From positions 1 to 40,826 of the forward strand of contig JANQSG010000009.1 of assembly GCA_028284185.1 (NCBI GenBank): 40,826 nucleotides of DNA, written 5' to 3'. A program made the translations under genes and the position numbers. Below, piece after piece: positions 1 through 40,826 of this stretch; the stretch's first letter is position 1, and every line of letters begins with the position of its first letter. Source of the stretch: Kangiella sp. GTDB taxonomy: Bacteria; Pseudomonadota; Gammaproteobacteria; Enterobacterales; Kangiellaceae. The notes beneath the pieces were generated by a model. The model saw only the letters and a list, made by a program, of their open reading frames with translations, did not search any database and was not told where the DNA came from.

Positions 1-273
1 CAAACAAAGTCTAATCAAATGTACTCCAACGGATTGAATACTTTGACGATCTTTAGAACCTGGATGTTGAACCGCGTATGCATCTACTGTTAACCGGTGG
101 ACATCGAAAAAAGTCGGGTCACTATACTCTCGAGCTAAAACTTCCCCGTAAACAGCCCAACAACCTGGAGTAGAATCCATATAACGATGAGTAGGCCCGT
201 CAATATCAGGGAAATAACCACCGCAACTAAAACATTTACGCAAATCTATAACCTTAAACTGGCTGCCTAACAT
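1..273 (-). CDS. DUF5946 family protein, C-terminus cut by window edge
   Basis: An open frame runs from an ATG at 273 leftward to the first base, giving 91 residues with no stop. Visible features are an N-terminal C-F-S-C-G-G motif (about residues 14-19), the stretch DIDGPTHRYMDSTPGCWAVY, then GEVLAREYSDPTFFDVHRLT and VDAYAVQHPG. This run of conserved blocks is what I recognise from the DUF5946 family, whose biochemical role is unknown. The paired cysteines suggest metal binding, which is inference. No good ribosome site precedes the ATG, and an in-frame GTG at 300 is an alternative start. The C-terminal part lies outside the window. Confidence 0.8.
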   Translation of the reverse strand, partial: MLGSQFKVIDLRKCFSCGGYFPDIDGPTHRYMDSTPGCWAVYGEVLAREYSDPTFFDVHRLTVDAYAVQHPGSKDRQSIQSVGVHLIRLCL

Positions 274-618
274 AAGAATACTAGAATTCGATTGTAACAC
301 CTTAATTTATAAAGAAAAATTTTCAAAGTGTCGAAAAAGTGGCTAATACCCTAGTAAAAGCGGTCAAAAAGTGCATGATCGCTCGGATTTTCAATCTTTT
401 GGTACTTTATAGCTTTTTCCTACAAGCCAATCCGATATGCCTAGTTTTTATTTTTTTAACTTAAACTTAAAGTTACCTTATGTTTTTATTTGAGTCAAAG
501 GAATGGCCAAATCCAGGTTTATACAGCTCAGTAGGGTACGTTAGAACTTATTCGTAATGCACCGTTTAGATTGATATTTAATTTTACACCCTGCAGTTAC
601 TAAAGTTATCAAGAAAGC
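274..618. other. Gene-free AT-rich stretch
   Basis: About 345 bases between the DUF5946 start and the end of the SUKH gene. It must hold the promoter of the DUF5946 gene and the 3' end of the long minus-strand operon. I see no convincing hairpin with a T-run, no tRNA and no plausible small ORF with a ribosome site. Confidence 0.5.
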
Positions 619-1020
619 TTAAGATTCCAACCATATCTCTTTTGCCCAATGCCAAATGGAAGGGTAAGTTTGTTCGAGTTGTTGCTGACCCTGCCAGAGA
701 CTGATTTCGTTATCTTCGGCAATGCAGTAGTAACCTTTTGTGGATTCACAAATGGGTATTAAGTTTCTTGGTACACCGATATCCCAGGCGTTGGCGGCAA
801 CTTCAGGTAAATGGGTATGAGCCTGTGGGTCGGTAACGGTGACGGGTTCTAATGAACCAATAATTAAATTGCTCACTTCCATTAAAAACAAACGTAAGTC
901 ACTGGGAAGTGGAATAAAGAGTTCCTCTTCGATCATAACCAGATCATCTTCATCTGGTAGTTCCAGACCAAATGTTACTGACTGAGCTGCTTCTTGGAGT
1001 AATTCTATAACGTCTTCCAT
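619..1020 (-). CDS. SMI1/KNR4 (SUKH) family protein
   Basis: A 133-residue acidic protein. The pattern of an N-terminal acidic helix, IEEELFIPLPSDLRLFLMEV, then a central G-x-L-E-P-V segment, D-I-G-V-P-R and a C-terminal W-x-x-W is typical of the SUKH fold (SMI1/KNR4). SUKH proteins are often immunity proteins for polymorphic toxins, but solitary copies also occur as general binding proteins. No toxin gene is adjacent, so an immunity role is not supported here. It is the last gene of the minus-strand RDD-to-DUF58 run, starting 22 bases after the DUF58 stop, and may be cotranscribed with it. Confidence 0.75.
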   Translation of the reverse strand: MEDVIELLQEAAQSVTFGLELPDEDDLVMIEEELFIPLPSDLRLFLMEVSNLIIGSLEPVTVTDPQAHTHLPEVAANAWDIGVPRNLIPICESTKGYYCIAEDNEISLWQGQQQLEQTYPSIWHWAKEIWLES

Positions 1021-1042
1021 AGTTCTAGTATAAAAAGCCTAA

Positions 1043-2413
1043 TTATAACCGACCTGAGCGTTTGATATTAAGGTATTGATTGACTAGGTGCGCTGGTAAC
1101 TGTTGTGGTGTCGAATCCACCGTGACCACACCTTTGGCGGTAAAGTAATCGAGTAAGCCTTGACGTTTCTGCAAAAACAATTCCGTTTCAGCATGTAAAC
1201 TGGCTTGATTAAAATCTTTAATTTCGTCATCCAGAATTTGATCAAATACCGCTTCGCGCAAATTGGCCAATAAGACTAAATGGTGTTTTTGCAATAACTT
1301 GATAGCGGGCTCTAATTCGGGCAGATCATCATCACGCATATTCGATACCAGCACTACCAGCGCACGTTTTTTGGTTTTGCTGATCAGATCTTGCGCCGCC
1401 AATAAATAATCGGATGCGGTTAGGGTTGGATGCACATCATAAAGCTGGTTCAACAAAGTATTAATTTGTTGTTGGCCTTTTATCGGTAATACACCACGCT
1501 CTTGACCATTAGCAGCTTGGCCGCCAAAAGTTTGAAAACCCACTGCATCCTCCTGTTTTAAAGCGACATAAGCTAATAGCAATAAGGCATTCAGGGTGTG
1601 ATCAAAATGCGACAAGCTATCGTCTTTGGTCCGCATCCGTTTACCACAGTCGATTAAAAAGATAATTTGCTGATCGCGCTCTTCCTGGTACTCGCGTGAA
1701 ATAATTTTATGGCGACGGGAAGTGGCACCCCAATCAATCTGACGCAGGCTGTCGCCTTTGCGATAATCGCGTAGCTGGTGAAACTCCGTGCCTTGCCCAC
1801 GCAGTTGGCGTAGATGAATTCCCATATCCGCCAGGTTATGTTCGCCTGCCAGCATATTAAAATGACTGATTTGGGTAAAGTTGGGGTAAATTTTTATGAC
1901 ATCAGTTTGTGATAGTTTTAAGCTCCATTGCCAAAGTTTAAATGGTGATTCAATAATCAATTGAATATCGCCAAAGACACCATCACCGCGGGTATGGGCA
2001 CGAATAGGGTATTCAAATTGGCCTTCTTGTTGTGGTTTTAAGTTCAGTTGATGGGTGTTGATTTCAGCGTCAATCAGATCGGGAAAATGATCATACAATT
2101 GTCCCTGAATATCACGATCCGAATGATTGGTGACCTGAATCTTAACCAGACTGGTAACGCCACTGGCAATATTATTCGGCAGCAGTCTTTTCGCGGAAAT
2201 CTTTTTCAGAAATTGATGATTAAATAGATCAATCAAGGCGGCGATAAAGATAAAGCCTAGCAAACCATAACAAAACCAACTTAAGAATTGATCATTAATA
2301 GCCTGATCCTGCCAGCTGGCATAAAAGCGGTAGCTCACTAAAGCAAAGGCCAAAACCACCGCAACTCCTATCAGACGGAGCAGGCGTTTGCTGGGCTTTG
2401 GGCTGGCAATCAT
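1043..2413 (-). CDS. DUF58 domain protein (MoxR partner)
   Basis: A 456-residue membrane protein with two N-terminal hydrophobic segments (about residues 12-30 and 45-63), a beta-rich middle part, and the DUF58 signature Y-R-K-G-D-S-L-R-Q-I-D-W near residues 217-228. A von Willebrand-A-like domain starting at IIFLIDCGKRM follows. The usual metal-site D-x-S-x-S is altered to D-C-G-K-R, so metal binding is doubtful. DUF58 proteins are regularly encoded beside MoxR AAA+ ATPases and are thought to act with them in chaperone-like assembly or regulation of envelope complexes. That is family knowledge; the client is unknown. It starts 15 bases after the MoxR stop. Confidence 0.88.
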   Translation of the reverse strand: MIASPKPSKRLLRLIGVAVVLAFALVSYRFYASWQDQAINDQFLSWFCYGLLGFIFIAALIDLFNHQFLKKISAKRLLPNNIASGVTSLVKIQVTNHSDRDIQGQLYDHFPDLIDAEINTHQLNLKPQQEGQFEYPIRAHTRGDGVFGDIQLIIESPFKLWQWSLKLSQTDVIKIYPNFTQISHFNMLAGEHNLADMGIHLRQLRGQGTEFHQLRDYRKGDSLRQIDWGATSRRHKIISREYQEERDQQIIFLIDCGKRMRTKDDSLSHFDHTLNALLLLAYVALKQEDAVGFQTFGGQAANGQERGVLPIKGQQQINTLLNQLYDVHPTLTASDYLLAAQDLISKTKKRALVVLVSNMRDDDLPELEPAIKLLQKHHLVLLANLREAVFDQILDDEIKDFNQASLHAETELFLQKRQGLLDYFTAKGVVTVDSTPQQLPAHLVNQYLNIKRSGRL

Positions 2414-2428
2414 GATGATAACCCTGTA

Positions 2429-3436
2429 TTAATTTCTTGGAGCTTCTACTTGCTCCAAGATGTCGTGAATCACATTAGTGACTTTAACGCCTTCAATTTC
2501 CAGTTCGGCGGACAGGCTTATGCGGTGGCGTAATACTGACGTGGCGATTTGTTTGATATCATCGGGCGTTACATAACGACCACCACGCAGTAACACCAAA
2601 GCTTTGGCACAACGAATCAAAGCAATACTGGCTCGTGGACCAGCGCCTGCACGAATACCTGGCCATTGGCGAGTGGCTTGAACCAAACGAACCGTATAGG
2701 CATATAGTGAATCATCAACCTCAATTTTAGTCACGGCTTTTTGTAACTTTAAAATATCTTGAGGGCTGGCAACTGCTTCAATTTGTTCGGTAGCAAAGCT
2801 ATCGCCCACATGCCCTTCAGTAATCATCTTGACAATGGCCTGTTCGCTATCGGCATCAGGATATTCAATGGTGGCATTGAGTAAAAAGCGATCCAGCTCT
2901 GCTTCAGGCAGGGCATAAGTACCTTCCTGTTCCAGTGGATTTTGTGTTGCTAACACCATAAAAGGCTTATCGAGTTTATAGGGGCGACCTTCGATCGTTA
3001 TTTGTTGTTCCTGCATTACTTCCAGCAAAGAGGCTTGAGTTTTGGCTGGAGCACGATTGATTTCATCGGCCAATAATAAATTGGTAAAAGCAGGGCCTTT
3101 GCGGATCTTAAAGCTGCTATCCTTTTGATCAAAAAACGCATGGCCGGTAACGTCACTGGGCATTAAGTCCGGGGTAAACTGAATTCGCGCAAAGTTACCG
3201 GAAATCGCTTTGGCAATAGATTTGACCAATAGAGTCTTACCCAAACCAGGAACTCCTTCGATCAGCAAATGGCCTGCAGCCAATAAAGAAACTAAAGCTA
3301 AATCGACTACTTGATCCTGACCAATCACCGCTTTTTTCACCTGCTGGCGAATGGCTTGAATTTTATCGTGACAGAGTTTGAATGTGTCAGGTGTTTGAGC
3401 CTGTTCGGGATTTTGAAATTGATTCTCTTCATTCAT
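2429..3436 (-). CDS. MoxR family AAA+ ATPase
   Basis: A 335-residue soluble ATPase. Walker A is GVPGLGKT (residues 61-68) and Walker B is LLADEINR (121-128). Also visible are the MoxR-typical QFTPDLMPSDVTG before the pore region, a sensor-1 segment around ATQNPLEQEGTYALPEAELD, and a C-terminal lid with GAGPRASIALIRCAKA and VLRHRI. The length matches the family. MoxR enzymes act as cytoplasmic ATP-driven chaperones paired with VWA or DUF58 proteins. Here the gene sits between DUF4350 (10 bases upstream) and DUF58 (15 bases downstream), the standard arrangement. An AGGAA ribosome site precedes the ATG. Confidence 0.95.
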   Translation of the reverse strand: MNEENQFQNPEQAQTPDTFKLCHDKIQAIRQQVKKAVIGQDQVVDLALVSLLAAGHLLIEGVPGLGKTLLVKSIAKAISGNFARIQFTPDLMPSDVTGHAFFDQKDSSFKIRKGPAFTNLLLADEINRAPAKTQASLLEVMQEQQITIEGRPYKLDKPFMVLATQNPLEQEGTYALPEAELDRFLLNATIEYPDADSEQAIVKMITEGHVGDSFATEQIEAVASPQDILKLQKAVTKIEVDDSLYAYTVRLVQATRQWPGIRAGAGPRASIALIRCAKALVLLRGGRYVTPDDIKQIATSVLRHRISLSAELEIEGVKVTNVIHDILEQVEAPRN

Positions 3437-3446
3437 AGTTAAATTC

Positions 3447-4664
3447 CTATAGCCTGTTTTTAAGTTGTTGCAGTTGGTGCATCAACTCGAGAAATTGAGT
3501 TTCGTTAAGTTCTAGTGATAATTGTTGTTGGTATAAGTAAGTCAGTTGTTGCGGCTCTACCGAGCCAATTTGTGCCAGCCAGTTAATTTGCTCGGTTTGC
3601 TCAAGTTGTGAAAAAGCAGGATTACGTATAGAGGCTTTTTTATTAATAATCTTTGCCTGGATTTCGAGCCATTGAGTTATTTGCTGTTGTTGCCAGCGTA
3701 GTTGCGAAGAAGCTCCAATATGTTCCGCAATGTTGCGTCTTTGTTGCAGATTAAGTTCACGCTTAGGCCCTAAGCGGGGAATTTGGCGCCATAACCATAA
3801 GACTAAAAATAGTAGGAAGATCCAGAACAATGGCATCGCTTGTTTTTGTAACTTGCTTAAGGCGGATTCGTGCTCCCCGCCAAACATAAACCAGACTCTC
3901 ATGCCTGCCTGTGGTGATAATAATTGCTGTAAGAAGAAGCCATGATCATGTTCGGCAATATTAGGATTGAGCCAGAAATTCATGTCGCTTAATAAGGTAA
4001 TAGTGCCTTCACCTAGATAATAATGCAGTGCGTGATCTTTCTCTTCATTGGAAAAATAATAAGCATCACCTGAATAATCCCGCAAATGCCAGCTGGGATC
4101 AAAGCCCACCAGAATATCGGTATTTAAACCTTCTAATTGCAGTTTAATGGGTTTGCGCTGGTATTTAATAAGGTGTCCCAATTGTGGCAAAACTTCCTGC
4201 CCAATTTCCAGAATTTCTTCAATCTCCTTATCTTTACTGGCAATTTCATCTTTAAACAGGTGTGCATTGAGATAATTAAGCAAAGGATCATTTTCGGTTT
4301 CCGTTTTTCGATTGACCCAATAAATTAGTTGACCACCATCTTCAACCCAATCAGTAAGGGTTTTAAATCGTTTTTCGTTAATATGGCCTGGTTTAGCCGA
4401 TACGATCAATACATCCAGGTTTTGCAAAGGTTCATTTAATTTTTTCAGATCACGAAAGTGCTCCACCTCCACCCGCTCTAATTTCAGAAGCTCTCCTGCC
4501 GTATGGTAAGGCGTATAACGCACTTTTGCTGTTGGTCCTAAGTCTATTTCAGTCGGATAAAAGCCATAAAACTTGAAAAGGATAAACATCAATAAGCAAA
4601 ACGCACCGCCAAAAATAGCGATCCAGCGAAAAGGTGGGCTGATGAGTGGTTTATCATTGCTCAT
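3447..4664 (-). CDS. DUF4350 domain membrane protein
   Basis: About 405 residues. The start chosen is the ATG at 4664, because AGGAGG lies six bases upstream; a TTG at 4670 would be in frame but sits too close to that site. It has an N-terminal membrane segment (about residues 13-30). A soluble part follows, with the DUF4350 pattern LQNLDVLIVSAKPGHINEKR and LTDWVEDGGQLIYWV, resembling a glutamine-amidotransferase-like fold. A second membrane helix lies near residue 280, followed by a Gln-rich cytoplasmic tail. DUF4350 proteins are usual neighbours of MoxR/DUF58/DUF4129; the function is unknown. It overlaps the end of the DUF4129 gene by 11 bases, indicating translational coupling. Confidence 0.85.
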   Translation of the reverse strand: MSNDKPLISPPFRWIAIFGGAFCLLMFILFKFYGFYPTEIDLGPTAKVRYTPYHTAGELLKLERVEVEHFRDLKKLNEPLQNLDVLIVSAKPGHINEKRFKTLTDWVEDGGQLIYWVNRKTETENDPLLNYLNAHLFKDEIASKDKEIEEILEIGQEVLPQLGHLIKYQRKPIKLQLEGLNTDILVGFDPSWHLRDYSGDAYYFSNEEKDHALHYYLGEGTITLLSDMNFWLNPNIAEHDHGFFLQQLLSPQAGMRVWFMFGGEHESALSKLQKQAMPLFWIFLLFLVLWLWRQIPRLGPKRELNLQQRRNIAEHIGASSQLRWQQQQITQWLEIQAKIINKKASIRNPAFSQLEQTEQINWLAQIGSVEPQQLTYLYQQQLSLELNETQFLELMHQLQQLKNRL

Positions 4665-6198
4665 GATCAACCTCCTCAGAAGTTGCCTCTTCGGCTTCGA
4701 AGTAATTAGGCCATTGATTCAGCAGTGATAAAAAAATGGGTTCACTGGGTAATTGATGGCCATAGGCTAATAAACGCCAGTACTGGGTTAGTTTTTCAAA
4801 ATAGGGCGTTAAAGCAAGGTTTTTGCTGTGAACAATCTGATAACATTCAAGTTCAGTAAAACCATCTTCAAACTCACAATCATACTCATGAATCAGTTTC
4901 GATAAGCTGGCACGATAGAGCAGGCCTAAAGCTTCTCTTGCTTGTTGGGCTTGCCAAAGGTTTAAAGCTTCAGTGACCACATCATCAGGTAATGACTCTT
5001 GCTTTAAGTCCAGGCCAAAGAGTTGTTCCGGCTTCTTTTTATTATCGAGGGTTTTATTTTTTGCGCCTGAATTACCGCTAAAATAATCAATAATCGCGGG
5101 AAGCTTCAAGAGTAAATAAATCACTAAAGCCGCTAAAAACAGCCAGGATAATAATTTTGCGACTTCTTTGCTGAGCAAAGGATCATTACTGGAATTTTTT
5201 TCTTTATTTTTATCGCGATCAGATTCTGCTGGATTGATACGACGAAATTCGAAGGTTTGCTCGGTACGCTTATAATCAGGACCTTCCTGAATACGCTTAA
5301 TAGTCGCTTTAACGCTGTGCTTTTGTTTAGTGTAAGCATCTTCTTTTAAGGCTGTCGCCGTTGGTTCTGCCGCAAAAATATTTGGACTCGGCAGTAAAAA
5401 TAAACACAATAAAATACTGGCCGTTAGATTTTGGTAATCAAATTTTTTATTTTTGTGTTTGCGCGCCAATTGACGGAAAATTAATTCCAGATCCCAGGCT
5501 TCGCGAATGCTTCGTTGATTGAGATAACTGCTAAAGCCCCCAGCCACATAAAAAGGTGCTATTAGCAGCATGGCGATATACCAACCAATAGAAAGCAACA
5601 AATAAAATAAATCGAGACCAGTATTATTAAAAAGCTCTTCCAAAAACAATGTCCACTCAACATCATTCATTGGAATAAATTGCAGAATAAAAGTCATGAT
5701 GCCAAAAGCAATCAAGCCTTCCACCAGATGCATCATAAACGTCATGCCGGAAATTGAGGACGGGCTGCGCGAATGCAGTGCTGACAATCGTTCACTTCGA
5801 GCCTGGCCAGCAAGGTTTTCCAATTGCATTACCGGCGCATCAAAAGAGCGTGTTGGACTGAATCGACGCCAGCTGATACTGGGGATTAATTGCTTAAATA
5901 GCAGCTTAAAACCATTTCTTAGAATGTCGCTTAAACTCAAATTTTGATGAAACACATCTTGCGATAAAATTAAAAGTAATGGTCTTTCCCAGAGTGGTTT
6001 TAGCCACCAGATAATGATGGCAACCCAGAGTGGATGACCAGGCATTAAGAACAATAAAAACAGATATAAGGGCAGAGTAAAGATCAGACAACTTAAGATC
6101 ATTTGGCGCCAGTTGCGTTGTGCCATACGAGTGCCCAAGTCAATTGCTGCGTAGCCATTGCGTGGTCTTAACTTGATACTGATTTTACTTAAATCCAT
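4654..6198 (-). CDS. Membrane protein with C-terminal DUF4129 domain
   Basis: About 514 residues from the ATG at 6198, which is preceded by AGGGAG at six bases; an upstream in-frame start at 6222 is less likely. Hydrophobic segments lie near residues 30-75, 165-185, 195-220 and 350-365. A Lys/Glu/Asn-rich linker precedes the last helix. The C-terminal hundred residues (LWQAQQAREALGLLYRASLS, then the GFTELEC region) match DUF4129, a cytoplasmic helical domain often found beside or fused to transglutaminase-like proteins and MoxR clusters. No transglutaminase is present here. It overlaps both neighbours (SpoIIM-like stop at 6185, DUF4350 start at 4664), so the set is probably made stoichiometrically. 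Confidence 0.8.
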   Translation of the reverse strand: MDLSKISIKLRPRNGYAAIDLGTRMAQRNWRQMILSCLIFTLPLYLFLLFLMPGHPLWVAIIIWWLKPLWERPLLLILSQDVFHQNLSLSDILRNGFKLLFKQLIPSISWRRFSPTRSFDAPVMQLENLAGQARSERLSALHSRSPSSISGMTFMMHLVEGLIAFGIMTFILQFIPMNDVEWTLFLEELFNNTGLDLFYLLLSIGWYIAMLLIAPFYVAGGFSSYLNQRSIREAWDLELIFRQLARKHKNKKFDYQNLTASILLCLFLLPSPNIFAAEPTATALKEDAYTKQKHSVKATIKRIQEGPDYKRTEQTFEFRRINPAESDRDKNKEKNSSNDPLLSKEVAKLLSWLFLAALVIYLLLKLPAIIDYFSGNSGAKNKTLDNKKKPEQLFGLDLKQESLPDDVVTEALNLWQAQQAREALGLLYRASLSKLIHEYDCEFEDGFTELECYQIVHSKNLALTPYFEKLTQYWRLLAYGHQLPSEPIFLSLLNQWPNYFEAEEATSEEVDHEQ

Positions 6199-7162
6199 CA
6201 GTATCTCCCTGGCGGCCAGCAAACATTAGATAAGCAGCTACTAATAGCCAGCTGATTGCACCAACAGTGTATTTAACGCTTGGTGCAATGGTGCCAATGG
6301 ATGACCAGAAGGCTTCTATTGGCGCTGCGATTGCGGTTAAAAAAATTGCTCCGAACAGTAAGCGGATCCCCTCTTTGGAGCGTATAAATAAAGCATTTTT
6401 GCGCGAGTAGTTTCCTGGCGCGATTAATCCCCAGCCAATTTTAAGGCCAGCCATAGCTGAAATTACCATGCCAGTTAATTCAGGTGCGCCATGCGCTATA
6501 ACAAAGGTAAAGAAAGTATCCTCATAGCCCATATTCAGCATATGACCTGAAGCACCGCCTAACATCACAGCATTGAGTAATAAAATAAATAGGCTACCAA
6601 TTCCGGCTAAAATACCACCGGCAAAGGTGCGCAAATCGACTGTAATATTGTTCCAAAGGTAATAGCCAAACATATAAAAATCGGAATCAATATCTCGATT
6701 GGTGGTGATCCTTTCATTACCAGGATTAAAATTGCCTTCAAGCTGGGCAGTGGTCTCCGAACCTAAAATGCTGTAAGCCATATCGGGATCGGCCCAAACA
6801 ATCAGAAAAACGATGAGTGCGGGTAGATAACAAATACTAGTGGCGAGCCAAAACAGGCTACTGTTTTTTCGGATTAAACGCGGAAAGCCAGCACTGATAA
6901 AACGAACAATTCTACCCAGTAAAGAGCGGCGATTTTTATACAATAATTGATGACCGCGAGCGGATAATTTCTCTAAACGGCCTACTAAGCCAGGGCTAAA
7001 ACCCCTTTGTTGAGCCAGCGCCAGGTTATGACAAACTTCGCGATAATTGGCACTAAAATCAATTTTGCTATCAAGTGTTTTACGTTTTTCCAAAAGCTCA
7101 CATTGTTCAGCAAAAGCCAGCCACTTTTCTTGATACAGGTTTTCAAATTCTTGTTGTCGCAT
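6185..7162 (-). CDS. Stage II sporulation protein M-like (SpoIIM/DUF95) membrane protein
   Basis: A 325-residue protein with a cytoplasmic N-terminus (about 100 residues, with KWLAFAEQCELLEKRK) followed by five or six membrane segments. The SpoIIM-family stretches are YYLWNNITVDLRTFAGGI, the GIGSLFILLLNAVMLG helix, and FVIAHGAPELTGMVISAMAG. In Bacillus, SpoIIM belongs to the engulfment complex; in non-sporulating proteobacteria the family appears in this RDD/MoxR neighbourhood with unknown function. It starts three bases after the RDD stop, with AGGGGA as ribosome site inside the RDD end. Confidence 0.9.
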   Translation of the reverse strand: MRQQEFENLYQEKWLAFAEQCELLEKRKTLDSKIDFSANYREVCHNLALAQQRGFSPGLVGRLEKLSARGHQLLYKNRRSLLGRIVRFISAGFPRLIRKNSSLFWLATSICYLPALIVFLIVWADPDMAYSILGSETTAQLEGNFNPGNERITTNRDIDSDFYMFGYYLWNNITVDLRTFAGGILAGIGSLFILLLNAVMLGGASGHMLNMGYEDTFFTFVIAHGAPELTGMVISAMAGLKIGWGLIAPGNYSRKNALFIRSKEGIRLLFGAIFLTAIAAPIEAFWSSIGTIAPSVKYTVGAISWLLVAAYLMFAGRQGDTDGFK

Positions 7163-7165
7163 GAC

Positions 7166-7864
7166 TTAGTGTCCCCTAAGCCAGTTGGCAAAAGCGTGTA
7201 ATTGTTTTAAGCGACTATTGTTGGAATTGCCGTTGTTGGTTTTGGCTGGAAACAATTGTTCTGGTAGCAAATCCGATAATTCTTGCTGGCGCGCTTGAGA
7301 TAGTTGTTGATGGCGTTCGGCCAAACTTAAAATAGAACGCTGTTCTTCAAGATTTAGTGTGACTGCTGGTGCTTTGGGTTTGACTTGCGGAATCGGATCT
7401 TCCTGGCTGTCTTTTTGCGTATAGATGACTAAAGTGCCTGCGGCTAAATCGCCTAAACGTTTGAAGTTATGATTGAACAACATGGAAATAAAGCCAGCGG
7501 TATAGAAAAAAGGTAGAAAGTCGGCAATTAATAACAGGTTGCGCACGAAAGAAGCACTTAAGCTGACCGGAGTACCATCTTGATGCACTACTTTTAAACC
7601 TAAAGATTTTTTACCCGGGGTTTGCCCGTTGCGAAAAACTTCAAAAAATATTGGATAAAGCCAATAGAGTAAGAAGAATAAAATTAAGAATAAACCTCGT
7701 CCAAAATTGCCAAATGGCGTTAAGGCCAGACTAAGCAGAATATAGACTGCAATAAAAATAAGCCAGTCGATTAAATAGGCCATAGTTCGAGGCACTAAGC
7801 CTGCCACTTCCAGTGGCAGTTCTATTCCTTCGGGTGTTTCGACTTTTGAAGTGTTATCTAGCAT
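7166..7864 (-). CDS. RDD family membrane protein
   Basis: A 232-residue protein with the RDD signature: GLVPRTMAYLIDWLIF near the N-terminus (R and D of the family name), FRNGQTPGKKSLGLKVV in the middle, and a third membrane pair ending at FKRLGDLAAGTLVIY. A charged tail of about 75 residues follows. RDD proteins are proposed small transporters or channels; the substrate is unknown here. It is the first gene of the minus-strand envelope operon. No clear Shine-Dalgarno sequence precedes the ATG, and the promoter should lie between 7865 and 7980. Confidence 0.88.
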   Translation of the reverse strand: MLDNTSKVETPEGIELPLEVAGLVPRTMAYLIDWLIFIAVYILLSLALTPFGNFGRGLFLILFFLLYWLYPIFFEVFRNGQTPGKKSLGLKVVHQDGTPVSLSASFVRNLLLIADFLPFFYTAGFISMLFNHNFKRLGDLAAGTLVIYTQKDSQEDPIPQVKPKAPAVTLNLEEQRSILSLAERHQQLSQARQQELSDLLPEQLFPAKTNNGNSNNSRLKQLHAFANWLRGH

Positions 7865-7981
7865 TAAATAAGCGATTAAAATTTATAATTATTAAGTTTT
7901 ATTGTTGTTGGTATAGGAGTCAGTTGAGTAGTCTAACTAAAAACTGCCTTAAAAACGAATTTCGGGGTGATAAATTGTACA

Positions 7982-8008
7982 AAAAAGCAGGCACTTGGCC
8001 TGCTTTTT
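7982..8008 (-). terminator. Rho-independent terminator after accC
   Basis: Perfect 10-bp inverted repeat AAAAAGCAGG / CCTGCTTTTT with a 7-base loop. Read on the minus strand it ends in a T-run, 33 bases beyond the accC stop. It separates the aroQ-accB-accC operon from the RDD operon and would also work on the plus strand. Confidence 0.88.
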
Positions 8009-8040
8009 ATTTGCAAAGGGAAAAACGAGGGCAATGGTAA

Positions 8041-9387
8041 CTATTTTTCCCCAAACATTTGGCGTTCCAAATAATGAATATTAGTACCGCCTTTCTGGAA
8101 ATTGGCATCTTTCAAAATACGCTTTTGCAGTTCCACGTTGGTTTTAATACCATCGATCACGATCTCTTCTAACGCCATTTGCATACGGGCAATTGCCACT
8201 TCACGAGTTTCGCCGTGTGTGATCAATTTTCCGATCATTGAATCATAATGTGGTGGAACCTTGTAGCTGGCGTAAATGTGTGAATCCATGCGGATCCCTG
8301 GACCGCCAGGTGCATGATAACGTTTGATTTCACCAGGACTTGGAATGAAGGTATCCGGATCCTCGGCATTGATCCGACACTCGATGGCGTGGCCATTCAA
8401 TTTAATATCTTCTTGTTTAAAGGATAATGGCTGATTTGAGGCAATACGCAGTTGCTCTTTAATAATATCGACGCCAGTAATCAGTTCTGAAACTGGATGT
8501 TCCACCTGAACCCGAGTGTTCATTTCGATAAAATAGAACTCGCCTTTTTCATACAGGAACTCAAAAGTCCCTGCGCCTTTATAACCAATTTCGATACAGG
8601 CTTGAGTACAGCGCTCACCAATATGACGACGCATTTGCTCGGTAATGCCTGGTGCTGGCGCTTCTTCTACCACTTTTTGATGGCGACGCTGCATCGAACA
8701 ATCACGTTCACCCAAATGAATAGCGTTACCATGACCATCGGCTAATACTTGAATTTCCACATGGCGTGGTGTTTCCAGGAATTTTTCCATATAAACCATG
8801 TCATTGCCAAAAACTGAGCCAGCTTCAGATTTGGTCAAGGAAATGGCATTGATCAGTTCGGACTCCTGATGTACCACACGCATACCGCGCCCGCCGCCAC
8901 CGCCTGCTGCCTTGATGATAACTGGATAGCCAATACGTTTAGCCATAGCCAGATTGGTTTTTTCGTCATCACCTAAGGGGCCATCGGAACCAGGAACACA
9001 AGGCACGCCGGCTTTTTTCATGGCAGAAATCGCGGAAACCTTATCCCCCATTAAGCGGATCACATCAGCATTAGGACCAATAAAGGTAAAACCGCTTTGT
9101 TCAACCTGCTCGGCGAAATCAGCATTTTCTGCGAGGAAGCCGTAACCAGGGTGAATGGCAACTGCATCGGTGATTTCAGCAGCTGAAATAATGGCTGGAA
9201 TATTCAAATAGCTTTGCTGCGCTGGGGCAGGGCCAATACACACTGATTCATCGGCCAAACGGACATGCATCAAATCTTCATCCGCAGTGGAGTGAACCGC
9301 AACGGTTTTAATTCCCAGCTCACGACAAGCGCGTAGAATACGTAAAGCGATTTCTCCGCGGTTGGCTATTACTACTTTTTCTAACAT
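8041..9387 (-). CDS. accC: Biotin carboxylase subunit of acetyl-CoA carboxylase
   Basis: 448 residues, the normal AccC length. It carboxylates biotin on AccB using ATP and bicarbonate, the first half-reaction of malonyl-CoA synthesis for fatty acids in the cytoplasm. Visible are the N-terminal [20 protein letters not shown], the glycine-rich ATP loop [13 protein letters not shown], the ATP-grasp core [20 protein letters not shown], and the catalytic stretch [16 protein letters not shown]. The C-terminal domain includes [12 protein letters not shown]. It follows accB by 33 bases in the usual accB-accC order and ends just before a strong terminator. Confidence 0.98.
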
Positions 9388-9420
9388 AAGATTCTCTCAA
9401 AATCTGTAGTGTGTCGGGAA

Positions 9421-9870
9421 TTATTCGATAATGAATAATGGCTCATCAAACTCAACAGGATCGCCATTGCCGTGTAAGATCTGCTTAACTACACCGGCTT
9501 TGTCCGATTCGATTTGGTTCATCATTTTCATGGCTTCAACGATACATAGTACATCACCAACATTGACTTGCTGGCCTACTTCAACGAAGTCTTTGGCACC
9601 TGGCGATGGAGCCGAATAGAAGGTACCAACCATTGGTGATTTAACCGCATGACCAGATATTTCTGGTGTGGCTGCAACAGGAGCCGTAGCTTCTGCTATT
9701 GGCGCTGCAGCTGTCGCCGGAGCGGGTAAGCTGATATGAGTCGCTGGCGCTGCTATCGCAGAACCTGCACGAGAAATGCGTACTGACTCTTCGCCTTCCT
9801 GGATTTCCAGTTCAGCGATGCCTGATTCTTCAACTAATTCAATTAATTTTTTGATCTTACGTAAATCCAT
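9421..9870 (-). CDS. accB: Biotin carboxyl carrier protein of acetyl-CoA carboxylase
   Basis: 149 residues. The N-terminal helix [20 protein letters not shown] is family-typical. An Ala/Pro/Thr-rich flexible linker spans residues 36-70. The biotinyl domain (about residues 73-149) carries [12 protein letters not shown] with the biotinylated lysine at K115. It carries carboxybiotin between AccC and the carboxyltransferase AccA/AccD. It lies between aroQ (30 bases upstream) and accC. Confidence 0.98.
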
Positions 9871-9900
9871 AATAATTTACCCAATAAATAAAAAGTTAAG

Positions 9901-10344
9901 TTAATTTTGCTTAAGTCGGTTAATAGCGGCATCAATAGCATAGCGATAACTATCAATACCGAATCCTGCGATAACTGCCAGCGCAATATCGCTGAAATAA
10001 GAATGATGGCGAAAAGGTTCTCGACTATGAGGGTTCGATAAATGAACCTCAATAAACGGGATCTCAACTGCCAGTAAAGCGTCACGCATGGCAACACTGG
10101 TATGTGTATAAGCTGCAGGGTTAATCACAATTAAGCGCACTTTATCGCTTTTTGCCTGCTGAATGGCATCAATTAGCTCCGTTTCGGAGTTTGATTGAAA
10201 ACTCTGGAAGCTGAATTTGTGGCTTTCAACCTGTTCCTGACAAGCATTATTGATGGCTTTAAGGCTTGAATTACCATAAATGTCCGTCTCTCGGCTACCC
10301 AAAAGGTTTAAATTTGGTCCATTTAATAAAAGTATGTCAGTCAT
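9901..10344 (-). CDS. aroQ: Type II 3-dehydroquinate dehydratase
   Basis: 147 residues, the usual dodecameric class II length. It converts 3-dehydroquinate to 3-dehydroshikimate in the shikimate pathway. Motifs are ILLLNGPNLNLLGSRE near the N-terminus (catalytic loop arginine and flanking residues), VINPAAYTHTSVAMRDAL, and FIEVHLSNPHSREPFRHHSY with the catalytic-site histidine and arginines. The tyrosine usual in the lid region is not obvious (the stretch is SRETDIYGN), but Y at IYG is probably it. It is the first gene of the aroQ-accB-accC operon, a common proteobacterial order. Confidence 0.97.
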   Translation of the reverse strand: MTDILLLNGPNLNLLGSRETDIYGNSSLKAINNACQEQVESHKFSFQSFQSNSETELIDAIQQAKSDKVRLIVINPAAYTHTSVAMRDALLAVEIPFIEVHLSNPHSREPFRHHSYFSDIALAVIAGFGIDSYRYAIDAAINRLKQN

Positions 10345-10712
10345 ATGCTGCTAAAGAGTCGCTAAATGAATCCAAAATTGTCCAAAATACGCTATTGTGA
10401 TAATTAAGAACAAAAACTATAAAAAAGACCTAATTTGGATTATTAAATTCAAGAAGATAGATTTTAAGGTATTTTCGATGCTTTTGGCTACATTTTTCCG
10501 TTAAGGTCGGAGCACTTGTTAAAATAGGGTAAAAAGTTTTATAGTGTAAGCTAGTGATTACTAGGCTTAAGATAGTCAGGTTAATTGACAATTTTACAAT
10601 TGTTTTAAATTGTTTTTGTTAAAGTGTGCATAATATGGGGCGTTTGTTTGTTACTTTAATAATTCCCCAGAGATTATTATAAAAATATGCGCTGTGGGAT
10701 TTAGGAGCAATA
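10345..10712. other. Divergent intergenic region between aroQ and the response regulator
   Basis: A 368-base AT-rich region holding promoters for both directions. A candidate plus-strand promoter is TTGTTA (10516-10521) with an 18-base spacer to TATAGT (10540-10545). Closer to the regulator gene is TTGACA (10585-10590), overlapping an inverted repeat ACAATT-TTAC-AATTGT (10588-10603). AATTG-type half-sites recur across 10583-10612, which could be an operator. None of these assignments is strong. No coding sequence is evident. Confidence 0.4.
10371..10390. repeat. Helically phased tandem TCCAAAAT repeat upstream of aroQ
   Basis: Two head-to-tail copies, TCCAAAATTG and TCCAAAATAC, spaced exactly 10 bases (one DNA turn), ending 27 bases before the aroQ ATG on the other strand. 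Phasing and position suggest a binding site for a regulator of aroQ-accB-accC or a local DNA bend; this is inference only. Confidence 0.4.
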
Positions 10713-11426
10713 ATGTCAGAACCGATAAAAGTGCTTTACTTGGAAGATGAAATAGCTCAAGCGGAAGCTATGAAACAAGTTTTAGGGGAAGCCGGCTACA
10801 ATTATACTCATTGTTTAACCGCAGGTGAGTTTTTGCAGTGCTTGGAAGAAAGCGATTACGATTTACTGATATTAGATTGGGAAGTGCCGGATAAAACTGG
10901 TGTTGAGGTGCTTGAGCAGATCCGTTCCTTTTATCATTGGAATGGTCCTATCCTATTTGTGACTCATCGTGATGCTGAGCAAGACATAGTTTCTGCACTG
11001 GAAAAAGGTGCTGATGATTATATGGTTAAGCCTTTCCGCCGCTCAGAGTTAGAAGCGCGTTTGACCGCACTAATTCGACGCGCGGGATTATTGGATAATC
11101 AACAAGACGTTGAAGTTGGGCCTTATACCATTTCACAAAAGCACCGTGAGATTTTATTGAATGGTCAGCCCGTATCGTTAACGACGAAAGAGTATGAGTT
11201 GGGCTTGTTATTGATGAAAAATGTTGGTCGTTTATATTCACGCAAATATTTATTGAAAAATATTTGGGGAATTGACTCAGACATCAGTACCAGAACCGTC
11301 GATGCACATGTTAGCTCGCTACGCCGTAAATTAAGCTTAAGAGCTTCAAGTGGTTACCAAATAAAAACTGTCTATCAACATGGATATCGCTTAGAAAAGC
11401 TGTTAGAGTCGGAGGCAGTAGCTTAA
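10713..11426 (+). CDS. OmpR/PhoB-type response regulator
   Basis: 237 residues. The receiver domain (1-120) has the acidic pair E11/D12/E13, phospho-acceptor D55 in LLILDWEVP, T84 and K106 in DDYMVKP. A winged-helix effector domain (about 130-230) carries LTTKEYELGLLLMKN, RTVDAHVSSLRRKL and the wing YQHGYRLEK. The signature residues are intact, so it should be activated by phosphorylation and bind DNA. A FecR-like protein and a CHASE2 histidine kinase follow in the same direction, which makes that kinase the likely partner. GGAG precedes the ATG. Confidence 0.95.
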   Translation: MSEPIKVLYLEDEIAQAEAMKQVLGEAGYNYTHCLTAGEFLQCLEESDYDLLILDWEVPDKTGVEVLEQIRSFYHWNGPILFVTHRDAEQDIVSALEKGADDYMVKPFRRSELEARLTALIRRAGLLDNQQDVEVGPYTISQKHREILLNGQPVSLTTKEYELGLLLMKNVGRLYSRKYLLKNIWGIDSDISTRTVDAHVSSLRRKLSLRASSGYQIKTVYQHGYRLEKLLESEAVA

Positions 11427-11450
11427 GCAGTTAAAATCCCTGATCAGACT

Positions 11451-13085
11451 ATGTTTCAAGTAAAAATTCGAGGATGGCTATTTTTTATTTTAGCTGTCCT
11501 TATGGCATTTCCAGCCATCTCCGATGATTGGCTTTATACGGTGCGTCGCAATGACGATGCTACTTCTTTAGGAAATAAATATCTGATCAATCCTTATCGA
11601 ATTGATGAAGTTTTAAAACATAATCAACTCAACTCTTCTAATGACTTAAAGCCAGGGCTAGTCTTAAAATTTCCTTTGAATATGCTCAAATTTGGCCCTG
11701 CACGGGTGCAGGTGTTGGTGGTACAAGGCAAGGTAACTTTACATCGAGGCAGTTCGTCTGTTCCACTTGAAACTGCTTTGTCCATTCAACTCAAAGATAG
11801 AATTGTGACCTTAGATGATGGATCCGTGACTTTGCGATTTGCGGATAAATCCGAACTGTTATTAGGCAGTAATTCCGAATTAACTTTTGATGTCTTAACT
11901 CGCTGGGGCCGAACGGGCATGGTTGATAGCCGCATGCGTTTAACTCGTGGTAGTGTTGAAGGACGTGTCCAGACTTTGGAAGGACCAGGAGCACACTTTG
12001 AAGTTCATACCCCTTCTGCCGTGGCTACTGTTCGTGGCACTGAATTCCGGGTTCGTATTAACGATAAACAAACCAGCATTAGTTATAATGAAGTCAGTGA
12101 AGGTAAAGTCAAGGTTGAAAACAGACTAACCGATGAGCTGGTGCGAGAAGGCTTCGGTTTGGTCACAGAAAAAGGCAAAGTCACTGGTAAGCCGGTAGAG
12201 TTGTTGCCTGCCCCAGGTTTTACTCAATACGCAAAAGAGTATCCAGCCAAGCCAGTAAAGCTCGCCTGGCAGCCTGATGATAGAGCTAAAGCCTATAGAG
12301 TTGAACTATTTTTTGGGGATAACTTCAAGCAACAGTTGAGCTCTCAGATCATTGCGTCCAACCAGGTGAGTTTTGAGCAAATTGAAAGTGGAACTTATAG
12401 CGTTAGGATTAGGGCTATTGATGTTAATGATCTGGAAGGACTTGATGCCAGTCACCAATTTACTTTAAATGAAGCGCCATCAGTACCACAGAATTTAACG
12501 GGTAAGCAAAAAATTTGGGTCGGTGAGCAAACGGCTCTAAGCTGGCAAACTCTAGAGCAAGCAAAACAATACCATTTTGAATTAGCGAAGGATGCTAGTT
12601 TTGCACAGATATTGGTTTCTAAAAAACTGGAAGAAACACAGCTCTCTACCGGTTCAGATTTAGCCCCGGGCACATATTACTGGCGGGTTAGTGGCGAAAA
12701 TGAACAGGGTAAAGGCTATTACAGTCAAGTTGCAGAGCTCTCCGTTGAATTACCAGCAGTGCCAACAATAAAAGATCTGGCCGACATTGAAATTGGTGAA
12801 GCGCAGCAGGTTGCCTGGCAAGCTGTGCCTAATGCACAGGGCTACCATTGGCAATTATCCCATGATAAAAACTTTACTGATATTGCTTTAGCCGGTGAGT
12901 CTGAAAAAGCACAAGTGACATTAAACGACTTGGAAGTTGGTAGCTATTATATTCGAGTTGCAGCTAAAGGAGCTTATAACCAGGAACGTTATAGTCAAGC
13001 AAAACCCTTTGAGGTTTATGAAGCGGGTAATGGTAAAAACCCGTTCATGCTAAGTTCACTAGTTTTGATTTTACTAATCCTGTAG
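11451..13085 (+). CDS. Periplasmic LysM-FecR protein with Fn3-like repeats and C-terminal membrane anchor
   Basis: 544 residues. An N-terminal signal peptide (GWLFFILAVLMAFPAISD) is followed by a LysM-like segment (WLYTVRRNDDATSLGNKYLI to LKPGLVLKFPL, about 27-77). A FecR domain (about 90-230) contains FEVHTPSAVATVRGTEFRVR. Three Fn3/Ig-like repeats follow, each with the rhythm W-x3-A-x2-Y-x-[VFW]-[EQ]-L and G-x-Y-[YS]-x-R-[VI]. It ends in a hydrophobic tail FMLSSLVLILLIL. LysM binds peptidoglycan; FecR domains pass signals across the envelope. It lies between the response regulator (24 bases) and the kinase (1 base), so it is a likely periplasmic sensor or scaffold for that kinase (inference). 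Confidence 0.88.
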   Translation: MFQVKIRGWLFFILAVLMAFPAISDDWLYTVRRNDDATSLGNKYLINPYRIDEVLKHNQLNSSNDLKPGLVLKFPLNMLKFGPARVQVLVVQGKVTLHRGSSSVPLETALSIQLKDRIVTLDDGSVTLRFADKSELLLGSNSELTFDVLTRWGRTGMVDSRMRLTRGSVEGRVQTLEGPGAHFEVHTPSAVATVRGTEFRVRINDKQTSISYNEVSEGKVKVENRLTDELVREGFGLVTEKGKVTGKPVELLPAPGFTQYAKEYPAKPVKLAWQPDDRAKAYRVELFFGDNFKQQLSSQIIASNQVSFEQIESGTYSVRIRAIDVNDLEGLDASHQFTLNEAPSVPQNLTGKQKIWVGEQTALSWQTLEQAKQYHFELAKDASFAQILVSKKLEETQLSTGSDLAPGTYYWRVSGENEQGKGYYSQVAELSVELPAVPTIKDLADIEIGEAQQVAWQAVPNAQGYHWQLSHDKNFTDIALAGESEKAQVTLNDLEVGSYYIRVAAKGAYNQERYSQAKPFEVYEAGNGKNPFMLSSLVLILLIL

Positions 13086-13086
13086 C

Positions 13087-15639
13087 GTGGATACTCCAGC
13101 AAATTTTCGCTCTCAACTTTATAGTTTCATACTGGCTGCTATTTTTGCCGTTATTACCTTTGCTTTAAGTATTTCTCAAACATTACTTCCCTTAGAGCAA
13201 CTGCTCTATGATCGTCTACTGCGTATACAATTTGATAGCGCTAATCCTGATGTGGTGATAGTTGCTATGGATGAGAAAAGTTTACAGCGTTATGGCCCTC
13301 TGCCCTGGTCGCGTCAATTACATACTCAATTGATCAATCAGCTCAGTAAAACGCAAGTAAAAGCGATTGGCTATGATGTATTGTTTAACAAAAGAAAAAA
13401 TTCTGATGACGATGCTCTGGTCGAAGCGGTAAAAAATAACGGTAAAATTGTATTTCCCGTAGTCATTGAAAGAGTGACCCAAACGGGTGAGTTGATAGAG
13501 CTGATGCCTTTTCCTGAATTAACCCAAGCGACCAATAATTTAGGTTTAGTCCATTTCGAATTAAGTAGTGATAATATTGCACGTTCGTCTTATTTAATGG
13601 CGGGTTTAGGTGAACCCTATTGGAGAAGTTTTGCGGTAGAGGTTCTGGATGTTGCCAACGGCGAGCAGAAATATGAGTTACCGATTAAAGGAACGGGTAA
13701 GCAGCCAAGTTATGATCTAACCCAAATAGAACAGGAACGCTTGATCTATTTGCCATTCAAGCAAAATCTTCATCATTTTAAGCGAATCAGTTTTGTCGAT
13801 CTGGTAGAAAGTGATGAACTCTTAACGCAGCTTACTGGTAAAGTGGTTTTCGTCGGAGTTACTGCTACTGCCGCCCGTAATGCAGATTTCTTACCTGTAC
13901 CAGTCGATCGCGATGGGCAAATTATGCCCGGAGTTGAAATCAATGCTACCTTGTATGAAGCACTGGATAAAAGCACTCATATTCAAGAGATTTCGCCGAT
14001 ATGGAATGCTTCAATCTTAGCGCTATTCGCATTTATCTTTTTTAATTTCCTGCCTCATTCATTGCCAAGACGCAGTTTTTATTACGGCATTATTTTTTCA
14101 GGTTTAATGTTATTGCTGGCCTGGTGGCTACTGCATAATCAACAAAGCTGGTTTAAAGTTGCCACCTTGATTGTGAGTTTACTACTCGGTTATTTAATCT
14201 GGATTTGGCGCAAAATGGTTGCCAATATGAATTTCTTTAAATCTACCGTTGAACGTTTAGCGGTAGAAATGAAGTATTCAATGAAGCTGAATAATCCAGC
14301 AGATCTAAAAACCAAGCTGAAATTCTTATCACATATCGAGCTGGTGGAAAATGCTGCTATTGAAAAGTTTGAATTTTCTCCAGAATGGAATGAAAAAGAG
14401 TTACAAAACCAACTGCTATCATTGCAAAAAGAGCAGTCAACCAAGAAAGAAAAAAAATTATTTCGCAAACTAATACAGTTAAATAAAAACTCTCTTATAA
14501 AAAAAGAAGCCACAACCTATGGCGTTATTGAAGGGCGCATTAAGGATTTGGAAGAGGCCATTCGGCAGCTTAATTTCTTACGACGCTTTGTTGAGCAAAC
14601 TATGGATCGTATGAGTGATGCGATTGTTTTATCAGATACTGACGGACAAATTTTTTACAGTAATTTAGTCGCCCAGCGCTATATCCCTCAATTAAAAAGC
14701 GACAGCTTTACTCATCTTTCCCAATTATTAGAGCTGATGACACTCAAAGATAATCAACAATGGAGTCATCATTTGCGCAGTGTGCTGCAAGACGGCGTAA
14801 GTAGTGATCTAATCGCTATTACCAACAATGGCCTGGATCTGAAATTGAGTATTTCTTTACTGGATAATGTCTCTGGGCGTGACTTTATCATATTAAATAT
14901 GACGGACGTGAGCGCCATTAAACGTGAGCAACGGCGGCAGCTGGAGATGATCGATTTTATTTCACATGATTTACGCTCGCCAATGACCTCTATTCTAGCA
15001 TTGCTCAGTCGTTATAAGCGAGCGCCTGAAAATTATGATAGTGCTGAAATGCACACAGAAATTGAAAAACTTACCCGCTCCAGCTTAACTTTAGCTGAGC
15101 AATTTTTGATGCTTTCACGTACGGAAAGCAATATTGACGTAGCCACTTATCCAGTGGAATTGTTAAGTTCGATTGATAATGCGATGGCGATAGTAATGCC
15201 ACAAGCTGCCAGTGCCAATATTACACTGGAGTTTGATTTTATGGCTTATGAGGATATCTGGTTGAATGCCAACCAGGATCTTTTAGAGCGAGTGATTATC
15301 AACCTGCTTAGTAATGCTGTTAAGTATTCACCTGAAGATAGTTCGGTGTGGATAAGCATTGAGCAAACCGATTCTGCAGTTAAGCTAAAAGTGAAGGATC
15401 AGGGCGAGGGAATTAAGCAGGAGCAAATGGAAGCTATATTTAAGCCTTTTACCCGGATGCAAAAACATGAAATGGCCAAAGTTAAAGGCATTGGTTTGGG
15501 CTTGCGCTTTGTACGAGCGGCCATGTTGCGTTTTGGCGGCAAGGTTGCGGTAGAAAGTAGTATAGGCGAGGGAAGCTGTTTTACTCTGGAATTTCCTAAC
15601 AGTATTTTGGTGCAAGACGAAACTCTCGGTTCAGTTTAA
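13087..15639 (+). CDS. CHASE2 domain sensor histidine kinase
   Basis: 850 residues, starting at a GTG one base after the FecR-protein stop, so probably translationally coupled. The order is a membrane helix (13-33), an extracytoplasmic CHASE2 domain (about 35-290, with NPDVVIVAMDEKSLQRYGPL and GKVVFVGVTA), and three membrane helices (about 305-380). A charged coiled-coil region (about 385-500) and a PAS-like segment (about 505-610) follow. The HisKA domain has FISHDLRSP with the phospho-acceptor H627. The HATPase domain has NLLSNAVKYSP, DQGEGI and GIGLGL. All catalytic boxes are intact. CHASE2 senses unknown extracellular cues; FecR-like genes are known neighbours of CHASE2 genes. Confidence 0.95.
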   Translation: MDTPANFRSQLYSFILAAIFAVITFALSISQTLLPLEQLLYDRLLRIQFDSANPDVVIVAMDEKSLQRYGPLPWSRQLHTQLINQLSKTQVKAIGYDVLFNKRKNSDDDALVEAVKNNGKIVFPVVIERVTQTGELIELMPFPELTQATNNLGLVHFELSSDNIARSSYLMAGLGEPYWRSFAVEVLDVANGEQKYELPIKGTGKQPSYDLTQIEQERLIYLPFKQNLHHFKRISFVDLVESDELLTQLTGKVVFVGVTATAARNADFLPVPVDRDGQIMPGVEINATLYEALDKSTHIQEISPIWNASILALFAFIFFNFLPHSLPRRSFYYGIIFSGLMLLLAWWLLHNQQSWFKVATLIVSLLLGYLIWIWRKMVANMNFFKSTVERLAVEMKYSMKLNNPADLKTKLKFLSHIELVENAAIEKFEFSPEWNEKELQNQLLSLQKEQSTKKEKKLFRKLIQLNKNSLIKKEATTYGVIEGRIKDLEEAIRQLNFLRRFVEQTMDRMSDAIVLSDTDGQIFYSNLVAQRYIPQLKSDSFTHLSQLLELMTLKDNQQWSHHLRSVLQDGVSSDLIAITNNGLDLKLSISLLDNVSGRDFIILNMTDVSAIKREQRRQLEMIDFISHDLRSPMTSILALLSRYKRAPENYDSAEMHTEIEKLTRSSLTLAEQFLMLSRTESNIDVATYPVELLSSIDNAMAIVMPQAASANITLEFDFMAYEDIWLNANQDLLERVIINLLSNAVKYSPEDSSVWISIEQTDSAVKLKVKDQGEGIKQEQMEAIFKPFTRMQKHEMAKVKGIGLGLRFVRAAMLRFGGKVAVESSIGEGSCFTLEFPNSILVQDETLGSV

Positions 15640-15679
15640 GCAGCATTCATCAATAGCTATCAATAAAAAAACTAATACT

Positions 15680-15702
15680 AATGATGAAAAATCATCATTT
15701 TT
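15680..15702 (+). terminator. Weak terminator after the CHASE2 kinase
   Basis: Inverted repeat AATGATG / CATCATT with a 6-base loop, followed directly by TTT. It lies 40 bases after the kinase stop. The stem is AT-rich, so termination may be partial. Confidence 0.5.
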
Positions 15703-15727
15703 CTTAAGATTTTTATGACGATAAGAT

Positions 15728-15750
15728 CCTGCAAAATTTCATGCAGGAGA
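15728..15750 (+). promoter_or_regulatory. Hairpin overlapping the Shine-Dalgarno of the EamA gene
   Basis: CCTGCA (15728-15733) pairs perfectly with TGCAGG (15742-15747) across an 8-base loop. The right arm contains the AGG of the AGGAGAGG ribosome-binding stretch (15745-15752) before the ATG at 15758. Folding could mask the ribosome site. The stem is short, so strength is uncertain. Confidence 0.4.
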
Positions 15751-15757
15751 GGCTCTT

Positions 15758-16753
15758 ATGATTCGTCAGACTCAAAATAAAACTCAACAGTTAGCATTGG
15801 TTGGTCTAATCATAGCGATCATGTTATGGTCAGCTTCTTTTGTTGCTATGAAGTACGCGATTGCCGAGTTTGGTCCAATTTTAACGGTATGCTTGCGGAT
15901 GCTTTTAGCGGCGGGTGTTTTGCTATTCTTTTTACGTCCAATTGCTCGAAAACAGCAATATCAAAAGGGTGATTGGTGGCTACTGGGTTTGTTGGCCTTA
16001 TGCGAGCCATGTCTGTATTTTCTGTTTGAAAGTTATGCCTTGACCTATACCTCCGCTTCGGAAGCCGGTATGGTCACGGCTTTACAGCCCTTGTTAGTTG
16101 CCGTTGCAGCTTTTTATTTGTTAAAAGAGCAGATAAATAGCCGCACCATCGTTGGCTGTTTATTGGCTGTGATTGGAGTGATTTGGTTGACTGCCAGTGG
16201 TGAGTCGAATGAGCATGCGGCCAATCCTTTGCTTGGAAATCTGCTTGAATTTGGAGCCATTGTTGCGGCGACGATTTATTGCCTATTGGCACGTAAGCTA
16301 AGCCAGCGCTATTCGCCTATCTTTTTAACCTTATTGCAAACCATTGCTGGTACTGTCTTCTTTTTGCCGATGGTGTTTTTGCAGACAGAAACGGTTAACT
16401 TTAATGTGAGCAGTGAGGCGATATTTGCCATATTGTTCTTGGCTTTCGGGGTCAATATTCTGGCTTTTACCTGTTATAACTTTGCTTTTAAGGTAATGCC
16501 GGCTAATCAAGTGGGAAGTTTGATGAATTTATTGCCATTAGGCACCTTGTTTTTTGGCTGGCTATTGCTGGGTGAAAGCTTGCAGCCAATACAATATCTG
16601 GCTGCAGGTTTGGTGCTAGTGGGAGTGATTTGGTCACAAACCAGGCCAAGACATAAGGTGGTTTTCGTAGAACAGGATTTGATCACTCCTTCACTGCGTC
16701 AAAGAGCAAGCGATACCATTAAACGCGGTTTACGCCTGGTCAAAGCTGGCTAA
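15758..16753 (+). CDS. EamA/DMT family exporter
   Basis: 331 residues with about ten hydrophobic segments and two EamA repeats (about 13-147 and 160-290). Family-typical features are IIAIMLWSASFVAMKYAI in the first helix, the ALTYTSASEAGMVTALQPL motif, LLKEQINSRTIVGCLLAVIG, and in the second half FKVMPANQVGSLMNLLPL and LGESLQPIQYLAAGLVLVG. DMT proteins export amino acids or other small metabolites; the substrate cannot be read from sequence. It stands alone between the signalling operon and ppk2. Confidence 0.93.
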   Translation: MIRQTQNKTQQLALVGLIIAIMLWSASFVAMKYAIAEFGPILTVCLRMLLAAGVLLFFLRPIARKQQYQKGDWWLLGLLALCEPCLYFLFESYALTYTSASEAGMVTALQPLLVAVAAFYLLKEQINSRTIVGCLLAVIGVIWLTASGESNEHAANPLLGNLLEFGAIVAATIYCLLARKLSQRYSPIFLTLLQTIAGTVFFLPMVFLQTETVNFNVSSEAIFAILFLAFGVNILAFTCYNFAFKVMPANQVGSLMNLLPLGTLFFGWLLLGESLQPIQYLAAGLVLVGVIWSQTRPRHKVVFVEQDLITPSLRQRASDTIKRGLRLVKAG

Positions 16754-16838
16754 TGTTGGAAGGTTTTTTGAACAATGACATGGGCTTTGCAAAAATTGAT
16801 CGTGTGCGGATTATTTTCCGTTTGAATGCAAAACGTGA

Positions 16839-16852
16839 TTGATCTAGATCAA
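16839..16852 (+). promoter_or_regulatory. Perfect FNR/Anr-type box upstream of ppk2
   Basis: TTGAT-CTAG-ATCAA matches the FNR consensus TTGAT-N4-ATCAA at every fixed base. A TATACT -10-like hexamer at 16894-16899 would place a start near 16906, putting the box centre about 61 bases upstream, a classic activator position for FNR class I promoters. The -35 hexamer is weak, as expected for an activated promoter. Confidence 0.65.
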
Positions 16853-16893
16853 GCTAAGTCATTTGTTAACTACTGTTTCTTGGGCTTATTTTT

Positions 16894-16899
16894 TATACT
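16894..16899 (+). promoter_or_regulatory. Candidate -10 element of ppk2
   Basis: TATACT, five of six matches to TATAAT, 33 bases before the ppk2 ATG and about one activator distance from the FNR-type box. No good -35 hexamer sits 16-18 bases upstream. Confidence 0.4.
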
Positions 16900-16932
16900 A
16901 AAAGAATAAGTCCTTTTTTTATAGGTAGCATT

Positions 16933-17883
16933 ATGACCACTTCAAATAGCCAGTCAGGAAACTCCGTTGATAAAAAACAGCAAGAACCACAAGGAGCTGC
17001 TTTGAGACACAAATTAGCTGAAATGAAGCAAGATAAAGCGGAGATTGAAAAGAGTTTTTATTCATCGAAATATCCCTATAAAACCAAGATAAAACGTGCT
17101 GCCTATGAAACCCAAAAGAAGGAATTGCAAGTTGAATTACTGAAATTGCAGCGCTGGGTTAAAGAGACGGGTAAGAAAGTGGTTATTATCTTTGAGGGCC
17201 GAGATGCCGCTGGTAAGGGTGGAACCATTAAACGTTTTATGGAACATCTTAATCCTCGTGGTGCCAGAGTGGTGGCTTTGGAAAAGCCGACCGAAGAGGA
17301 AAAGGGTCAATGGTATTTTCAGCGTTACATTAAGCATTTGCCTACTGCGGGAGAGATGGTTTTGCTTGACCGTAGTTGGTATAACCGTGCAGGTGTTGAA
17401 CGGGTTATGAATTTTTGCCAGCCTGCCGAATATTTGGAGTTTATGCGTCAGGTGCCAGATTTGGAACGGATGCTAGTGCGTAGTGGCATTATGTTATTCA
17501 AATACTGGTTCTCAGTGAGTCAGACCGAGCAAAAATATCGTTTTACCAAGCGTAAAGTCGATCCCTTAAAACAGTGGAAATTAAGCCCGATTGATGTGCA
17601 ATCCCTGGATAAATGGGATGATTACACGGAAGCCAAAGAAGCCATGTTTTTTTATACCCATACCGCAGATGCACCCTGGACAGTGGTCAAATCGGATGAT
17701 AAAAAACGTGCCAGAATTAATTGTATGCTGCACTTTTTGTCGCAGATCGATTATCCCAATAAAAATGACCGGATTGTGCGCAGGCCCGATCCTTTAATTG
17801 TTGGAAATGCCAATACCATCATTAAGAATGACGAGCATATTCTGGCCAAATCGTTACACCCGCAACATAATTCCAGTGAGTAG
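16933..17883 (+). CDS. ppk2: Polyphosphate kinase 2 family protein
   Basis: 316 residues. Walker A is EGRDAAGKGG (88-97) and Walker B is VLLDRSWYNRAGVE (143-156). The core includes RFMEHLNPRGARVVALEKPT, FKYWFSVSQTEQKYRF and the lid-region DPLKQWKLSPID. PPK2 enzymes transfer phosphate between polyphosphate and nucleoside di- or monophosphates in the cytoplasm. The single domain, with a charged N-terminal extension of about 40 residues, fits the class that phosphorylates nucleoside diphosphates, but class assignment needs alignment. AGGT precedes the ATG. The FNR-type box upstream suggests induction when oxygen falls. It converges on dsbD with 7 bases between stops. Confidence 0.94.
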   Translation: MTTSNSQSGNSVDKKQQEPQGAALRHKLAEMKQDKAEIEKSFYSSKYPYKTKIKRAAYETQKKELQVELLKLQRWVKETGKKVVIIFEGRDAAGKGGTIKRFMEHLNPRGARVVALEKPTEEEKGQWYFQRYIKHLPTAGEMVLLDRSWYNRAGVERVMNFCQPAEYLEFMRQVPDLERMLVRSGIMLFKYWFSVSQTEQKYRFTKRKVDPLKQWKLSPIDVQSLDKWDDYTEAKEAMFFYTHTADAPWTVVKSDDKKRARINCMLHFLSQIDYPNKNDRIVRRPDPLIVGNANTIIKNDEHILAKSLHPQHNSSE

Positions 17884-17890
17884 ATAACGT

Positions 17891-19690
17891 TTATTGATTG
17901 ATTGCGGCATTAATTCGTTTGACAAAAACATCAGCTTCCTCAAAGCCTGTGGCTCGGTATTGGGGAAGCTCTTTACCGTTTCGATCAAAGAACAAAATAC
18001 TCGGTAAACCAAGCACATCGTAGGCTTGCATCAATTCCACGTCGAGTTTGTCATTAGCAGTGACATCAGCTTGTAATAAGACACTATTGTTCAAAGCAGC
18101 AATGACCTTAGGATCGCTAAAGACCAATTCTTCAAACTCATAACAGGCAGCACACCATTCAGCAAAGAAGTCCAGCATTACTGCTTTTCCTTCTGCATTG
18201 GCTGCTTGAATTTGTTGTTGCAGTTGTTCTAAAGTTTTAACGCGAATAAAGGGCAGATGTTGGCTCATTTTGGTTTGAGAAGCCACTTCAGTGTTGCTTT
18301 TTAGCGGGTTTAGTAGATCACGATTACCTTTAGCACCGCCTACCACCAATAAAGTGCCATAAATTACCATGATCAAGCCCAGGGCCTTGAATAAGGTACT
18401 CCAATTGCGGTTAGCTAATTGATTCTGTAGTAAGAAGGAACCCGGAACAATGATAAGCAGCGCCCAGCCATACATATAGATCGAATTTGGCAGTAAATGT
18501 TTGACCAAATATAAAGCAACCCCCAACATAGCCACACCAAAGGCTGCTTTAATACCATCCATCCAGGCTCCGGCTTTGGGTAAAAACTTACCTTCGGTCA
18601 CCGCAATTAAAATTAGGGGAATACCCATACCGATACCCAGTCCATACAATGCGGTTGCACCGAGGAAAATATCACCAGACTGAGCAATAAATAATAAAAT
18701 GGCAATTAAAGGCACAGTGACACAGGGTGAAACGATCAGTGCTGAAATGGCACCCATAATGGCAGTGCCAAGATAGCCACCTTTTTGTGAGTTGGATTTT
18801 TGTGCCAGTTTGGCTTGCAGGCTGGCAGGTAATTGCAATTCATAAAAACCGAACATTGAGAGTGACAATAATACAAATACCCCTGCTGCAGTAATAACAA
18901 AAGCCGGGCTTTGCAAATAGCCAGATAAAGACTTTCCGGCAAGCGCCACAATAATGCCAAAAATGGCATAAACAATGGCTACGGCTTGGGTATAGGTCAG
19001 CGATAAACCAAAGGCCCGTTTGGTGCTAATGTTCTTGCCTTGACCTGCGATAATCCCTGAAATAATCGGAATCATGGGGAACACGCAGGGGGTAAAGGTT
19101 AAGCCCAAGCCAATTAAAATAAATTTAAAGAAATTCCAGAGGGCACCATTAGAATTAAGGCTATCGACCAACTGATCCTGCTCGGATACAAAGCCAGTAT
19201 CATCTGGAGAAGCGCTAACACCAGCAATAACACCAGTAACTTCAAGCTCAAACTCTCGACTGGTGGGCGGATAGCATAAACGATCTTCGGCACAACCTTG
19301 AAAATCAAGTTTGACCTTAATAGGGTTCTTTTTAGCTTCTTCAATCGGAACCGAAAACTCGACGAATTTGTAGTAGATTTCGGTTAGGCCAAAATAGGGA
19401 TCATCTTTTTCGTAGCCTTCAGGGATCACTGGCTCGCCTAGCACCGCATCATCGGAAGTCACATTGAGACGCATCTTGTAGAGGTAATAGTTCTTGGCAA
19501 TATCGAATTTCACCAGGAGCTGATTATCCAAAACCTCAACTGTCGGCACAAAAGCTTCATCAACCGCTAATAGCTTTTCCTCTTGTTCAATGAGTTGGCT
19601 TAGATCAATTGGCGTGTTGGCATGAATTGATGCTGTGCTTAAAAAAAATAAAGCCAAAATGCCAGAGATGTATTTTTGTATTCTATTCAT
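17891..19690 (-). CDS. dsbD: Thiol:disulfide interchange protein DsbD
   Basis: 599 residues with the full three-part architecture. A signal peptide (1-24) is followed by a periplasmic alpha domain with C133 and C139 (F-Q-G-C-A-E-D-R-L-C-Y). Eight membrane helices carry the redox cysteines C202 (TPCVFPMIP) and C323 (SPCVTVPL). The C-terminal thioredoxin domain has W-C-A-A-C (C513, C516). DsbD moves electrons from cytoplasmic thioredoxin to periplasmic substrates. It is 18 bases after apbE, at the end of the tlpA-DUF4266-DUF3570-apbE operon, so it may supply reductant to the TlpA-like protein of that cluster (inference). Confidence 0.96.
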   Translation of the reverse strand: MNRIQKYISGILALFFLSTASIHANTPIDLSQLIEQEEKLLAVDEAFVPTVEVLDNQLLVKFDIAKNYYLYKMRLNVTSDDAVLGEPVIPEGYEKDDPYFGLTEIYYKFVEFSVPIEEAKKNPIKVKLDFQGCAEDRLCYPPTSREFELEVTGVIAGVSASPDDTGFVSEQDQLVDSLNSNGALWNFFKFILIGLGLTFTPCVFPMIPIISGIIAGQGKNISTKRAFGLSLTYTQAVAIVYAIFGIIVALAGKSLSGYLQSPAFVITAAGVFVLLSLSMFGFYELQLPASLQAKLAQKSNSQKGGYLGTAIMGAISALIVSPCVTVPLIAILLFIAQSGDIFLGATALYGLGIGMGIPLILIAVTEGKFLPKAGAWMDGIKAAFGVAMLGVALYLVKHLLPNSIYMYGWALLIIVPGSFLLQNQLANRNWSTLFKALGLIMVIYGTLLVVGGAKGNRDLLNPLKSNTEVASQTKMSQHLPFIRVKTLEQLQQQIQAANAEGKAVMLDFFAEWCAACYEFEELVFSDPKVIAALNNSVLLQADVTANDKLDVELMQAYDVLGLPSILFFDRNGKELPQYRATGFEEADVFVKRINAAINQ

Positions 19691-19708
19691 GGTTTATGGT
19701 TCTTTAAT

Positions 19709-20623
19709 TTACCGCCGCTGTATCCAATGGACTATGTCCTGAGATTCTAAAAAGGTTTCTGCATTTTTGCCCTGCAACATAGCAAGAGTAGAAAACAGTC
19801 CTGCTTGAGTACAGGTTTCTGCTAATACTGTCACTGAAGCAGGCGCATCTTCAATTGGCCAACCGGTTTTGGGGTTCAAAACATGGCTCAGCACTTTGCC
19901 TTCATCCAGTAAATAGCGTTTGCTATCACCGCTGGTAGCAATTGCCCCTTGCTTTAATCGAATTCTAGGCGCAATGTTTGAGCGATTCTCTGCCAATAAA
20001 ATTTCATCGATGCCAATATACCAGGCAGCTCTTTGTTTAGGTGCCCTTGTGGCAGCGATATCACCGCCAAAATTAACAAGCGTCGGGTTATCGGTTTGTT
20101 GCTTTATTATATTGGTTACCGAATCCACTGCAAATTCTTTACCAAAGCCGCCAAAGTCAATAGCCATACCTTTGGGTAATGTTAAAACCGGATTTTGCCA
20201 TTTGGCTTTATCCCAGCCTATCAGGGAGACTAATTCACTGACGCTTTGGGGATTGGGAATGTTACAACTACCATCAAATTTCCACAATTTTCCTAAAACA
20301 CCGGAAGTGATATCAAACAGGCCTTCGCTGATTTGATAACAGTTATCAGCAAAGTCGAGCATCGCTGCCATTTCTCTATCAACCTCAATCGGCTTGCCCT
20401 GGGCATGGTTGATTTTATGGATGAGATTATCATGGCGGTAGCGGCTATAGGTGGTTTCTATTCGCCAGGCTTCTGTGGCAGCCAGCTCCGTCAGCTTTTT
20501 GGCCAACTCCCGATCTTGCGATTCAACAATAATCTCACAAGGGCCAGCCATAGCAGTAAAACTGCCATGGATAAAGCCCTGATGAGATCGATATTGGATT
20601 GATCTATCGGAGATAGGAGCCAT
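19709..20623 (-). CDS. apbE: ApbE-type FAD:protein FMN transferase, without signal peptide
   Basis: 304 residues. ApbE enzymes split FAD and attach FMN to a Thr or Ser in a target protein. Family motifs are FTAMAGPCEIIVES near the N-terminus, SEGLFDITSGVL, AIDFGGFGKEFAVD, LVNFGGDIAA and the nucleotide/Mg site ATSGDSKRYL with SHVLNPKTGWP. There is no hydrophobic leader or lipobox, and an in-frame TAA directly precedes the ATG, so a longer secreted form is excluded. This is notable because most bacterial ApbE proteins act outside the cytoplasm. It starts 10 bases after the DUF3570 stop; that protein carries a plausible target motif. Confidence 0.93.
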   Translation of the reverse strand: MAPISDRSIQYRSHQGFIHGSFTAMAGPCEIIVESQDRELAKKLTELAATEAWRIETTYSRYRHDNLIHKINHAQGKPIEVDREMAAMLDFADNCYQISEGLFDITSGVLGKLWKFDGSCNIPNPQSVSELVSLIGWDKAKWQNPVLTLPKGMAIDFGGFGKEFAVDSVTNIIKQQTDNPTLVNFGGDIAATRAPKQRAAWYIGIDEILLAENRSNIAPRIRLKQGAIATSGDSKRYLLDEGKVLSHVLNPKTGWPIEDAPASVTVLAETCTQAGLFSTLAMLQGKNAETFLESQDIVHWIQRR

Positions 20624-20633
20624 TTAAAGTGTG

Positions 20634-21944
20634 TTAAAAACTATAATTAATCCTTAACATAACGGCATTCCATTCTGGTAACAAGGTTTGCTCAGTTAGA
20701 GCACCAAACTTTTGTGGTTCAGTCGGTGATTGAGTGTAATACTCTAAGGCTGCTCGCCACTGGTTACCGCCTGTGGACTTCCAGCCATATTCAACCCCCA
20801 ATGTTATGGCATCATATTCGGCTAAGCGATAATCTGCAGAGGCATAGGTTGGAGTAGGGTTAGTTTGCAATAAATAGGCTTTATAAAAATCAGCTTCAGT
20901 TTGGCTGTAATAACGAACATGAGGCTGTATATAGTTATCATTGGATAAAGCAAAACGATAACGTAAATCGAGGGTATGGGAGTCAATACCCCAATCGTCG
21001 GTCATATAGCGGTAGGATAAATCCACAACATCACCATCAAGGTAATGCTTATAGCGACTGAATAAACTGTGTTTGGTGCGCTTATCAGGGCGGTTTTCAA
21101 ATAAAACATTCGCGGTACTGATACCATCATCAAAATAATTGCCGTCAGCTCCCAGGACACTTAATACTTTATAGGGATCATTATGGTAGCCATCGGAATT
21201 ACTGTAGGAGTAATTCACCTGAAACAAGCTATTTTTATCAATGACTTGAGTAATTCCAAATAATAAATCAATCGTATCTTTATTTTGGCTGCCCGGAATT
21301 TTTGCCTGAGTCGTGCCAACGGGCTGCATTCTGGCCAAAGCAATTGGCGCTCCGCCAACCGGATCAATGGAGTCACTAGCAAATGACAAGCCTGCAAAAA
21401 CCGTACTGTTATTATCATTAAAATCGTGGCTGATATTGGTGTTTACCGAGATAGACAGATAATCATATTCTTTGGAAATATTTCCACCAATTGTAGCCTG
21501 AGTATCGTTGGAAATAGGAAAAGACCAATTAGTTGCAAGGGCAACCCGAGTATCCAAGAAGGTATCGTCTAACGGGTAAGTGTTAGCGTTCACCTGATAA
21601 TTCGCATTTCCAGAGGGGGTGGTAAAGGTTTGCACTTGATTGGAAGCTACTGCACCGCTGGGAGATGCCCCAGTTAATGAGTCCAAAGTCAGTTTGAAAC
21701 TTAAGGTTTCATCCTGATCGAGTAATTTAGTCGCACTAAAAACCGGTTCCAGTGCTTGAATACGACTATTATCTTCGCCATAAAACAAAAATGCAGCGTC
21801 AAATTTCCATTCCCCAACTTCCTGTTCTGAGTTATAGGATTGCTTTTCTGATGATTTGGGATTTTTTTCATCGGCAACCGCGGTATTGGTAATCAGAGTT
21901 AAAGCGGCTGAAGTCAGTGCTGTTTTTATTGATAGATTCTTCAT
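20634..21944 (-). CDS. DUF3570 outer-membrane beta-barrel-like protein; candidate flavinylated protein
   Basis: 436 residues with a Sec signal peptide (about 1-24, cleaved near AVA-DE). A long series of alternating amphipathic strands follows, ending in the aromatic terminus MLRINYSF, typical of outer-membrane barrels. DUF3570 features include the strand preceding D-S-L-T-G-A-S-P-S-G (88-97) and the long loop with GNANYQVNANTYPLDDTF. Residues 88-94 fit the ApbE target pattern D-x-x-[ST]-G-A-[ST], with S94 as the predicted FMN acceptor. The family's function is unknown. It lies between DUF4266 (15 bases upstream) and apbE (10 bases downstream). Confidence 0.9.
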   Translation of the reverse strand: MKNLSIKTALTSAALTLITNTAVADEKNPKSSEKQSYNSEQEVGEWKFDAAFLFYGEDNSRIQALEPVFSATKLLDQDETLSFKLTLDSLTGASPSGAVASNQVQTFTTPSGNANYQVNANTYPLDDTFLDTRVALATNWSFPISNDTQATIGGNISKEYDYLSISVNTNISHDFNDNNSTVFAGLSFASDSIDPVGGAPIALARMQPVGTTQAKIPGSQNKDTIDLLFGITQVIDKNSLFQVNYSYSNSDGYHNDPYKVLSVLGADGNYFDDGISTANVLFENRPDKRTKHSLFSRYKHYLDGDVVDLSYRYMTDDWGIDSHTLDLRYRFALSNDNYIQPHVRYYSQTEADFYKAYLLQTNPTPTYASADYRLAEYDAITLGVEYGWKSTGGNQWRAALEYYTQSPTEPQKFGALTEQTLLPEWNAVMLRINYSF

Positions 21945-21959
21945 GTAAATACCCTAAAA

Positions 21960-22181
21960 TTAATTGCAGCCACAACCGCCACCGGCGTAGGACTTTCCAC
22001 CGCTGGAAGCTTCTTTACTGAAATAAATATGATCATCAAGTGCATCGGTTAAGGGTTGTTCATTTAATGCCATTTCTGGTTTGGCTAAATTTTCTTTTTC
22101 CCAGGGTTTAACGCCCATGGTGCTACAACCGCTACCGGTAACTAATAACAGGGCTGCGAATAGGACTTTAATTTTTTTCAT
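21960..22181 (-). CDS. DUF4266 small lipoprotein
   Basis: 73 residues from the ATG at 22181, chosen because GGAG lies eight bases upstream; longer in-frame starts lack this. A lipoprotein-type leader ends in V-T-G-S-G-C (C19), with G rather than L at -3, so lipidation is likely but not ideal. The conserved W-E-K-E-N-L-A-K-P-E-M block follows, and the C-terminus ends in G-G-G-C-G-C-N, the DUF4266 hallmark. The terminal C-x-C could bind a metal or take part in thiol exchange (inference). It overlaps the end of the thioredoxin gene by 14 bases, indicating coupled translation. Confidence 0.9.
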   Translation of the reverse strand: MKKIKVLFAALLLVTGSGCSTMGVKPWEKENLAKPEMALNEQPLTDALDDHIYFSKEASSGGKSYAGGGCGCN

Positions 22182-22668
22182 GCTTAGACTCCAATTTTGG
22201 TTCCATTGACGCGGATACTGAATATTGTTCACTCAATAAAGAGTTAATTTGATGCTCTAGCTCAGGTATATCTTTGCTGCGAAAACCCTGATGTAGGTAT
22301 TTAGCAACTCCGTTTTTATTGAAAATGTAGCTGCTGGGCATGGCTTTGACTTGAAATTGTTCTGCAATCTCTCCCTTTGGATCGTAAATGATGGGGAAGT
22401 TGGCAGGGTTTTGTTTCAGGAATTTATCTGCATTAGCTTTATCCGAATCCAGATTAACTGCGATTAAGACAAATTTTTCTGGATCATATTGTTTTACAAA
22501 TTGATTCATGGCTGGAAAGGACTTCATACAAGGACCACACCATGAAGCCCAAAAATCCACATAAACCACTTTGCCTTTATATTGATTAATATCTAAAGAC
22601 TGGCTTTGGACCTGATTAGAAAGTGTCAAACCTAGGATAAAACCTAATAAGAAAATATAATTTTTCAC
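22168..22668 (-). CDS. TlpA/ResA-type periplasmic thioredoxin
   Basis: 166 residues, starting at a GTG. A signal peptide or anchor (YIFLLGFILGLTLS) is followed by a thioredoxin fold with VVYVDFWASWCGPC (C44, C47), the cis-proline region AMPSSYIFNKNG and a short charged tail. TlpA-like proteins reduce periplasmic disulfides or cytochrome c apoproteins. As first gene of the operon ending in dsbD, it is likely reduced by DsbD and acts on another cluster product, perhaps the C-x-C tail of DUF4266 (inference). Confidence 0.92.
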   Translation of the reverse strand: MKNYIFLLGFILGLTLSNQVQSQSLDINQYKGKVVYVDFWASWCGPCMKSFPAMNQFVKQYDPEKFVLIAVNLDSDKANADKFLKQNPANFPIIYDPKGEIAEQFQVKAMPSSYIFNKNGVAKYLHQGFRSKDIPELEHQINSLLSEQYSVSASMEPKLESKHEKN

Positions 22669-22730
22669 TGGATGAAATAACTATTTTTACTGTGGGGACG
22701 CTACTTTAGCCTAGTTATGACCTGGCACAA

Positions 22731-22740
22731 GGTACATATG
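22731..22740. repeat. GGTACATATG repeat, copy 1
   Basis: Copy of GGTACATATG in the divergent promoter region, 63 bases upstream of the tlpA start. It is followed by GTATTG, so its flanks differ from copy 2. The core contains the palindrome CATATG. Candidate operator for the adjacent LuxR-type regulator. Confidence 0.5.
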
Positions 22741-22784
22741 GTATTGTTCAATCGGTTAAATAGCGATAATTGGACTGGGTGCAT

Positions 22785-22794
22785 GGTACATATG
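22785..22794. repeat. GGTACATATG repeat, copy 2
   Basis: Exact second copy, 54 bases from the first, within ATGGTACATATGTCCAT. The 8-base palindrome ACATATGT is flanked by ATGG and CCAT, giving an imperfect dyad 116 bases before the LuxR-type gene. Confidence 0.5.
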
Positions 22795-22909
22795 TCCATT
22801 TCACGCTAAATTTGGTTATAGTTTTTATTTAATGCAAAACTTAATTCTGGTTTGTTTGTCGGAAAGTGTTAACTAAAGTTTGTAAAACTATTTGGTACGG
22901 ATATATTCA

Positions 22910-23407
22910 ATGAGTAAATACAAATTAATGCTATTGATACTAGCATTGGCCATTATCGCCGTAGCTAATACCCTGGACATGCTTAACGATTTATCGTTAA
23001 AAGTGACTACTGCCCACTTATTAGAAGAAGGGGTGATTGTGGTTTTTTCTTTGGGTTTAATGGGTTATTTGATTTTTTTATTACGTAAACAATCACAATT
23101 ATTGGATGATTTAAAATCAGAACTGGGTAATAACCAACAATTATTGGAATTACAAAGTGAAGAATTGAGTAAGGCTCGCAAAGAATACAGCCAAATTATT
23201 CGTCAGCAGTTTGAGCAGTGGGCATTTAGTGAAACTGAAAAAATGACAGCCTATTTATTACTGAAAGGCCTTAGTCTGAAAGAAATTGCTGAAGTTAGAG
23301 AAATAAAAGAAAAAACGGTACGCCAACAAGCTTCTAATTTATATGCAAAAGCTAATTTGCCAGGTCGTCATGCATTAGCTGCCTGGTTCTTTGAGGATTT
23401 ATTATAA
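22910..23407 (+). CDS. Membrane-anchored LuxR-type transcriptional regulator
   Basis: About 165 residues from the ATG at 22910; an in-frame TTG at 22892 is less likely. Two membrane helices (about 3-20 and 40-60) enclose a short periplasmic loop. A coiled-coil stretch (about 62-105) follows, then a LuxR-class helix-turn-helix with F-S-E-T-E-K-M-T-A, LLLKGLSLKEIAEVREIKEK and VRQQASNLYAKANLPGRHAL. There is no receiver domain, so a signal may pass directly from membrane or periplasm to the DNA-binding part. It is divergent from the tlpA-DUF4266-DUF3570-apbE-dsbD operon, its probable target. Confidence 0.88.
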   Translation: MSKYKLMLLILALAIIAVANTLDMLNDLSLKVTTAHLLEEGVIVVFSLGLMGYLIFLLRKQSQLLDDLKSELGNNQQLLELQSEELSKARKEYSQIIRQQFEQWAFSETEKMTAYLLLKGLSLKEIAEVREIKEKTVRQQASNLYAKANLPGRHALAAWFFEDLL

Positions 23408-23415
23408 TTTAAGCG

Positions 23416-23433
23416 ATGGTATATTTGTCCCAT
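23416..23433. repeat. Third, degenerate GGTACATATG-like element
   Basis: ATGGTATATTTGTCCCAT, a close relative of ATGGTACATATGTCCAT upstream (ATGGTA, AT and TGTCC are shared). It lies eight bases after the LuxR-type gene and about 80 bases before the LtaS-like gene, so it could extend the same control to that gene. Confidence 0.4.
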
Positions 23434-23476
23434 GCCAGTAGTCCATAGGTCCATTGTGAAAAGGTAGGAAATGTTT

Positions 23477-23507
23477 AGAGTCTTGTAAAATATTAATACA
23501 AGACTCT
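23477..23507 (+). repeat. 11-bp perfect hairpin just before the LtaS-like gene
   Basis: AGAGTCTTGTA pairs perfectly with TACAAGACTCT across a 9-base AT loop. It ends four bases before the GTG start at 23512, occupying the place where a ribosome site should be. There is no T-run after it, so it is not a standard terminator. Confidence 0.6.
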
Positions 23508-23511
23508 TACA

Positions 23512-25479
23512 GTGACTTCGTTTAATAAAAAACAATTTTTTTTCCTAACGCGATTTTTTCTATATTGCCTACTGCTATTAACTGTTTCCCGGTTGTTGTT
23601 AGTATCTTGGCAATGGGACCGAGTGCAAGATTTATCCGTTTTGACTCGGATAATGTGGGGCGGTTTACGTATCGATTTGTCCTTAATCTGCGGCTTATTG
23701 ATTTTCCCTGCTTTACTCATACTAGTTACAAATCTGGTACCGATATTAAATAAATTTAGTCATCGGGCAATTGGTATTTATTGCTGGATTTGGGGGCTCT
23801 TGCTGGTGTTGATGGAGGTGGCTAGCCCGACCTTTATCAATGAATATGATACCCGTCCCAATCGTTTGTTTTTCGAGTATCTTGAAAGCCCTAAAGAAGT
23901 CGTTGGAATGTTGTTTAACGGTTACCTGTTGGCTGTAAGTTTAAGTTTGTTAATAATAATTGTTGCTGCCTGGTTGACTCGCCACTGGCTAAAGCGAAAG
24001 CCACTGGAGATAACTGCCAAGTTTAATTTTTTAGGTTTATTGGCTTATTCTGGATTGACCTTATTATTAATTATTGGGATTCGTTCCGGTTTTCAACACC
24101 GGCCTATCAATCCTGCAATGGTGGCTTTTAGTCAAGATCGAATGATTAATAGCTTACCGTTAAATTCTACTTACAGTGTCTTGTATGCAATTTATCAGTT
24201 AAAAAATGAAGCCTCAGCTTCACAAATCTACGGAGAGTTAGCTGAGAAAGAGATGGTTGATTTAATCAGGTCTAGAATGCCGCTACAGGCTCAATTCGTC
24301 GATCCGAATATACCAACCTTACATACCAAGTCGAGCAGCTTTAAGCCGGATAAGAAGAACTTGATCATAGTGGTAGAAGAAAGCTTAGGGGCCCAATTTG
24401 TCGGCTCACTAGGAGGCAAGCCACTAACCCCAAATATTGATAAGTGGCGTGATAAAAGCTGGTTTTTCAATAAGTTATATGCAACAGGTACACGCTCAGC
24501 GCGTGGACTAGAAGCCATTACTACAGGCTTTTTACCATCGCCAGCACGTGCTGTATTAAAGTTGCCTAAGGCACAACATGGCTTTTATAACATAGCTCAG
24601 ACTTTGGCTGGTGTTGGTTACGAGACCAGCTTTATTTATGGTGGTGAAAGCCATTTCGATAATATGAAGGGCTTTTTCCTGGCTAATGGTTTTAGCCGAG
24701 TGATCGATCAAAATAATTACCTGAACCCGCAATTTAAAGGTAACTGGGGAGTGTCGGATGAGGATTTATTTGATAATGCTTTGCAATACCTCCAACAACC
24801 TAGTCAACGGCCTAAATTCAGTTTGATTTTTACTTCCAGTAACCATACCCCGTTTGAGTTTCCCGATAACAAGATAGCACTATATGACGAAGAAAAGCAG
24901 ACCGTAAATAATGCCGTGAAATATGCAGATTACGCATTGGGTCAATTTTTAGAACAACTCGAAGCCAGTGGATTATTGCAAAGCTCTGTGGTTTTGGTAG
25001 TAGCCGATCACGATGCACGAGTCTTTGGAGCTGAGTTAGTGCCTGTTAGTAACTTCCATGTGCCAGGATTTATATTAAGCCCGGACATTGAGCCGCATGT
25101 TGACCAAACACTGGTGAGCCACATCGATCTGGCGCCAACACTTTTATCATTACTCGGTATTGAAAGTGAAACGCCTATGATAGGGCAAGATCTGTCTCAA
25201 CTGCCTGGTAACTATCAAGGTCGAGCGATTATGCAATATGGTAACAATCAGGCTTACTGGCAGGGTGATCAGTTGGTAGTTATGCAGCCCGATAAAGCAG
25301 CCATTCAATACCGCTATCAAGATGGCCAATACCAACCAAGTTCTCGTAAGGATCTAATAAAGTTGGCGCTGGCCCATGCGCAATATGCCAGTTGGGCTTA
25401 TAGCAGTCAGAAATATCGTTTGATGGATAAGGCAGTAATTTCCACGTCATTGCACTTTAAAAGAAGAAAAGGTCATTAA
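23512..25479 (+). CDS. LtaS-like sulfatase-fold phosphoglycerol transferase
   Basis: 655 residues from a GTG. Five N-terminal membrane helices (about 8-30, 50-75, 85-105, 137-155, 172-192) precede a periplasmic alkaline-phosphatase/sulfatase domain (about 280-600). Active-site marks are LIIVVEESLGAQFVG (metal-binding Glu near 289), YATGTRSARGLEA (probable catalytic T327) and VVADHDARVFG (Asp/His metal ligands). In Gram-negatives this family adds phosphoglycerol or phosphoethanolamine to glycans or lipids; the acceptor here is unknown. The cytochrome b gene follows after 14 bases. A hairpin precedes the start. Confidence 0.9.
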   Translation: MTSFNKKQFFFLTRFFLYCLLLLTVSRLLLVSWQWDRVQDLSVLTRIMWGGLRIDLSLICGLLIFPALLILVTNLVPILNKFSHRAIGIYCWIWGLLLVLMEVASPTFINEYDTRPNRLFFEYLESPKEVVGMLFNGYLLAVSLSLLIIIVAAWLTRHWLKRKPLEITAKFNFLGLLAYSGLTLLLIIGIRSGFQHRPINPAMVAFSQDRMINSLPLNSTYSVLYAIYQLKNEASASQIYGELAEKEMVDLIRSRMPLQAQFVDPNIPTLHTKSSSFKPDKKNLIIVVEESLGAQFVGSLGGKPLTPNIDKWRDKSWFFNKLYATGTRSARGLEAITTGFLPSPARAVLKLPKAQHGFYNIAQTLAGVGYETSFIYGGESHFDNMKGFFLANGFSRVIDQNNYLNPQFKGNWGVSDEDLFDNALQYLQQPSQRPKFSLIFTSSNHTPFEFPDNKIALYDEEKQTVNNAVKYADYALGQFLEQLEASGLLQSSVVLVVADHDARVFGAELVPVSNFHVPGFILSPDIEPHVDQTLVSHIDLAPTLLSLLGIESETPMIGQDLSQLPGNYQGRAIMQYGNNQAYWQGDQLVVMQPDKAAIQYRYQDGQYQPSSRKDLIKLALAHAQYASWAYSSQKYRLMDKAVISTSLHFKRRKGH

Positions 25480-25493
25480 AGCAGGGGTAAAGT

Positions 25494-26108
25494 ATGAAGG
25501 TCTGGGATTTATTTATAAGATTATTTCATTGGTCGCTGGTAGTTTTATTTTGTATTTCCTATCTTACAAAAGAGCACACAAGTGTCCTGCATATCTATTC
25601 TGGCTTTTTTATTTTTGTGTTAATTGTGGTTCGCCTGATTTGGGGACTTGTTGGAAGCAAATACGCACGGTTTTCTAATTTTCTTTATTCACCAAAAAAA
25701 GTTCTAAACTATTTACAGGAGTTGTTTCGTAAGAAACCAAAACATTATATAGGACATAATCCGGCGGCGGGCTGGATGATCGTTGTTTTGTTAATAAGTC
25801 TAGCCACAATAACTGTCAGTGGCTTAAAAGTATATTCATATAAATATGGAAATGGCCTTGCATCACAAAGTTTTATCGAGTTAGCTAGTGGCAAAGTGAA
25901 TGTTTCGAAGAAGAATAAAAATAAAGAATATAAAAAGCCAAAACATTTTTGGAAAGAGGCACATGAGTTTTCGGTTAACTTCACTTTGCTACTAATTATT
26001 CTGCATATTTTAGGTGTGATTGTTTCTAGCCAATTGCATAAAGAAAATCTGGTTAAGGCCATGATTTCTGGGAAAAAGTCAATTTCCGAAGAAAAGTCAT
26101 CGAAATAG
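25494..26108 (+). CDS. Cytochrome b561-type membrane protein
   Basis: 204 residues with four membrane helices (about 10-25, 33-52, 92-112, 160-178). The start MKVWDLFIRLFHWSLV is the hallmark of the b-type cytochrome family related to the Ni/Fe-hydrogenase b subunit. Candidate heme ligands are H12, H33, H157 and H171. A Lys/Asn-rich loop (134-152) is an unusual insertion. Such proteins move electrons between quinones and periplasmic partners. No hydrogenase or cytochrome c gene is adjacent; it follows the LtaS-like gene by 14 bases. Confidence 0.88.
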   Translation: MKVWDLFIRLFHWSLVVLFCISYLTKEHTSVLHIYSGFFIFVLIVVRLIWGLVGSKYARFSNFLYSPKKVLNYLQELFRKKPKHYIGHNPAAGWMIVVLLISLATITVSGLKVYSYKYGNGLASQSFIELASGKVNVSKKNKNKEYKKPKHFWKEAHEFSVNFTLLLIILHILGVIVSSQLHKENLVKAMISGKKSISEEKSSK

Positions 26109-26144
26109 CAATCAAAAGTTAGTGGTTTAACTCCAGCATTTTGG

Positions 26145-26468
26145 CTAGTTCAAGCTGCTCGTTAACCATTGCAAATAGGGATCAGAGATTTGCGTAATAT
26201 CCAAGCTAATCAGCTCTGGTACCTCATAAGGATGTTGTTTTTGTATAAATTCTTCTATGACAATAAAGTTTTTGGTGGTGGTTTTTATGAATAGCATCAC
26301 TTCATCTGATTGCTCAATATGGTCTTGCCATTGGTAAATACTGGTTATTTTCGGCACTAAATTCACACAAGCTGCCAGCTTGTTTTCTACTAACTGTTTA
26401 GCTAAGGACTCAGCGGTAGTCTGATCTGGCGCAGTAGAAATCAATAATTTAAACTTCGGTTTATCCAT
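26145..26468 (-). CDS. cutA: CutA divalent-ion tolerance protein
   Basis: 107 residues, the usual length for this trimeric cytoplasmic protein. Marks are LLISTAPDQTTAESLAKQLV, LAACVNLVPKITSIYQW, and HPYEVPELISLDI before the C-terminal Y-L-Q-W-L. The CutA role in copper tolerance is debated. It converges on the cytochrome b gene and is divergent from fxsA across a palindromic repeat. Confidence 0.95.
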   Translation of the reverse strand: MDKPKFKLLISTAPDQTTAESLAKQLVENKLAACVNLVPKITSIYQWQDHIEQSDEVMLFIKTTTKNFIVIEEFIQKQHPYEVPELISLDITQISDPYLQWLTSSLN

Positions 26469-26606
26469 AGAGCCTCATAATTCGTTACAATTGGTAAACT
26501 TGTTTTATTGCTAATGGCTACTATTATAAGACTATTAGCCAAAGAACACATGATTTGCTGGCTAAAAAAGCTTAAGGGTTTGTCAGCAAAAACAGCAAAT
26601 AGATTC

Positions 26607-26691
26607 GTCATTGCGAGCGATAGCGAAGCAATCTTAGAAAGAAAACTTCGAAAATAATAGATTGCTGTGTCACGAGACCCCTCGCAATGAC
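26607..26691. repeat. Palindromic interspersed (REP/MITE-like) element
   Basis: GTCATTGCGAG (26607-26617) is the exact reverse complement of CTCGCAATGAC (26681-26691). An inner pair AGCAATCT / AGATTGCT extends the hairpin. The core with GCGAAGCAATC belongs to a type of dispersed palindrome seen in many bacterial genomes. There is no ORF inside. Its right end abuts the fxsA leader and creates an in-frame ATG that is probably not the real start. Confidence 0.75.
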
Positions 26692-26710
26692 AAAACTGAG
26701 AATTGAAAAT

Positions 26711-27202
26711 ATGTGGTTTCGACACTTTATTGTATTATTTATCGCCATAGCCATTGCTGAAGTTTATGTCTTGATTGGCGTGGGTGGTTTAATTGGCAAA
26801 GGGCCTACAATCGCCTTGATTATTCTAACTGGCGTGATTGGCGTTAATATGCTCAAAGGGCAGGGTATTAGTGTTTTTACTCGCTTCCAGCAAAAGCTAG
26901 CTTCTGGCCAGGCACCTGCTGAAGAAATGGTGGAAGGGGTTTTATTGGTGGTGGCTGGCGCTTTTTTAATCACTCCGGGCTTTATCACTGATACGCTAGG
27001 TTTTTTATGGCTGATCCCGCAAAGTCGTGACTGGTTTGCCAAAAAGTTGATAAAACTTGGCTGGTTTAAATCGGTAAAAACTACTGGTTTTCATAGTCAA
27101 TCAAACCATGATCCTTATCAACAGAATTCATCTCAACAGAATTCATCGCAAGCAAAACAAGATGATGGTGTGATTGAAGGCGAGTTTGAGCGCAAAGATT
27201 AG
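26711..27202 (+). CDS. fxsA: FxsA family membrane protein
   Basis: About 163 residues from the ATG at 26711 (M-W-F-R-H-F). An in-frame ATG at 26687 lies inside the palindromic repeat and is rejected. Helices follow the family pattern: FIVLFIAIAIAEVYVLIGVG, the GPTIALIILTGVIGVNML segment, then LLVVAGAFLITPGFITDTLG and FLWLIPQSRDW. FxsA overproduction relieves F-plasmid exclusion of phage T7 in E. coli; the normal role is unclear. The tail is Gln/Ser/Asn-rich with a short tandem repeat. Confidence 0.92.
   Translation: MWFRHFIVLFIAIAIAEVYVLIGVGGLIGKGPTIALIILTGVIGVNMLKGQGISVFTRFQQKLASGQAPAEEMVEGVLLVVAGAFLITPGFITDTLGFLWLIPQSRDWFAKKLIKLGWFKSVKTTGFHSQSNHDPYQQNSSQQNSSQAKQDDGVIEGEFERKD
27119..27148 (+). 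repeat. 15-bp tandem duplication in the fxsA tail
   Basis: CAACAGAATTCATCT is followed directly by CAACAGAATTCATCG, encoding two Q-N-S-S-Q-type units in the disordered C-terminus. Probably a slippage product. Confidence 0.7.
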
Positions 27203-27221
27203 CGCTAGATCGTTATTACAG

Positions 27222-27578
27222 CTAAACAAGTGGTTTAAAGCCACCATAGGCCATGCGTTTAGCATCAAACCCAGTATTAGAGGATTCGATAATACTGGCC
27301 ATTCGTGGATCTGTCGCGACCTTTTCATTGGCTAAATTGCGCGCTTCTTTCGATTCAAATGTTACCCAGCCAAATATAATGGCTTCGTCAGGATTGGCAC
27401 TTGCTGTTTCGGCAAAGGAACGAACCCCTTCTAAACTTAAATCGTCACCAACATATTCACGGTAGTCGAGTGCACCGTGTTCTTTCCAAATCTCTGCAAC
27501 GGTCTCAACAAGATTCTGGTAATCGCTTAAGCGATCTTTTGGAATGGGTAATACAAATCCATCTATGTAATGAGTCAT
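27222..27578 (-). CDS. DUF1428 family protein
   Basis: 118 residues. The N-terminal Y-I-D-G-F-V-L-P-I-P, the middle HGALDYREYVGDDL, and IIFGWVTFESKEARNLANEK followed by DPRM and the C-terminal KRMAYGGFKPLV are the family pattern (YbaA-like, dimeric ferredoxin-like alpha/beta barrel fold). Cytoplasmic, function unknown. It converges on fxsA. Confidence 0.92.
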   Translation of the reverse strand: MTHYIDGFVLPIPKDRLSDYQNLVETVAEIWKEHGALDYREYVGDDLSLEGVRSFAETASANPDEAIIFGWVTFESKEARNLANEKVATDPRMASIIESSNTGFDAKRMAYGGFKPLV

Positions 27579-27596
27579 ATTTCTTTTTCCCTTTTG

Positions 27597-28016
27597 TTAT
27601 TTTAGGCGAAAGATACCTTTTAAGATCTCAGTATTATCATAAATAACGATCAGTTCATCACCTTCATGGATTACTGGGAAGTGGATGTCTTCATCTGCCC
27701 AATGGTCAAATTCAGCTTCTTTATTTCGTTTAACTTTAACTTTTGCTAGGAGATTGCCATTAATTAAAAATTCAAGCTCTTGATTTTCGCTTAAAGATAA
27801 TCGCTCAATTTCTATATCAATATGATCGGGACCATCATTTTTAAAGGTAGTGTAATTCGCTTTTGGTTTGCAGCTTTCAAACCGTGAATCTAAAACTTGC
27901 ATATCTGCAATAAGGCGTGTTGTAACTACACCACCTTTTTTCTTACCAAAGAATAAGAAAAAAAGAATAATCCCTACTAATATATACCACCAGTGAAATT
28001 CCATGAAATAGTCCAT
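27597..28016 (-). CDS. Small membrane-anchored protein of unknown function
   Basis: 139 residues; the family is not recognised. One N-terminal membrane helix (WWYILVGIILFFLFF, about 9-23) is followed by a basic G-K-K-K-G stop-transfer, then a beta-rich soluble domain. The ending resembles an Ig- or beta-sandwich (LEFLINGNLLAKVKVKRN, later GDELIVIYDNTEILKG). A second in-frame ATG four codons in is possible. It lies 18 bases after the DUF1428 start and 71 bases from yjdM. Confidence 0.6.
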   Translation of the reverse strand: MDYFMEFHWWYILVGIILFFLFFGKKKGGVVTTRLIADMQVLDSRFESCKPKANYTTFKNDGPDHIDIEIERLSLSENQELEFLINGNLLAKVKVKRNKEAEFDHWADEDIHFPVIHEGDELIVIYDNTEILKGIFRLK

Positions 28017-28087
28017 ATGTTTCTCTTAGTCAATAAACATCTGCTTATATTAACCGCTGGTGTCTTATATTGCCAACTTGAGTATTT

Positions 28088-28423
28088 TTAAGCTTTTTTC
28101 ACAAAGGCAGCGGTGATCATCATTTCACCAGCGCCATCAACTTTGCAGTCTAGCTCGTGATCTTTACCGTCTTTGATCCGTCGAATTAAAGCTTTAGTAC
28201 CGATTTTTAAAACTAGTGAGCTGCCTTTAACTTTCAGGTCTTTGATAAAGGTAACTTTATCGCCTGCGACTAATGTCGTGCCATTGGCGTCTTTGGCGGT
28301 TGGTTCATCACTCTCTTGGCTTTCGTCCGGATTCCACTCAAAAGCACATTCAGGACAAATCAACTGTTGCATATCTTGATAGACATATTCGGAATTACAT
28401 TGTGGACAGGGAGGTAAAGACAT
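28088..28423 (-). CDS. yjdM: YjdM (PhnA-like) zinc-ribbon protein
   Basis: 111 residues. A zinc ribbon C-P-x-C-N (6-9) with C-P-E-C (24-27) is followed by the conserved [20 protein letters not shown] and [19 protein letters not shown], with a C-terminal [20 protein letters not shown]. The family was once named PhnA but is not phosphonoacetate hydrolase; its role is unknown. Small cytoplasmic protein. Confidence 0.94.
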
Positions 28424-28876
28424 TTTATAAACTTTTCTATTAAGGTAAGAGTATAGTAATGACTATATTTTATTTTAATGAGCAAGAAAAAAACATTATT
28501 TATTTATAGTTTTATTGAGTTTCTTTATAATTCCTCGCTTATTTCGGTTTGATTTTCGGCTTTAGCCGAAAAATAATGAGCGCCCAATTACCCTTTCGCA
28601 CAAATTTAGAAAAGACAATAGAAACCATTTAAAGAATTCATTGCCTTTAATAACCATAACGCTTGGTCTAATCTATTTGGTAAAAATGAATAACACAATT
28701 ACCATTATTTGAATTCTCGCCACTTTTAAAATATCTTCTATTTAATGTTTTTCTTATAGACTTGAGCGCTAATTGAAGCTTCATCATACTATCTTTAAAG
28801 CTTTTCCCGAAGGAGGTTGTTGCAATACTTTTCTATCAGTAAGTGTTTCGACTTAAAAACCAACATTAAAGCCAAT
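28424..28876. other. Gene-free stretch between yjdM and the DUF2306 gene
   Basis: A 453-base AT-rich interval. It contains one strong hairpin, TTTTCGGCT-TT-AGCCGAAAA (28553-28572), without a T-run beyond the stem on either strand. I see no ORF with a credible ribosome site; the AAGGAGG at 28809-28815 is followed by no ATG and only a TTG frame shadowing DUF2306. Confidence 0.5.
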
Positions 28877-29701
28877 TTAAGAAGATATTGCAGGCCACCA
28901 CATAAACATGGTGGCAGCGAATACACCCAAGATAGTAATTAATAAACCAAGCAATACAAATACATTGGTAATTGAAACTCTAAAGGTACTTTTTTGGCGC
29001 ATTGCCCAAAAGTAAATTTCGGCAATTAACATAGGTAACAAATAAGAGGCAAATGATAAAGCGATATCGGCAGGACCGTCGATATTTGCATTATTGCCGT
29101 TCGGCCCTTGATTTAAGATAAACCAAGCCATTAAATATAAACGGAATGACCAGACACCATTGACTAAGATAAAAGAGTGAACAGCCCAGCGCATATGTTT
29201 TTGGTATTGGCGCTTTATTGCAAATCTCCAAGCCAATACACTTGCTAATAGTATTAACAGACCGTTTAAAGTTAGCCCTATCGAGCCGATATCGCTAAGT
29301 CGAGTACCCCGAACCCAAGTTAAATAGAGGCCTGTTATAGTGCCTAATATACCTAGGGTTAAAAACATTCGGCCATTCCATCGATGAAAAAATGGATATT
29401 TATTTCGCAAATAAGGGAATAGTTGGAAAACACCGCTAAGGCTTAGCAAGATTGCAGGTAGTAAATGCAGCATTAATACGCCATTACCAAAGTTATCGCC
29501 TTGGGTATAGCCTTGGATCATTCTCGAAGTGTCAGCGCTAGTCGGGTTGCCGTTTAAAGCAGCAATACCAAACTGGATAAATATATATAAAGCAAATATC
29601 CACTGGCCAGTTAGTACAACTAAAACCCAACTCCGAGTCAGGAACTGGAGACAGGCGTGGGCATTAAAGAATCTAGAGATTGGTTTTTTGGTTTGATTCA
29701 T
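28877..29701 (-). CDS. DUF2306 membrane protein
   Basis: 274 residues with seven or so membrane helices. Family marks are LMLHLLPAILLSLSGVFQL (conserved His), FPYLRNKYPFFHRWNGRMFL (H-R-x-x-G-R), KHMRWAVHSFILVNGVWSFR (H-M-R-W) and the final helix pair. The histidines within helices could hold heme, but this is inference. It is divergent from an AraC-type regulator, a pairing that suggests control by it. Confidence 0.9.
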   Translation of the reverse strand: MNQTKKPISRFFNAHACLQFLTRSWVLVVLTGQWIFALYIFIQFGIAALNGNPTSADTSRMIQGYTQGDNFGNGVLMLHLLPAILLSLSGVFQLFPYLRNKYPFFHRWNGRMFLTLGILGTITGLYLTWVRGTRLSDIGSIGLTLNGLLILLASVLAWRFAIKRQYQKHMRWAVHSFILVNGVWSFRLYLMAWFILNQGPNGNNANIDGPADIALSFASYLLPMLIAEIYFWAMRQKSTFRVSITNVFVLLGLLITILGVFAATMFMWWPAISS

Positions 29702-29900
29702 CTGAGTATATTTATTGGTTGCTTATGCCGTATTATTGGCTTTTGTTCTGTATAACTCTTATCAGATTCTGATTTTGAGCTACATTCTTAGCAATTTTTC
29801 ATCAGTAATAATTGCTTACACAGAAGTTTGCTCAGTTTCTCGTCAATAGATTACAATTGCTTTTAGAGCCCCTTAATTCAAAACACCAAGAGACTTTGCT

Positions 29901-30995
29901 ATGGCATTAACTACCGCTTACTTTCTATTGTTGAGTTCTGGTTTGCTATTGATGTTATTGCAGGCATTGGTGAAAAAGAAAAAGTTAGAGCATCTTTTTT
30001 TTGCCATCTTTTGTGGTTCGATGGCATTTGTAGCAGCGCAACAATTGGGTGCAGAGACATTAGGCCCTTACCAATATTTGATGGGCATTGGTGCTTGTGC
30101 CACCTGCAATGCCATGTGGCTAACGGCTAAGTCATTGTTTTCGGGGGAAGACTCTATCTCCAAAAGGCATATTCTTTTTGCCGTGGTTATCGCCGCATTG
30201 ATTGTTATTGATAACTCTATACGAATGGCTAATGAGTTATCCGTTCTTTCTAGCAGCACTTATTCCATATTTGGAAATTCTTTAAGCGAGATTATTAACC
30301 TATTATCTTCTACGGTATTGTTATTAATTTGCTGGGAAGCTCTTAAAGGAATTAATAACAAACCTAAAGATGAGTTCTGGCAACGAGCTTTATTCTTGGG
30401 ATCAGCTCTAGTTGGAATTGTTTTATGCACTGTGGTTGCAAAAGCTTTTGTTCCGTCCGAAAAACTTCCTGTTATTTTTCCATGGCTAGTGGTTGTTTCA
30501 GCGCTTCAAGTGATGCTGGTTACTCAGGGCATTCTATGGTGGAGATTATTCAAAAAAACAGACAAGGCTGTTAAACCAGTCGTTGATTGGAATGGTGGTG
30601 AGTTGCAAAATATCGAGCCTTCACTAATTTCGGGTATTAATACTTTGCTGAATAAAGAGAAAAGGTATTTGACTCAAAACCTTAAAATGATTGATTTAGC
30701 CAATGAGCTCAAAGTTTCGGAGTATAAAATTAGCAGAGCGATTCGATATCATTTTGATGCGCCAAACTTTAATCACTACATAAACCGATTAAGAATCGAG
30801 CACGCTAAAAAATTATTAGAGCAATCTGAGTCACAGCACTGGAGTATTTTATCCATTGCGCTTGAAAGTGGCTTTTCCTCTCTTGCCACCTTCAACCGAG
30901 TCTTTAAAAAACAGCTAGGCTATACGCCGAATGAACATAGGAAAAGTGTTCAACTAAGATCTATGGATACTCAAGATGGTACGTTGGCGCACTGA
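29901..30995 (+). CDS. Membrane-bound AraC family regulator
   Basis: 364 residues. The first 215 form about seven hydrophobic segments, a 7TM-like sensor part. The C-terminal AraC domain (about 255-355) carries the first HTH, LKMIDLANELKVSEYKISRA, and the second with WSILSIALESGFSSLATFNR, VFKKQLGYTPNEHRK. The layout resembles membrane-bound AraC regulators that sense small molecules in the bilayer or periplasm. It is divergent from DUF2306 with 199 bases between, which include the inverted repeats ATCAG-ATT-CTGAT (29761-29773) and AGCAATT/AATTGCT (29790-29816). Confidence 0.92.
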   Translation: MALTTAYFLLLSSGLLLMLLQALVKKKKLEHLFFAIFCGSMAFVAAQQLGAETLGPYQYLMGIGACATCNAMWLTAKSLFSGEDSISKRHILFAVVIAALIVIDNSIRMANELSVLSSSTYSIFGNSLSEIINLLSSTVLLLICWEALKGINNKPKDEFWQRALFLGSALVGIVLCTVVAKAFVPSEKLPVIFPWLVVVSALQVMLVTQGILWWRLFKKTDKAVKPVVDWNGGELQNIEPSLISGINTLLNKEKRYLTQNLKMIDLANELKVSEYKISRAIRYHFDAPNFNHYINRLRIEHAKKLLEQSESQHWSILSIALESGFSSLATFNRVFKKQLGYTPNEHRKSVQLRSMDTQDGTLAH

Positions 30996-31014
30996 AACCA
31001 ATAAGTTTTGGCCG

Positions 31015-31725
31015 TTATTTCCCTTTTTTATCTTCGAAGAGTTCTTCGGCGGTTTCTTTGATTCGTTCGATGCCTGCGTCAATGATGGGGCTTAGGTAGT
31101 CGGAGGCTTGGTCCATCAGTGCTTCGCCGGCGTTGCTGGCGATTTTTTTGGCGATCTTTTTCAGAGTAGCCTTCAATACGCCGCGGAAGGATTTGTCGGG
31201 GGCACCGGCTTTAATCAGGGCTTTTTTGACCGCTGCTTTTTCTTTGGCAGTTAGGTTGGATTCGATTAGCGCGGTTATGGCATCGAGTCCGAGTTTTACG
31301 ATACTGGGCGAGAAGGAGCCGTCGGAGACAAAGCCGAGTTTTTTGACTTGTGAACGTAGGTGATCGGAAACCAGAGGGTTTTCTACTTCGAGTACATACA
31401 AGTCGCCGTCTTTTTGAATTAAAGGTCTTTTTAAAAGGTTGATGACTTTCTGATTCAGTTCATCGTCAGAAGAGCGTCTTAATTCGCGGTTGTAAATAAG
31501 GCTACGGGCCTTGGTTCGAGTGACTTTAAGTTTGGATACCAATTCATACAATTCAGGCTCGGAGTCAATGGCACCGAGTTGCTCTAAAACATTCAGCACC
31601 ACTAATTCGATTTCACCTTTTGGTAAAGCACCAAAAGCTGGCGAAGTATAACTTTGTAAAAAGTAGGCTAGTGCAGCTTTAGCTTCTTTCTCGCTGGATG
31701 CTTTAAGTATTTTATCGATATCCAT
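31015..31725 (-). CDS. Helical protein of unknown function
   Basis: 236 residues; the family is not recognised. It is highly charged and helical. An N-terminal part (1-75) ends in a possible HTH (LVSKLKVTRTKARSLIYNRE). A middle part follows (RPLIQKDGDLYVLEVENPLV, a beta hairpin). The Ala/Lys-rich C-terminal half has AIKKALIKAG-like helices, LKKIAKKIASNAGEALMDQA and an amphipathic tail that could contact membrane. There is no signal peptide. AAGGA precedes the ATG. It converges on the AraC gene and is the last of four poorly characterised minus-strand genes. Confidence 0.6.
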   Translation of the reverse strand: MDIDKILKASSEKEAKAALAYFLQSYTSPAFGALPKGEIELVVLNVLEQLGAIDSEPELYELVSKLKVTRTKARSLIYNRELRRSSDDELNQKVINLLKRPLIQKDGDLYVLEVENPLVSDHLRSQVKKLGFVSDGSFSPSIVKLGLDAITALIESNLTAKEKAAVKKALIKAGAPDKSFRGVLKATLKKIAKKIASNAGEALMDQASDYLSPIIDAGIERIKETAEELFEDKKGK

Positions 31726-31839
31726 GGTTTATCCTTATAATTACCTTACTCTCTACTAGATAAAGCAAACAATTATCCAAAATAAATAGGAAAATGAAGC
31801 AAGGCAGGTTTGGTAAGGAGCTTTCAATCTCAATATAGT

Positions 31840-32058
31840 TTAATCGTAAGCTTTTTTCACATAATCATTGATGTATTGATTCAGCCCTTCTCCCGAAATA
31901 GCCAGCTGCTTCATTCGCTCAACATGATGAGGGCCTGTACCACGATAGCTATAAATGTAGGGTCTGCCACCGTTTTTAAAATATATTTTTATTGAAGTAT
32001 CAAATATCTCAAATCCTAAAACGCCTGAGTCTCTGTCTATATCAGTGTACCTCTGCAT
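31840..32058 (-). CDS. KTSC-domain-like small protein
   Basis: 72 residues. The sequence V-L-G-F-E-x-F-D-T-S-I-K-I-Y-F followed by P-Y-I-Y-S-Y-R-G and GEGLNQYINDYVKKAY fits the short KTSC fold (KTSC is itself named for a motif that is not fully present here). These small domains occur alone or near phage and defence genes; the function is unknown. GGAG lies five bases before the ATG. Confidence 0.65.
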   Translation of the reverse strand: MQRYTDIDRDSGVLGFEIFDTSIKIYFKNGGRPYIYSYRGTGPHHVERMKQLAISGEGLNQYINDYVKKAYD

Positions 32059-32097
32059 AGTTACTCCATTTAAATTTTTGTGATGCCAATATATAGC

Positions 32098-32244
32098 TTA
32101 GGGCAGCGCCCTATCAGCGACAGTTTCTATTGGTGGGTGCATCAAAACTGATACAACCAGAAAAAGCACATGAAGTGCTAACAGGAATGCGTTTTTGGGC
32201 TTTAACACCCAACTTGGAGCATCTGTAGTGTTTTTTTCTATCAT
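32098..32244 (-). CDS. 48-residue single-pass membrane protein
   Basis: A short frame with an excellent ribosome site: AGGAGG eight bases before the ATG at 32244. The product has a polar N-terminus (about 19 residues), one hydrophobic helix FLLALHVLFLVVSVLMH (20-36) and a short acidic tail ending in R-A-L-P. There is no known family. It lies between the KTSC-like and the 396-residue gene on the same strand. An upstream in-frame ATG at 32268 exists, but the ribosome site falls inside that longer frame, so the shorter form is preferred. Confidence 0.55.
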   Translation of the reverse strand: MIEKNTTDAPSWVLKPKNAFLLALHVLFLVVSVLMHPPIETVADRALP

Positions 32245-32282
32245 CTTGCTATCCTCCTCCTTCGCCATGTTCGAAGTTACTT

Positions 32283-32296
32283 GTGCAATATTGCAC
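32283..32296. promoter_or_regulatory. Perfect 14-bp palindrome upstream of the small membrane gene
   Basis: GTGCAATATTGCAC is fully self-complementary, 38 bases before the ATG of the 48-residue protein. Beside it lies a second dyad, TTGATT/AATCAA (32299-32318). Position and symmetry fit an operator for a dimeric repressor; the regulator is unknown. Confidence 0.45.
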
Positions 32297-32389
32297 GATT
32301 GATTTGGTGCTGAATCAAGACGCTGCTCCAGAGCTTCCGCTCCCCTAAGCTATATTGTGTTATAAATCTCCTAAAATATTCAGAGTAAG

Positions 32390-33580
32390 CTACTCTTCGG
32401 TATTTACGAATGGCTTCATATGTTTTGTCACAAATTGATTTGGATTCCAGCCCGTACCTATTTTTTCAAGCAAAAATAAATCAAACGCTGAGTAAGCTAA
32501 CCCTGTCAAAGGGTTTATCATACCTGAAACACCGCTAAACACATACCTAAGCGTTTTACCAGATAAGCTGCTTATCCAGTGCTCTTTACTAATATCTTCG
32601 AGGTAATTGCTTATAAGCGAATGGTCAGGGCTCTGGCCACGTAGCCATGTTTTAAATTTATGCGCTTTAAATAACAGCGTCATAAATTCTCCGAAATCTC
32701 TTTCACCAGAATTAATTGCATGCGCTATGTTAGGGCTATCAGAAAGTACTAATGTCTGAAAGTTTGCTATTTCACCTGAATTAATTTGAGATCTTTTCAA
32801 CAATAAACTTTGCTTTAGTTGAATTATTTTAGACTCTGATTCCGATGTATAAAAATCACCACCATAATGACTTGCAAATATCAAACTTGAAGAAGCGCTC
32901 AATATCTCTGATAAAATATGAGCAGAAGTGTATGTACCTGCACTTTGATTAGTCTCTTTCTGTCTATTATTAATCAAATCAAAATCAATATTTGTGTCAA
33001 CTTTAAATTTTTGATTAACAGGAATTACCTTAAAAATATGACTTTGCTCTGAAACTTCCTCTTGAAGTAATCGTTCTGCTATTACTTTAGAGGACTTAAA
33101 TATGAATTCTTGATCAGATAATTCAGAGGTTGCAAAGTTTATTATTCCTCCATCAACGTATGCATTATTTTCTAAGTTCTGCATATGGACGAGTTTAAAG
33201 AACCGAAGACAGAATCGCTTCGCCTGGGCTTTTGCATACCCCTTCCGCTCTAATAAATACTTAAATCTTTGCTGCTTAGTATGTAATTGACCGATATCTT
33301 TATGTCCCGAAAGCTTAAAGGATACAAGTGAATACTCCGGTCCAGAGGGCGTAGGCTTTGTGTGAGCTCCAGTTAAATCTTCGAAATAGGTAGTTTTTAC
33401 AAAAGGCAAAGATAGTACTCTAAGTATCGATTGCATTCCTATTTTATCTATAAGTGAGCTTAAACTAGCGTGGTCTAGTATAAGGTGAACATTTTGATAA
33501 AATAGTAGTGCTTCCGCTATTTCACCGGCAGTTATAGTAGGCCCATCGATTGACTTTTTAATTACTATTTTTTCGAACAT
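32390..33580 (-). CDS. 396-residue protein of unknown function
   Basis: The family is not recognised. It is soluble and mixed alpha/beta. An N-terminal stretch resembles a nuclease- or phospholipase-like alpha/beta start (EIAEALLFYQNVHLILDHAS, then ILRVLSLPFVKTTYFEDL). A middle region is rich in Ser/Asn. The C-terminus YVFSGVSGMINPLTGLAYSA ... DLFLLEKIGTGWNPNQFV has a conserved-looking glycine/proline pattern, perhaps a membrane-contacting hairpin. Codon use seems more AT-rich than in the flanking housekeeping genes (by eye). AAGGT precedes the ATG. It is divergent from groES, with its promoter beside the CIRCE operator. Confidence 0.65.
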   Translation of the reverse strand: MFEKIVIKKSIDGPTITAGEIAEALLFYQNVHLILDHASLSSLIDKIGMQSILRVLSLPFVKTTYFEDLTGAHTKPTPSGPEYSLVSFKLSGHKDIGQLHTKQQRFKYLLERKGYAKAQAKRFCLRFFKLVHMQNLENNAYVDGGIINFATSELSDQEFIFKSSKVIAERLLQEEVSEQSHIFKVIPVNQKFKVDTNIDFDLINNRQKETNQSAGTYTSAHILSEILSASSSLIFASHYGGDFYTSESESKIIQLKQSLLLKRSQINSGEIANFQTLVLSDSPNIAHAINSGERDFGEFMTLLFKAHKFKTWLRGQSPDHSLISNYLEDISKEHWISSLSGKTLRYVFSGVSGMINPLTGLAYSAFDLFLLEKIGTGWNPNQFVTKHMKPFVNTEE

Positions 33581-33649
33581 ACCTTATTCAGTTTATTATT
33601 TGATCCTCTTATGGAACTCTAGAGTGGGATAGCTATATTTGCAATAACT

Positions 33650-33655
33650 ATTATA
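33650..33655 (-). promoter_or_regulatory. Candidate -10 for the 396-residue gene
   Basis: An exact TATAAT on the minus strand, 69 bases before the ATG at 33580. The matching -35 region (33673-33678) has a poor hexamer and touches the CIRCE operator, so the divergent gene could share HrcA control. Confidence 0.4.
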
Positions 33656-33678
33656 GTGTCATGCAAAACTATTAAAAA

Positions 33679-33705
33679 TTAGCACTCAATCCCCTTGAGT
33701 GCTAA
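33679..33705. promoter_or_regulatory. CIRCE operator (HrcA-binding site)
   Basis: TTAGCACTC, nine bases, GAGTGCTAA: a perfect copy of the CIRCE consensus. It is the operator of the heat-shock repressor HrcA, here 80 bases upstream of groES. Confidence 0.95.
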
Positions 33706-33721
33706 AATTTCGTCCCCATAT
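33694..33721 (+). promoter_or_regulatory. Sigma-32-type heat-shock promoter of groESL
   Basis: CTTGAG (33694-33699, within TCCCCTTGAG) and CCCCATAT (33714-33721) with a 14-base spacer match the sigma-32 consensus (CTTGAA and CCCCATNT). The -35 overlaps the right arm of CIRCE, so HrcA would block it. Confidence 0.85.
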
Positions 33722-33784
33722 CTTGTTCACTTATTTAAATTTAAGCCTCAAATCCAATAAATAGAGGCAGTTTAGGAGAGAAAA

Positions 33785-34072
33785 ATGAGCTTACGTCCAT
33801 TACATGACCGCGTTGTCGTTAAACGCATCGAAGAAGAGGCTCTTTCTGCTGGCGGTATCGTAATTCCTGATAACGCTAAAGAGAAAGCTAACAAAGGTAC
33901 TGTTATCGCTGTGGGTAACGGTAAAGCGTTGGATAACGGCGACGTTCGTGCTTTAGCTGTTAAAGAAGGCGACGTGGTTTTATTTGGCCAATACGCGGGT
34001 CAAGAAGTGAAAGTTGATGGCGATAAAGTCTTAGTACTTAAAGAAGAAGAAATCTTCGCAATCGTAGAATAA
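33785..34072 (+). CDS. groS: Co-chaperonin GroES
   Basis: 95 residues, full length. [20 protein letters not shown], the mobile-loop [20 protein letters not shown], and [20 protein letters not shown] with a final [11 protein letters not shown] are standard. The heptameric lid of GroEL in cytoplasmic protein folding. AGGAG lies six bases before the ATG. It is followed by groEL after 54 bases in one operon, under CIRCE and sigma-32 control. Confidence 0.99.
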
Positions 34073-34114
34073 TCGACTATTTAATAGATTTTAACCGAAT
34101 TTAAAAGAATTTAG

Positions 34115-35770
<1,656 letters not shown>

Positions 35771-35910
35771 TTTTAACTGGCCTTTTTGTTCCATTTCTTT
35801 GTTAGGTTGATTTTTTCGTTTGGTCATTTGCACAGAGCAAACTCCCGACACTTAAAAATCAGCCTGCCGCGAACTGAAACAAAAATCCGGTGTTAAAATA
35901 CGCCTGTTTA

Positions 35911-35934
35911 AAAACCTCGCTTTGGCGGGGTTTT
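35911..35934 (+). terminator. Terminator of groESL
   Basis: AAAACCTCGC and GCGGGGTTTT with a 4-base TTTG loop, one G-T wobble, followed by further Ts. It also works against the convergent minus-strand gene that ends at 35938. Confidence 0.88.
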
Positions 35935-35937
35935 TAT

Positions 35938-36237
35938 TTATCCGCATTTACAATAGATGGTCACCTTGAATTTAACCTCAATGTATTCATCAGTTTCATT
36001 GAGTAATTTCACGCTAACACCATCTTTTAAATGCCCTTTACAGGTACCAGTAGAGCAAAGGCCATTTTCACAATACCCATTTGCCTCATCACTAATCCAA
36101 CGATTAAAGGTACCAAGCCAAGAGGCTTCGCCTTGCTTTTTGTTGATACGTTTGCGTCTGGCACTATACTTTTGTTCACTTATATCTGCACAAAGAGTAC
36201 TGCCTAAGGTGGCATCTCTACTAATATCACTAGACAT
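35938..36237 (-). CDS. Cys-rich small protein of unknown function
   Basis: 99 residues; not recognised. A basic region (YSARRKRINKKQG) follows the N-terminus. The C-terminal part has six cysteines in G-Y-C-E-N-G-L-C-S-T-G-T-C-K-G-H and I-Y-C-K-C-G, which could hold zinc or disulfides. There is no signal peptide, so metal binding in the cytoplasm is more likely than disulfides (inference). It is divergent from the secreted 339-residue gene. Confidence 0.55.
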   Translation of the reverse strand: MSSDISRDATLGSTLCADISEQKYSARRKRINKKQGEASWLGTFNRWISDEANGYCENGLCSTGTCKGHLKDGVSVKLLNETDEYIEVKFKVTIYCKCG

Positions 36238-36377
36238 CGACTTATCCTTATCTATTTCCTTGAATATGAGTTACCAGCTTACTGGATGTGAAGCAGTTTT
36301 TGGATGATGGTGTTCTCAATATTGTGTGATTTTTAACCAATAAAGGTGTATCTTATTGAATTAAGGAGGATTATGTT

Positions 36378-37397
36378 ATGCGTAAATCTATATGTGTTAC
36401 AACTGTTGTTCTTCTATCTTTGACTCAGTCGGCGTTAGCCAACAAGGTCAAAAAGCTCAAATTGTATGCCCTAGATGGCTATGCCCATGCTCCGGTAGTC
36501 AAGGTTTATTCCACCAATGGTGAAAAGTGGAATCAAATTGATAAAACCTACGAAACAACTTTTCGGGCTCGACTCAATGCCGAATGTAAGTATGAAGGCA
36601 AAGGCAATAAGGCTTATAGTGGTGATATGACGGTCAAGGGGTTTGTTCAAGTGGGTAAGGAAGACCCGATTGCTATTTTGATCCCTCATGCCAATGAAAC
36701 TAAGGCTAAATTTCGATTTGAAGGTGATAGCGGTTTTAGTGCAGTTCAGGCCTGTAATACTGAATTGGAAAAGCGTTTATCGCAAGATGCTGATCTGACC
36801 AAATATCATATCCTGGGTAAAGGGTTTACCCTTAAATATCCTGCGGCTTATCAACTGGGTTATTACTTGAAGTGTAAGCCTACGGGATTAGGTTTTACTG
36901 ACACCGCAAGAAAGAGTGTTAAGGTCAATGCCAAGATTAATTGTATGGGTTCGGATCTGGCTAAGGAAAAAATTCCTAAGCCAAAACCAGTGCCTCCAAA
37001 GCGGGCTAAATTGGTGGAACTGATTAAAGCTATTAAATTTGCACCTAAAGTAAAACATATTGTGGGCAAATGTCCTGCTCAAGTGGAATTCAATGGCTCT
37101 ATCACCAGCAATCGTCCTGGTACTGTGGAATACCAGTACCTGAGTCATGATGGTCGTGAATCACCAAAATTAAAGCTCAAATTTGATAAAAAAGGTACTA
37201 AAAAACTAAGAGTTTGGAAACGCACTATCAATAAGGCTAAGGCCAAAGATGCATTTGCTGTAGCTGGAAATAGCGAAAGTAAATTTGATTACAAGGGCTG
37301 GTATAAACTGCGTATTTTGTTGCCCAAAGGCCATAAGGATATTAAGAAGGACTATAGCTTGAAATGTGTTAAAACCAATCAGACTTTTAAGAAATAA
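36378..37397 (+). CDS. Secreted protein of unknown function with Ig-like domain
   Basis: 339 residues. A signal peptide (1-21, cleaved after SALA) leads a very basic mature protein with several cysteines and two beta-rich parts. The first (about 22-195) has repeated elements around C50, C126 and C166. A proline/lysine linker KPKPVPPKRA follows. The C-terminal part (about 220-335) contains KCPAQVEFNGSITSNRPGTV and YQYLSHDGRESPKLKLKF. This K/P-C-P-x-V-x-F-x-G-x-I-x-S pattern recurs in many exported proteins as an Ig-like domain of unknown role. AGGAGG lies eight bases before the ATG. Confidence 0.7.
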   Translation: MRKSICVTTVVLLSLTQSALANKVKKLKLYALDGYAHAPVVKVYSTNGEKWNQIDKTYETTFRARLNAECKYEGKGNKAYSGDMTVKGFVQVGKEDPIAILIPHANETKAKFRFEGDSGFSAVQACNTELEKRLSQDADLTKYHILGKGFTLKYPAAYQLGYYLKCKPTGLGFTDTARKSVKVNAKINCMGSDLAKEKIPKPKPVPPKRAKLVELIKAIKFAPKVKHIVGKCPAQVEFNGSITSNRPGTVEYQYLSHDGRESPKLKLKFDKKGTKKLRVWKRTINKAKAKDAFAVAGNSESKFDYKGWYKLRILLPKGHKDIKKDYSLKCVKTNQTFKK

Positions 37398-37402
37398 TGG
37401 TA

Positions 37403-37427
37403 AGCCCTTATTGTTTTGATAAGGGCT
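37403..37427 (+). terminator. Probable transcription-end hairpin after the secreted protein
   Basis: AGCCCTTAT and ATAAGGGCT pair perfectly (9 bp, 7-base loop) six bases after the stop codon. No T-run follows, so it may act as an RNA-stabilising or weak termination hairpin. Confidence 0.5.
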
Positions 37428-37492
37428 CTACTAAAATTGGGCTTAAATAGAGTTTCAAGATCATAATTTATCAATTTTTATTGAGTAAAGTT

Positions 37493-38656
37493 TTACTGGT
37501 TTTTACGAGCCTTGTATTTATCCATTATTTTCAAGGTTTCTTGTACAGGAAGAGCTTTCATCATTCTTCCTTTTTGTCCTTGCATATCGGTTGCCATAAA
37601 TAGTGAATTGTAAATAGCCTCTTCGGTAGCCTCTACTGCCGCCAGAAAAAGAGGGGACATATAATCGTTAGCAACTTCTATGGTATTTTTTTCTCTTTCT
37701 TTTGCACTGTACGGAATACGAAGCTGGGGGTGGGTACTAAAGGCTATGCTATAGTCTCCGCTGCCGTTGGATGAAAATGATCCTACTTTTCCGAATGCCA
37801 AAAAAGAGCGTTTGGCCAGACGTTTTAAATTTCTGGCCGATAGGGGAGCGTCAGTAGCAATTACAATCATACAGGAGCCGTCAACCACATAGGGAACATC
37901 GTTGGCCATATAAAAGTTATTCAGTTCTTCTCCTACCGGAGCTCCATTGATTTGTAAGATACCTCCAAAATTGGTTTGTACAAGCACGCCTACTGTGTAG
38001 CCGCCCCTTTCTTTCGGAAGCACACGCGATGAAGTGCCGATACCACCTTTAAAGCCTAAAGCCCTGGTGCCGGTTCCGGCTCCTACATTGCCTTCGGCTA
38101 CTTTTTCGGTGGTTGCCGTGTTGATGGCTTCCATTACGTGCTTATCTTTTACATGCCTTCCTCTAATATCGTTAAGCCACCCATCATTGGTTTCTCCTAC
38201 TACGGGATTTACCGACCTGATTTTGGCATTTTCCGGAATGGAAAGCGTGTAATTTACCAGGCTATTGGCTACCAAAAAGGCGTTGAGAGTATTGGTGAGG
38301 GCGATGGGTGTTTCGATATTGCCAAGCTCCTCGATTTGGGTAAATCCAAGGGCTTTTCCAAAGCCGTTGCCGACAAATACAGCTGCCGGCACTTTTTGCT
38401 GAAAAATGTTTCCCTGATGGGGCAGAATTACAGTTACTCCGGTGCGGATAGAATCTCCGGCAACTAATGTTTTTTGTCCAACCGAAACTCCTTTTACATC
38501 AGTAATGGCATTCCACTTCCCTGGGGTAAGGATTCCGGGTTCGATGCCCAAATCTCTAGCTCTTTTTCGTTGTTCTTGTGCCTGAGCAAGTGAAAGAAAG
38601 CTTATAAGCACTGTTATAACAGCTATCGATTTTTTCATTAGTTTAAATTTTGTCAT
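37493..38656 (-). CDS. P1 (DmpA/S58) family aminopeptidase, secreted
   Basis: 387 residues; a second ATG at 38638 (M-K-K-S) is equally possible and gives a cleaner signal peptide ending A-Q-A-Q. DmpA-type enzymes self-cleave before a Ser that becomes the N-terminal nucleophile; here G260-S261-C262 in VVDGSCMIVIATDAPLS. Also visible are GITDVKGVSVG-like WNAITDVKGVSVGQ and NVGAGTGTRALGFKGGIGTS. They release D- or beta-amino acids from peptide N-termini. No Shine-Dalgarno sequence; it follows the serine hydrolase by 16 bases. Confidence 0.9.
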   Translation of the reverse strand: MTKFKLMKKSIAVITVLISFLSLAQAQEQRKRARDLGIEPGILTPGKWNAITDVKGVSVGQKTLVAGDSIRTGVTVILPHQGNIFQQKVPAAVFVGNGFGKALGFTQIEELGNIETPIALTNTLNAFLVANSLVNYTLSIPENAKIRSVNPVVGETNDGWLNDIRGRHVKDKHVMEAINTATTEKVAEGNVGAGTGTRALGFKGGIGTSSRVLPKERGGYTVGVLVQTNFGGILQINGAPVGEELNNFYMANDVPYVVDGSCMIVIATDAPLSARNLKRLAKRSFLAFGKVGSFSSNGSGDYSIAFSTHPQLRIPYSAKEREKNTIEVANDYMSPLFLAAVEATEEAIYNSLFMATDMQGQKGRMMKALPVQETLKIMDKYKARKNQ

Positions 38657-38672
38657 TTACAAGGAAATTAAT

Positions 38673-40349
38673 TTACTTTCGTCTTTCAAACCATACGTTC
38701 CTGGCTCTGCTGTTTGAGACGAAAGCCCCAGTGACATTGCCTTCCTTATTCCGCTTCAATTTAACAAACTGGAAAGCACTATTTCCCTGTAAAATATCCT
38801 GTTTGATTATTTTTATTTTAAAGTTTCCATGCCTGGTATGATTTCCAACCAGGTTTTCATTGTCTATTGAAATATAGTAGCTGGTTTTTAACTCCGGGCT
38901 AAAATATTCACCGGCAATGGATTGCAATAATTTTTTTGCATAAGGAGTAGGGACGGGTTGAAATGCATTAAAAACCGTTGCGGCTTTATCACTAATGACC
39001 GTCATTGTCTTTTCTTCTTTATTCGAGTCAAATCGGACTTTTACCGAGCTCCCTGATAATAGAAATTCATCCTTTTTGACAGGGATTAGCGAGGTTCCAT
39101 TACTCTCAGAACGGGCATAAATTAGGGTATCATCTTTTAAATAGATATTACGTAAACTATTCTTTTTATAGTTCCAATAAGAACCGACGTATTTGTTGAG
39201 TGTTTCGGTTGGAAGTTTTATACCTGTAGGTGCGATTGTTGCCTTTGTATCGTCCTGTTTATCTGTGAGCAGTATTTCAGCAATTTTATTTGCTTTACTG
39301 CCGGGCGATGCGGTCGAAAAATTGGTAATAATGGCTATGCTCAGCTTTTCATCGGGGTAGGTACCAATGGATGATCGATAGCCCCCTATAGAACCTCCGT
39401 GTTGCACACGCTTAACACCTTTGAACGAGTCAACTCGAACGCCAAAAGCATAATCATTATGAGCACCACTGGTTAGTGGATCTAAAGTAAGCATCATTTT
39501 AAAAGCTTTTTCCCAGCCGGGTTTGGGGGTGGTAAAGTTTTCAAGCCAGGCCAACAGATCTTCTGTGGTTGAGTGCATATTTCCAGAGCCTACATAGCCC
39601 CAATATTCAACAGCTCTGTCGAAACCATTTTTTCTTGCGTAATAGGAAGTTGCATTATTGGGGACAACCCTGTTGTATTTATCTTCTACATAGGTGTGGT
39701 TCATGTCTAAGGGTTCAAACACCGATTTTTTCATCCAATCGGTAAACTTTTCCCCGGTTACTTCTTCAATAATTTTTGCCATAAACATATAGCCAGTATT
39801 GCAATACAAGTATTCGCTGCCGGGTTCAAAATTCAGGTCACGCTGGTCTTGCATGAGCCGGTAGAGGTCTGCGTTGGTTCTGGAATCATCGCCTCTCCAT
39901 CCGGCCAGGGCGAATAGAGTGTGTAGGCTTCTTAACCCACTGGTGTGGTGCAGCATCTGCCGGATGGTAATTTTCTCTGCGTATTCGGGTAGTTCAGGCA
40001 TGTATTTTATAATCTTATCATCAACAGAAAGTTTGCCCTGAAGATGAAGCAGCACAATACCCATAGCAGTGAACTGTTTGGAAACAGAAGCTACATTAAA
40101 GCGTGTGCCGGTAGTATTGGGTACCATGTATTCCAAACTTGCCAGTCCATAAGCCTTTGAAAATACTAATTTTCCGTCTTTCATTACCCCGACAGCTCCT
40201 CCGGGATGATTTGGGACATTCCACTGAGTGAAAATTTTATCTATTTTTTGATGTTGAGCAGTCGTTAGCTGCGCATAGCCGTATTGAGAAACACAACTTA
40301 GTATAAATACTAATAATAACGGTTTGAGAATTCTTTTAAGTAAAATCAT
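38673..40349 (-). CDS. Serine beta-lactamase-fold hydrolase (D-aminopeptidase/esterase type)
   Basis: 558 residues. A signal peptide (about 1-26, ending Y-G-Y-A-Q) precedes a class C/PBP4-type catalytic domain with SxxK S88-V-S-K91, YxN Y182-C-N184 and H317-G-G319. A C-terminal beta-rich region (about 385-555) resembles the DUF3471-type domain of such hydrolases. Substrates are probably D-amino-acid peptides or esters; a true beta-lactamase role is unlikely given the length. It starts five bases after the D-aminoacylase stop without a Shine-Dalgarno sequence. Confidence 0.9.
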   Translation of the reverse strand: MILLKRILKPLLLVFILSCVSQYGYAQLTTAQHQKIDKIFTQWNVPNHPGGAVGVMKDGKLVFSKAYGLASLEYMVPNTTGTRFNVASVSKQFTAMGIVLLHLQGKLSVDDKIIKYMPELPEYAEKITIRQMLHHTSGLRSLHTLFALAGWRGDDSRTNADLYRLMQDQRDLNFEPGSEYLYCNTGYMFMAKIIEEVTGEKFTDWMKKSVFEPLDMNHTYVEDKYNRVVPNNATSYYARKNGFDRAVEYWGYVGSGNMHSTTEDLLAWLENFTTPKPGWEKAFKMMLTLDPLTSGAHNDYAFGVRVDSFKGVKRVQHGGSIGGYRSSIGTYPDEKLSIAIITNFSTASPGSKANKIAEILLTDKQDDTKATIAPTGIKLPTETLNKYVGSYWNYKKNSLRNIYLKDDTLIYARSESNGTSLIPVKKDEFLLSGSSVKVRFDSNKEEKTMTVISDKAATVFNAFQPVPTPYAKKLLQSIAGEYFSPELKTSYYISIDNENLVGNHTRHGNFKIKIIKQDILQGNSAFQFVKLKRNKEGNVTGAFVSNSRARNVWFERRK

Positions 40350-40354
40350 GGTTT

Positions 40355-40826
40355 TTATTTTGTACCCTTTCTTAAAACTTTTCCGGCTTTTATGTTTTGA
40401 AATACCCCATTATCAACCGCAAGCTGGCCGTTAACCATTACATAAGAAATTCCTTCAGAGTATTGGTGGGGTTTTTCAAAGGTTGCTTTGTCGATAATGG
40501 TTTCGGGATTGAAAATGACGATGTCGGCCATCATTTTTTCTTTGATCAGGCCCCGGTCTTTTAGGCCAAGTGTTGTTGCTGGAAGTTTAGTCATTTTATA
40601 GATAGCCTCTGACAATGAGAGGGTTCCTTTTTCGCGCACATAGTGGCCGAGTACTCTGGGGAAAGTGCCGTACCAGCGTGGATGTGGGTGTCCCATTCCG
40701 GGTTTTACTAACCTCCCATCCGAAGCGATCATAGTTTGTGGATGTTGCATGATGCGCTCTACATCACCTTCATCCATAGCGTGAAAAACACAGGAGGCAC
40801 CACCATTTAGCTGGGCTTCGATAACC
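40355..40826 (-). CDS. N-acyl-D-amino-acid deacylase (D-aminoacylase), N-terminus outside window
   Basis: 156 C-terminal residues are visible; the frame stays open to the window edge (codons start at 40825). The amidohydrolase-superfamily pattern is seen in HPQTMIASDGRLVKPGMGHP (metal-site Asp), then HPRWYGTFPRVLGHYVREKG, L-P-A-T-T-L-G-L-K-D-R-G and the terminal beta sheet ADIVIFNPETIIDKATFEKP. It removes acyl groups from D-amino acids. It is the first visible gene of a three-gene minus-strand operon with a serine hydrolase and a DmpA-type aminopeptidase. Confidence 0.92.
   Translation of the reverse strand, partial: VIEAQLNGGASCVFHAMDEGDVERIMQHPQTMIASDGRLVKPGMGHPHPRWYGTFPRVLGHYVREKGTLSLSEAIYKMTKLPATTLGLKDRGLIKEKMMADIVIFNPETIIDKATFEKPHQYSEGISYVMVNGQLAVDNGVFQNIKAGKVLRKGTK

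Follow-up and report, generated by a model that had tools for sequence, protein, structure and literature searches.

Signal-less ApbE homologues lacking the catalytic aspartate may flavinylate a predicted outer-membrane barrel of the DUF3570 family before its export

The window, which is the whole 40,826-nucleotide stretch of Kangiella sp. DNA analysed here, contains a minus-strand operon in the order TlpA-like thioredoxin, DUF4266 lipoprotein, DUF3570 protein, ApbE and DsbD. The DUF3570 (PF12094) gene, at 20634..21944, encodes a 436-aa protein that matches profile positions 2-427 of 427 (Pfam E 4e-140; 467.7 bits against a curated cut-off of 25), making it a full-length family member. Its nearest named relatives belong to a Kangiellaceae MAG (74%) and to Kangiella aquimarina (71%); no relatives were found among viral contigs, and none among PDB sequences at E values up to 1. 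As the first-pass annotation had stated, apbE starts ten bases after this gene: the DUF3570 stop codon ends at 20634 and the ATG of apbE lies at 20623. The ApbE-family protein itself (PF02424; 19709..20623, minus strand) scores 202 bits against a curated cut-off of 25.6 (Pfam E 2e-59). Upstream of DUF3570, on the same strand, are a small DUF4266 lipoprotein with a C-terminal GGGCGCN tail (21960..22181; Pfam E 2e-23) and a TlpA/ResA-like periplasmic thioredoxin with a WCGPC motif (22168..22668; Pfam Redoxin/AhpC-TSA; NCBIfam ResA-like, under the curated cut-off). The last gene of the operon (17891..19690, minus strand) encodes DsbD, a transmembrane thiol:disulfide reductase (Pfam DsbD_TM E 4e-87, DsbD_N E 1e-28; NCBIfam PRK00293 above cut-off), which is presumed to be the electron donor. 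A LuxR-type regulator with hydrophobic N-terminal segments is divergently transcribed at 22892-23407 (plus strand); it weakly resembles the NCBIfam LIC13292 family (61 bits, cut-off 200) and, because a relative lies at a similar distance in locus L036, may control the operon.

Residues 88-94 of the DUF3570 protein had been read as an ApbE-type flavinylation motif, and the ORF translation gives D88-S-L-T-G-A-S94 (DSLTGAS, 21663..21683, minus strand, read from 21683 to 21663). When the protein minus its first 25 residues was shuffled 200,000 times, D-x-x-[ST]-G-A-[ST] arose by chance in 0.43% of the shuffles; a chance origin within this single protein is thus unlikely, and the question is settled by conservation among relatives. 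A second near-motif, SGAV, stands right behind TGAS with a proline between, but has no acceptor Ser/Thr. By contrast, the DUF3570 protein of Chlorobium luteolum, studied in 2021 (Meheust et al., eLife, PMC8238504), has two conserved [ST]GA[ST] motifs, and its labelling was abolished only by mutating both. With its single TGAS, the window protein departs from that description, and we regard it from its sequence as a single-site form, two motifs being the 2021 paper's description and no strict definition.

To sample relatives, whole genomes were searched with the PF12094 profile, which meant that the motif played no part in the choice of hits; matches were found in 29 of 398 genomes in a phylum sample and in 71 of 274 in a class sample. 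The surroundings of most hits were fetched as 118 stretches, which with the window make 119; G484:C228, G484:C414, G446:C10, G599:C54, two G468 fragments and one tiny G527 fragment stayed outside this set. Flanks were mostly 6-8 kb and some ended at contig ends, so that 'no ApbE' and 'no HZS' mean none within the stretch. DUF3570 ORFs of at least 300 aa were aligned (n = 117), and L174 and L177, which hold fragments only, were dropped. The clusters are of two types. Type A shows no HZS gene and usually has ApbE as a neighbour; type B (41 stretches) carries an HZS-alpha-like protein that resembles a lipoprotein of locus L061 with a hydrazine-synthase-alpha middle domain (PF18582) and two CxxCH motifs. 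L145 and L152 resemble HZS-type members, yet the HZS gene is absent from their stretches.

The motif proved to be conserved in DUF3570 proteins with linked apbE. In non-HZS clusters with ApbE within 1.1 kb, Gly92 and Ser/Thr94 are kept in 49 of 51 aligned proteins and the exact [DE]xx[ST]GA[ST] in 39 of 51; in 13 of these 51 relatives, the loop contains an additional [ST]GA[ST]. Non-HZS stretches without ApbE keep the glycine and the acceptor in 12/21. Among type-B stretches, no ApbE was found in 29 of 41, and of these 29 the motif is kept in 5 and replaced by D-x-[IV]-[ST]-S-A-[ST] in 23. Judged by sequence, the type-B cluster is usually without ApbE, and the motif glycine is usually gone from its DUF3570 (SSAS). 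It had further been proposed to test whether the motif occurs only beside apbE. This holds broadly between cluster types (49/51 ApbE-linked against 5/29 HZS without ApbE), a contrast that is confounded by clade and amounts to nearly two groups of related sequences rather than 80 independent events. It does not hold within the HZS type, where the motif is present in 4/12 stretches with ApbE and 5/29 without (p = 0.41). The strict rule was consequently rejected, and SSAS also occurs in three HZS clusters with ApbE directly beside DUF3570. The SSAS proteins may not be wholly unmodified, because one substrate with a Gly-to-Ala change in its flavinylation motif retained about half of its flavinylation, according to the available text of PMC12052999.

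Several loci depart from the common layout. The type-B cluster L061:2924-14575 encodes the HZS-alpha-like di-heme lipoprotein, an SH3/barrel protein, a second predicted outer-membrane protein, TlpA, DUF4266, DUF3570, a small secreted protein and two TPR proteins; the HZS-alpha-like protein recurs in 40 further stretches. A third arrangement is seen at L149:7070-9781 and L158:7769-10480, where the DUF3570 site reads DQVTAAS with a downstream VSGATG and the neighbouring ApbE has a signal-peptide-like start and the canonical Asp. Double-length DUF3570 ORFs of 904-920 aa with an extra region are present at L041:8266-11001, L091:7482-10241 and L099:6366-9077.

That a DUF3570 protein carries covalent FMN attached by ApbE is upheld by the motif conservation described above together with the 2021 experiment, in which coexpression with its cognate ApbE in E. 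coli led to flavinylation of C. luteolum DUF3570 (PMC8238504). The first-pass annotation knew of no such report; the flavinylation and the cluster were in fact both published in 2021, so its core idea of a flavinylated DUF3570 beside ApbE is right and already in print. In our judgement, flavinylation of the window protein at S94 is very likely.

To place S94 in three dimensions, the window protein was modelled with AlphaFold2 from 54 aligned sequences. The result was a confidently predicted 16-strand barrel (pLDDT 87.1, pTM 0.83), in agreement with the earlier proposal of an outer-membrane barrel. All 50 Foldseek hits listed are outer-membrane proteins, among them OmpG, FadL, AlgE and PfeA, at modest query TM-scores of 0.22-0.46. 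A predicted signal peptide, an even number of strands (16 main strands in the model) and a C-terminal aromatic residue (YSF, ending in Phe436), all expected of an outer-membrane beta-barrel, are present together. The motif had also been placed directly after a barrel strand containing K-L-T-L. K84-L-T-L87 does lie in a strand of the model (79-92), but the first five motif residues still belong to that strand and S94 lies just past its end. With topology assigned by counting strands from a periplasmic N-terminus, S94 would sit where strand 3 ends on the extracellular side and a 38-residue external loop begins. Most positions with at least 75% conservation among the 117 DUF3570 proteins (n = 37) fall on the same side: 28 belong to external loops or to the external third of a strand, against 3 in the periplasmic third (Fisher p 0.012); because the 117 proteins include type B, these residues do not simply mark a flavin pocket. 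We consider it likely, on this model, that the flavin lies at the outer face. The predicted extracellular position of S94 supports, without proving, the suggestion of the first-pass annotation that the protein is an electron outlet at the cell surface.

The DUF4266 protein offers a candidate route for electrons toward this site. A CxC lies within three residues of the stop codon in all 190 DUF4266 ORFs, and the protein is, judging from its sequence, a probable outer-membrane lipoprotein and thiol relay. When an artificial concatenation of DUF4266 and DUF3570 was folded, the tail fell in a stretch with pLDDT < 50 (residues 55-117) and was not placed. The combination of DsbD, a TlpA-like protein and a CxC lipoprotein suggests thiol electrons moving outward; that they leave the cell through an outer-face flavin is a fair guess, which we judge to be evenly balanced. 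The DUF4266 tail as a whole, D[DE]HIYFSKE[AG][ST]SGG[RKQ]x[FY]xGGGCGCN, is near-invariant in the 77 sequences listed from named loci, far above the rest of the protein.

What the first-pass annotation missed is the nature of the adjacent ApbE, which by its sequence has neither a signal peptide nor the catalytic Asp. In the window gene, the ATG directly follows an in-frame stop codon, and no segment resembling a signal peptide lies behind it, so that the export signal or lipoprotein anchor of canonical ApbEs is absent by our home-made hydrophobicity score. This score is generous and only a rough guide (DUF3570 itself reaches it in 57/199 cases at 2.0 and in 141/199 at 1.7). At a threshold of 2.0, it is reached by 2 of 118 type-A ApbEs, compared with 158/177 TlpA-profile hits, 169/190 DUF4266 ORFs and 10/16 other ApbEs. 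In the two high-scoring type-A proteins, the scoring segments are found at the beginning of the ApbE domain or inside it, and at a threshold of 1.7 the type-A count rises to 10/118. The six other ApbEs below 2.0 are L141 and L175, cut at a contig or stretch end; L134, whose hydrophobic start was missed by the start-codon rule; L054; L056; and L260, the third ApbE of the window genome (G000:C11; 287 aa; no clear signal peptide, canonical Asp kept). The 118 type-A ApbEs and the 190 DUF4266 ORFs include loci found by patterns derived from close relatives of the window protein, with 51 of the 118 coming from the profile sample and at least three pairs (L037/L224, L095/L183 and L102/L192) representing the same genome in both collections. 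L149 and L158, non-HZS loci with a secreted ApbE, were placed among the 16 comparators after they had been seen.

Aligned to solved ApbEs and these comparators, the type-A proteins also differ at the catalytic centre, which in canonical enzymes holds an Asp-Ser-His triad (PMC8906456, PMC12052999, in the text available). The catalytic Ser and His are kept in 118/118, but the metal-binding Asp is Gly in all 116 readable type-A proteins (two are cut), against Asp in 14 and Glu in 2 of the 16 comparators. The lost residue aligns with D301 of FmnB and D280 of E. coli ApbE, the latter a metal 1 ligand (PMC4767422, Table 3). A GKG sequence has changed to GKE, with Glu in 117/118 type-A ApbEs versus Gly in 16/16 comparators; this Glu adjoins the position of E. 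coli E169, a ligand of the second metal. Two near-constant cysteines are present in 113/118 and 108/118 type-A proteins versus 0/16 and 1/16 comparators (L260 has the second Cys). In the window ApbE, the corresponding residues are Ser231 and His247, Gly275 in place of the triad Asp, Glu163 of GKE, and Cys29 and Cys271. In a tree of 51 type-A and 16 comparator rows, the type-A ApbEs make up one side of a branch with support of 100/98, the bootstrap being not fully settled. Since the Asp that binds Mg in solved ApbEs is missing, the activity of type-A enzymes is not assured; the GKE Glu could replace the lost carboxylate in a carboxylate swap, as far as the alignment indicates.

Genome content was then used to ask which ApbE serves DUF3570. 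A type-A ApbE profile was searched against 24 chosen genomes, and its hits fell into two clearly separated sets (E 1.4e-94 or stronger, E 2.9e-44 or weaker). Nine of the tested genomes carry a non-HZS DUF3570 stretch without linked ApbE, and 8 of these 9 have a type-A gene at another place in the genome; it lies beside another DUF3570 copy in G492, G598 and G600 and on the same contig in G641. In G001, which has a DUF3570 with a GAS motif, the type-A profile search of the genome found none. Genomes with type-B DUF3570 only gave 0/13. Of the remaining two of the 24, G484 has a type-A ApbE, and G430 has none and its non-HZS DUF3570 is without the motif at the aligned site. G446, G429, G564, G572, G579 and G411, which also hold such stretches, were left out of this search.

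Moreover, exactly one PF02424 match was found in 5 of the 58 genomes chosen for non-HZS DUF3570, namely G102, G231, G482 (100% complete), G403 (96%) and G432 (81%). The sole ApbE is the DUF3570-linked type-A gene in G102, G231 and G482 and a distant type-A gene in G403, and the DUF3570 sites of these four genomes read DTWSGAT, DVISGAS, DSISGAT and DILTGAS, respectively. Because no other ApbE is seen in these four near-complete genomes, any flavinylation of their DUF3570 must be done by the signal-less enzyme. As DUF3570 is exported and a signal-less ApbE is the sole candidate, attachment in the cytosol before export is the simplest reading. Against a cytosolic model stand the non-HZS clusters L149 and L158, whose ApbEs have a signal-peptide-like start and the canonical Asp, and 7 of 12 HZS-cluster ApbEs also score as secreted (9 under a less strict form of the scoring, with a further one truncated where its contig ends). 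These enzymes suggest that other kinds of DUF3570 are served by secreted ApbEs. For the type-A system, we judge cytosolic attachment to be probable.

Taken together, we lean slightly toward reading the locus as an electron path to the outer membrane that is driven by thiols and based on flavin, of the DsbD/DUF3570 type reported in 2021, with FMN attached in the cytosol before export. While the DUF3570 precursor is still unfolded in the cytosol, with FAD at hand, the signal-less ApbE would put FMN on its S94, a step that would be new. The flavinylated precursor would then pass through Sec, with passage of the FMN-bearing chain through SecYEG being assumed, and BAM insertion would leave the FMN at the extracellular mouth of the 16-strand barrel, from then on out of reach of periplasmic enzymes. 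Electrons could run from DsbD through the TlpA-like protein and then the CxC tail of DUF4266 to FMN, and on to an acceptor. The full picture is more tentative: a surface flavoprotein made by cytosolic FMN attachment to a barrel precursor, through a dedicated clade of signal-less ApbEs with the metal-binding Asp swapped for a Glu elsewhere in the site, then exported by Sec and BAM, so that the DsbD/TlpA/DUF4266 relay can feed an extracellular flavin. We hold this complete scheme to be possible, at somewhat less than even chances.

Other accounts place the chemistry, or the flavin, elsewhere. A secreted ApbE encoded elsewhere in the genome might flavinylate DUF3570 in the periplasm ahead of BAM insertion, with the operon enzyme in a different role. 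The window genome does encode a second ApbE with a signal-peptide-like start (L258) besides the canonical-Asp enzyme L260, and ApbE acts on a seven-residue motif (PMC12052999, in the text available), yet the four near-complete genomes in which a motif-bearing DUF3570 meets only a signal-less ApbE make this account unlikely, as does the presence of type-A genes in 8/9 genomes with unlinked non-HZS stretches versus 0/13 HZS-only genomes. That the operon homologue is no flavin transferase at all, and instead binds FAD or FMN to some other end (chaperoning, sensing or flavin hydrolysis, for example) while DUF3570 stays unmodified or holds a non-covalent flavin, strikes us as quite improbable. The uniform Asp-to-Gly replacement would fit such a role, and Ala at Mg-coordinating residues of FmnB greatly reduced or abolished activity in the work as available (PMC8906456); retention of Ser and His throughout, the Glu gained at GKE beside the E169 position, which could replace the lost carboxylate, and the motif Gly and acceptor kept in nearly all linked clusters argue for a transferase.

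The third account concerns geometry. The FMN may face the barrel lumen or the periplasm and take part in a purely periplasmic thiol/flavin step with no outlet to the outside, in keeping with TlpA, DUF4266 and DsbD all being predicted as periplasmic or inner-membrane proteins and with the available text of PMC8238504, where Meheust et al. settled on no function and recorded VIT1 in 25 clusters. We find this doubtful, since in the model not only does the strand count put S94 at the external end, but all seven periplasmic turns have 2-5 residues and five of the eight external loops (4, 38, 2, 26, 35, 4, 28 and 17 residues) have 17-38.

If cytosolic attachment with an outward-facing flavin is correct, several consequences follow. 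Exported proteins are described as receiving their FMN from ApbE outside the cytosol (PMC12052999, available text), a picture that makes the supply of FAD there a puzzle; if a cytosolic ApbE loads an outer-membrane barrel, no FAD need be exported. Such loading of a cofactor ahead of Sec export would be a new route, it would put a flavin at the outer cell face without cytochromes, and it would mean that an ApbE active site can work without the conserved Asp. As far as our searches show, a signal-less, Asp-less ApbE clade tied by sequence to an exported, predicted outer-membrane barrel with a modelled outer-side flavin site is new. In the open-licence PMC literature (preprints being outside this scope), we found DUF3570 and DUF4266 named only in Meheust et al., no statement of DUF3570 as an outer-membrane barrel or of its ApbE as cytosolic, and a cytosolic ApbE only in the 2025 review PMC12052999, as far as its available text goes. 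In its section 5, a 2024 mSystems paper on flavinylated structures names the outer membrane in no more than general terms, and DUF3570 does not occur in the text available.

The closest known system is that of Meheust et al., who described DsbD/DUF3570/thioredoxin/DUF4266/ApbE clusters with DUF3570 flavinylated at [ST]GA[ST], described the CxC of DUF4266 together with DsbD, and proposed a thiol/flavin electron path (PMC8238504). The window holds the same five genes (DUF3570, ApbE, CxC DUF4266, a thioredoxin-like protein and DsbD). It differs in having one site, its second being SGAV, where the Chlorobium protein has two; the 2021 system names PF13899, which in the window is found in DsbD, the small thioredoxin being Redoxin/AhpC-TSA. 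The signal-less ApbE, the missing Asp, the barrel and the outer-face position are not discussed in the available text of that paper. Its DUF3570 constructs were made in the manner of the signal-truncated DUF2271 pair, and the cell pellet contained most of the labelled substrate; a DUF3570 retained in the cytosol can thus serve as an ApbE substrate, which is compatible with attachment before export.

Canonical periplasmic ApbE/Ftp/FmnB enzymes share with the window ApbE the PF02424 match, the triad Ser and His and a DxxSTGAST-type substrate; the window enzyme differs in having no signal peptide, Gly for Asp, GKE for GKG and two extra near-constant cysteines. The 2025 review describes cytosolic ApbEs for a cytosolic fumarate reductase and in eukaryotic fusions (PMC12052999, available text). 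The Klebsiella enzyme is likewise an ApbE homologue without a signal peptide, but its substrate, a soluble fumarate reductase, stays in the cytosol, unlike the exported outer-membrane protein of the window. For modification before export, the analogy is with HMW1C, a cytosolic enzyme that glycosylates the surface protein HMW1 in the cytoplasm before its Sec export (PMC3983070, in the portion available). It transfers a sugar rather than FMN and its substrate is a secreted adhesin rather than a barrel, but it would provide a precedent in kind for the cytosolic modification of an exported surface protein.
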